From Candidatus Microgenomates bacterium (GTDB taxonomy: Bacteria > Patescibacteriota > Microgenomatia > UBA1406 > GWC2-37-13): DNA of 48,731 nt. Below, in pieces: positions 1 through 48,731 of the stretch. The DNA lies in assembly GCA_023245215.1 (NCBI GenBank), contig JAHFKS010000004.1:1-48731 (forward strand), written 5' to 3'. Within the stretch, counting starts at the first letter, position 1. Each line of letters opens with the position of its first letter. Under the pieces are notes generated by a model, which was given only the letters and a program-made list of their open reading frames with translations, did no database searches and had not been told where the DNA came from. A program made the translations under genes and the position numbers.

Positions 1-218
1 GGATTTTTCCGGGGTTGGTTTGCCGGTATGACAATATCCTCGGCTAAAACTGCATCAGACCCACAAAAAAAATCCACTTCTGCCTGTTGGGGACCAAGTT
101 CACGTGGAAAATTATCTTTTCTCCATTCTCTTGAAAGTTTTGAAAAAACTGGAAAACCACGCGGTTCTAAAGTGTAATGATCCGGTTTGCTAAAAATTGA
201 TGGATTTTCTTCGGACAT
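1..218 (-). CDS. hypothetical protein, N-terminal part (runs off window edge)
   Basis: Open frame from ATG at 218 down to base 1: MSEENPSIFSKPDHYTLEPRGFPVFSKLSREWRKDNFPRELGPQQAEVDFFCGSDAVLAEDIVIPANQPRKN...; not in ORF track because truncated. Confidence 0.6.
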   Translation of the reverse strand, partial: MSEENPSIFSKPDHYTLEPRGFPVFSKLSREWRKDNFPRELGPQQAEVDFFCGSDAVLAEDIVIPANQPRKN

Positions 219-262
219 ATTTATTAAGTAGTGTATTATAGCATGTAGACAATCTTTCCTTG

Positions 263-334
263 AGCCCTGAGTGAGAATCGAACTCACAGTCTAACCCTTA
301 CCAAGGGTTTGTTTTACCACTAAACTATCAGGGC
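263..334 (-). tRNA. tRNA-Thr(GGT)
   Basis: Cloverleaf on minus strand: GCCCTGA acceptor, AACCC-TTGGTAA-GGGTT anticodon arm, GTGAG-TTCGATT-CTCAC T-arm; no encoded CCA. Confidence 0.93.
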
Positions 335-386
335 GACAACTCAAATTATACAAAAAAAATCTTTATTAGGTATAATTTACACTATT

Positions 387-460
387 GGTGACTGTAGCTC
401 AATGGCAGAGCGTCGCCCTGTGGAGGCGAATGTTGCGGGTTCAACTCCCGTCAGTCACCC
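387..460 (+). tRNA. tRNA-His(GTG)
   Basis: Cloverleaf GGTGACT...AGTCACC; anticodon arm TCGCC-CTGTGGA-GGCGA; T-arm GCGGG-TTCAACT-CCCGT. Confidence 0.93.
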
Positions 461-511
461 ATTTTCTACTACTTAAGCTATTCTTCAGAAATATTAAATA
501 GAATAAACTTA

Positions 512-539
512 GATTCCCGCTTTTTCGGGGATGACAGGA
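512..539. repeat. small palindromic dispersed repeat (GATTCCCGC...CGGGGATGACAGG), diverged copy
   Basis: Matches the layout of copies at 4659-4685 and 39342-39367 (palindrome followed by ATGACAGG). Confidence 0.6.
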
Positions 540-553
540 GGTGATTTAATTTG

Positions 554-808
554 ATGCACAATTGGTACTACTATTCTAACTATAATTACTCGCCTTTTTC
601 AGGTTTGGGCCTTTTTTTATTTATAATTCACGTTTTATTCTGGGGCTTGGTGATAATCTTAGCTATTAAATTGATTAAAAGTCTCTTCGGTCGCTCAGAA
701 TCCTATAGTGATGAAAACGAAACTGTTCAAAAAATAATCAAAAGACGTTATGCTGAAGGAGAGATAACCAAGAAAGAGTTCGAGCAACTAAAAAAAGACC
801 TTGCTTGA
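554..808 (+). CDS. short membrane protein with C-terminal SHOCT-like domain
   Basis: One TM segment then ...VQKIIKRRYAEGEITKKEFEQLKKDLA (SHOCT pattern); AGGAGGTGAT SD just upstream; ORF-track start 551 is TTG, ATG is at 554. Confidence 0.75.
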   Translation: MHNWYYYSNYNYSPFSGLGLFLFIIHVLFWGLVIILAIKLIKSLFGRSESYSDENETVQKIIKRRYAEGEITKKEFEQLKKDLA

Positions 809-824
809 TGCTATACTGAAGCTA

Positions 825-1334
825 ATGGAAGCAAAACCAGCGGTTATAAGAAAAACTTTAGCTTTTTATTTTGATTTGGCTTTACCTGCTTTGGCTTTTG
901 CCATTCCCCTTTTAGTTTCCGGCCCGCAGCTTTTGACCGGAAGTATTGTTAACTGTTTTCTCTTTCTATCTGCGGTTTATTCAAATAGAAAAACTCAGAC
1001 CGCCATAGTGATTGGTCCAAGCATCGCTGCCCTGTTAAACGGCCTTGTTTTCGGCAAATTTACGCCATTTTTAGCCTATTTTCTGCCTTTTATCTGGATC
1101 GGAAACCTCATTCTTATAAAGACTTTCAAAAAAGCAGATATTGTGAATGTTATCACCAGCTCGTTTCTGAAATCTTCTTTTTTGTTAGTCTTTGCTTTTC
1201 TTTACTTCAAATTTTCGCTCGTGCCCCAAATTTTTCTCACGGCAATGGGAATATTCCAATTAATAACTGCTGTATTTGGCGGAGTTTTATTTTTAGGAAT
1301 AAATAAATATGTCAGACTCAGAAAAACTAATTAA
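825..1334 (+). CDS. small polytopic membrane protein, unknown function
   Basis: Hydrophobic ORF; ORF-track start 801 is TTG, next ATG at 825; overlaps the start of the hydrogenase-like gene. Confidence 0.6.
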   Translation: MEAKPAVIRKTLAFYFDLALPALAFAIPLLVSGPQLLTGSIVNCFLFLSAVYSNRKTQTAIVIGPSIAALLNGLVFGKFTPFLAYFLPFIWIGNLILIKTFKKADIVNVITSSFLKSSFLLVFAFLYFKFSLVPQIFLTAMGIFQLITAVFGGVLFLGINKYVRLRKTN

Positions 1335-2091
1335 CCTTCTAAAACAAAAAGCAAAACTCGTCGCCATGGTCGCTCCTTCATTTCCCATCATGTACGACTT
1401 CCCCCAGATTGTCAGCAAACTCCGCACTATTGGTTTCTCCTACGTCGTCGAGGTTTCGGTCGGAGCTAAAAAAACCAACGAACAGGCGGTCTCCATTCTC
1501 AAAAACAATCCCAATACCCGCTTCATCACCTCTCCCTGCCCCAGCTTTGTCAGATTTATGAGAACCAAACACCCTGATATGCTCCATTACGTTGCCCTTG
1601 AAGTGGACTCGCCTATGGTTGCGACAGCCAAAATTGTCAAGGAAAAATTTCCCGGTTATCAGCCGGTTTTTATCGGTCCTTGCCTGAACAAAAAACTCGA
1701 ATCATCGCAAGATCACCCTAATCTTAATATTTTGGTGCTCACATACCGGGAATTAGAATCAGTTTTTGCGAATTGGTCCAATAAGTCTTATGAAACTAAT
1801 TTGACTAATCTGTCTTTTGACTTGGCTGAAAAGTCGACGCGGATCTACCCTATCGATGGAGGGTTAACAGATTCATCTGGAGCCAAAAACCTCTTAAAAA
1901 AAGAGGAAGTAAGAGTGGTTTCCGGTTGGAAAAACTGCGAAACAGCGATACAAGAATTTGAACAGGATAAAAAAATTCGCCTTCTCGATGTTCTTTTTTG
2001 CGAAGGCGGCTGCATCATGGGGCCGGGAATAACCAGCAAGCTAACGCTTGAAGAACGCAAAAAAAAGGTTTTGGATTATGCAAACGCTTAA
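1309..2091 (+). CDS. [FeFe]-hydrogenase H-domain-like protein (large subunit C-terminal domain-like), 260 aa
   Basis: Motifs ITSPCPSFVRFM (L1-like TSCCPxW), VFIGPCLNKK (L2-like MPCxxKK), VLFCEGGCIMGPG (L3-like MACxGGCxxGGG). Confidence 0.75.
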   Translation: MSDSEKLINLLKQKAKLVAMVAPSFPIMYDFPQIVSKLRTIGFSYVVEVSVGAKKTNEQAVSILKNNPNTRFITSPCPSFVRFMRTKHPDMLHYVALEVDSPMVATAKIVKEKFPGYQPVFIGPCLNKKLESSQDHPNLNILVLTYRELESVFANWSNKSYETNLTNLSFDLAEKSTRIYPIDGGLTDSSGAKNLLKKEEVRVVSGWKNCETAIQEFEQDKKIRLLDVLFCEGGCIMGPGITSKLTLEERKKKVLDYANA

Positions 2092-2903
2092 ACCATCCTG
2101 ATAAAATTCAAGATTGTCTGGCTCAACTCCTTTGGATTATTGATAACAAGAATATGGTTGGCATTTTTGATGAACCTTATTTTTGACTTTACTATTCTTT
2201 TGTGGAGCATTTTGGCAACATCAGGCGGAAAAACCGAATCTTCTTTGCCTTCGATAACTAAAGTCGGAACCGCGATTTTCCCCAACCAATCTGAAGCGTT
2301 GAAATCCATTAGGCTTTCAAATACCATTAGGTAATCTTTCAGGGAGACTCCAGCAATATCCGAAGCAACCCTTATTAAATTATAGTCACCGGTATTTTTG
2401 TATTTCTTAAAGTCTCTGTGGCCCGATAGATGAAAACCCGGGATAATTTTTTCAGCAAGATAAAAAACGTGGTGAAGCGGATTGTTGACCAAGAAAAGGT
2501 GGCTCAAAAAAGGTGATTTGTAGTTAGTATCAACTAAAATCATCGCCCTCGCCAAATCAGGATAAATTCCAACCAAGGTCATCGCCACCATTCCCCCAAA
2601 GCAGTGGCCGATTATGACTGGTTTTTTTATTCTTTCATGGTCTATGAGTCCTTTGATATCTAAGGCAAAGTTTTTTAAAGAGTAGCTTTCTCTTTTTCCC
2701 GGACGGTCTGACAGGCCGTGCGCCCTCAAATCAACGGCGATTGACGAAAATCCCTGCTGGTAGAGGCTAAGGCGTTCTTCGTTCCAGGCCGTCAGATCAC
2801 CTCCTAATCCGTGCAAAAAAATCAGCGGTCTGGTTTTATAGTGGTCGCCCATCGTTTCGTAATATATCTTCGTTCCATCAAAGCTTTTAAAACTTTTACC
2901 CAT
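2088..2903 (-). CDS. alpha/beta hydrolase
   Basis: LIFLHGLGGDLTAWN oxyanion region, nucleophile elbow GHCFGG, ...NANHILVINNPKEL C-terminal His. Confidence 0.88.
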   Translation of the reverse strand: MGKSFKSFDGTKIYYETMGDHYKTRPLIFLHGLGGDLTAWNEERLSLYQQGFSSIAVDLRAHGLSDRPGKRESYSLKNFALDIKGLIDHERIKKPVIIGHCFGGMVAMTLVGIYPDLARAMILVDTNYKSPFLSHLFLVNNPLHHVFYLAEKIIPGFHLSGHRDFKKYKNTGDYNLIRVASDIAGVSLKDYLMVFESLMDFNASDWLGKIAVPTLVIEGKEDSVFPPDVAKMLHKRIVKSKIRFIKNANHILVINNPKELSQTILNFIRMV

Positions 2904-2950
2904 AATTTAATAATACTATTTAAAGGTTTATGATAAAATAGCTTTTAAAT

Positions 2951-3256
2951 ATGGCCCGATCAGAAGCTAGAAAACCAATGAATTTTGTTTTGAGGACGCT
3001 TTTTAGTTCGGCATTTCCCATTACAAGTGCCGCCCAATCTGAAAAAAGATCAAAATTATATCCGGTTTCGATACCAGCAGATATTATTATTAACGGTTTA
3101 ACCGTAGCTGCTCCTATATTCTATGAACAGTTTCTGCCTTTAGTTTTGGCAGCTAGAGCCATGGTCGCAACTGCAACAACAGCAGGAACGATTTTAATTG
3201 ACCATGGTATTCTACAAGAAAAACCACGAACGATTAATAGCCCAATAACAGAATAA
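2951..3256 (+). CDS. hypothetical protein
   Basis: ORF only; no family recognised. Confidence 0.4.
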   Translation: MARSEARKPMNFVLRTLFSSAFPITSAAQSEKRSKLYPVSIPADIIINGLTVAAPIFYEQFLPLVLAARAMVATATTAGTILIDHGILQEKPRTINSPITE

Positions 3257-3422
3257 AAAACGCGCCGGGTCCTCAGATAAGTTCTTCGGACTCGGCTGCG
3301 TATATAACGGCCTCTGGCTTAACCTGACCACATTCCTTGAGAAAAGTTTTCTTCCTCGAAATGCGGCATTATTTGTTTTCTCATAGTTCTTTGTTTAACT
3401 TATAAAAACTATCCTATAATTA
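3255..3422 (-). ncRNA. candidate small non-coding RNA of unknown class
   Basis: Downstream of a TTGACA-N17-TATTGT promoter on the minus strand; UGCCG/CGGCG closing stem; ends CCCGGCGCGTTTTTT; no ORF. Confidence 0.35.
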
Positions 3423-3423
3423 A

Positions 3424-3452
3424 ACAATAAAGGATATTTTTTTATTTGTCAA
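3424..3452 (-). promoter_or_regulatory. sigma70-type promoter, minus strand
   Basis: TTGACA (3452-3447), 17-nt spacer, TATTGT (3429-3424); flanked by direct repeats TATCCTATAA at 3410 and 3462. Confidence 0.5.
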
Positions 3453-3492
3453 GGGGTATTTTATCCTATAAGATTTTTTTGCCTTTTTGAAG

Positions 3493-4065
3493 CTAAATAC
3501 GGAGGTAAAAGTAGTCAATTCCGCTGTTTTCTGCTGATTTTCTATCGTTATCGCTATCACCTATCATAAGATATTCTTTCTTATTTTGACCTTTTATATA
3601 TATCCTATAGAAACCTTTTATATCCGGTTTAAAAAGTTTAACGTCACTCGCGGTTACGACTGTTTTAAAATATTTTGTTAAATTATTTTCTTTGAGTATT
3701 TCATCGACGGTCTGCCTTTGATTATTGGACCAGATATAAAAAGTGTACTTATTTTGATTTACAGCTATGAAATTAAGCGCTTCCTTATTCAAGGTTACTT
3801 CTCTGTTTTTATCAGTCTCGGCCTCTAAATAGAGTTCATCTACGGTTTTTTTCACTTCCGGGCCGTACTTCTTTATCATTTTGTTGTACCCGGCGTATCC
3901 GAGATCTTCGCATTCAGCAGCTAATACAGGATCAAGCGCCGCAAAGTATTTATGGATTTTTTCCTTTACGATCTGCCACTCAATAAATAATTCTACTAAT
4001 GTCAGGTCAAAATCAAAGACGAGGTGTTTTTTCGAAGTTTTACCGAGGTATTCTTCCAAGTTCAT
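3493..4065 (-). CDS. HAD-superfamily hydrolase
   Basis: VFDFDLTLVE (DxDxT), WSNNQ, IGDSDNDRKSAENSG; first in-family Met at 4065 rather than 4110. Confidence 0.85.
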   Translation of the reverse strand: MNLEEYLGKTSKKHLVFDFDLTLVELFIEWQIVKEKIHKYFAALDPVLAAECEDLGYAGYNKMIKKYGPEVKKTVDELYLEAETDKNREVTLNKEALNFIAVNQNKYTFYIWSNNQRQTVDEILKENNLTKYFKTVVTASDVKLFKPDIKGFYRIYIKGQNKKEYLMIGDSDNDRKSAENSGIDYFYLRI

Positions 4066-4066
4066 A

Positions 4067-4627
4067 TTATTTTGAGGCAATCCAATAAGAAACAATTGCA
4101 GCGGAAACAATTACGTTAAGACTCTTGTTTATTCCCCACATAGGAATTTCGACCACCTGGTCAGCCAAGGACAAGGTTTCCTCGGTGATGCCGGACGTCT
4201 CATTGCCTAAAATTAAGGCAACCGGAAAACTGTATTCGGCTTTTGTGTAAGGAATTGAAGATTTATACTGCTCTATTGCTATTATTTGAATTTTATTATT
4301 TGTATTTGATTTGTCATTTGTAATTTGAAATTTGGACTTCAAATCCGCGATCGCATCTTTAGCAGATTTGCTATATTCCCACGGAACGACTTTATAGGTA
4401 CCTATCGAAGCTTTTTTTATCCGTGAATTGGGCGGTATTTCAGTCTCGCCACAGATATACATCTTTTCAATCGCTAAGGCATCAGCTAGGCGGAACAGTC
4501 CGCCGATATTATATGTATCATAGATATTTTCCAAAATAAAATAGATCGGCCGGCGCTTTATGGTTTTTAGCTTGTCAGCGATTTCTTTTTCGTCAACTTC
4601 GCGCAGTTCTTTGGCATTAAGTTTCAT
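4067..4627 (-). CDS. TrmH/SpoU-family RNA 2'-O-methyltransferase
   Basis: YDTYNIGGLFRLADALAI, VALILGNETSGI, LADQVVEIPMWGINKSLNVIVSAAIVSYW (SpoU motifs 1-3); ORF-track start 4645 is non-ATG. Confidence 0.92.
   Translation of the reverse strand: MKLNAKELREVDEKEIADKLKTIKRRPIYFILENIYDTYNIGGLFRLADALAIEKMYICGETEIPPNSRIKKASIGTYKVVPWEYSKSAKDAIADLKSKFQITNDKSNTNNKIQIIAIEQYKSSIPYTKAEYSFPVALILGNETSGITEETLSLADQVVEIPMWGINKSLNVIVSAAIVSYWIASK
4284..4336. repeat. AT-rich low-complexity insertion read in frame inside the TrmH-type gene (peptide FQITNDKSNTNNKI)
   Basis: AAATTTCAAATTACAAATGACAAATCAAATACAAATAATAAAATTC pattern on minus strand, interrupting LKSK...QIIAIEQ. Confidence 0.65.
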
Positions 4628-4658
4628 AGCATTATTATAACTCAAAATTTTAAGTCTC

Positions 4659-4685
4659 GATCCCGGCCTTCGCCGGGATGACAGG
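4659..4685. repeat. palindromic dispersed repeat GATCCCGGCCTTCGCCGGGATGACAGG
   Basis: Near-identical to reverse complement of 39342-39367; related to 512-539. Confidence 0.8.
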
Positions 4686-4734
4686 CGGGCGACCTATAGT
4701 TGACAACTTATTTGCCTTATAGTATAATACCAGC

Positions 4735-5388
4735 ATGAAAAAATTATTCGCTTTTCTCGTTGTAGTTTTTTCTTTTCTTGCTATCACAGTTTCTGCCTCT
4801 GCCGATTGTATCGGCCAGTATGGCCAATACGGACAGCCATGTCCTTCTTTTGCCATTGTTGTTGACAAAATGGTCGGCATGCCCGGAACATCGCAGGACG
4901 CTACTTCTTATCAATATGTCGACAATCTTTCTGTTTCTGACCCGAGGTTTAAACCCGACCAAGTGGTTTTCTTTAAAGTCAAGATAAAAAATACCTCAAC
5001 TACTAAATTAGTAGGAATGGAAGTTAAAGATACTGTACCTTCATATTTGGATCCAATGGAGGGTCCTGGCAGCTTTGATTCAGCTTCAAGAACCATCACT
5101 TGGAATGCCGGTGACTTTGAAGTCGACGAAGAAAAGGTCTTTTATCTTAAAATGAAAGTCATGACCCAGGCTAATCTGCCTTCTGATAAAGGTCTGTTCT
5201 GTGTGAGCAACTTTGTTAAAGCCAGTTCAGCCAACGCTTATGATGACGATACTGCGGCTCTTTGTATCGAAAAACAGGTTTCTGCTCCTCCTAAGGTCCC
5301 TTCTGCCGGACCGGAATTGGGAGTTCTGCTCTTTTCAGGCGAAATAGCCTTGCTTGGAGCCGGAATATACCTCAAGAAAAAGGCTTAA
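4735..5388 (+). CDS. secreted DUF11/CARDB-like protein with C-terminal sorting-like tail
   Basis: Signal peptide MKKLFAFLVVVFSFLAITVSASA; VKIKNTSTTKLVGMEVKDTVPSYLDP... repeat-domain pattern; C-term PSAGPELGVLLFSGEIALLGAGIYLKKKA. Confidence 0.75.
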   Translation: MKKLFAFLVVVFSFLAITVSASADCIGQYGQYGQPCPSFAIVVDKMVGMPGTSQDATSYQYVDNLSVSDPRFKPDQVVFFKVKIKNTSTTKLVGMEVKDTVPSYLDPMEGPGSFDSASRTITWNAGDFEVDEEKVFYLKMKVMTQANLPSDKGLFCVSNFVKASSANAYDDDTAALCIEKQVSAPPKVPSAGPELGVLLFSGEIALLGAGIYLKKKA

Positions 5389-5471
5389 CTTCTATCTCAT
5401 AGCTAATCTTTTTAGGTTAATGTGGTTAATTTGTTTATAACTAAATAACCTCTCTCTAATCATCACTATAG

Positions 5472-5500
5472 TTGAAATTTGACCGTTGCTATGCTATACT
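5472..5500 (+). promoter_or_regulatory. strong sigma70-type promoter
   Basis: TTGAAA (5472-5477), exactly 17-nt spacer, TATACT (5495-5500). Confidence 0.65.
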
Positions 5501-5507
5501 ATAGGGC

Positions 5508-6100
5508 ATATGTTTAAGGGACGAAACATATCACCATCGAAAGTATTGAATATCTTTAATACCCAGGAATTTGGGAGCAAATCATTTGCTTCCTAATTCT
5601 TGGGCATTTTTTTGCCCGAGAAAACTTGTTTCGTCCCAGGCGGGGACTAGCGCTCCGCCTAAGGGCGGAGCATTTACTAGTCCCCGCCCCCATGGGTTTT
5701 AAAAAATGGGGTCTCGGACGAAGTGTTGAGAGGAAGCTTGCTATATAGCAAAGCATGACAACTCAACGCACTTTTACAAAATGGGTATAGGCGTCTTGAT
5801 TCAGAATCAGATTCTTTAGCTTGGGTCTGAGGAAGATGAAAAGATGTCTATTTCGCCTTAATTGGCGAATCAGGTTATTTATATGGGCTTTTATGGGCAA
5901 ATGGGCTAAAAAGCATGGCTAATTGAATACGAATTCAACCTGAAATCCTATCTATCCTACCATCTTAAATGATGGATGGACTCACTTTGCGGATGAATAT
6001 TTCATCCTTAGAGCGAGTCCATAAAGAAAGGAGGATTTCAAAAAAAAGAATAAAGTAACAAAGAAAAGAAAACAAAGCAAAAAAAGAAGTAAAAAATCAC
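5508..6100 (+). ncRNA. candidate large structured non-coding RNA or long structured leader, about 600 nt
   Basis: No ORF; at least seven strong hairpins, e.g. GGGACGAAAC(5518)/GTTTCGTCCC(5637), a 20-bp hairpin with one mismatch at 5562-5604, GGCGGGGACTAG/CTAGTCCCCGCC at 5639-5688 with nested GCTCCGCC/GGCGGAGC, GTTGAG/CTCAAC at 5725-5767, GGACTC..GGATGAA/TTCATCC..GAGTCC at 5978-6020. Confidence 0.55.
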
Positions 6101-6113
6101 TGAGGAGTAAAAA

Positions 6114-6281
6114 ATGGGTCCACAAGATAAGAAAAACGTTCGGATATTTATTTTGTTTCTGTTGTTCGGAATCACGTTTTGTTGCGTGATGTGGGCACTC
6201 GTGTTCGGAGGCGCTGCGTGGCTTTACGACCAGATGAAAAATCTCGGTCTGCTTTCAAGCCAGCTTGAGCTTCTGATTTAA
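6114..6281 (+). CDS. 55-aa single-TM orphan protein
   Basis: MGPQDKKNVRIFILFLLFGITFCCVMWALVFGGAAWLYDQMKNLGLLSSQLELLI; GAGGAGT SD upstream; below ORF-track length cut-off. Confidence 0.55.
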   Translation: MGPQDKKNVRIFILFLLFGITFCCVMWALVFGGAAWLYDQMKNLGLLSSQLELLI

Positions 6282-6434
6282 TAATCACCCATTGAAAGGA
6301 GGTGATGTAACAAAGAACTAAGAGTTCAAAGAAGACGTATTTTGTCTTCCAGTCGGAAAACTCACAGAACATCGTGAGACAATATCGAATCGAGTTCGTA
6401 AGAAAAGGCTATCTAGTAGAAAGGATATGCAGCC

Positions 6435-7175
6435 ATGCAGAATAGATTTCCAGAAGACGATAATCGTCAAGGCGGAGTTTTTGTGCCGATTAATGTTCAG
6501 CCACTTGAGCTGAGCCTCACGGCGACTCACGCCCCCAGCCCGGTTAACACCGTGGCGCCCGTTCAACAGGACGATCGACCCTGGTACAAGAAGTACTGGT
6601 GGATTTTCCCGCTCTTTGGGATTCCCCTGTGCTGTTTGCTGGCACTGCTCGGCGTTTACTATCTCCATCTTATCGCTCCCAACGCCGTGCCCGTTGCCGT
6701 CTCTCCCATCGTGCCCCCGATCGTCGTCCCCGCCGCGTCCAACACCACTGGCCCAGTTGCCAATCGTCTCAAGTATGACGAGACAGATTGTGATCCGAAC
6801 AACCTGGCCGCCTGCCGCATTGCTGGTCAATACGAATTCCCTGCGATATTCGTCCGCCGAATACAGTCTGGAGCATTGTCTCTGACTGATGGGATCGTTG
6901 CCATACAGCAACTTGCCGCCGCCGCCGGTGTTCCAACCAGTGACAGATGGAGTTCGCTTTCCGCGGATCCCGTCTACGCGACGTTCGTGTGGTGCCCTTC
7001 TGGGACTTGTACGTATCCTACGGATACTGCTTTCCCTTTGATGGGTATCCCTGCTCTGGTAAACGACCAGTTCAAGCTCGCGATCGTGTCTGCGCATTCA
7101 CCTCAGGTTCCCCCTGCTTCTATCACCGATGTGAATTGCCCGGTCGGCGACTGTTGGGCTGCGCCTTTGCAGTAA
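6435..7175 (+). CDS. orphan membrane-anchored protein, 246 aa
   Basis: Single TM WWIFPLFGIPLCCLLALLGVYYLHLI; Pro/Val-rich linker; Cys-pair C-terminal domain; clearly GC-rich relative to surroundings. Confidence 0.6.
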   Translation: MQNRFPEDDNRQGGVFVPINVQPLELSLTATHAPSPVNTVAPVQQDDRPWYKKYWWIFPLFGIPLCCLLALLGVYYLHLIAPNAVPVAVSPIVPPIVVPAASNTTGPVANRLKYDETDCDPNNLAACRIAGQYEFPAIFVRRIQSGALSLTDGIVAIQQLAAAAGVPTSDRWSSLSADPVYATFVWCPSGTCTYPTDTAFPLMGIPALVNDQFKLAIVSAHSPQVPPASITDVNCPVGDCWAAPLQ

Positions 7176-7376
7176 CCTGTAACCCTAATGGAGGATATGG
7201 CCATGAATATGCATAGTAATTTTATGCGAGGTCCTCCAAGACATGACTGGGTCATCCAATTATTTGGATTTGGTTGCTTTTCGCACCTTCAGCTTTCCGC
7301 TGAATTAACCAAGTCCTTATATATCCCCATCATGTCTTTCCTTATAGTCGCTAAAATAGCGGCTAGATCGAAAGAT

Positions 7377-8285
7377 ATGAAAAATTTCAGAAAATCAATA
7401 AGGGTTTCTGTCATCATACCCGTTTACAACGGCGCCTCTTATCTTGTGGAAACAGTCGAATCAGTCCAGAAATCGACGTATAAAAACTTTGAAATCATAT
7501 TGGTTGACGATGGGTCAAAAGATAAGAGTAAAACTCTGTGCCACCGTCTGGAAAAGAAGTATAAAAATGTCCATTTTTACTGGTTCAAAAAGAATAAGGG
7601 CTTGGCTTCAAGTCTGAACTATGCCGTCAGAAAAGCTAAGGGTGAGTTTATTGCCCGCATCAATCAGGATGATATAATGGTTCCAAACAGACTTAAAGAA
7701 CAGATAAAATTCCTAAAAGACAACCCCGATCACGTGATTGTCGGTGGCGACGTGACTCTTTTTGACGAAAACTATAGATTGGTAGACAATATTTCTTTTC
7801 CAAAAACTGATACTGACATCAGAAACCAATGGCTGCTGATGAGTCCTTATGCCGATCCTACTGTTATGTACAGAAAAAGCGCTTATCTGAAAACCAAGGG
7901 CTATCAAAAATATTTCTGGCCGGCTGACGACATCCATATGTGGTACCAATTGGGCCAGGTCGGAAAACTTGCCAATCTCAATAAGATTTTGACGAGAGTC
8001 AGATGGCATAACAAGGCAGGGTCAATCGCCTCCCATAAAATCCAGATGGAAAAAACCTTTGAAGTTCACGTCTGGGCTTCAAAAAATATCCAAAAAGCTA
8101 ATTTTTACCATTGGATTTTCTGGATATCTCAACTTGCGGCTGGAAAACTGTTCCCTCCCCGTTTCAACTGGTTTATTTATAGGAGAATAAGACAGATTCA
8201 AAACCTTTTTCGGGACGTCAAAAAAACCGCCAGGCTTAATAAAGTGACTACCCAACCCAAGAAATATAACTTTTCCGGTGTATAA
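7377..8285 (+). CDS. glycosyltransferase family 2
   Basis: VSVIIPVYNGASYLVETVESVQKSTYKNFEIILVDDGSKDKS, ARINQDDIM; start uncertain (frame is open back to 7188, with GGAGG upstream of ATG 7203). Confidence 0.88.
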   Translation: MKNFRKSIRVSVIIPVYNGASYLVETVESVQKSTYKNFEIILVDDGSKDKSKTLCHRLEKKYKNVHFYWFKKNKGLASSLNYAVRKAKGEFIARINQDDIMVPNRLKEQIKFLKDNPDHVIVGGDVTLFDENYRLVDNISFPKTDTDIRNQWLLMSPYADPTVMYRKSAYLKTKGYQKYFWPADDIHMWYQLGQVGKLANLNKILTRVRWHNKAGSIASHKIQMEKTFEVHVWASKNIQKANFYHWIFWISQLAAGKLFPPRFNWFIYRRIRQIQNLFRDVKKTARLNKVTTQPKKYNFSGV

Positions 8286-11200
8286 AAAATATAGAACTCT
8301 TTTTGAGGGCTGGATTTCCCGTCATATCTAACGACAAAACAGTTGGCATACCCATCGCACTTTACGGGCTTTTGATTCCCAGATAAACGCCACTGCTCAT
8401 CATACCCTTCGTTAAAAATCAACAAGTAATCACCAGGCCGGGAAAATTTTGCGTTTACTTTCCATAAAGATGGAAGAATTTTTTGATAAGCAACATCTTC
8501 CGTTGGTAAAGATTGATAGTTCTTTTCGACGTTATTTGCTGATAGCCGCATTTCACTCCATGACTGTGGATAATCAATCATTTCAAACGATCTTAGAGCC
8601 ATTAATCCTTCGTTTTCTGTCGTCTGGAAAACGTGAATATTCATATTTTTTGAATACGTATCTGTAATCGAAGTCGGATCAAGTAGTCGTGAGGCCGTCA
8701 TCATTTGTAAGTTCGATAATCTATTTTTAACTTGTGAATAGCTGTCAAATGAACCTAAATCCTGGAATTGTTTTGAAAAAAGCTTCGGATAACCTTGGTA
8801 TAAAGACATCCTTTCCAAAAATAAATTATCCCTATTTTTTCCTAAGACTATGAAAGGATACTGGCCGGAACCGAGAAAATAATCAGAAGTGAATATGTAC
8901 GGTCGTTGATAAGCGTACTGGAAGTTTTGAAAAAAATAAGAGTCACAGTTTTCTGCATCGTTAAACAAACTGTCTTTCATATAAACAACCGTTCTATCCC
9001 CGCCTCCGCGACACTTATCTTGAGACACGTTGAAAAATTCAAAATCCGGTTTGTAAAAAAAGGAATAGTTCGACAGCGCTCTAGGAAAAGATATATTTAA
9101 AGGGCCGGAAATAGTCACAGACTGTTCAGGAAAACTAGGATTAAAGTCTATAGTTTTATCTTCTAATTTTGAATAATAAAATTGTCTGATACTCTCAACT
9201 GTGATTGATTGCTGATAATTTTCTACCGGTACTGATCCGACGACGACGGAAGCTGGCAGTTGATTAGATATCGCAGTCTCTAAAGGAACTAGATAGGAAG
9301 TTTCGTTAGGAAAAACTCTTATATTACGGTGTAAATTCAAACAGTCTGGAATTGATCCTTGTTCTATGCAAATGTAGCCATGAATTGGGGCTGAGCCTTC
9401 GTTTTTCAGCACCTGTTTTAATAAAGAGTCATTATTATTTGTACTCTTTTCTTTTTGTATAGATCCTTTTATCTGAACTTCAACTTCAAGATGGTCAGTA
9501 TTTGAATTATTTGGAAAGACAACGGGCCCGCTCACACAAGACGATCTCGGCCCTGAACATTCCTCTGGATTTGTAATCGTGAGAGAATTATTTGTCAAAA
9601 AAGAGTCGGAATTTTTTTCATATAAAGAGACTTTAATATTGCTTTCATCTAACAAATATGACGAAATGTATGTATTATTTTCTGAAATATCTACAGGAAG
9701 CGGAATAAAAACATCGTTGAGTTTAATCCTGTAAGTTGGTGATATTTGATTTGTCGTATTATAAATCCAGTTATTCGCAATAAAAGCACTATCAGTTGGG
9801 GCGCCAACAGGATCTGGTAGTCTGAATTGTGTTGTTCCTATAAATTGTTGAAATTTATTTCCATTAACGTCCGGATAATATCGGTGGTAAAAATCAAGAT
9901 TCAAAATATTATTAACTACACTTCCGTAAACATCTACCATATAAGGCCCATTGCTATCAGTTGTGTTAATTTTATAAGTTAGTGGAGTTTTGTTTGGATT
10001 CTCATATGTTAAGGTTATAGCATCGTTATTTTTTGTTAATTCATGATTTTGGCGGCTGAACGGATATATTTCTGCCGGACTATTATTGTCTTGAGTTACG
10101 GCACCTACGGAAAAGTCTAGATTAGTTTCCAGTAAATTATCTAGCTGAGGATCAACATTTTTTGAATCGCTAGCAAACGAAATTGGCGGGCGGGTAGAAT
10201 CTATTTGATATAAGTTGATCGATGTCTCACTTGGTAGATTGTTTGGATAACCAGTTTGATTAACAGGATAAAGCCTCCGATAATCGGGATAAAGTTCGGA
10301 TAATGAAACGGGATAGTTTCCTAAATAAGTTATGATTGGATTTTGGCTTAAATATCGCATCATTTCTTCTATTCTGACGGTAGTCTGTTTGGCGTTATAG
10401 TTCATGTTGCGGGTATAGATATCGGTTGAAATTGACTGGTCAATAATCAGGTATTTAATGCCTGTTTTTTTGAGCAGCTGCAAAAACTGGTCGGCTTGTT
10501 TTTGTCTTTCGTAATCGGTCGTCGCTTGATAAAAAGTGTCAAGTATTTTACCAATCTTAGAGTCAAAATAGCTATTCTCCATGCTCCCCGGTTCAAAAGT
10601 TTTGTCAAAATAAGGTTTATCTATGAGATAATGAAAAAAGGCCGAACCAAAGTATCCCCAGGAATATGACCGCCAATAATTTTGCCAGTTATCCATAGGA
10701 AGGTGCAAAACACGGTTTCTGTCGGGATCATTGTTGATAATTTCAGCTATTTGAAAATAAGCCTTTGGGATTTTTACGTAGACAAAAAAACCAATTAAAT
10801 CACCGCTAAAATAGCTTCTGAATAACCAAAAATAACTTAAACCTAAGATTGTTATTAAAGTTAGGATTGTTCGACGGATTTTATTTGTATTAAATATACC
10901 CAACAACCATACCAATACATAAGAAGCAGCTATACTCCCTGCAAAAGCAATGTAACTATGAAATTTTGTATCGGAAATTCTAAAGATTACATCGAAATAA
11001 GGAATATAATGCTTCATCCAAACGTATACGAAGCCAAAAAGACTGTATTCTTTCATTGACAAAAATAGAAAAAATATTATCCAAGCTGGAATCCAAAATA
11101 GCTTTCTTTTTTTATTCTTTTCAAGAATAATTAATAAACTCCCCCCAATAAACAGAACCGGAAAAACAAATAGAATAAATTGATTGATTGGTTTTTGATA

Positions 11201-12130
11201 ATCGTTCTGTAAAGGATGTACGGTAAATTCGTTGCCATTAAGGGCAGAATAAACCATGTCAAAAAAACTTGGCCTTAATAAAATTTGTTTATCGATTGAG
11301 AATGCAGCTGGTGATTTATTTAAGGTGGCTTCATTAATTTCAACAAAAGTCCTCGCCAAAGGAATAATTTGGGACTTATTAAAAGTGTAGTTAATAAACG
11401 GAAAAATCCAAAAAGCGTTGAACGTTAAAAAAATAAAACAACAGATCGTCGCTTTCTTAAAGTCCAAATATGACCAAAGGAAAATAAAAAATGAGATTAA
11501 CGAAGTAATGATAAGTGTAGGTGTAATATATGTCCCAGAAGTAAATATTATGACGATGGCTAATATAAAAAAATCTCTGAGCTTATGCTTTGACTTTAAA
11601 TATCTTAGAAATAAAAATAAGGTCAACGGTAAAGAGTAAAAACGGTTGATAAAAGGTATTATTAAAGCGTAAAAAACAGACAGCGTATTCAAATTGAAAA
11701 GATAAAAAAATGAAGAAAAACTGGCAAAAAAATCGGATTTTTTGCTTTCTTTTCCTATATCTTTCCATAGCAAATTTGTAAAAACATACATTCCGAATAC
11801 TCCAACCCATAAGGCTATCATGTAATAAACCTGGTCAAGAAGTTGTTCTGGCAATATAAAATGCGCCAACCAGTAAAAAATCTGTCTGAAAATATCTGTT
11901 ACTTCGGCGTCAGATGGAACTCCTAACCCTCTGTATTCCCTCCACGTGGCGAAAAATGTCCGGAAGATATTGGTTTTAAGGTTAAAATAGGAAGAGTAAT
12001 TATCCCATCCTAACAAATAAAAATCAGGTTTTATGTTGGCAAAAGTAATAAAACCCAATATTACGATTAAAATCGCTAAACCGGGTCTTTTTTTGAAGAA
12101 ATCAATGATTTTTCCTATCATTAAAATCAT
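8198..12130 (-). CDS. large multi-TM membrane protein (GT-C / YfhO-like), about 1310 aa
   Basis: Many N-terminal TM helices, large extracytoplasmic region, C-terminal WRLSGNQKPVKCDGYANCFVV + final TM; start trimmed from ORF-track 12187. Confidence 0.7.
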   Translation of the reverse strand: MILMIGKIIDFFKKRPGLAILIVILGFITFANIKPDFYLLGWDNYSSYFNLKTNIFRTFFATWREYRGLGVPSDAEVTDIFRQIFYWLAHFILPEQLLDQVYYMIALWVGVFGMYVFTNLLWKDIGKESKKSDFFASFSSFFYLFNLNTLSVFYALIIPFINRFYSLPLTLFLFLRYLKSKHKLRDFFILAIVIIFTSGTYITPTLIITSLISFFIFLWSYLDFKKATICCFIFLTFNAFWIFPFINYTFNKSQIIPLARTFVEINEATLNKSPAAFSIDKQILLRPSFFDMVYSALNGNEFTVHPLQNDYQKPINQFILFVFPVLFIGGSLLIILEKNKKRKLFWIPAWIIFFLFLSMKEYSLFGFVYVWMKHYIPYFDVIFRISDTKFHSYIAFAGSIAASYVLVWLLGIFNTNKIRRTILTLITILGLSYFWLFRSYFSGDLIGFFVYVKIPKAYFQIAEIINNDPDRNRVLHLPMDNWQNYWRSYSWGYFGSAFFHYLIDKPYFDKTFEPGSMENSYFDSKIGKILDTFYQATTDYERQKQADQFLQLLKKTGIKYLIIDQSISTDIYTRNMNYNAKQTTVRIEEMMRYLSQNPIITYLGNYPVSLSELYPDYRRLYPVNQTGYPNNLPSETSINLYQIDSTRPPISFASDSKNVDPQLDNLLETNLDFSVGAVTQDNNSPAEIYPFSRQNHELTKNNDAITLTYENPNKTPLTYKINTTDSNGPYMVDVYGSVVNNILNLDFYHRYYPDVNGNKFQQFIGTTQFRLPDPVGAPTDSAFIANNWIYNTTNQISPTYRIKLNDVFIPLPVDISENNTYISSYLLDESNIKVSLYEKNSDSFLTNNSLTITNPEECSGPRSSCVSGPVVFPNNSNTDHLEVEVQIKGSIQKEKSTNNNDSLLKQVLKNEGSAPIHGYICIEQGSIPDCLNLHRNIRVFPNETSYLVPLETAISNQLPASVVVGSVPVENYQQSITVESIRQFYYSKLEDKTIDFNPSFPEQSVTISGPLNISFPRALSNYSFFYKPDFEFFNVSQDKCRGGGDRTVVYMKDSLFNDAENCDSYFFQNFQYAYQRPYIFTSDYFLGSGQYPFIVLGKNRDNLFLERMSLYQGYPKLFSKQFQDLGSFDSYSQVKNRLSNLQMMTASRLLDPTSITDTYSKNMNIHVFQTTENEGLMALRSFEMIDYPQSWSEMRLSANNVEKNYQSLPTEDVAYQKILPSLWKVNAKFSRPGDYLLIFNEGYDEQWRLSGNQKPVKCDGYANCFVVRYDGKSSPQKEFYIFYTPEKLYFLGWVVTLLSLAVFLTSRKRF

Positions 12131-12163
12131 TATACAATCTTCTGATATAATCATTTTATATAT

Positions 12164-14329
12164 ATGAGCCAGCTTTCCCACCTGCAAATCCGTAATCCGA
12201 AAGACGACGAGACGCCGATTGAATCGGCCACCCAGATCTTTGCCTCACTCCTCCCCCAGCCTTATGTCCCGCTTTGGAAAAGGTGGCTGATAAAACCAAA
12301 GACGTATTCTTTTGAAATCTTTCTTCTCAACCAGACAATCTATCTTTATGTCACCGTACCCAAGACCACAGAGACTTTTGTCAGCAGCTTAGTTTCCTCT
12401 TCGTTTCCGACATCAACCGCCAAAAAAACCAGCGACCCGATGGATCTCGTCTTTAAATCTAAAAGGTTGAGCTTCGGCGAAGTCGCCTTGAACTCTTATG
12501 CCTACCTTCCGACAAAAACCTATTTTGATTTCAAAGACGTTGACCCTTTGTCGGCGCTTTTGGGATTTCTTTCCAAGCAGCCGGCCAACCTGAAAATTGC
12601 AATCCAACTAGCCATCACACCGGCTTACTTTCCCTGGGCTGACAATGCAGTTTCCGCCGCCCACAAACTCGCTTACGATGAAACCGCTGCCAAATACGGC
12701 CAAAACCCGCAACGGATACTGATAATGAAAAAAGCTTCATTCCAGGGCGGCAAGGCTGTTATCCGCCTCCTGGTCGGCTCGACCCACGAGACAGTCGACC
12801 CTTATCCGTATCTCACCCAGCTGGCCGGTACTTTTGGCAGTTTTTCCCTTGGTGAAGGCAACCAGTATGTCTTCAAAAGAAAAATATTTTTTCCGGATTT
12901 GTTTTTGAAAAGGATTAAGGAAAGGAAAATCAGTTATTTTGAAAGGCAGTTTCAGGTCCTGAACGCCCAAGAGCTGGCAACCCTCTGGCACCCTCCCGGA
13001 TACCTGCTGGCGGGAATAAAAAACATCGCCTGGGGTAAAACTCTACTTGGCGAACCGCCGGAAAACCTGCCGGTCTCTGACGGAACAGACGACGAAAAGA
13101 AAAAGGATATAAATTTCTTTGCTAAGACGGAATTCAAAAACAAGGAGCAGGTTTTCGGCATCAAAACAGAAGATAGACGTAAACATGTTTATATTATCGG
13201 CAAGACCGGCGTCGGAAAATCAACCCTGATTGCCAACATGGCCATCGACGACATCCGCAAAGACCGCGGCGTCGGCATCATTGACCCCCACGGCGACCTT
13301 TCCGAAACCATCCTCGACTTTATCCCCAAAAGAAGACTTAGCGACGTCGTCTATCTCGAACCGTTTGACACCGAACGGCCGTTTTCCCTTAACGTTTTAG
13401 AAATAAAGAACAAACAGCAAAAAGATTTAGTCGCTTCAGGCATTGTTTCAATTTTCTACAAGCTCTATAAAGACAGCTGGGGACCGAGACTCGAATATAT
13501 TTTGAGGAATGTTATTTTGACTTTACTTGAATCTCCCGGAGCTACCTTGGTCGACATTTTAGCGCTTCTTTCTAATGCCGATTATAGAAAAAAAGTCGTC
13601 CGTTCACTTAGTGATCAAGTCCTGCGCGACTTTTGGGAAAAAGAATATGCCAAAATGCCCGACAGGCTAAAAGCAGAAGCAATCTCCCCTATCCAGAACA
13701 AAGTCGGCCAGTTTGTTACTTCAAAGATGATCAGAAATATCATCGGAAAAACTAAGTCTTCGATTGATTTGGAACAGATAATGAACGAGGGGAAAATTTT
13801 AATCCTCAACCTCTCGCAGGGAAAACTTGGCGAAGATAACACCGCTCTGCTGGGCGCGATGATTATCACCCAGCTGCAACTGGCGGCGATGAACAGATCA
13901 TTCATTAAAGAGTCGGATAGAAAAGACTTTTTCATGTATGTCGACGAGTTCCAAAACTTTGCCACTAATTCTTTTATCAAAATCCTTTCTGAAGCCAGAA
14001 AATACAGGCTGTCATTGACATTGGCTAATCAATATATTGAACAGTTGGATGAAGAAGTTCGTAGGGCAATTTTCGGCAATGTCGGCACCCTGGTGTCATT
14101 TGTCGTCGGCGCCCGCGATGCTTATGTCTTGAGCAAAGAATACGGTGAAATTTATACGGAAAATGATTTGGTTTCACTGGGAAAATATGAGACTGTCATG
14201 AAGCTTTCGATAGACGGAATGATGAGCGCGCCTTTCCCGGCCACCACTCTACCCCTGCCCGCCCTCAAGAACGACAACCGGGAAAAAATCATCAGGCTTT
14301 CAAAAGAAAAGTACGGAAGAAAAGCGTAA
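12164..14329 (+). CDS. DUF87/HerA-VirB4-like ATPase (type IV secretion/conjugation-like)
   Basis: IIGKTGVGKSTLIANMAIDDI Walker A, VGIIDPHGDLSETIL, FFMYVDEFQNFATNSF Walker B, LSLTLANQYIEQL. Confidence 0.85.
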   Translation: MSQLSHLQIRNPKDDETPIESATQIFASLLPQPYVPLWKRWLIKPKTYSFEIFLLNQTIYLYVTVPKTTETFVSSLVSSSFPTSTAKKTSDPMDLVFKSKRLSFGEVALNSYAYLPTKTYFDFKDVDPLSALLGFLSKQPANLKIAIQLAITPAYFPWADNAVSAAHKLAYDETAAKYGQNPQRILIMKKASFQGGKAVIRLLVGSTHETVDPYPYLTQLAGTFGSFSLGEGNQYVFKRKIFFPDLFLKRIKERKISYFERQFQVLNAQELATLWHPPGYLLAGIKNIAWGKTLLGEPPENLPVSDGTDDEKKKDINFFAKTEFKNKEQVFGIKTEDRRKHVYIIGKTGVGKSTLIANMAIDDIRKDRGVGIIDPHGDLSETILDFIPKRRLSDVVYLEPFDTERPFSLNVLEIKNKQQKDLVASGIVSIFYKLYKDSWGPRLEYILRNVILTLLESPGATLVDILALLSNADYRKKVVRSLSDQVLRDFWEKEYAKMPDRLKAEAISPIQNKVGQFVTSKMIRNIIGKTKSSIDLEQIMNEGKILILNLSQGKLGEDNTALLGAMIITQLQLAAMNRSFIKESDRKDFFMYVDEFQNFATNSFIKILSEARKYRLSLTLANQYIEQLDEEVRRAIFGNVGTLVSFVVGARDAYVLSKEYGEIYTENDLVSLGKYETVMKLSIDGMMSAPFPATTLPLPALKNDNREKIIRLSKEKYGRKA

Positions 14330-14347
14330 CTGTTATAATATTCTTCT

Positions 14348-15430
14348 ATGAAACTCTCGATAGGAATTGTTGGACTGCCAAATGTAGGAAAATCGACTTT
14401 ATTTAATGCCCTGCTCAAAAAACAGGTTGCCAACGTGGCAAACTATCCTTTCTGCACGATTGAGCCGAATGTTGGCATTATAGAAGTGCCGGACGAACGC
14501 CTGCCTGTACTGGCGAAAATTGTCAATACGGAAAAAATCGTTCCGGCGGCTGTTGAATTTTACGATATTGCCGGGCTGGTGAAAGGCGCTTCAACCGGAG
14601 CCGGCTTGGGTAACAAATTCCTCTCCCACATCCGTGAAGTAGCGGCTATAGTCCACGTCGTCCGCCTTTTCGAAGACAGCAATGTCGTCCATGTTTCCGA
14701 AAAAATTAATCCGAACGACGACCTGCAGACCATAGAGTCGGAGCTTATGCTCGCCGACCTGGAAACCTTGAGCAAACAGCATGAGCCTAAAGGAGACGCC
14801 GCTTCAAAAGAAGCCAAAGCCGCCTGGGTCTCTTTCCAAAAAGTCAAAGAAAATCTCAATAAGAGTATTCCTGTCCGCAACCAATCTTTAACGGACGAAG
14901 AAAAAGAATTTTTAAAACCTTTGAATTTTTTAACCGTAAAACCGGTTATCTATGTCTTTAATATTTCGGAAAACCAATTGCAAAATAAGTCGGAAACCGA
15001 AAAAAAGATCAGGGAAATTTTACCCAACGGTTCATTTATATATCTTTGCGCCAAGATGGAAAGCGAGATTGTCATTTTGTCGCCCGACGAACAAAAAGAA
15101 TACCTCAAGCAGTTCGGACTCGAGGAATCCGGATTAAACCGCCTGATAAAAAAAGCCTATGAAACTCTAGGATTAATATCTTTTTTAACTGCAGGAACAC
15201 TCGAAGCGCGGGCTTGGACCATTACAAAAGGAACTCTGGCGCCCCAGGCCGCCGCAGTGATCCATACCGACTTTGAAAAAAAATTTATTAAGGCCGACGT
15301 CATCCCTTATCAGAAATTTGTTGAATCAGAAGGCTGGATAAAGGCCAGGGATTCGGGATTGGTGCAAACAGTGGGAAAAGACTACGTTATGCAGGACGGC
15401 GAAGTGGTTGAATTTAAAATCAACGCCTAA
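14348..15430 (+). CDS. ychF: redox-regulated ATPase YchF (Obg family)
   Basis: IVGLPNVGKSTLFNAL, YPFCTIEPNVG, YDIAGLVKGASTGAGLGNKFLSHIREV, C-terminal TGS domain. Confidence 0.97.
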   Translation: MKLSIGIVGLPNVGKSTLFNALLKKQVANVANYPFCTIEPNVGIIEVPDERLPVLAKIVNTEKIVPAAVEFYDIAGLVKGASTGAGLGNKFLSHIREVAAIVHVVRLFEDSNVVHVSEKINPNDDLQTIESELMLADLETLSKQHEPKGDAASKEAKAAWVSFQKVKENLNKSIPVRNQSLTDEEKEFLKPLNFLTVKPVIYVFNISENQLQNKSETEKKIREILPNGSFIYLCAKMESEIVILSPDEQKEYLKQFGLEESGLNRLIKKAYETLGLISFLTAGTLEARAWTITKGTLAPQAAAVIHTDFEKKFIKADVIPYQKFVESEGWIKARDSGLVQTVGKDYVMQDGEVVEFKINA

Positions 15431-16187
15431 ACTTTACTCTCCATTTAATGTAAATGACGATAAACCTCAAAGATGAAAAAAGGGCAAAAACAAATCCGGG
15501 GAATCCGTCCATAAATCCTTTGTGACGGAAATACATCATCAAAAAAGTAATCTTCGGCTTCCAAATAACATAATTAAAAAATCCGAGTTCGGCATCATTA
15601 GGCATCCTCTCAACTTCAAGACTCGTGTAGCGGTCCCAGCGCAACAAATAGCGGGAAAAATCAGGATCGGCATAGTGAAGCAACGGATTTTTAAAGTAGC
15701 CGATTTCGTCACTGATTTCCACATTCTCATGGACGTCTTTGCAGGGAAACTTTGCTTTGCCGTTTTTATACAACCGGATAGTGTAGTCAGGGTACTGGCC
15801 GCCTTTTTCAAGGAATCTGGTCAAAAACCAATTCTTCCGTGGAAGCCAATAAGCAGAATAGGTCTCATTGGACTCATTTGCCTCATAAGTCTTATGTCTT
15901 ATCTCTTTTTTCAAATCAGCGCTCAATTCCTCATCGGCATCCAGCTGCAAAATCCAGTCCCCTTTTGCCGCTTCTATGGCTTTCTGCTTGTTTTTGTGGA
16001 ACATTTTGGGGTTATTGGTATTAATCACCCTGACTTTTTTGCCGTAGGACAAAGCTTTTTCAACTGTTTTATCGGTCGAGCCGCCGTCGACGATGACGAC
16101 TTCGTCGACGAGATCGTAAGCCGAATCCAAAGGGTAATGGATATTTTTCTCTTCGTTGAAAACCGCGAGACAAAGTGATAGTTTCAT
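15420..16187 (-). CDS. glycosyltransferase family 2 (WaaE/KdtX-like)
   Basis: LSLCLAVFNEEKNI..VDEVVIVDGGSTDKTVE, LQLDADEELS, YWLPRKNWFL; ORF-track start 16250 is non-ATG. Confidence 0.9.
   Translation of the reverse strand: MKLSLCLAVFNEEKNIHYPLDSAYDLVDEVVIVDGGSTDKTVEKALSYGKKVRVINTNNPKMFHKNKQKAIEAAKGDWILQLDADEELSADLKKEIRHKTYEANESNETYSAYWLPRKNWFLTRFLEKGGQYPDYTIRLYKNGKAKFPCKDVHENVEISDEIGYFKNPLLHYADPDFSRYLLRWDRYTSLEVERMPNDAELGFFNYVIWKPKITFLMMYFRHKGFMDGFPGFVFALFSSLRFIVIYIKWRVKFRR
15861..15905. repeat. dispersed repeat (GGTCTCATTGGACTCATTTGCCTCATAAGTCTTATGTCTTATCTC) inside GT2 gene
   Basis: 20-mer GGTCTCATTGGACTCATTTG matches the reverse complement of 39633-39652 with one mismatch; encodes HKTYEANESNETY on the minus strand. 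Confidence 0.75.
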
Positions 16188-16209
16188 AGCTTTATTATAT
16201 AATATTTCC

Positions 16210-16752
16210 ATGTTAAAGATTGTCACCGTTCCTGATAAAATCCTTTCCACACCAACCCAACCGGTTAAAAAAATCGACGAGCCGGTAAAAAAATTAGTAT
16301 ATGAAATGGAAAAAACCCTTATTGCCCAAAAAGATCCTAAAGGAGTCGGTCTGGCGGCTAATCAAGTCGGCGTAGACCTGTCTTTATTCATAATAAAGGC
16401 CTCGGAAAAAACTAAGACAAAAATATTTATCAATCCTAAAATAATCAAACTTGTCAATCCTTTAACCAGAAAACCAGCCAAGAAAAAAAAGAGAAAGAAA
16501 CCAGTTAAATTGGAAGGCTGTCTTTCTATTCCACGTATCTGGGGCCCAGTCAAAAGGGCCAAAAAAATATATCTGGAATACCAGGGATTGGACGGCCCGC
16601 CCAAAAAAGAGTGGTTTCAAGGCTTTGAAGCGACAATCATCCAGCACGAAATAGATCATCTTAATGGAATTGTCTTTACGGTAAGGTCAGTGGAGCAAAA
16701 AGGCGCTCTTTACAAGGAAAAGGATGGCGAACTTAAACCTTTTGACATCTGA
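16210..16752 (+). CDS. def: peptide deformylase
   Basis: GVGLAANQVG, EGCLSIP, QHEIDHLNG; ORF-track start 16156 is non-ATG. Confidence 0.95.
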   Translation: MLKIVTVPDKILSTPTQPVKKIDEPVKKLVYEMEKTLIAQKDPKGVGLAANQVGVDLSLFIIKASEKTKTKIFINPKIIKLVNPLTRKPAKKKKRKKPVKLEGCLSIPRIWGPVKRAKKIYLEYQGLDGPPKKEWFQGFEATIIQHEIDHLNGIVFTVRSVEQKGALYKEKDGELKPFDI

Positions 16753-16772
16753 TTTCTGTTAGAATAATATTT

Positions 16773-17114
16773 ATGAAAAATGTTTTTATAACTTTAGTTC
16801 TTGTTCTTATTCTTGGCGCCGCTGTTTTTTTTATTTTTAAAAAAATCGCCCTCACTTCGCCGCAATCAACACCGAGCAACAACGAAGAAAGATCGGCTGA
16901 AGATATCAACTGGGATAATAAAGTAGACTACCTTGACGTTAATTTAGTCAAATCAGTTCTAGGCTGCAAAAAAACCGACCCATGCTGGAATAAGGTCATT
17001 GGGAAAACAGTCACAGGAGATAATCCTATTTATTCTTCTGATTCTGATTTAAACAAAGATGGAGTGATAGATGACAAAGACGTTAGTTTACTTGGGGAGC
17101 AGTCTTTACGTTAA
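16773..17114 (+). CDS. membrane-anchored dockerin-like repeat protein
   Basis: N-terminal TM; INWDNKVDYLDVNLVKSVLG and SDLNKDGVIDDKDVSLLGEQ dockerin type-I-like Ca loops. Confidence 0.75.
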   Translation: MKNVFITLVLVLILGAAVFFIFKKIALTSPQSTPSNNEERSAEDINWDNKVDYLDVNLVKSVLGCKKTDPCWNKVIGKTVTGDNPIYSSDSDLNKDGVIDDKDVSLLGEQSLR

Positions 17115-17358
17115 ATAATGTGACAAACGGTTTTTTTCCGTCTCTCATGTCTTTTCTGACCCTTTTTAAGCAGTTGGCGCAGAGTCTTATTCTCTTTTTT
17201 TTGCCGTTTTCCAGGATCGCCAAGCGGACAAAATTGACCTTAAAAATCCTGGCAGTTTTTGGAGCTCTTTTTTTCCAGCGTCCTCCGGCGACACCGCGGT
17301 GGTGGGTATGGGAACGGCCGTATAATACAGTTTTTCCGCAATGATAGCAGTTATTCAT
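17083..17358 (-). CDS. rpmB: 50S ribosomal protein L28
   Basis: CYHCGKTVLYGRSHTHHRGVAGGRWKKRAPKTARIFKVN, LCANCLKRVRKD. Confidence 0.95.
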   Translation of the reverse strand: MNNCYHCGKTVLYGRSHTHHRGVAGGRWKKRAPKTARIFKVNFVRLAILENGKKKRIRLCANCLKRVRKDMRDGKKPFVTLFNVKTAPQVN

Positions 17359-17400
17359 AAGAGTTTTATGATATCATATTAAAGTTACAAAAACAATAAT

Positions 17401-18057
17401 ATGTTGTCATATTTGTTCAATAATCCTCTTCTTTTTATCATTTACATGGTTTCACTTCTGGCCGCCATTTCCATCCACGAATTTTCCCACGCATATGTGG
17501 CCGACTATCTTGGCGACCCGACGCCGAGGCTTCAGGGCAGGCTTAAACTCGATCCTAGAGTGCATATTGACGGAATAGGATTGCTGTTTTTACTGCTAAT
17601 AGGCTTCGGTTGGGGCAAGCCCGTGGAGTTTGACCCTTATAACCTGAAGAATCCTCAAAAAGACGCCGCTCTCATCTCAATAGCCGGTCCAGTGTCGAAT
17701 TTTATTTTGGCTATAATACTTTCTATACTATTAAGACTGTTGATATTATTTAAACTAAATATTTTACTGACTATAGGTATGTTTATTTTTCTACCGATGA
17801 TGCAGATGAACTTGGTTTTGGGAGTTTTTAACCTTTTGCCGATTCATCCTCTTGACGGATTTAAAATCGTCGGGGGAATATTGAACCAGGAAAAAGCCAA
17901 GGAATGGTATGGCCTGCAAAGATGGGGAATGTTATTTTTACTCGCCTTGATAATTCCAATCGGAGGTTCTTCCATGTTGGATGGCATATTAAGACCAGCA
18001 ATAGCATTCTTGTTTAAACTTCTTGTTCCTTTTAATCTATCAGGAGGAATTATTTAA
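17401..18057 (+). CDS. site-2 protease family (M50) metalloprotease
   Basis: AISIHEFSHAYVADYLGDPTPRLQGRLKLDP, NLLPIHPLDGFKI. Confidence 0.93.
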   Translation: MLSYLFNNPLLFIIYMVSLLAAISIHEFSHAYVADYLGDPTPRLQGRLKLDPRVHIDGIGLLFLLLIGFGWGKPVEFDPYNLKNPQKDAALISIAGPVSNFILAIILSILLRLLILFKLNILLTIGMFIFLPMMQMNLVLGVFNLLPIHPLDGFKIVGGILNQEKAKEWYGLQRWGMLFLLALIIPIGGSSMLDGILRPAIAFLFKLLVPFNLSGGII

Positions 18058-18641
18058 GGAGTCGGAGTCAGTTTTTTTAGGCAGACAAAGTAATCTTGTG
18101 TGGAACAACCCTTACCCAGTTTATTTTTGATTGCCGTGCAGTCTGTCTCGTTACAGGAGGTATTGTCGGAAATCTGCAGCCTTTGCACCGGCGTAGGCTG
18201 AGTGGTGGTCACGGTTGCAGCTTGTGTCGGCGTCACCGTGGGTACGACTACTGATTTTTCTACTCCTTTAGTCGTAAATGTCCAAGGAACGCCGCCGTTG
18301 TCATACTTTTTATCGCCTACCCGTACGTCAAAATAATAAGTCGTGGAAGGCGAAAGGAGCGTCAAATCAAGAGAATGTGATTTTCCCTTGGTTGCTTCCG
18401 GGGCAAAAAAATTCAAAGCAGTCGGGCTGGTTCCGTATTCGACAACTGCTTGGGTCTCAACCCCGGTCGCCCAAGACAACTTGGCGGAATTTTTTTCAAT
18501 CGTGGAAACAACAACGTCCTGCGGTTCAAGATCAGCTGCCCTGGTGCCGAAAATTCTAAATGCGAAAAAGGCCAAAAGAAGAAAAACAACTACGCCAATT
18601 GTTATTGCAGCAATTTTTGTTACTTTAGGATTATTAAACAT
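18054..18641 (-). CDS. membrane-anchored fibronectin type III-like domain protein
   Basis: N-term TM; VVVSTIEKNSAKLSWATGVETQAVVEYGTSP...LLSPSTTYYFDVRVGD; Thr/Pro linker; Cys-containing tail. Confidence 0.75.
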   Translation of the reverse strand: MFNNPKVTKIAAITIGVVVFLLLAFFAFRIFGTRAADLEPQDVVVSTIEKNSAKLSWATGVETQAVVEYGTSPTALNFFAPEATKGKSHSLDLTLLSPSTTYYFDVRVGDKKYDNGGVPWTFTTKGVEKSVVVPTVTPTQAATVTTTQPTPVQRLQISDNTSCNETDCTAIKNKLGKGCSTQDYFVCLKKLTPTP

Positions 18642-19288
18642 TAGAGTACGAATCTTAAAATACTGCCCATTAATAATAATATCATCCCCGGTACAGCAAA
18701 TTTTACCACATTGTCAAAAACGCCGCTTACAGGCAATGTTCCCGATGTAGGTGCCGGTGTCGCTGTCGCACCAGATGAGCTTCCCGCTCCTATGGTTACG
18801 GTACTGCTGCCATTTTGGCTACAGTTTAAAACGTTGGTGGCATTGATGTCATTTTTGACTACTTTGGATGAATTGCAGTCAAAAGACAATGTAACAGTGG
18901 CTTCTTTTAGAGCTTGGAATGTAATTGTGGCTAAGGTTCCTGAAGTCGAGATTGACGAAGCAGCATCGTTGACCAAACCGGCGATATAGACTTTTCCGCT
19001 CGTTGAAATGTCATTGGTGACTGTCGGGAAAAGGCTGCCGGCGGTTACTGTCGTCGGCTTGAGGGCTGTTGCATCGTAAGTGATATAGACATCTGTCGAA
19101 CTGACGTTATCGGGTGACGGATCCACCGTTACGGCAATCTGGAATGTGCCCCCGTTGCTGACTGAAACCGTTCCTTTGTCAAACTTCAAAGACGCTGCCC
19201 AGGACAGTTTAAAATATGGGCCGACAAAGAAAAAAATCATCAGCATCGATATTAATATAGATATTTTTTTCATAAATATATTCCTCAT
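18641..19288 (-). CDS. cohesin-domain-like surface protein
   Basis: Signal peptide; FQIAVTVDPSPDNVSSTDVYITYDATALKPTTVTAGSLFP..GTLATITFQAL; C-term LPVSGVFDNVVKFAVPGMILLLMGSILRFVL. Confidence 0.78.
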   Translation of the reverse strand: MRNIFMKKISILISMLMIFFFVGPYFKLSWAASLKFDKGTVSVSNGGTFQIAVTVDPSPDNVSSTDVYITYDATALKPTTVTAGSLFPTVTNDISTSGKVYIAGLVNDAASSISTSGTLATITFQALKEATVTLSFDCNSSKVVKNDINATNVLNCSQNGSSTVTIGAGSSSGATATPAPTSGTLPVSGVFDNVVKFAVPGMILLLMGSILRFVL

Positions 19289-19872
19289 TTCACGGTTACG
19301 CTAACTTCACTAACTTTAGGATAGATTACTTCGGTTTTTTCGTTGACAAACTTGCTGGTTTCTTTGTCAGACGTAGACAAGACCCCGAAAGTAAAGTCTC
19401 CGGATTTTTTTGGCTTAAAGGTCAATTTAATGACTGGTTTACCCGCAAAAACCGACTCGGTCGAGTCTTGACTCGTTTTGACAACTGTCAAAGTCAAGTG
19501 ATTAGATTTCGTAAAAGAATAGACCTGAAAAGCCGGATCAAGAGAAACGGCGCTGACAAAATCTACAGACAAAGGATTATAGCCTACCAAAACATCAAAA
19601 GCCGTGACATTTTCCTTATCAGAATCAGCCAGAAGATTTAATAAAACCTGCTCTCCGCTTTTTTCCAATACAAGCTTCATCTCTCCCCTTTTTGGCGCTG
19701 CCGTCGGAACCACCATCTGTCCTTGCTGGATAGTTGATGTTGTTGCCGGAGCTTCCTGCTTTATTGACGGCCTGTTGCTCACCAATAAAAATATGCCTGT
19801 ACCGATAAAAACGGCAAAAAAACCTACCAACAGGTAGACAAAGATTTTATTATTTGTTTGAGGATTTTCCAT
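19285..19872 (-). CDS. membrane-anchored cohesin-like domain protein
   Basis: TM; VTAFDVLVGYNPLSVDFVSAVSLDPAF..KPVIKLTFKPKKSGDFTF; start overlaps the stop region of the neighbouring gene. Confidence 0.65.
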   Translation of the reverse strand: MENPQTNNKIFVYLLVGFFAVFIGTGIFLLVSNRPSIKQEAPATTSTIQQGQMVVPTAAPKRGEMKLVLEKSGEQVLLNLLADSDKENVTAFDVLVGYNPLSVDFVSAVSLDPAFQVYSFTKSNHLTLTVVKTSQDSTESVFAGKPVIKLTFKPKKSGDFTFGVLSTSDKETSKFVNEKTEVIYPKVSEVSVTVK

Positions 19873-19873
19873 A

Positions 19874-21841
19874 TTATTGTTCGTCTGTCCTGGCGGCCAA
19901 AGCTGCCAAAATTAACGAGAAATCTTGGGTATCGACTACTCCGTCGCGGTTTAGGTCGGCTTTCGCCAAAATTGCGGCGTCTTTTTTACCGAGGTTGTTT
20001 TTTACCAGGCCGAAGTCAACTGAATCAACCAATCCGTTTTGGTCAAGGTCGCCGACCAGTAAAGTTACTTTGGTAAAATCTAAACTGTTTTCTCCAACAG
20101 CTAGGGTTATATTTCCATCGCTGCAGCTGTACCTTCCGCCTGCTGTTTCCGACGGCGCGCTGTCGCAGATTTTTTTCTGGAGGTGTTGAGGACCCTTGAC
20201 ATAGACCAGCCATTTTCCGGAAACGTCAGTAATATTAAAGCCTACCTGACCTGTCCAAACGCCATCGGCGTCGGCGGCAAATGTTCCCTGGGAATCAACT
20301 GTATTGGTGGTGCCTTCTTTTTTCAATTTCACTTTTACAATCATAGAATTCTGGCTGTCGGCTGGTTTTTTTCCGATGCCTTGGAATTTAAGCTTCATAT
20401 TTAATTTAACATTACCTGTTACCGTACCCGTCATGGTGATAATTGTTGGTGTAAGGCTATTTGTTGGGTTCACTACCGCAGCACAAGCTAGATTAAAGTT
20501 GTCGAGTTTAGCCGTCACTTGAGGATAGTCTGATTCAAAAGAACCCGCTGAAATCGACAATTTGACCGGAACGCTGGCAACATTATTAAAAGCCTTGAGG
20601 AGTTTATATCCTTGTCCGTCGCTAATATCATAAAAAACGCTTGCGACTGTACCGGCTCTTTGTATTTTTACTTTTACCAGTGAATTGGCAGACAAACCAA
20701 GGTTAGCCGTAGCCTGATCAACAGGATTTCCTGTTCCTAATGTATTAGTAGCTAATAAAGAGCCGCTCCCTACTTTACGCATTACACTAATAATATTATT
20801 AGTCGCGCTTGGCTCGACCGGCGCCATACTAAAAACCATATTCGCGCTCGAACTACTGATAGTTGAAACTAAGGATTTTAATAATACTTCAGCAGAAAAA
20901 TCACCATTGCTCGAATTTTTTGTCACCAGATAATAAGTCTTTGCCTGTCCTTGGACACCATTGACTGCAATAGTAGCTTCACCGCTAGCGACTGTAACAC
21001 CTCCGGTAACGGTACCACTTCCAGTACTGGTTACATCCCAATTATTTTGATTTAAACCTGAATTGATTTTATCTGTCCCGCCAACTACACATATTCCCGA
21101 GGCATCTGCTCCAGAAGAATGAGTCGTGCCATCAGCATACTGGCAGACAAATCCTGTCGGACAAATCAAACCCTGAATACCGCCGCACTGTGCGGCTGCA
21201 CCAGGTTGAACAGCGGGTTGAATGGCTGTTGTGGAAAAATCGTCGCTGAAACTTGTGCAAGCAGCTGCTGCTGACCCGCCATTTATTTTTAAGTCAGGAA
21301 CTGCTGTAATAAAACTTGTTGAAAGCGTACCATCTGGCGCCTGAGTGTAAAAAGCAGCATTATCTCCAAATACCGTCGTTCCTGTTGCCGAAACTGCTGT
21401 AAAAACCAAGCGGACAAGGTCTATTGTCGAAGATGAACTGGTAATCAAAGGCGAGCTGTTCTGAATTTCTCCTTGGAGATTGATTACGCCTGTCTGATTT
21501 ACCTGCGCCAAGGTGCCGCTCGAATCACCAAGGTCAGTGCTATAAACACCGATTTTGTAGTCAACATACTTTGCCTGCAAAACGGTTTTATCAAATTTAA
21601 GCCTTAATGAATAGCCGCGAAGCGAAACATCAAGAGAAGGCTTCATTCTGACAAAAACGGTGAAATCCTGGCCGGCTGCAGCCGTCACTGGAGAAGGATC
21701 ATAAGAAACTTCAATAGTTTCCCCACCTGCTTTGGATTTTTGGGCGGTTTTTCCTGTCAAAAAGAGATAGTTAAGTGCCCAAAAAACAGCAACAACAGTT
21801 ACTAAAAAAATTATTGCTATTTTAAAAATATCTTTTTTCAT
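19874..21841 (-). CDS. cohesin-like + dockerin-like multidomain secreted protein, 655 aa
   Basis: N-term cohesin-like (FTVFVRMKPSLDVSLRGYSLRLKFDKTVLQAKYVDYKIG..), C-term dockerin VGDLDQNGLVDSVDFGLVKNNLGKKDAAILAKADLNRDGVVDTQDFSLILAAL. Confidence 0.82.
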   Translation of the reverse strand: MKKDIFKIAIIFLVTVVAVFWALNYLFLTGKTAQKSKAGGETIEVSYDPSPVTAAAGQDFTVFVRMKPSLDVSLRGYSLRLKFDKTVLQAKYVDYKIGVYSTDLGDSSGTLAQVNQTGVINLQGEIQNSSPLITSSSSTIDLVRLVFTAVSATGTTVFGDNAAFYTQAPDGTLSTSFITAVPDLKINGGSAAAACTSFSDDFSTTAIQPAVQPGAAAQCGGIQGLICPTGFVCQYADGTTHSSGADASGICVVGGTDKINSGLNQNNWDVTSTGSGTVTGGVTVASGEATIAVNGVQGQAKTYYLVTKNSSNGDFSAEVLLKSLVSTISSSSANMVFSMAPVEPSATNNIISVMRKVGSGSLLATNTLGTGNPVDQATANLGLSANSLVKVKIQRAGTVASVFYDISDGQGYKLLKAFNNVASVPVKLSISAGSFESDYPQVTAKLDNFNLACAAVVNPTNSLTPTIITMTGTVTGNVKLNMKLKFQGIGKKPADSQNSMIVKVKLKKEGTTNTVDSQGTFAADADGVWTGQVGFNITDVSGKWLVYVKGPQHLQKKICDSAPSETAGGRYSCSDGNITLAVGENSLDFTKVTLLVGDLDQNGLVDSVDFGLVKNNLGKKDAAILAKADLNRDGVVDTQDFSLILAALAARTDEQ

Positions 21842-21844
21842 ATT

Positions 21845-23406
21845 TTATGGTTTGAGAGTTTTAATCAATATCGCTCTGTCTATGCTACTGATAAAACCGT
21901 CTCCGTTAAGGTCAATATTTACCGATGGCGGCAATTTTGCGCCAAAAATGGCGGCAACATAGTAGAAATAGTCGAGTATATTAACTTTGCCGTCACCGTT
22001 GGCATCGCCTTTTGTCCTTAGATAATTGCGACACCATTGAGTTTTATTAGTCGTTGTCGGAACGCTTGAAAAAATATTGCTTCCCAAGCTGCATTTTATG
22101 GGTGAATTATAAACAACTCCTGTTGGATATTTGTCAAAAAAACAAGCCGTGGCGCAGGTATCACCGGTTGCGCAGACGCAGGCCGGGTTTGGAGTCGGCG
22201 TCGGATCTATCGTGTTGACATTAAAATTAACCGTGCATTTATCATCTTGTTTCGAGACTTTAGCCGCGGTATCCGTGAAATATACTTCAACCCGGACTCT
22301 TTTTGGCTTGGGCATGTAATTTGTCCAGTTTAAGTCATTCTTATTTAATATTTCAAAAGGAATCGGTAGAACATCATTATCAGTTGTTATCGTATAAGGA
22401 TCGATTAATTCATACGGGACATTGGCCGTAAACCAAATTGGTTTAGGTTTTTGCTGGGCGTCTAAATTGTCAAGGTTAAATAATTTATAGGAAAATTTGG
22501 CAATATCTTTAGTATTAGCTGTTGCCGACAAAGTCAAGGTACCTCCTGTATCAAGAAGAGTGTTTGATACTGTCAATGCTTTGCAATAATTTTCTCCACC
22601 CGGTGTTGTTGTTTGTGTTGTCGTTGTGACTTCAGTAGTGGTCGTAGTAGCTGTGGTAGTAACCGTCGTTCCTCCACCCCCACCTGCGTCGTCCCCGCCT
22701 CCACTCTTAACTCTACCTCCACAATCGCCATCGCAAGTTACATATTTACCGCCTGCCTCATTATACTCAGTACCGGCATTAGCATTTCCTACAGTTGTGA
22801 CAGCACCATGACTGCCTGCAGGAGCACCCGCAGCGACAGGTCCTTCGTAAATAGTATTTTTTTTGTTATGAGCTAAATAGGAATCGGCAAAAAAATTATT
22901 ATTTTTTGAAACTTCTTTTAAGTTATATGTTTGAACTCGCCCCGGTTTATATTCCATTGAAACAATCTCCACATATTCTCCTTTATCGTTAAAAACTGTG
23001 TCCCCAATCATTAATCTTCCTACTTTAAATCCTGGCATTTCTTGAATAGTACTTTGAGGATCAACTGCTTTCCAACCTTCTTTTGTATATAAAGGGTGTT
23101 CTCTTGTTAAACTCAAAGTAGAACCGTCAATAAATCTCAATATATACAAATGATCTCTTATTGGAGAATCTAATTGTAAAACAGTTTCCGCAGTCATTTT
23201 TTTTCCGTCATAACCAATTACTTTATCACCAACTTTAACTTCCTCAATATTTTTTTGCGATCTGTCAGACATGAGGATTTTGGTTCCGGCAGGAAAACAG
23301 GTCCAACCATGTGAACCATCATTGTTATGCCAGGCAAAAACAGAAGGAGAAAATTTTATTAGAAAAATTAAAAAAATACAGTAATTATTAAAAATATTTT
23401 CTTCAT
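21845..23406 (-). CDS. secreted Hint (intein-like) domain + dockerin protein, with an apparent frameshift near the 5' end
   Basis: ORF track starts at 23272 (MSDRSQKN). Upstream in the same frame: FLIFLIKFSPSVFAWHNNDGSHGWTCFPAGTKIL; an ATG at 23406 gives MKKIFLIITVFF then hits a stop caused by an A7 run (+ strand 23370-23376). TREHPLY and ADSYLAHNK Hint motifs; C-term dockerin GDANGDGKVNILDYFYYVAAI..DLNGDGFISSIDRAIL. Confidence 0.8.
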
Positions 23407-23699
23407 ATCACTTTTAAAAGTCTAAACATTAAAAAACTGACAAAATAAAATAAAACGACTTGGAAAACCGGTAAATAAAGAGACAAAAATATCGTCAAAA
23501 TGGCCAGAATGAAAAAGGCTTCGTTGTGAATTGAAGGAAGAAGGCCTTTTGTCATCAGCATCAATATAACTAATGTCAAAAGAGCCCGCTTGTCAAACCA
23601 CCACAAAGGCCAGCCGAAATACCAAGCCAAACCCAAAAGAATGGCGGCCAAAACTAAAAAGATTTCTTTAGTATCTAAATAAAACGGTCCGATATACAT
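23403..23699 (-). CDS. small membrane protein
   Basis: Hydrophobic 98-aa ORF; stop codon overlaps the 23406 ATG (ATGA) of the Hint gene. Confidence 0.6.
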   Translation of the reverse strand: MYIGPFYLDTKEIFLVLAAILLGLAWYFGWPLWWFDKRALLTLVILMLMTKGLLPSIHNEAFFILAILTIFLSLYLPVFQVVLFYFVSFLMFRLLKVI

Positions 23700-23735
23700 A
23701 AATTAATATTAAAAATTTATAATCAATAAGTCAAC

Positions 23736-24140
23736 CTATTCTTTATATATCTTTAAAACTCTCTTTTTTACGCCATTTACTTCTATTTCCTCAATTGAAT
23801 AAGCCGTACCTGGTTGTATTTTTAAATAGACTTTATTGTTTTGCGTATCTTCTGCTGCCTCTACTCCTTTTGATAGCGAGCTAAAGTTTAATCCTGTTGG
23901 GACATTTTTTACTGCGACTTTATTGATATCTTGTGTTGCTGAATTATTAAATAGACTGCTAATAGTTTGCGGAATCGAAGCAACATAGTTTGGAATGTTT
24001 ATAAGCTTGGCAATAAATAACGGACTAATCTTAGGACTATCAGCCAAAAAAATCTGGGGCGATAAAAACTTAACGACTAAAAATGAAAGAACTAAAACGA
24101 AAATTAATTTTATTTTTAATTTAGAAAAAATGTTATTCAT
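23736..24140 (-). CDS. secreted/membrane-anchored hypothetical protein
   Basis: N-term TM, 134 aa, co-directional within cluster. Confidence 0.55.
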   Translation of the reverse strand: MNNIFSKLKIKLIFVLVLSFLVVKFLSPQIFLADSPKISPLFIAKLINIPNYVASIPQTISSLFNNSATQDINKVAVKNVPTGLNFSSLSKGVEAAEDTQNNKVYLKIQPGTAYSIEEIEVNGVKKRVLKIYKE

Positions 24141-24144
24141 ATTT

Positions 24145-26247
24145 TTATAAAGTACATATTAAATTTCCTTGATTGTCATAAGTTATAGCTCCTTTACATT
24201 CAACTACAGTTGATCCTGGCACTTCTTGTTTTTTTTGGATACAACAAACAGTTGTTCCTAAACCTGTTTGACATCTTGCTGAAGACGCCTGCATAAAACC
24301 AGATCGACAAGGCATATTGGTTGTGAAAGCAAAATTAAAACCAAAAGGTAATTTATTATTACAATAAGCTTGTGGATCACCTGTTTGATCTTTACAGCTA
24401 TTGTCTACCGAAGCCTGAATGCCTATATTTTGACTACAATACATAACTAAATCCCCCATGGAATTTGTTCCATTTGAACAATCAGTCAAGTTTGAATATT
24501 GTTTACCGTTATTTTGAAAATAACCTTTATAAGCATATTTATTACTTAAATCTTGACAGTTTTTTTTGACACAGGCTTGAGCTACATCGTCTTTTGGCAC
24601 ACAACACTGTGATCCGAATGCATTACACGTTGCTCCCGAAAATTTATATCCATTTTTACATGGTAGATTCTTAAAAGGAGCAACGACAGGACCAACACCA
24701 GCTGCATTACAATAAGCTAAAGGATTTTTAGTAGCCGAGACACAAACATTATCTAAAGCGTTGGTAAGATTAAAACCAACTGCTTGTCCTGCACAGAATA
24801 AAGCCAAGTCATTATTATTAGCTATACCTTTTGAACAACTATTTTCTTGATATAGCTTACCTTTCATTTCAAAATAATTCTTATTAGCATATCTCGTGTC
24901 CAGTTTTTGACAACTTACAGCAGTACAGTTATCATGAGCAATTGGCGCAACAACGCTAACGCTTGAATCAATACATTTTGAGTTTGTATTATCCCAAGCA
25001 CACGATTGACCTGACATCTGAGCAGCTGTACATTCATAAATATCGCCAAAATAACTACATTTTTTATTACTTGGAACGCTTATACAACCAACAACTTGCT
25101 CAGTTTTTCCTTTACAAACACCTGGACCTTTTGTTGACTCATCACCTTCTCCAAAAGTACATTGAGCAATTGAACCATCTTTACATTGTTGTAAATTAGA
25201 ATCGACTATTGGGCTAGTCAGATCTTGCGCCTGCTGGTTTTTTGCATCTAAATCCATATTGTCATCCCAAACTCCAGCATAGCAACCACCATCACCATAA
25301 GCGCCCGGAGTCTGGGCAAAATAAAGGGCAGTTGTCGAACCTTTGTTATAAGCAGAACAACTTGGCATATCAGCAGCTGCCATTGATTGGGCATAAACAA
25401 CAACTTTATTTTCTCCTTCAGCGCAACCATACATTCCCGACCGGTAAGCTTTATAACATGTATCAAATCCCGACCCAGCCTCGGTTTTACTACAACAACA
25501 GTAATGTTTTCCATCACTTCCATCTCCTTGAGAATTAGAAACATACTTTGAGCCCTTTGATTCACATGTACTAGAACACGTTCCGTTGGCTACGACAGGA
25601 TTTCCAGAACTGCATTGAAAAGTTGATGTTGAGGATGGTTGATTTATTAGATTATTGCCTGATTGCTGAGCATTTCCTTTACAACAAACTTGACTAACAT
25701 CCCCGCAGAGTGTTAGACCCATACCAACAAATGTGTTTGGAGCACAGTTATCAACAGCAGGATTAGTGCTTATCATTGGCAGACAATGATAAGACGCTCC
25801 TTTGTTTTCACAGGCATTTGTTGTCGCTCCAGGAACTGTTCCAGTTTTACATTGATAAGTATCAGAAGTACAGCCAACTTGGGTGGATCCGTTGGGACAC
25901 TGGGCTAAAGTCGGCGGACTAGGATATTTGCATTTAACACCTGATCCTCCAGGCGGTACTATTGGAGTTGTCGATTTACAATATGTCCCGATTGCAGGAA
26001 TTAATCCAGAACAGTCTTTACCCGTATAATATTTACCACCGTAAACATAAAATGGTTTACCATTACCTGTAGGAAAACCGGCAGCAGGAGTACAAGCAGA
26101 TACAGCACCAACACAAACTGCCTTAGGATTCATGGCGATGTTTTTTTGGTTGTTGGAGAGAAGAGAAAGACCCAATGTTACAAGACCGCCGACTAAGACC
26201 AATCCAAGTGTTAATAATGTAGCTACTTCTCCCTTTTTATACTTCAT
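24145..26247 (-). CDS. Cys-rich secreted protein with pilin-like N-terminal helix, 700 aa
   Basis: MKYKKGEVATLLTLGLVLVGGLVTLGLSLLS; internal repeats CTAVSCQKLDTRYANKNYFEMKGKLYQENSCSKG.. and CVKKNCQDLSNKYAYKGYFQNNGKQYSNLTDCSNG.. Confidence 0.75.
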   Translation of the reverse strand: MKYKKGEVATLLTLGLVLVGGLVTLGLSLLSNNQKNIAMNPKAVCVGAVSACTPAAGFPTGNGKPFYVYGGKYYTGKDCSGLIPAIGTYCKSTTPIVPPGGSGVKCKYPSPPTLAQCPNGSTQVGCTSDTYQCKTGTVPGATTNACENKGASYHCLPMISTNPAVDNCAPNTFVGMGLTLCGDVSQVCCKGNAQQSGNNLINQPSSTSTFQCSSGNPVVANGTCSSTCESKGSKYVSNSQGDGSDGKHYCCCSKTEAGSGFDTCYKAYRSGMYGCAEGENKVVVYAQSMAAADMPSCSAYNKGSTTALYFAQTPGAYGDGGCYAGVWDDNMDLDAKNQQAQDLTSPIVDSNLQQCKDGSIAQCTFGEGDESTKGPGVCKGKTEQVVGCISVPSNKKCSYFGDIYECTAAQMSGQSCAWDNTNSKCIDSSVSVVAPIAHDNCTAVSCQKLDTRYANKNYFEMKGKLYQENSCSKGIANNNDLALFCAGQAVGFNLTNALDNVCVSATKNPLAYCNAAGVGPVVAPFKNLPCKNGYKFSGATCNAFGSQCCVPKDDVAQACVKKNCQDLSNKYAYKGYFQNNGKQYSNLTDCSNGTNSMGDLVMYCSQNIGIQASVDNSCKDQTGDPQAYCNNKLPFGFNFAFTTNMPCRSGFMQASSARCQTGLGTTVCCIQKKQEVPGSTVVECKGAITYDNQGNLICTL

Positions 26248-26278
26248 TGAAAATTGAAAATTTCAAATTGAAAATTCT
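26246..26278. repeat. AT-rich tandem-like repeat (TTGAAAATTGAAAATTTCAAATTGAAAATTC)
   Basis: Repeated TTGAAAAT/TTCAAATTG units in the divergent intergenic space. Confidence 0.6.
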
Positions 26279-26318
26279 CTTTATATATAATGTATATTAA
26301 TAGTAAGGTCAAGTCAAT

Positions 26319-27314
26319 ATGATTAATCAGCGTTTACGAATTGTCATTTCTTTAACCATCGCTTTTCTCGCGGTTAATATATACGGACGTTTATCATCAT
26401 CACCGTATATCACCAAAAAAACAATAGAATCAACAAAAAAATTTCTTGCCAGCGTCAAAATGCCTTCGATGAACTTGTCAAGCCTTTTCACTTTAAAATT
26501 CAGTCCTAACACTGACAGTTTTAAAAACAACCAAAATGCTTTCTATCTTCCTTCAATTGCTCCTAAACCGACTTTGCCCGCCGTAGTTTTAACGGAGGCG
26601 GACCCCACCGGATTTAACCAAATAGAACCAACAAATGGTATGAATCCGACGTCGCCAATCATAAATATTACAAAGGCAAACCCAACATCAATCCCAAAAC
26701 CGACCAAAGCGCCAAAACCAACACCCACTCCAAAACTGCCTCCAATCAGTAGCGCCCAAAGACCCGGCAATACATTAACAGAAATTTTTCAAGAGGTCAG
26801 CCAAAGAGAATGCATTCCAGCGGCTCTTCTGCATGCTTTCCAAACCGAAGAGTCTGGCGCATGGTGGAGCACCAACGATTCATCATCCAAAGTAAAAATT
26901 TATAATAAATATGGCTGGTGGCTTGACGGTTCGGGAAGTTCGTGCACAGGTATGGGTTATCATACTGCGACTGGCGTTGTCCCGGGAGATGCCGTTGATG
27001 CCGGCAGCGTCTGCCAAAATGCCCTAGGTGGCTATGATCAAGGAATTATGGGAATTATTCAAATTTCTCAGTTTGAAGAAGATGCTGCTAAAAAATATAT
27101 AACAAGTATTATTAAAGGAAAGATTGATAGACGTGTACTTTTTGATAATGCAGTGATCTTTGCAATCATAACAAAAAATCGCCTTGGCACCCCTCCTACC
27201 AGCTGTACGGATTGGCCGGCTGATGCCATAAAAACCGCTGCAGAAAAACATCAAGGTAGTTGCGGAAATAACTACTGTGCTGATGTTTTGAAATACTACA
27301 AACAGTACAAATAA
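26319..27314 (+). CDS. secreted lytic-transglycosylase/lysozyme-like protein
   Basis: Signal/TM; Pro-rich linker KPTKAPKPTPTPKLPP; ECIPAALLHAFQTEESGAWW and GIMGIIQIS (SLT-like E-S and GxMQ-like motifs). Confidence 0.65.
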   Translation: MINQRLRIVISLTIAFLAVNIYGRLSSSPYITKKTIESTKKFLASVKMPSMNLSSLFTLKFSPNTDSFKNNQNAFYLPSIAPKPTLPAVVLTEADPTGFNQIEPTNGMNPTSPIINITKANPTSIPKPTKAPKPTPTPKLPPISSAQRPGNTLTEIFQEVSQRECIPAALLHAFQTEESGAWWSTNDSSSKVKIYNKYGWWLDGSGSSCTGMGYHTATGVVPGDAVDAGSVCQNALGGYDQGIMGIIQISQFEEDAAKKYITSIIKGKIDRRVLFDNAVIFAIITKNRLGTPPTSCTDWPADAIKTAAEKHQGSCGNNYCADVLKYYKQYK

Positions 27315-27315
27315 A

Positions 27316-28335
27316 TTATTTCCAGCAGTTGTCTCCAAAAGAAGCCGCGTCGCAGCTTCCTTTTCCTCCGAATTTTTTGTAGTTCCGGCAGAAAGTGGCG
27401 CAGTAGTAAGTACCGTCGGCAATCCCGCAGCTGCCGTAATATCCGCAGGCGGCTTTGACGATATCGTGGCCGCTCCAGTTGGTGCAGGTTGCAGGTTGAA
27501 TATTCTGTTTTGTTATTAAACCAACAATCATAATAGCATCCAAGATAACTCTCCTGTCAACGTTTTTCACCCCTAATAAACTACCTACTTTTGAACCGAA
27601 TTTGCTCTGCTCCGAGCCATTAGCCTGCATCGGCCCCATGATATAGGAAGTAGCTCCGGTTGACCCGTCCGAATGACAGTTATGTCCGGCATATTTACTG
27701 TCAGGAGGAACGATGCCGCTGCCGTTGTCAAAATCATAACCACCGCAGGCCCGCTTCTCTTCTGTCAAGAACTGACTCGTCCACCAGTTCGCCGAGTTAT
27801 AAAGTGAAAAATATTTCGGCGGGACGACGTCGAAAAAACTGCCGCTTTCGATATAAGCAATTCCTTTTAGGATTTCTTTCGGAACACAGGTTTTTTGCGA
27901 AGCAATTGTAAAAACTTCGTCCGTAGTTTTCCCGGGACGGGCCAAAGCCGGGTCAATCTGAAAAACATCAGGAGGCTTTGTCGGTTTGGGTACTTTAGTG
28001 GGAATCGGCACAGCTGTTAAAGTCGGAGTTTGTGTTATAAATCTGGTTGGATATAGACCGTTTGTAGGCGATGTTGTTACCACGAATTGATTAGAAACAG
28101 TTGGAATTATTTGTGTCGGCTCGACAGTCGGTAAATTGAATGAATTATTATTTCCAAACTGGTCTGTAATTGAATTGTTCGGGCTGAATTGAAGAGTGAA
28201 TAATTTTTTTGCACCAGATATTATTCCTGATAATTTCCCCGGAGTAAGAAATATCGGCGCAATAAAATAAACAAAAAAAAATGAAAAGAATATTGCTAAA
28301 AAAGTTTTATAATTTTTTAAAAAATATTCCTTCAT
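27316..28335 (-). CDS. secreted lytic-transglycosylase/lysozyme-like protein (paralog of 26319-27314)
   Basis: TCVPKEILKGIAYIESGSFF and YIMGPMQANGSEQ; FTLQFSPN N-terminal block matches FTLKFSPN of paralog; ORF-track start 28386 is TTG. Confidence 0.7.
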   Translation of the reverse strand: MKEYFLKNYKTFLAIFFSFFFVYFIAPIFLTPGKLSGIISGAKKLFTLQFSPNNSITDQFGNNNSFNLPTVEPTQIIPTVSNQFVVTTSPTNGLYPTRFITQTPTLTAVPIPTKVPKPTKPPDVFQIDPALARPGKTTDEVFTIASQKTCVPKEILKGIAYIESGSFFDVVPPKYFSLYNSANWWTSQFLTEEKRACGGYDFDNGSGIVPPDSKYAGHNCHSDGSTGATSYIMGPMQANGSEQSKFGSKVGSLLGVKNVDRRVILDAIMIVGLITKQNIQPATCTNWSGHDIVKAACGYYGSCGIADGTYYCATFCRNYKKFGGKGSCDAASFGDNCWK

Positions 28336-28389
28336 ATTATTTAGTATATCAACTTGACAAAGTCTAAACGAGTTTTTATAATTCAAACC

Positions 28390-28611
28390 ATGTCAGTCTC
28401 TACCAAATCATCTAACAAAGTATCACTTTCAGATTTGCCCGATTTGATGACCATCCGCGAAGTCGCCGAACTTTTAAGAATTTCTCCATTGACGATAAAA
28501 CGCTGGGGTAAAAAAGGCAAGTTGCCTGCTATAAGAATAAACTCCCGTGGCGATAGAAGATACCGTAAAGAAGTCGTCCTCCGTCTGCTTGGAGTTGAAG
28601 AAGAAAAATGA
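28390..28611 (+). CDS. MerR/excisionase-type helix-turn-helix DNA-binding protein
   Basis: LMTIREVAELLRISPLTIKRWGKKGKLPAIRINSRGDRRYRKEVV. Confidence 0.88.
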   Translation: MSVSTKSSNKVSLSDLPDLMTIREVAELLRISPLTIKRWGKKGKLPAIRINSRGDRRYRKEVVLRLLGVEEEK

Positions 28612-29013
28612 TTAGTGAGCTCCTGTTTGCGGCTTCATTGGCAATAAAGATTTTAGAGCATTGAAAATTCCTTCGAGCAAACCATTAAATCCATTAACAA
28701 ATGGCGCCAAGAATCCCTGCTGCTGTTTAGGAGGTTTTGGTTCTTGAACTTTTACTTCTGCTTCTTGGGCCTTTACAACGGGCTGATTACTTAACGATTC
28801 AGGCCGTCCTTCTTTCATCCCCTGCATCAAAGCTTGTATCAGGACATCGTCACTTTTAGTTTGTTCTCCTTGAAATTCTTTTAAATTAACAGGGGTTGAT
28901 CCTGATTCATCTCCTGGTATTTTTTGTTTGAACTGAAGAAGATTAGGATCTCTTTCTACAGGGCGGCCTAAATTAGCACTTTGGGGATTATCAACTGGGG
29001 GTTGATCCGTCAT
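28612..29013 (-). CDS. hypothetical protein, disordered with C-terminal hydrophobic helix
   Basis: 133-aa ORF, Pro/Gln rich, C-term FLAPFVNGFNGLLEGIFNALKSLLPM. Confidence 0.5.
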   Translation of the reverse strand: MTDQPPVDNPQSANLGRPVERDPNLLQFKQKIPGDESGSTPVNLKEFQGEQTKSDDVLIQALMQGMKEGRPESLSNQPVVKAQEAEVKVQEPKPPKQQQGFLAPFVNGFNGLLEGIFNALKSLLPMKPQTGAH

Positions 29014-29021
29014 AATTTAAG

Positions 29022-30857
29022 TTATTTTTTTAACATTGAATATAGAGTAAATCCACCGGCGACTATAAGAAGTATCAAGGCAAATTTAGCCCAATCGATT
29101 TTTCCTAACTGAGCCAAAATATCTTCGTGCCAATTAAGGACACCTTTGCCTATAGCTGCATCAATCTGGGCCTGCAAATCAGCCCTTCCAGCAATGGCTT
29201 TAGCTACCATACCTTTGCCCCAATCACTTCTATGGATTGCGACGATTTCACCACGGGATATTCTTCCACCCGACCACAAATGAGTTGTTAATATATCCTG
29301 TGCTAAGGTAGTCGACATTTCTGTACGATTGACAGGGTCTTTAACTAAATTATATATTTCATCGTTAGTCATCCCACCTCTTACCATGACATCAACTAAA
29401 GTCTGCTCGGCTCCGTTTAAGAATATTTTTTCAACGTTTCCATTCGCTAATGTAAATTGATATTCTGTTCCTGCACGCATTAAACTAACTCTATCGGCAT
29501 TAATAATCGCTTTATTTGGTTTGCCATCGGGCGCAACATATTGCTGTTTTTCGTACTCCCAGAATTTCTTTTTTCCTCCATCTGTTTGTTCTTTAGCTCT
29601 TTCTTCTTGTAAAACTTTGACTTTAACTAGTGCTTCTTTTAATTCATTATTTATAAGAGTAATCGTTGCTTCCCTGGTTATACTTTCAAGACTCTGCACC
29701 CACGACTCTTCCGCTAAAACCTTCAGCGCTTTAAGCTTCCTTACTTCTGCTTGTTGTGATTTATATGAGCCGTCAACTTTATTTAGTTCGTCTTCGGCTT
29801 TTTTTTGTTCTTTTTTTAAGGTTTCTAAACTGTCTTCCAATTTAGTTCTTTCGGCTTCCAGGGAATCAACTTTTTTCTTTCTTTCTTCCATTTCTCCTCT
29901 TTTTGTAGATATTTGGCTTTTTTTTGTTTGGATATCTCCTTTTTTTGTAGTAATTTCTGCATTAACGTCGGCTGGACTTCTAGGAGTAGGGGCTCCCGTA
30001 GGTAATCTTGTATTTCCAGTAGCAAATGCCTGTGCTACTCTTAATTCATCGTTGAGGCCGCTTAGTTCACCAGTTAGTTGAGTAACATCTAAATCTAATG
30101 CGTCAATTTCAGATTGTTTAGTTGCTGCCTCAGCTTTCGCATCCAGTATTTCTCTATATACTGTTCCTTCTCTTCCTCCTCCGCGACCTGATATATGTAC
30201 TTGATGCTCTTTTAATCTTTTTTCTTTTTTTGTTATTTCGTCTTTCAAATTATCATTCTGTTCTTCTAGGGTATCTCTTTGTTTTTTTAATTCTTCTTCC
30301 TTCGCTACGGCCGAAGTTACTTTATCCTCTATGGGTTTTGATGGATCGTTTCTGTCTAAAAATAAATCAATAATTCCTTTTTTGAAGTTGGGGTCATTTC
30401 TTAACCTTTCGACAGCCATTTCTTCTGCTAAAGTGTCAATATTTGTACCGGGTGGCAAGGAAGCAAAATGACCAGCCATACCAGGTAAGTTTTTAATTGC
30501 ATTAGCAGCATCAACAACAAGTAAATCTTGCTGTGCACCGGTTAAATCATCATAGTTTTTTTTAGAGAATTCATCATATAATACTTGTCTTTTTTCAGCT
30601 CTGTCTTTTCTTACAGTATCTTCTTGTTTAACTCCGTTTTCGTCAGTGTAACCAATATTCTGATCACGTAATCCAGACAAAATTCCAGGATTTGACTCTC
30701 TATTAGCGGCAATATTTAAACCGGATTCCTGACGCGCATCTTTCATTGCGTTGATTGCCTTACCTACTAAGGCGTCTGAAGGTCTTGCTCCGCCCATAAC
30801 AGGTGCTCTTTCAGCTACAACTCTTTGAGCTACTTCAACAGGTATAGGTTCCGCCAT
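29022..30857 (-). CDS. long coiled-coil protein with C-terminal TM anchor, 611 aa
   Basis: Extended heptad-like region EEELKKQRDTLEEQNDNLKDEITKKEKRLK..; C-term WAKFALILLIVAGGFTLYSMLKK. Confidence 0.65.
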   Translation of the reverse strand: MAEPIPVEVAQRVVAERAPVMGGARPSDALVGKAINAMKDARQESGLNIAANRESNPGILSGLRDQNIGYTDENGVKQEDTVRKDRAEKRQVLYDEFSKKNYDDLTGAQQDLLVVDAANAIKNLPGMAGHFASLPPGTNIDTLAEEMAVERLRNDPNFKKGIIDLFLDRNDPSKPIEDKVTSAVAKEEELKKQRDTLEEQNDNLKDEITKKEKRLKEHQVHISGRGGGREGTVYREILDAKAEAATKQSEIDALDLDVTQLTGELSGLNDELRVAQAFATGNTRLPTGAPTPRSPADVNAEITTKKGDIQTKKSQISTKRGEMEERKKKVDSLEAERTKLEDSLETLKKEQKKAEDELNKVDGSYKSQQAEVRKLKALKVLAEESWVQSLESITREATITLINNELKEALVKVKVLQEERAKEQTDGGKKKFWEYEKQQYVAPDGKPNKAIINADRVSLMRAGTEYQFTLANGNVEKIFLNGAEQTLVDVMVRGGMTNDEIYNLVKDPVNRTEMSTTLAQDILTTHLWSGGRISRGEIVAIHRSDWGKGMVAKAIAGRADLQAQIDAAIGKGVLNWHEDILAQLGKIDWAKFALILLIVAGGFTLYSMLKK

Positions 30858-30858
30858 A

Positions 30859-31167
30859 TTATCTTTGGCTTTTAATAAAGCCTTGTAGTTTACTGATAAC
30901 TTCTTTTTCTTTTTCCTGGTAAAACTTATTGCCGTAAAGATTATAGGAATTTTTGAAAACCGGCCACTTGGTTTTTAACTCGTCCATAAAAACCATAAAC
31001 TGGGAATAGTTTTTTATCGCTTCTATGTGATCTAGAATGTAGTTGGCGGAAGCTTTCATTCCGACAAGATTGAGAGTTTTCGCTTCCAAACCGGAAATTA
31101 TCGCATGCAAAAGATCGGCTTTAACTTTATTTTTTAAATTTACGTCAAAAACTTGTGAATTTGCCAT
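30859..31167 (-). CDS. small alpha-helical hypothetical protein
   Basis: MANSQVFDVNLKNKVKADLLHAIISGLEAKTLNLVGMKASANYILDHIEAIKN; directly upstream of the coiled-coil gene. Confidence 0.55.
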   Translation of the reverse strand: MANSQVFDVNLKNKVKADLLHAIISGLEAKTLNLVGMKASANYILDHIEAIKNYSQFMVFMDELKTKWPVFKNSYNLYGNKFYQEKEKEVISKLQGFIKSQR

Positions 31168-31241
31168 TCTATCTTTCAATATATCAATAATAATAAAGCA
31201 AAATCAAGGGCAATCGCAAGAAAAAATTTTACGGACGTTAT

Positions 31242-32066
31242 TTATGCATTTTTCAAGTCTTCCGAGGCTTGTTTGGGGTCGACCGAGTTGACCATAATAC
31301 CAGTAGACATCTCAAAACCCGCCCTCTCCATGAATCGGGGAATAATCCTCAGATACCATTCACTGTAAGGATAGATATAAAAATTATATCCGAATGGTTT
31401 TTTCGAGTAATGAGGGTTGGCGCCGTGGATTTTTTTCAATTTTTTTATCGCCGGCTGTAAAATACCGGCAAACTTGCTTATTTCTTCATTTTTCAGCTCT
31501 TCAAATTTAATTTGACCTAGAGCCTTAATCCATACTTCATAACTCCACTCTGAATAAGTAGGGCAATACGAAACAAAGCTGTCATTCTGTTCAATTATAT
31601 TTAATGCCGGCTGCAAAGCTATAGTATTTGTAGGAATGTCCTGCGGAACGACGGAAATCTGCGAATGGGGATGGACTAAGGATGCACCGCTGGCCAAACT
31701 CTGGTTGGAAAATATAAATACTTTTCCCTGGCTTTTTAAAAAATTAAAACGGCTGACATAAGTTTTGACGATATTTTCTACATGGCTTAAAGAAAAATCT
31801 TCGATATTTTTTTCGTGGTCAGGCGAATGGACAACAACTTCGTGAACGTCTGTAATGGGAAATAAGTTGGGAACTACTCTGATTTCCCAACCCGGTTTAT
31901 CAGCATCTCCTGGTCCGACGCGGTATACTTCGGGCGGTGTATCGGCTTCATTTCCGTTGCAAAACGGGCAGCGGAACGGTTTGCCATCCATTCCGGTTCT
32001 GACTAGTCGCTTCGGGTTGGAAACCATCCACCTCGTTTTCGAAGAATCAGAAATATAATCTGCCAT
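31242..32066 (-). CDS. galT: galactose-1-phosphate uridylyltransferase-like HIT-superfamily protein
   Basis: CPFCNGNEADTPPEVYRV, SLVHPHSQISVVPQDIP, FIYPYSEWYLRIIPR. Confidence 0.88.
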   Translation of the reverse strand: MADYISDSSKTRWMVSNPKRLVRTGMDGKPFRCPFCNGNEADTPPEVYRVGPGDADKPGWEIRVVPNLFPITDVHEVVVHSPDHEKNIEDFSLSHVENIVKTYVSRFNFLKSQGKVFIFSNQSLASGASLVHPHSQISVVPQDIPTNTIALQPALNIIEQNDSFVSYCPTYSEWSYEVWIKALGQIKFEELKNEEISKFAGILQPAIKKLKKIHGANPHYSKKPFGYNFYIYPYSEWYLRIIPRFMERAGFEMSTGIMVNSVDPKQASEDLKNA

Positions 32067-32086
32067 AAATTCAGTATACTACAACT

Positions 32087-32590
32087 ATGAAACTTGTCAT
32101 CGGTCTTGGCAATCCGGGAAAAAAATACGAAAACAACCGGCATAATGTCGGCCACATGTTTATTGATTATCTAATTAACAATTTGCAAAATGCCAATGAC
32201 AGACTAAAACTCGTTAAAACCGATTGCTTTATGAACCAATCCGGGGCTTTTGTAAAAAGAATTGCCCGCAGTTCTTCATTAGATAATTTGATAGTTATCC
32301 ACGACGATCTCGATATCCCCTTGGGCAAATTCCATATTCAAAAAGGCGTCGGCCCAAAGCTCCATAATGGTCTGGAGTCGATTGAGCAAAACCTAAAAAG
32401 CAAGGATTTTTGGCGGATAAGAATCGGCGTTGATGCAAGGACTCCGGAACGTTGGGTTGATGGAGAAGCTTATGTTCTTCATAATTTTTTGCCGGAGGAA
32501 AAAAAACTCTTGATTGAAACAATTTTTCCGAAAATATCTGACCAATTTAACCAATTTCTCAAAGATCTTTTAGCAACTCGCTCACTCTAA
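32087..32590 (+). CDS. pth: peptidyl-tRNA hydrolase
   Basis: MKLVIGLGNPGKKYENNRHNVGHMFIDYL, TDCFMNQSG, VIHDDLDIPLGKFHIQKG, HNGLESI. Confidence 0.95.
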   Translation: MKLVIGLGNPGKKYENNRHNVGHMFIDYLINNLQNANDRLKLVKTDCFMNQSGAFVKRIARSSSLDNLIVIHDDLDIPLGKFHIQKGVGPKLHNGLESIEQNLKSKDFWRIRIGVDARTPERWVDGEAYVLHNFLPEEKKLLIETIFPKISDQFNQFLKDLLATRSL

Positions 32591-32777
32591 TTTTCAGAAT
32601 TTTGGTAATCCTATGAAGAAATTTTACCGAAGGGTTGGCTTTCCCCTCTTCAACTTCAGCTAAATAACTACGGTCTGTATCTGATAATAATGCCAATTGC
32701 TGCTGGGAAAGTTTTCTTTTGCTGCGCGCCTTAATAAGACTTTCTCCAAGTCTTTTATAATAAAAATTGCCCCTCAT
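32559..32777 (-). CDS. XRE-family helix-turn-helix regulator
   Basis: LGESLIKARSKRKLSQQQLALLSDTDRSYLAEVEEGKANPSVKFLHRITKIL. Confidence 0.9.
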   Translation of the reverse strand: MRGNFYYKRLGESLIKARSKRKLSQQQLALLSDTDRSYLAEVEEGKANPSVKFLHRITKILKIRVSELLKDL

Positions 32778-32954
32778 ATACGAGGTATATTATTGAAATT
32801 ATTTTTGCAAATCAGTCGGTTATAACCTACAGCAAGAGAAAATTAGATTGTTATGAAAGCTTAATTTGTTTGATATACCATGTAGGCGATAACCGGATAA
32901 AATCGGATAATTCACTTTTCCTTGACAATTTAATGATATAATTCTCTTAAACTT

Positions 32955-34184
32955 ATGAAAGTTCTTTACCTTTACATGTTTCCGCTTTGGGGCAATGGAT
33001 CGGGCAACTGGCTAAGAAGGCTTGTCTTCCGCCTCAAAGAACATTATGGCAATGATTTCGAAGCGATGATAGTGGCTCCTGACAGGCGCCCTGTCCCTGG
33101 AGCAAAAATCAGATCTCTCAAACCGCCGATGATGGGTGTCTTTGTCGGAAACCCGGAGCTTCCCAATGAAAGAAAGTACTCAAAAATGTCCAACCAGGAT
33201 CACATTAAAATATATAACTATTACCTTCTCCAAACCGCAAAAGTAATTGAAAAATTTAAGCCGGACTTGATCCATTGCTTCCACACCGCTTTTCTCCCTC
33301 CAGTCGTCAGACAACTTTCAAATCTTTATAGAATCCCCTATCTGATAATGACGCACGGCAGCGACCTTTATTATTTTAAAGAGGATGGCCGCTGGAAATC
33401 ATTGGTCAGGGACGCTTCTTTGCGCGCGAAATTCATCACCGCCAACAGCAACTTCACCCGGGAATGGTATCTGGATATGTTCGGACGCGACCTGGCAAAA
33501 AAAACCAGGACGATCCCGGCCGGCATCGGCTACAAAACCGATTTCAACAAAGACGTTTCCTGGATTGACAAAAAATACCACTTTAAATATGACAAGATGG
33601 TTCTTTTTACAGGAAGGTTGACACAGCACAAAGGCGTTGAATATCTTATTAAAGCAGCCCGGCAGATAAAAGCTGAAATCGTCATCGCCGGCGACGGACC
33701 GGAAAGAAAATATCTGGAAAGCCTCATTTTTAAATACAAACTGTTCAATGTCCATATGGTCGGCTACTTCTCTTCCCGGCTGGAAACCATCAATGACTTC
33801 TATCTAAGAGCCGACGTCTACGTCGCTCCTTCTGTCTGGAACGAACCGTTGGGTCTGGTTATTTTGGAAGCAATGTCACACAAGACGCCGGTCGTTGTTT
33901 CAAGAAAAGGCGGAGTGGCGACGATAGTCAAGGACGGCGTCAACGGATTTCTCATCCGGCCCCGCTCCCCTGCTTTGATCGTAGAAAAAGTCAACATGCT
34001 TTTGAATGACGACAAATTACGCTGGAAGATGGGTGACAAAGCCTATAAAACCGTTATGGAAAAATTCAACTGGGTGAGAATTGCCAGCAAATTCTATCAC
34101 CTCTATCAAAAATCCTTGCAGAAACCAGTGCCGACAAAAAACCACATCATAAAAAAACTTGAAAAAATAGTTGCTAAGAGATAA
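32955..34184 (+). CDS. glycosyltransferase family 4-type
   Basis: MVLFTGRLTQHKGVEYLIKAARQI, GDGPERKYLE, PSVWNEPLGLVILEAMSHKTPVVVSRKGG. Confidence 0.92.
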   Translation: MKVLYLYMFPLWGNGSGNWLRRLVFRLKEHYGNDFEAMIVAPDRRPVPGAKIRSLKPPMMGVFVGNPELPNERKYSKMSNQDHIKIYNYYLLQTAKVIEKFKPDLIHCFHTAFLPPVVRQLSNLYRIPYLIMTHGSDLYYFKEDGRWKSLVRDASLRAKFITANSNFTREWYLDMFGRDLAKKTRTIPAGIGYKTDFNKDVSWIDKKYHFKYDKMVLFTGRLTQHKGVEYLIKAARQIKAEIVIAGDGPERKYLESLIFKYKLFNVHMVGYFSSRLETINDFYLRADVYVAPSVWNEPLGLVILEAMSHKTPVVVSRKGGVATIVKDGVNGFLIRPRSPALIVEKVNMLLNDDKLRWKMGDKAYKTVMEKFNWVRIASKFYHLYQKSLQKPVPTKNHIIKKLEKIVAKR

Positions 34185-34208
34185 TAACTCCGTTATTATA
34201 GTTATAGT

Positions 34209-35309
34209 ATGAAGATCCTAATCGTCTCTCTTTTAAAAAGAAAAGTAACGCCAGAAATGCTCGCAGCCCGTCCGCGGGTTATCTACGAAGTTGCCAACGG
34301 CCTAACAAAAAAAGGCCACCAGGTGACGCTACTCGGCACCGGAGACAGCCAAATCCCAGGAGTGGAAATAATCCCAGTGATTGAAAAAGATTTTATCTCT
34401 ATGCCCGCTGATGAAAATCCTTTTTACGGAGAAACCGCCTACTTGGTCAAGCTGGCTAAAAAAGTTGAGGAAATCGGCAACAATTTTGACATAATCCATA
34501 ATCACACTTATCCGGAATTCATCAATCTCCTTATAAGCAAAAATATTAAAACACCCATAGTCACAACTCTTCATGCGCAATATTTTCCTGAATTTGACGA
34601 TGTATTGAGCCTTTTTCCCGATGCATATTTGGTGGCGATTTCCCAGGCCCAGCAGAGACTATTCAAAAAAGCGAAAATCTACAAGGTTGTTTATAACGGC
34701 GTCGATACCAATATATATTCATTCCAAGAAAAGAAAGACGATTACCTGCTTTGGTTGGGAAGACTCTCTAAAGCAAAAAATCCGGACGGAAGTTTTATGG
34801 ACCCGAAAGGCATCAAATGGGCAATAAAATTGGCCCAGGAAACAGGGTCTAAACTGCTGCTCGGCGGCAATGTCGAGGACATGGATTTTTATAATAAAGA
34901 CATAAAGCCCAATTTAAACGACAAAATCAAATGGCTCGGCCCAGTATCAACGGAGTTGACTCTGACTAAACCGGAAGTCGCTAAATTAATGCAGAACGCT
35001 AAGGCGTTCTTGATGACAATAAATTGGTATGAGCCTTTTGGATTAGTTATGGCTGAAGCGATGAGCTGCGGCACGCCGGTTATCGGGTTTGACCGCGGGT
35101 CGGTCAAAGAATTGATTGTCGAAGGAAAAACCGGTTTTGTAGTCGCTCCGGAAAAAGGAATAGACGGGCTAAAAGAAGCTTTGAAAAAAATTAATTCAAT
35201 AAAACCGCAGGACTGCCGTGACCACGTCGTGAAGAATTTTTCGACACAAACAATGGTCGATAACTACGAAAAAACCTATCAGGAAATTATTAATATGCCT
35301 AAAAAATGA
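34209..35309 (+). CDS. glycosyltransferase family 4-type
   Basis: LLWLGRLSKAKNPDG.., INWYEPFGLVMAEAMSCGTPVIGFDRGSVKELI. Confidence 0.92.
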   Translation: MKILIVSLLKRKVTPEMLAARPRVIYEVANGLTKKGHQVTLLGTGDSQIPGVEIIPVIEKDFISMPADENPFYGETAYLVKLAKKVEEIGNNFDIIHNHTYPEFINLLISKNIKTPIVTTLHAQYFPEFDDVLSLFPDAYLVAISQAQQRLFKKAKIYKVVYNGVDTNIYSFQEKKDDYLLWLGRLSKAKNPDGSFMDPKGIKWAIKLAQETGSKLLLGGNVEDMDFYNKDIKPNLNDKIKWLGPVSTELTLTKPEVAKLMQNAKAFLMTINWYEPFGLVMAEAMSCGTPVIGFDRGSVKELIVEGKTGFVVAPEKGIDGLKEALKKINSIKPQDCRDHVVKNFSTQTMVDNYEKTYQEIINMPKK

Positions 35310-36535
35310 AAAAAATCGCTTTGCTCCACTTCGCCTACCCGCCCAATATCGGAGGCGTTGAAGGCATGGTTAAAGAACACGCCGAGATCCTCACAAATTT
35401 AGGCTATGAGGTTACTATTATCACCGGATCGGGCGAAGAGAAAGACCCAAAGATAAAACTGGTAGTCATCCCGGAGCTACAATCAGTATTGAGTTTTAAC
35501 CCTTTTTTGCAGGAAAAAATCTTGGATAAAGGCATCATCGACGACGAATTCTATAAACTGGCAGCGACAATCGAACAGGGACTGGAAAAAGCCTTGGAAA
35601 AAATCGACGTCGTCGTCGTCCACAACATGATTACCATTGTCAGAAATCTTCCTTTTGTCTTTGCTTTTAAAAATTTCGTCAAAAAATATCCGAAAAAAAA
35701 ATATTTTGGCTGGATCCATGACCATTCATATATCAACGAGTTCCAAATAAAAGACCTGGACAAAATCACCAATTCTAAATTTGAACGGGAGCTTTTGACG
35801 ACGCCTATTAAAAACTTGACGTATATTTTGATTTCCGAAAGCTTTAGAGAGCCTTTTATAAAACTGATGGGGCTTCACGACGGCGAAACAACCGTAATTC
35901 CAAACGGCATTGATATTAGGCATTTTTTGGAAATCGACGACCTTATCTGGGAAATCATCGAGAAATATAATTTGATTAGGCATTTTCCCTTAATCCTCTC
36001 CCCTGTCAATATACTGGAGCGAAAAAACATCGACTACTGTCTGGAAATTATTGCCCATCTCAAAAAAACCTACCCGGACATCGGCTATATCATTACCGGA
36101 AAACCTTCACAGCACCGTTCAACCGAAGAATACTACGACCGCCTGAAAAAAAAGGTGGCCGACCTCGGCATAAAAGACAATGTGATTTTTTTCAATGAAT
36201 TCCTCAACCGCGCCCTGATGAGGACGGAAATCCACGACCTCTACCAAATCTCCGATATGGTTTTTTTCTTGTCCAAAAGCGAAAACTTCGGCCTGCCCCT
36301 TCTCGAGGCAGCTTTGACAAAAACGGCAATTTTAGTCTCTGACCTCAAGGTTTTCCGCGAAGTCGGTGGAGAGTTTATTAAATATATAGATTATAAAACT
36401 GTCAGTCCGGCAGAAGCTTCTGAGATAGTCAAAAACTTTGTCGAGCAAAGTTTAAGAGTTAAATTGCATTACCGGAGCCGCACCCAGTATGATTTAAAAA
36501 CTATTCTTAAAGAAAAATTTATTCCCCTTTTATGA
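35306..36535 (+). CDS. glycosyltransferase family 4-type
   Basis: [62 protein letters not shown] overlap with previous gene. Confidence 0.9.
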
Positions 36536-37656
36536 GAGTTGCCATTTTAGGATCAAACAAATTAAAAATCAGTCGAAATGTAGCGGCTGGACCGGAAATA
36601 TTTATTTATTCCTTTGTCAAAAAAATTTTGACAAATGTCGACGGCTACCAAGTGACTGTCTTTGCCTCCGGTGATTCTGACCTGCCGACTAAAATCGAAA
36701 GCATCAACGAAATAGCTTCTATGGAAGACGAAAATATCGGCCAAGATTGGCACAAGCTTTATGAATTCTCCCTTCTTTCAAAAGCTTTTTCGGAGGCGGA
36801 TAATTTTGATTTATATCACGTCAATATCGGCAACGGAGAAATCGCTCTGCCTTTTGCCGCCTTTGTCAAAAAACCGATTCTCATTACCCTTCATAGTAGA
36901 TTGGACGACAGCAAAACTAAAAAATACCTATCGCTTTTTAGAAATAAAAATGTCTATTTTGTTCCCATAAGCAACTACCAAAGAAATTCATTAAAAGGCT
37001 TAAATTATGTTCAAACCATTTATCATGGAATTGACCTTGACAAATTTGAATTTAGCCAAGAACAAACTTCGGAAATATTCTGGATTGGAAGAGGAATCCC
37101 GGAAAAAGGCCTCGACGACGCTTTTGAAGCCGTTAAACACTCTAAAAAACCAGCTGCTTTTTTTATTTCACCCCGGGAAAGTCATAAAGCTTGGCTCGAA
37201 GATCTTCTCGGGAAAAAACCTGATCTGGCTAAAATCTATTATTATAACGCTCCAAGAAGCGAAGTCATTTCTCAATACAAAAAATCCAAGCTATTTCTTT
37301 TCCCTATAAAATGGGAAGAGCCGTTCGGATTGGTGATGCTTGAGGCGATGGCCTGCGGTACGCCTGTCGTTGCTTATGCGCGTGGATCTATCCCTGAAGT
37401 AGTCGAAGATGGAAAAACTGGTTTTTTGGTCAATAATTCTCAAGACGACGTTAGGGGTAATTGGGTTGTCAAAAAAACCGGTGTCGAAGGCATCAAGGAA
37501 GCCATTGATAAAATTTACTCGATGAGTGGAGACGAATATAAGAAAATGCGCTTAGCCTGTCGAAATCATATAGAAAAAAAATTCTCGGTTGAGAAAATGG
37601 TCAATGAATACAAAAAAGTTTATCAAGACATATGCAGTCAGTCAAAGATATCTTAA
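36532..37656 (+). CDS. glycosyltransferase family 4-type
   Basis: [65 protein letters not shown] overlap. Confidence 0.92.
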
Positions 37657-37907
37657 AAAAATTCAACCCCATGTCCGACAAGTACGTCTCCCGCGAGTTT
37701 CAGTCTTTTGGCGTCCATCTTTCCAAAAAACTGGTTGATGAAAGAAGGAAAAGTCTTTATATAAAGCTCTCTAAAAGCATTCCCCGGCCGATCCTCGAAG
37801 AAGCTCTCCGGTACGTAATCGACGCCAATGCCCGCAACCGGGCCGCGCTTTTTATGTGGAAATTGAAAGACTTGGGTGCCTTCAAAAGAAAATCTATTGA
37901 CAAATAG
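37632..37907 (+). CDS. hypothetical small protein
   Basis: 91-aa ORF overlapping the 3' end of the GT4 operon by 25 nt, same strand. Confidence 0.6.
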
Positions 37908-37936
37908 TTGTAAGTTATTCATAATGAAAATTAGTT

Positions 37937-38509
37937 ATGAAAATTACCGTTTATACAACCAAAGACTGCGCCTTTTCAAAACAGGAAAAAGAATATTTGA
38001 CATCTCATTCACTGCAGTTTGAGGAAAAAGATCTGGAAACCAACAAAGAATTCCTGACCGAGATGCTGGCCGTATCAAACAACTTTGCCGGAACACCGGT
38101 GACCAGAGTGGAAAAAGACGACGCCTCGATTGCCGTCCTGAAAGGCTTTACTAAAGAAGAGTTTGACACTACTTTTGGATTTGCTGTCGAAACCGCTGCA
38201 CCGGCCCCGGCAGTCAGCGAACCGCCAAAAGTCGAAGAGACAAAACCGGTCGTACCGGCAGCTACCGAAGTTAAACCCTTAGAAACACCAACCATGGAAA
38301 CACCGGCTACTCCTGCTACGGCACCGGTTAGCGAAGCTGCCCCAACTGATGCCCAGCTAAACTCTGTCTTAGATAAACTGCAAGAAAAAACAAACGGGGA
38401 CGCGACGCCGCCGGCAGAAACACCGGCCGCTCCGACCGAAGCTGCCCAGCCTCCGGCCGACGCGCCTTCAATCCCCGACTTCCCGGCCGACGCCAAAACA
38501 ACTGCTTAA
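37937..38509 (+). CDS. glutaredoxin-like protein with Ala/Pro-rich tail
   Basis: ITVYTTKDCAFSKQEKEYLTSHSLQFEEKDLETNKEF..FAGTPVTRV. Confidence 0.85.
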   Translation: MKITVYTTKDCAFSKQEKEYLTSHSLQFEEKDLETNKEFLTEMLAVSNNFAGTPVTRVEKDDASIAVLKGFTKEEFDTTFGFAVETAAPAPAVSEPPKVEETKPVVPAATEVKPLETPTMETPATPATAPVSEAAPTDAQLNSVLDKLQEKTNGDATPPAETPAAPTEAAQPPADAPSIPDFPADAKTTA

Positions 38510-38553
38510 AAAACAAGAACTTCTGTTCTTTGTGATAAAATATATAAGAATCA

Positions 38554-38628
38554 GTTCCCGTAGTTCAACGGATAGAATGAAGGTTTGCGGAACCTTAGAT
38601 GGCAGTTCAATTCTGCCCGGGAACACCA
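38554..38628 (+). tRNA. tRNA-Arg(GCG), CCA encoded
   Basis: GTTCCCG..AAGGT-TTGCGGA-ACCTT..GGCAG-TTCAATT-CTGCC-CGGGAAC-A-CCA. Confidence 0.88.
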
Positions 38629-38702
38629 GGGGGTGTAGTTCAATGGTAGAATAGAGGTCTCCAAAACCTTTGATGGGAGTTCGATTCTCTCCACCCCTGC
38701 CA
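38629..38702 (+). tRNA. tRNA-Trp(CCA), CCA tail encoded
   Basis: GGGGGTG..GAGGT-CTCCAAA-ACCTT..GGGAG-TTCGATT-CTCTC-CACCCCT-G-CCA; abuts tRNA-Arg with no spacer. Confidence 0.9.
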
Positions 38703-38704
38703 AT

Positions 38705-40372
38705 TTACCAACTCCCTCCCCCGCCTCCACCACCTCCACCACCGGAAAACCCGCCGCTGAATCCTGAAGAAAAACCAGACGAACTTCTGGTAGGCGTAGC
38801 CGCTGTTTGGAAGCTGTTCATTGAAGAATTGAGTGAGTTGACAAAAACCCAGCTGTTGAACTGGCCGCTCGAATAACCCTGATACCAGCCAGGCTGCTTG
38901 ATATTTAAAGTTTCAAACCGTTTTGCCCAGATTTTTTCGACTCCGAATGCTATTGCATAAGGAAGCAGCTTTTCAAACATCATCTGGCGGTCGGCCTGGA
39001 ATTTCAGCTGCCGCGATTGTGAAGAGAGAAAATTTTTTAAAGACTTGGAGACACTAAAAGCATCTGTGCCGGCCTGGGTTTTTCTCGGCATCACCCGACC
39101 AAAAATAAAGGCGATAAAAGCAAGGGGAATGTTTCCTGTAAATATTGCAATCATGGCGATGACATAATAGATTGTCCGGGTGGACTGGGGATTCTGGTCA
39201 AATAATTTTTCTTCGACTACGTCATCATATAGACTTTTTTTTACTTCTTCTACTTCTTCGGAAAGGTGTTCGTCTTTTAATCTGATTTCCGTCTTGGTCT
39301 TGAAAAATTTGTCAATTAGCAGATTCTCAAACGGTAACAAACTGTCATTCCGGCGAAGGCCGGAATCCAGTCTTACTAAAAAGAAATCGTTTTTATCTCT
39401 CTCTTCTATTCTTAGATAGCCCTTTCTTGCCAAATCTACAATTGTCGCTGAAATGTCTTTTAAATCAACTGTCTCGTCGCCGAGCGTCCCCACTTCCCCT
39501 GGAGTCATAAATCTTTTAGCGCTGGGAGTTTTCGGCGGGTCAAACCATGCGGTTGTCACACCTACTGTAGCTTTAGGGTCACGTCCGTACTTTATCCAAC
39601 GGTAAACAATATATATCGGTAAACCAAGATACCAAATGAGTCCAATTAGACCCATGAGGCCCATTATTATTTTCCCCATCAAGCTGTCTTTAAACTCAAC
39701 ATATGGTTTCGGCTCCAAAACTGCAACGGTATTTTTCGGAAAACTGACAACGGCAGTTAAACCGCTAGATTCTGATAAGATTCCGCTTTCAAAAACAACC
39801 CTATCTTTCTCGATAGAAGTACCGCATGTCTTGTCATTTTCTCCCTGAAAACCCGTAAAGCAAGTAGTTTTGACATTATTTAATCCCATTGCCATAGGAA
39901 GATATATTTCTGCAGTCGAATGGTTGATTGGCACCTGCCAGTCGTTGCCCGTTACATTCCAATAAAGCTCGTCGTGGTCGGAAAAATAGGTTAGAGCACC
40001 CTTCACCTGATAATTGATTATATAGCTATGGACTCCGGAAATAGTCCTGTTGGCGTCGCCGATTTTTAAGCTGATACTGTTTCCACTGGTGCTTTTTTGA
40101 AAATTATAAGGAGAATTTTTTTCGTCAACGACGGAAAAATCTTTAAAGTCGAGCTGGAATTTTTTTCCGTCTGTATTGGTTTTTATAAAGGGAATTGTCC
40201 GGAAAATTCCATGTTTTATCAAATCGCCAAAATCATAGAGAATGGTTTCTTTGACATTAATCGTACCGTCTTTATTAATATTTATCCTGGCGTCAAAATC
40301 ATTGATTTGTTCGGCCCTGACAGAAACAACCGCGAAAAAAAATAAAAGAAGGCAAATAAGAATTTTTTTCAT
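38705..40372 (-). CDS. DUF2207 domain-containing membrane protein
   Basis: Signal peptide; INDFDARININKDGTINVKETILYDFGDLIKHGIFRTIPF; C-terminal Gly-rich SGGGGGGGGGGSW. Confidence 0.88.
   Translation of the reverse strand: MKKILICLLLFFFAVVSVRAEQINDFDARININKDGTINVKETILYDFGDLIKHGIFRTIPFIKTNTDGKKFQLDFKDFSVVDEKNSPYNFQKSTSGNSISLKIGDANRTISGVHSYIINYQVKGALTYFSDHDELYWNVTGNDWQVPINHSTAEIYLPMAMGLNNVKTTCFTGFQGENDKTCGTSIEKDRVVFESGILSESSGLTAVVSFPKNTVAVLEPKPYVEFKDSLMGKIIMGLMGLIGLIWYLGLPIYIVYRWIKYGRDPKATVGVTTAWFDPPKTPSAKRFMTPGEVGTLGDETVDLKDISATIVDLARKGYLRIEERDKNDFFLVRLDSGLRRNDSLLPFENLLIDKFFKTKTEIRLKDEHLSEEVEEVKKSLYDDVVEEKLFDQNPQSTRTIYYVIAMIAIFTGNIPLAFIAFIFGRVMPRKTQAGTDAFSVSKSLKNFLSSQSRQLKFQADRQMMFEKLLPYAIAFGVEKIWAKRFETLNIKQPGWYQGYSSGQFNSWVFVNSLNSSMNSFQTAATPTRSSSGFSSGFSGGFSGGGGGGGGGGSW
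39342..39367. repeat. palindromic dispersed repeat inside DUF2207 gene (encodes LDSGLRRNDS)
   Basis: CTGTCATTCCGGCGAAGGCCGGAATC; cf. reverse complement at 4659-4685. Confidence 0.85.
39631..39670. repeat. second dispersed repeat inside DUF2207 gene (encodes IMGLMGLIGLIW)
   Basis: Shares 19/20 nt with 15861-15880 (reverse complement). Confidence 0.7.
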
Positions 40373-40395
40373 TTGAGAAATGATATCATATATTC

Positions 40396-40932
40396 ATGCC
40401 AAATCTCAAATTTTATAAGGTTTCCTGGGAAGAATTGGAAAGAGATTGTTATCTTCTGGCAAAAAAGATAAAAAAATATAAATTCGACCGGATTCTCTGC
40501 ATCTCGCGCGGCGGTCTGGTCTGGGCGAGGATGTTTTCCGACCTTTTGGGTAATCTGCCTGTCTCCCATCTGACAGTCGTCTCTTACCAGGATCTCAAAC
40601 AACAAAAAGAAGTCAAAATTACAGAAACTCCCAGCAGACTCAAAAACGAAAGGCTTCTGGTCGTTGATGAAATAGACGATACCGGAAAAACCTTAAAAAT
40701 TATAAAAGATTATTTACGTTCGTTGAATATTAAAAAATATTATACTTTGGCGCCGATTATCAGAACTTTCAGTGATCCTAAGCCGGATTTTTACTTAAAA
40801 ATTATCGACGATTGGATAATATATCCATATGAAATTAAAGAAACCTACAAAGCTTTTCTAAAAGTCTTCAAAAAAAAAGAAAAGGCAAAAAAAATGCTTC
40901 TCAAATACGGCTTTAAGGAATTGGAGCTTTAG
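40396..40932 (+). CDS. phosphoribosyltransferase (xanthine/hypoxanthine type)
   Basis: RILCISRGGLVWARMFSDLL, LLVVDEIDDTGKTL PRPP motif. Confidence 0.9.
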   Translation: MPNLKFYKVSWEELERDCYLLAKKIKKYKFDRILCISRGGLVWARMFSDLLGNLPVSHLTVVSYQDLKQQKEVKITETPSRLKNERLLVVDEIDDTGKTLKIIKDYLRSLNIKKYYTLAPIIRTFSDPKPDFYLKIIDDWIIYPYEIKETYKAFLKVFKKKEKAKKMLLKYGFKELEL

Positions 40933-40960
40933 AATCTTCTCCTGTATAATATGAGGAATT

Positions 40961-42034
40961 ATGTCAGCCGAAAGAAGAAAACACGAAAGAATCAACCGAA
41001 TCCCATATGATATTTTGGTTTTTAATAGAAACAAAATTACTTCCGGCGATGTTCTTCCCCATCCAGCTTTTGTCATCAGCGGCCCCGGCGGAGCAAGATA
41101 TCTGCAGCCGGTGATTGACAAAATGATTAAAGAAGGTCTTCCGGGAGTAATCGTAGCTCCTTATAAAATAACCCAAAAAATTAAAGACCAGTACCCAGAA
41201 GGACCCTTATTAACGCCTACTAATGACTTGGGTATTCTCTTTGCCAGTAAATTAGTAGTTGATTTATCAGGAGAAAATGAATCTTTAGCTTTAGAGGCAC
41301 TCGAAACTATCAGACATATAAAAAAAAGAATTTTATATATAGAAGACGGACCGGATCATGCTAAAAAAAGAGTCATAGTTTTCAAAAAAAAAGCCAAAGA
41401 CCTTACTGTTTTAGCTTATTCTAAAGAATCAGCCGCTTCCTTACAAGGATATTACCCTTGGATGGACAAGAGTCAGATATTAGCAACCGGCAGGCCTGAT
41501 TTTGACTTTTTTTTTAACCTCCCCGAACATGAAAATCATAGTAACGGACGGAAAAGAATTATTCTTGCTGGCATAGCTGATGATGAACTGACTGTCGATA
41601 TGGTTGAAAAAGTATTAAATGCGATCGACCTAGAAACAGCAACTGTTACCTTATCGCTCCACCCTAGGTCAACCTTAAAATTGGCCGATTTAAAAGAAAG
41701 ATTCGGAAATTTCATAAAGATTCACAGTAATGGCACTACCTTAGAAGAACTCATCCACTCTGACTTAGTAATCAGCACTGGTGAATCAACCGTAGCCCGT
41801 ATGGCTGGCTTTGCAGGAATTCCCGCTCTAAGAATAACTAATAATGGAGCAAATCCTCATATAAAAGAAGATAATACCATTCCTGTCCATCCCAGCCATA
41901 TTGCCAACCAGGTGGAAAAATTTACCGCAAACGCTAAAGCCATTACTAAAGAAAGAGAAAGACTCGAGCAAGCTTTTCATTCACATCTCGACGGCCGGGC
42001 AACTCAAAGAGTCTACGATGCAATTGTTAATTAA
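40961..42034 (+). CDS. GT-B-fold-like protein of unknown function
   Basis: ATGRPDFDFF, LIHSDLVISTGESTVARMAGFAGIPALRI (UDP-GlcNAc epimerase/DUF354-like pattern). Confidence 0.55.
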   Translation: MSAERRKHERINRIPYDILVFNRNKITSGDVLPHPAFVISGPGGARYLQPVIDKMIKEGLPGVIVAPYKITQKIKDQYPEGPLLTPTNDLGILFASKLVVDLSGENESLALEALETIRHIKKRILYIEDGPDHAKKRVIVFKKKAKDLTVLAYSKESAASLQGYYPWMDKSQILATGRPDFDFFFNLPEHENHSNGRKRIILAGIADDELTVDMVEKVLNAIDLETATVTLSLHPRSTLKLADLKERFGNFIKIHSNGTTLEELIHSDLVISTGESTVARMAGFAGIPALRITNNGANPHIKEDNTIPVHPSHIANQVEKFTANAKAITKERERLEQAFHSHLDGRATQRVYDAIVN

Positions 42035-42060
42035 TCCCCCATCGCTTAAGATTGTATTTT

Positions 42061-42426
42061 ATGCAGTACAAAAAAGCTCCGGAAATTAAAAGAATGATAG
42101 TCCAATTGATTAAACAGCTGGACATGAAGCACATCAAGAAAAACCAAATCCATTGCATACGGAGTTTCGACGCCAAGACCAGGGCTTATGCGAGAATCTG
42201 GGGCATGGCCAAGCTTTTCAAAGAAGTCGCCGGCCTCGAACCGCACTATATTATCGAGGTCAATGCAAAAAAATATGACAAACTGCCTGAACGGGAAAAA
42301 ATAAAAACCTTAATTCACGAACTCCTTCATATACCGAAGACTTTTTCCGGAGCGTTATTATCCCACCGGGGTCCTTACCACGAAATTAATGACAGAGAAG
42401 TGGAAAAAATATTAAAAAATCTTTAG
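42061..42426 (+). CDS. putative zinc metallopeptidase
   Basis: IKTLIHELLHIPKTFSGALLSHRGPYHEIND; ORF-track start 42052 is TTG. Confidence 0.78.
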   Translation: MQYKKAPEIKRMIVQLIKQLDMKHIKKNQIHCIRSFDAKTRAYARIWGMAKLFKEVAGLEPHYIIEVNAKKYDKLPEREKIKTLIHELLHIPKTFSGALLSHRGPYHEINDREVEKILKNL

Positions 42427-43082
42427 TGGAAATTGCTATCTTTAGAACAACACGTTCCCCTTACAGCGCTATAATTACCGTACTCTTGATTAACTGCGCA
42501 AGGAAAATCACCTACATATTTGCCGTCAATAATCTGATAAAACGATGTAGGAACATTATATAAATTATTAGTGTCTGTTATAGACCTACTACTACAACTA
42601 GGTTTACACCTCATATCTAATCTTCCTAAATATTTATTAGCGCCATCAAAAAGAGGTATATTGCTGCAGAAACTATCAAACTTTGAAGTGTCTGATACGG
42701 CTATATCTTTTTTTACCCTACAGCATTCGGCAACCGGATCTAACGTACCAAATATTCCACCTGTAACCCATTCATTTAATGGATTTAGCATCGTGCCAAC
42801 TATTTTAAATCCACTTGGGCAAAAGGTTAAAACTGGTTGTGCTTTATATTCAGTAGAAAAACCGCCGTATTTTTTTGAACATTGGGATGGACCTATCTTA
42901 CCTAATCTAGCTATTTGAGCCTGCGACCATCTTATCTTAGCAGCTTGCGGTTCGCTTTTAAAACTGGTTGTTTTTACAATTAAAACTAGAAACCCGACAA
43001 TTGCCAGGGAAGTCAAAACAAAAATAGTTTTCACCATATTCGGATGGTGGATGTCAACATTTCTTCTAGATCTTTTTGCCAT
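42423..43082 (-). CDS. membrane-anchored Cys-rich protein
   Basis: TM then CSKKYGG.., FCPSGFKIVG, ECCRVKK, CKPSCSSR, GTCCSKD; resembles modules of the 24145-26247 protein. Confidence 0.65.
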   Translation of the reverse strand: MAKRSRRNVDIHHPNMVKTIFVLTSLAIVGFLVLIVKTTSFKSEPQAAKIRWSQAQIARLGKIGPSQCSKKYGGFSTEYKAQPVLTFCPSGFKIVGTMLNPLNEWVTGGIFGTLDPVAECCRVKKDIAVSDTSKFDSFCSNIPLFDGANKYLGRLDMRCKPSCSSRSITDTNNLYNVPTSFYQIIDGKYVGDFPCAVNQEYGNYSAVRGTCCSKDSNFH

Positions 43083-43092
43083 AATTTTAATC

Positions 43093-44082
43093 TTAGATTA
43101 AGGTTTTAACTTTGTCAACGATGTCTTTGACTGTTTTTTCAAATTCTCCCCTGACGGTTCCTCCAGCTGCATTTCTGTGGCCGCCTCCACCTAAAGATTG
43201 GGCAATTTTAGATACGTCCGTATCTTTTATTGAGCGGAAGCTCAAAAATATTTTATCTTTTTCCTCTTCAAGAAGGGCCAAACCAAACTTGGCGCCCTTG
43301 ACACTTTGAAAAAATAAATCAGCAGTAAGCTCCCTCATTCCTTTTGGTTTTCCGTGTTTTTCAAAAGTAGCTAAATCAACCGCCGACCAGACAAATGCGC
43401 CAGCCGGCGAACTCTCCATCTTCATATTTCTCAAGAATTCCCCAACCAATTTTATTGAAGAAAATCTGTAATTGTTAAACATTTTTTCAACCAAAAGATC
43501 CTTATCGGCTCCTTTTTCTATTAAGGCAGCGATAATTTTATAAGCTTCCCTGGTATTTTCCGTATAGCGGAAAAAAACAGTATCTCCGGCTATCCCGGAA
43601 AACAAAGCTGTTGCCATATCCTTGTCAATACTCACATTCCAATCAGACAATAATTTGTAGATCATTTCACAGGTAGCCGATGCTTTTTCTTCAAATAGTT
43701 TTAATTTCACGTCAGTAAAATAATTGCTGCGGTGGTGGTCAACGACGATTGTCGGCATTTCCGGAAGCTTAACAGCTTTGCTTCCGGAAACGATGTCATA
43801 GCTTCCTGAATCAAGAATAATAAATAAATCATAAAGTCGAAAGTCGAAAGTCATAAAGTTGATAGTCTCGATTTTATCGGCATTTTTTAAAAACAAAAAT
43901 TCAGGAGAGACTTTATTCGGACAAATAATTTTTATTTTCTTTCCCATGTTTTTCAAAACGCTGTACATTACGGTTGAAGAACCGATTGAATCGAGGTCTG
44001 GATTACGGTGGGCATTCAAGAGGATGCTTTTGGCTTTTTTGATTTCTTTGAGAATTGCTTCTGATTGCGGAAAATATTTCAT
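43093..44082 (-). CDS. DHH-family phosphoesterase (NrnA-like)
   Basis: LLNAHRNPDLDSIGSSTVMY, VVDHHRSN, LGGGGHRNAAGG. Confidence 0.94.
   Translation of the reverse strand: MKYFPQSEAILKEIKKAKSILLNAHRNPDLDSIGSSTVMYSVLKNMGKKIKIICPNKVSPEFLFLKNADKIETINFMTFDFRLYDLFIILDSGSYDIVSGSKAVKLPEMPTIVVDHHRSNYFTDVKLKLFEEKASATCEMIYKLLSDWNVSIDKDMATALFSGIAGDTVFFRYTENTREAYKIIAALIEKGADKDLLVEKMFNNYRFSSIKLVGEFLRNMKMESSPAGAFVWSAVDLATFEKHGKPKGMRELTADLFFQSVKGAKFGLALLEEEKDKIFLSFRSIKDTDVSKIAQSLGGGGHRNAAGGTVRGEFEKTVKDIVDKVKTLI
43831..43862. repeat. 7-bp tandem-like repeat (AAAGTCG)n inside nrnA-like gene
   Basis: ATAAAGTCGAAAGTCGAAAGTCATAAAGTT; encodes NFMTFDFRLYD on the minus strand. Confidence 0.7.
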
Positions 44083-44100
44083 TAGCTATAATTATACTAG

Positions 44101-44727
44101 ATGACGAAACTGATAATTATTGCAGGTCCGCAGTCTTCAGGAAAAACCACCACGTTAAACTACCTAAAGAAAAAACATCCGGAATGGCATTTTGTCGACG
44201 AAGTTAATCCTGCGAGCATTACCGGCAAAAAAGATTTTGGTGCTCTCAATACTTCGGCTCAATTAGAAAGGAAAATTATTGAAGAAGATATAAAAAATAT
44301 CGAGAAAATAAGCCGGGGACATAAATTTGTACTATTAGAATGCGGTATTTTCCACTACGCTTATGCTCGTTATTTTTTATACAAAAAAATCGCCGATGAA
44401 TTTTTTCAAAAATATCTTGGCGCCCACCACGGCCTTGACCCTTTTGTTTTATTTATACACACTAAGCCTGACGCCAGCTGGGAAAGAAGAAAAGGAAAAT
44501 ACGTTAAAAGACTTAAAAACAAAGGCATTTCTGAACCTGACATCATGGAGAAACATTTAACAAAATACCGGGAGATGATAGAGACTCTCTACCCTTTTTG
44601 GCTCGACTGCTATAAAAAAGTTCCCTTTCCAAAAATGACCATACCCAATACAGTCAAATCTAAAGGCGTATTTCTCAAAGAAGCCGATAAAGTTATTCAA
44701 TCTTTGTTATACCGTAAGTTTTCTTAA
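44101..44727 (+). CDS. P-loop nucleotide kinase-like ATP-binding protein
   Basis: LIIIAGPQSSGKTTTLNYL Walker A. Confidence 0.78.
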   Translation: MTKLIIIAGPQSSGKTTTLNYLKKKHPEWHFVDEVNPASITGKKDFGALNTSAQLERKIIEEDIKNIEKISRGHKFVLLECGIFHYAYARYFLYKKIADEFFQKYLGAHHGLDPFVLFIHTKPDASWERRKGKYVKRLKNKGISEPDIMEKHLTKYREMIETLYPFWLDCYKKVPFPKMTIPNTVKSKGVFLKEADKVIQSLLYRKFS

Positions 44728-45304
44728 CCATAAATTCTTTACCGGTGCTTTGGAGTTTGACATAAGCCAGGTTGCTGATGCATCCTTCGGTCAAATTTTC
44801 ATAAGTCCCCCACCCCAATCTTATTAAAAAAGTCCGCATCGGTCCGGCATGACTGACAACAAGAATTGTTTTGCCAAAATTCTCTTTAGATATTTTTTCC
44901 ATAAAACCAACGAAGCGCTCCATTAAATTCTTGTCATTTTCAATTCCACGCGTCTCTGACTCCAGCGCCAATTTAAGATTATTGATCAATTTCATTATGT
45001 TCTTTTCTTTGCCGAAAGACCGGCCGGCAAAACTGCCAAAGTCCCTTTCCCTTAAAGATTTTGAAGTGATTATTTTTAGATTTCTTTCTATGCCGATAAG
45101 CTCCGCGGTTTCGCTGGTCCTTTTTAAATCAGATGAATAAATTGCGTCAAAGCGGATATTTCTTAATTGCCGAGCTAGCTTTATCGCCTGCTGCTTGCCT
45201 TTTTCGTTCAGAGGAATGTCTTTGTGTCCTTGAATAAGTCTTTTCACATTCCATTCTGTCTCTCCGTGACGGACAAGGTATAAAATGCAAGATTTATTTT
45301 TCAT
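44693..45304 (-). CDS. histidine phosphatase family (phosphoglycerate mutase-like)
   Basis: YLVRHGETEWNVKRLIQGHKDIPLNEKG, VVSHAGPMRT. Confidence 0.95.
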   Translation of the reverse strand: MKNKSCILYLVRHGETEWNVKRLIQGHKDIPLNEKGKQQAIKLARQLRNIRFDAIYSSDLKRTSETAELIGIERNLKIITSKSLRERDFGSFAGRSFGKEKNIMKLINNLKLALESETRGIENDKNLMERFVGFMEKISKENFGKTILVVSHAGPMRTFLIRLGWGTYENLTEGCISNLAYVKLQSTGKEFMVKKTYGITKIE

Positions 45305-45699
45305 TTTTTAGATAGACTCATCGAAACTTGTGTAGTCTTTTTAAAACCGCATCTGCTGTAAAAAGAGACATATTCTTGTTCGACATTTATTGGGATATAA
45401 AGGGCATCAAGACTTTTCAGTTTTTTGATGATTTCACTGACTAGTCTTTGGCCCAAACCTTGCTTCCGGTATTTTTTTTCGACGACGAGCTTTTGCAAGT
45501 ACCCGCGCCTGCCGTCAAAAGAGCCTAAGGCCGAACCGACGATCTGGCCGCTAGCTTCGGCGAGTATACTTAATCCGGGATTTTTTTTCAAAAAAAGCTT
45601 GAATCTTTCATAACTATCCATTTCGTTTACAAAATAATTTGTTTTCCAAAAAGGAATTAATTTTGAATGGTCTTCTATTGTTATCGGTCTAATTATCAT
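45301..45699 (-). CDS. GNAT-family N-acetyltransferase
   Basis: LQKLVVEKKYRKQGLGQRLVSEIIKKL; ATGA overlap with next gene. Confidence 0.92.
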   Translation of the reverse strand: MIIRPITIEDHSKLIPFWKTNYFVNEMDSYERFKLFLKKNPGLSILAEASGQIVGSALGSFDGRRGYLQKLVVEKKYRKQGLGQRLVSEIIKKLKSLDALYIPINVEQEYVSFYSRCGFKKTTQVSMSLSKK

Positions 45700-45726
45700 G
45701 CTAAAATTATATCAGAAGTAGATTTT

Positions 45727-45948
45727 TCACTTACTAACGTATTTAAATCGGGGTACTTTTTTTCCATTAATAGTTACTTTTTCCAAAAACATTTTTTTCG
45801 GCCTAACCCATAAAGAGCCTTTTTTAAATCCGTGAAAATCTTGTAATTTTTTGTAAACCACGAGTTCTTCTAAGGTTTCACTATGCAAAGCAACTCCTAA
45901 AACTTGCACTAGAATATTTTTATAATGTTTATATTTCCCAAGTTTCAT
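45727..45948 (-). CDS. DUF1653 domain protein
   Basis: LGKYKHYKNILVQVLGVALHSETLEELVVYKKL..LWVRPKKMF. Confidence 0.88.
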   Translation of the reverse strand: MKLGKYKHYKNILVQVLGVALHSETLEELVVYKKLQDFHGFKKGSLWVRPKKMFLEKVTINGKKVPRFKYVSK

Positions 45949-46001
45949 AGATATATTTTAATAAATTATCTCGCCTTTATGATGATATAATTTAAATGAC
46001 T

Positions 46002-46083
46002 GCCGCAGTGGCGGAACTGGCAGACGCGCACGGTTCAGGGCCGTGTGGAGCAATCCGTAGAGGTTCAACTCCTCTCTGCGGCA
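46002..46083 (+). tRNA. tRNA-Leu(CAG)
   Basis: GCCGCAG..CACGG-TTCAGGG-CCGTG..long variable arm..AGAGG-TTCAACT-CCTCT-CTGCGGC. Confidence 0.94.
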
Positions 46084-46106
46084 CATAAATGTATAATTAG
46101 ATTTTA

Positions 46107-46192
46107 GGAGAGGTGGCTGAGTGGTCCAAAGCGAGGGGTTGCTAACCCCTTGAGTCGTAAGACTCGCGTGGGTTCAAATCCCACCCTCTCCG
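46107..46192 (+). tRNA. tRNA-Ser(GCT)
   Basis: GGAGAGG..AGGGG-TTGCTAA-CCCCT..long variable arm..GTGGG-TTCAAAT-CCCAC-CCTCTCC-G. Confidence 0.94.
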
Positions 46193-46197
46193 CACAA

Positions 46198-46668
46198 ATG
46201 AAAAATAAAACTCTAAAAAATATACTTTCCGCTTTAGCAGTAGCTTTCTTTGGCTACATCCTTTTAAATTTTACTTTTATCATTGATTTTCTTTTTCAAA
46301 CACTCATAGATAAAGAGGTAAAAATTTTCCTATCTATAGAAGGAAACAAAATTTGGCTTTGGTATCCGGCCGTTAAACATTTATTTTTTCTTTTTCTTAT
46401 CGTATTGCTTTCTCGATATATTTTTAAATCCAAATTAAAGACTATTTATAAAAACATTTACTTCACGGTTCCCCTTTCTGCAATATATGTAACAGCCGGT
46501 ATGTTTTTATACCGCTGGCCTATTGCCGCTTTTTTAACCAGCTCTTATTTCTTTTTTGGATTTCTGTATTTTTTCAAACGCACGAAACTATCATGGCTAT
46601 ATTATTACACTCTAATATTAGTGACACTTGTTTTTCTGATAGGTAGTCTTCTCGGAACACAAATCTGA
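46198..46668 (+). CDS. polytopic membrane protein, unknown
   Basis: MKNKTLKNILSALAVAFFGYILLNFTF..; ORF-track start (46150) lies inside tRNA-Ser, ATG at 46198. Confidence 0.6.
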   Translation: MKNKTLKNILSALAVAFFGYILLNFTFIIDFLFQTLIDKEVKIFLSIEGNKIWLWYPAVKHLFFLFLIVLLSRYIFKSKLKTIYKNIYFTVPLSAIYVTAGMFLYRWPIAAFLTSSYFFFGFLYFFKRTKLSWLYYYTLILVTLVFLIGSLLGTQI

Positions 46669-46678
46669 AATTTTATTT

Positions 46679-46858
46679 ATGGGGTATTTACTGGAAGGAC
46701 AGCCACCGCCTACTCCCGAAGAAATTCGGGCATTTGTTGGTGCCGGCTTCGTTTTACTTTCGGCCGGCTTTTTATATATAGCAGGATTAGTAAAAGAATA
46801 TAAGGATAAACATCCTAAAACTCCACCAGCGAAGAAAATCAAAAAGTCGTCAAGATAA
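46679..46858 (+). CDS. 59-aa single-TM hypothetical protein (not in ORF track)
   Basis: MGYLLEGQPPPTPEEIRAFVGAGFVLLSAGFLYIAGLVKEYKDKHPKTPPAKKIKKSSR. Confidence 0.5.
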   Translation: MGYLLEGQPPPTPEEIRAFVGAGFVLLSAGFLYIAGLVKEYKDKHPKTPPAKKIKKSSR

Positions 46859-47650
46859 CAAGACTCCGCCATCAACGACAACCTGGGTTCCGGTTATATA
46901 TGAAGACATTTCGCTGACCAAAAACAAGACGACTTTTCCTATGTCGTCCGGCTCTCCCATTCTATGCATCGGGATTCTATTAAGAAATCCTTCCAGGATT
47001 TTCGCCATGTCAACGCCAGGAGGTGGAGTACCCTGCATCTTTTGGACCCCAGGAGTGGCAATGCCACCGGGAGCTACAGCGTTGACCCAAATTTTATGAG
47101 GAGCCAGCTCGAGGGCAAGATTTTTTGTAAATCCCCAGACTCCGTGCTTTGAAGCATCATAATGAGCTAAACCAATCATTGACGGGTGAAGAGCATCGAT
47201 AGATGTGATGTTGACGATTTTTCCACCCTTCCCTTGGGCAATCATCTGCTCTGATACGTATTTTGCACAAAGAAAAACGCCTTTAAGGTTGATAGACAGC
47301 ACTTTATCAAAATCATCCAGGGTCATCTTGTGGACTGGAATTGATGGAAATATCCCGGCGTTATTGACTAGAATATCCACCCCTCCAAACTCTTTGACTG
47401 TAGTTTCAACCATATTTTTCACGTCCGCCTCACTTGAAACATCGGTCTTGACACCCTTTACTTTTAATTTTTTTGTAGTTAGTTCGCTGACTGTTTTGTC
47501 CAATTCTTCTTGATTGCGGGCGGCTACCACGACGTTGGCGCCAGCCTCTGCCAGCCGATTGATAATTCCGTAACCTATTCCGACAGCGCCTGTGACAATG
47601 GCGGTTTTTCCTGTCAAGTCTAATAATTTGTTATTTGGTACAAAATCCAT
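46850..47650 (-). CDS. short-chain dehydrogenase/reductase (SDR)
   Basis: TAIVTGAVGIGYGIINRLAEAGANVVVAAR, LVNNAGIFP, YDASKHGVWGFTKNLALELAP, TGTQVVVDGG. Confidence 0.95.
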   Translation of the reverse strand: MDFVPNNKLLDLTGKTAIVTGAVGIGYGIINRLAEAGANVVVAARNQEELDKTVSELTTKKLKVKGVKTDVSSEADVKNMVETTVKEFGGVDILVNNAGIFPSIPVHKMTLDDFDKVLSINLKGVFLCAKYVSEQMIAQGKGGKIVNITSIDALHPSMIGLAHYDASKHGVWGFTKNLALELAPHKIWVNAVAPGGIATPGVQKMQGTPPPGVDMAKILEGFLNRIPMHRMGEPDDIGKVVLFLVSEMSSYITGTQVVVDGGVLLS

Positions 47651-47651
47651 A

Positions 47652-48056
47652 TTACTTTTTGTTTTTTAAAATTTTTAATGACAAAATAAAAACAGTAATC
47701 ATGATTATTTCACAGCCGATGCAGACCGGACAAATGACATGGAGAAGAAATAGTTCCTGGTAACCGATCCACAAACAAAATAACAGACCGAAAGTCGCCA
47801 TGGAAAACATCAAGGTTTTTTTCTTATAAACTGAAGAAAGGAAAATGACAATATAGCCGATTAAACCGTATAAAGGAGTCGGAATTCCCAGTGTCTTGGA
47901 GACCGGACCGGAGACGACCGCGTCACAGTTTATAAAACTATTGATAGAGCAAGGCTGGAAGGCCGGTCTGAACCACTGCTGCCAGAGGAGGTAAACCGCC
48001 AGTAAAACTCCGACTAAAGAAAGAATTTTTACAGCCTTGAGGATTTTATTCATCAT
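47652..48056 (-). CDS. vitamin K epoxide reductase (VKOR) family protein
   Basis: SINSFINCDAVVSGPVSKTLGIPTPLYGLIGY, HVICPVCIGCE (CxxC). Confidence 0.92.
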   Translation of the reverse strand: MMNKILKAVKILSLVGVLLAVYLLWQQWFRPAFQPCSINSFINCDAVVSGPVSKTLGIPTPLYGLIGYIVIFLSSVYKKKTLMFSMATFGLLFCLWIGYQELFLLHVICPVCIGCEIIMITVFILSLKILKNKK

Positions 48057-48131
48057 TATTTATTTATAACATAAATAAATACTTTTTAAGTGGTCCTTGA
48101 TTTATTCTTTTATTTATGAGTAAATCATATT

Positions 48132-48731
48132 ATGTATTTCGATTTTGGAAAAATCTTCAAGTTTCTCTTAATTCTTGCTTTAGGCATCGCCATCGGAGTC
48201 GGTACCATGAAAATTATTGAACGTTACAAAGCTCCAAAACAGACGGTCACAGTCGTTGGAACAGGAGAAGTCGACGCTGCCACCGACCAGGCAACAATCA
48301 GCATCCAGGTAACTGAAAAAAAAGACGCCCAAAAACTGAAAGACGCGTTAATTCAAATGGGAATTCCAGAAAGCCGGATCACCCAGTCAAGCTTTACACC
48401 GCCGATCTACCAAATGGGTGGAGCAACTATTGATAAGATGATGTATCCCCAACCAAATCCCAATCCGGCAACGGCTACGAGCTATACAGTTGTTCTCGAC
48501 TCTCTCAAAAATATTGAGAAAGTCTTTGCCGCTATTAACGCTAATCCTAATACGCAAATCACCAGTACTTACTATTCTTTGAACAAAAGAAAGGAATGGG
48601 AGGCGAAAGCCAAAGAAATGGCCCTGAATGACGCGCGTAATCAGATCGAATCGGTCGCCAAAATTAACCGGCTCCGCGTTGGCAAATTAGTATCACTGGA
48701 AGATGCCAATAATCCTAGGCCTTTTCAATTA
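48132..48731 (+). CDS. SIMPL-domain (DUF541) protein, C-terminus beyond window
   Basis: VTVVGTGEVDAATDQATISIQVTEK.., AKAKEMALNDARNQIESVAKI; runs to last base. Confidence 0.9.
   Translation, partial: MYFDFGKIFKFLLILALGIAIGVGTMKIIERYKAPKQTVTVVGTGEVDAATDQATISIQVTEKKDAQKLKDALIQMGIPESRITQSSFTPPIYQMGGATIDKMMYPQPNPNPATATSYTVVLDSLKNIEKVFAAINANPNTQITSTYYSLNKRKEWEAKAKEMALNDARNQIESVAKINRLRVGKLVSLEDANNPRPFQL

Follow-up and report, generated by a model that had tools for sequence, protein, structure and literature searches.

A probable exported Hint-dockerin protein gene with its start called 45 codons late at a T7 frame offset in a Candidatus Microgenomates genome

The window, meaning here the whole stretch of 48,731 nucleotides analysed from a Candidatus Microgenomates bacterium (contig JAHFKS010000004.1), contains a Hint-dockerin gene on the reverse strand, placed behind a conserved gene for a small membrane protein and ahead of genes with cohesin domains. 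The features are listed in Table 1, and the sequences analysed were the frames as they are present in the window.

Table 1. Features of the Hint-dockerin gene and its neighbours, with positions in the window.
Feature	Position	Strand	Remarks
Conserved 98-aa membrane-protein gene, upstream	23403..23699	-	Its stop codon and the true start overlap as ATGA
Coupled start ATG and first 12 signal-peptide codons (MKKIFLIITVFF)	23371..23406	-	In-frame TAA at 23368-23370
T7 run (A7 on +), meeting point of the two frames	23370..23376	-	
Remaining signal peptide in the Hint frame	23333..23371	-	End SVFA, likely signal peptidase site
N-extein, WHNNDGSHGWT (11 residues)	23300..23332	-	From signal peptide to Cys1
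Hint domain	22865..23299	-	Cys1 23297-23299; TREH 23096-23107; His-Asn 22865-22870; +1 Lys
Mechanical ORF call of the Hint-dockerin gene	21845-23272	-	Starts MSDRSQ
ATG where the mechanical ORF call begins	23270..23272	-	Inside the Hint domain; true start elsewhere
Low-complexity linker, Gly/Thr-rich	22586..22705	-	
Stalk	22013..22600	-	Conserved in same-genus positional orthologs
Type I dockerin domain	21854..22012	-	
Next gene, cohesin and dockerin protein	19874..21841	-	Possible partner
Cohesin protein with sortase-like C-terminus (TLPVSG and hydrophobic tail)	18641..19288	-	Possible surface anchor; by inspection

We found that the frame of the called ORF extends 45 codons upstream and stays open to 23407, so that the -1 frame from 23407 to 21845 (reverse strand) comprises 520 codons with zero stops. 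Upstream of 23272 this open Hint frame was searched for ATG, GTG and TTG and none is present, which is why the ORF list begins at 23272; ATT, the sole alternative codon there, is an improbable start. The upstream part reads FLIFLIKFSPSVFAWHNNDGSHGWT, followed by CFPAGTKILM, the first Hint block. The arrangement goes beyond chance: with the upstream part included, Hom_end_hint (PF05203) rose from 21.4 to 39.3 bits and the score of Hint (PF01079), 21.2 bits before, to 34.7 bits, each profile then exceeding its cut-off. A protein begun at the called start, 23272, lacks the export signal as well as the catalytic Cys1 and would pass for a cytoplasmic, Cys-less Hint fragment.

The ATG at 23406-23404 (reverse strand) overlaps the TGA of the 98-aa gene as ATGA and encodes MKKIFLIITVFF before reaching TAA, just as the initial annotation had described. 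That annotation had also placed a single frame break in the A7 run of the forward strand; its coordinates are correct, the two frames meet in this run, and no other stop occurs over about 508 codons. It had further regarded the MSDRS start as mis-called inside a Hint domain, with the end of a signal peptide and block A (CFPAGTKI) upstream of the ORF. This view is borne out by the open upstream frame, the rise of the profile scores and the use of the coupled ATG by relatives, and block A aligns with 13 relatives. Among the homologs compared, none was found to start at MSDRS without block A; the positional relatives start at the coupled ATG, in frame. We read this as one gene, running from about 23406 to 21845 on the reverse strand, and would extend its call to 23406, adding a note of the frameshift.

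The identical ATGA-coupled start, in frame, was found in five genomes of the family (G025, G026, G017, G027 and G053), and signal peptides were intact in all eight same-genus positional neighbours examined, which makes the ATG at 23406 very probably the ancestral start. In the best-matching relative (G025) the signal peptide contains a longer T run and the frame is open. The stalk and dockerin together showed about 51-57% identity to the three closest same-genus positional orthologs (G025, G028 and G020). The dockerin proteins at this operon position in G025, G028, G020, G027, G017 and G019 share with the window gene the neighbour gene, the start region and the conserved dockerin tail, but their N-terminal parts differ from species to species (Cys-rich, Gly-rich or other) and their frames are intact. 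A Hint domain was looked for in the positional neighbours and none carries one, which marks the Hint, by this comparison, as a species-specific N-terminal module apparently gained on a conserved dockerin gene. More widely, the gene that follows the 98-aa membrane protein in many genomes of the family (L122-L131 and others) encodes a secreted protein whose N-terminus varies greatly, and a dockerin tail is frequent within the genus.

The catalytic residues of the Hint domain, namely Cys1, TREH and the C-terminal His-Asn, are all present in the alignment with 13 relatives. Type A BILs are defined by His-Asn ends, and BILs generally have no nucleophile at +1 (PMC4031507). In the window Hint the N-terminal nucleophile opens CFPAGTKI at 23299, the TxxH of block B is TREH (its His invariant across the alignment and its Thr nearly invariant), the domain ends in His-Asn, and +1 is Lys. 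After Cys1 the order is TREH (block B), a YNL block, the final His-Asn, Lys, the Gly/Thr-rich linker, the stalk and the type I dockerin, the last scoring 36.6 bits against a cut-off of 22.9 (PF00404). By every sequence criterion tested, the window Hint reads as a type A BIL.

The structure model of the Hint region had a mean pLDDT of 83, and ranks 1-5 of its Foldseek search were solved structures of BIL domains, the best PDB fold matches being 6y75/6tmm (E 2e-12 to 5e-12) and 2lwy (E 1.9e-9). These BILs, from Tetrahymena BUBL1 (BIL2, 6y75/6tmm) and Clostridium thermocellum (2lwy), resemble the window Hint in Cys1, TxxH, the His-Asn end, the fold and the absence of Cys/Ser/Thr at +1. Unlike them, the window Hint is separated from a signal peptide by no more than an 11-residue N-extein, shares its protein with a dockerin, and has an insertion of about 14 residues after the TREH block.

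Three other identities of the domain were considered. A canonical intein was ruled out, as +1 is Lys rather than Cys/Ser/Thr and the host is a variable surface protein, not a conserved housekeeping gene. A Hog domain of the Hedgehog type is C-terminal, has a sterol-recognition part and has no downstream extein; it was also ruled out, the window Hint being N-terminal with about 340 residues downstream. A polymorphic toxin with a pretoxin Hint was rejected on 24.4 bits against a cut-off of 27.7 (PF07591) and on the C-terminus, which is a dockerin. Type A BILs are able to splice, though cleavage dominates (PMC4031507), and, judging from its residues and predicted fold, the window Hint would probably sever its link with the dockerin stalk once the protein is exported.

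In a tree of 31 Hint domains the window Hint grouped, with moderate support (91/75), with the exported Hint proteins L053, L037, L062 and L059 of the class. Like the predicted window protein, these are exported, have a Hint ending in HN-K and carry a long extracellular part after it; two of them have Ser1, none is at the operon position of the window gene, and in the parts available no dockerin was seen. The two with Ser in place of Cys1 (L037 and L053) belong to the same genus (G015), have long extracellular tails and both run off contig ends; this replacement indicates that nucleophile use varies among related Hints, a point against the reading preferred below.

Several other Hint proteins were observed. 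In many genomes of the class, alpha-2-macroglobulin-like proteins (L060, L061, L064-L076 and L078-L083, at about 1501-1900 per locus) contain a complete Hint (Cys1...VHN) that follows the bait-region domain (PF07703), precedes the A2M domain (PF00207) and is flanked by GGG and KG, an arrangement checked with Pfam in three of about 20 loci. Our literature search found no paper linking a Hint domain with alpha-2-macroglobulin, and a self-cleaving domain, set beside the protease bait or replacing it, would make the trap work by a new mechanism. L032-L035 and L038 are small Hint proteins (about 185-200 aa) that are rich in lysine at the N-terminus, lack an obvious signal peptide and end almost directly behind the closing His-Asn or His-Ser. 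Apparently ordinary inteins were found in relatives of the window genome, one in a replicative DNA helicase-like protein (L039, G075) and another in a SufB-like protein (L026, G057).

The genome encodes three dockerins, all of them in the window, three cohesins, of which two are in the window, and three sortases. We infer from this that the proteins likely form a small cohesin-dockerin assembly at the cell surface, on which the Hint-dockerin gene would display its variable N-terminal module.

The frame offset was compared with the homopolymer background of the genome. In a tblastn scan of 125 proteins orthologous with G025 (median identity about 73%), covering about 98 kb of aligned coding DNA, all 243 A/T runs of at least seven were in frame, which limits the per-run error rate of the assembly to less than about 1.2% (95% limit, rule of three). 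Two candidates for a frame change elsewhere in the genome were rejected, their extensions running into noncoding or tRNA-overlapping DNA. Within signal peptides this tblastn scan has little power and could miss breaks; a separate scan for start-less upstream extensions with a signal peptide and domain sequence, covering the 293 ORFs of 120 aa or more in 332 kb of the genome, found only the window gene. With 243 runs in frame and a lone start-less extension, a systematic error problem in the assembly is unlikely. T runs of at least seven also occur within the first 75 nt of 25 of the 85 genes with a signal-peptide-like or membrane start, therefore the T7 is an ordinary product of the Phe/Leu-rich signal peptides of this genome, and the Hint-dockerin gene itself has five further A/T runs of 7-8, all in frame. 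Given this background and the in-frame runs, no argument is left that the T7 run is special, and the offset is taken as incidental, caused by a rare consensus error or by replication slippage in the recent past, and not as a dedicated switch.

The initial annotation had offered two causes, a sequencing or assembly indel and a homopolymer phase switch, of which the switch is not supported; the indel stands as a candidate beside a real, recent slippage mutation. A one-base indel in a homopolymer is a classic type of sequencing and assembly error. If the offset is an artefact at this run, the living genome would have a single open frame, in keeping with the intact remainder of the gene and the intact genes of all positional relatives. 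We regard such an artefact as a credible cause, at somewhat less than an even chance, as the low per-run error rate and the absence of any other break among the 243 runs weigh against it.

The apparently low indel content of the assembly speaks for a real, recent slippage deletion, in which case the surface protein would be non-essential and its allele in the sampled strain a loss-of-function or revertible one. The N-terminus of this gene changes fast between species, so the module may be dispensable, and since there is no second lesion, any mutation is young. An error is an equally simple explanation, and the deletion is held tentatively, as a slightly less probable cause.

It is unlikely that a real break is bypassed to give some full-length protein, whether RNA polymerase slips on the T run or the ribosome shifts by -1 at UUU-UUU-UAA. 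From the sequence, U7 would let the P-site tRNA re-pair perfectly one base back, the downstream frame is well kept, and slippage rescue of genes has been described in AT-rich symbionts (PMC3017870). But a run of seven is short, no relative examined retains such a break, and a transcriptome-wide study detected no transcription errors that restored a frame (PMC5574713). The RNA fold downstream of the site is no better than that of shuffles (z -0.94), by which structured programmed frameshifting was rejected.

Phase variation, in which the T run would act as an on-off switch for export of the Hint-dockerin protein, fits a one-base offset that lies within a surface protein's signal peptide, but it is very improbable, as the tract is neither longer than nor distinct from the genome background set by those 25 of 85 starts, is one of several such runs in the gene, with five other A/T runs of 7-8, and is not conserved across positional orthologs. 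Taken more broadly, we think it quite unlikely that the T run truly controls a self-cleaving, exported Hint-dockerin protein, be it on/off or by dosage, through slippage of DNA or of RNA or ribosome; if it were true, the cell would vary which module its cohesin scaffold displays.

The reading that we prefer, and hold with good confidence, is one gene for a Sec-exported, probably self-cleaving and cohesin-docking surface protein, split by an incidental single-base offset (error or slippage) at the T7 run. Its product would be ordered as signal peptide, 11-residue N-extein, type A BIL-like Hint, linker, stalk and dockerin. In the assembled sequence the offset inside the signal peptide splits the gene, and thereby put the called start 45 codons late. 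Translated in a single frame, this product would be exported by Sec and cut by signal peptidase after SVFA. Cys1 of the Hint would form a thioester, the Hint would cleave after its final Asn and part from the dockerin stalk, and the freed stalk may dock on the cohesins encoded in the same operon.

The frame break is less a biological discovery than a warning on how genes are called in genome assemblies. For the biology of these bacteria, a conserved dockerin gene in these small genomes exchanges its N-terminal module between species, and once this module is a complete type A BIL-like Hint. If the Hint works, segments displayed on the surface would be freed or ligated after export.
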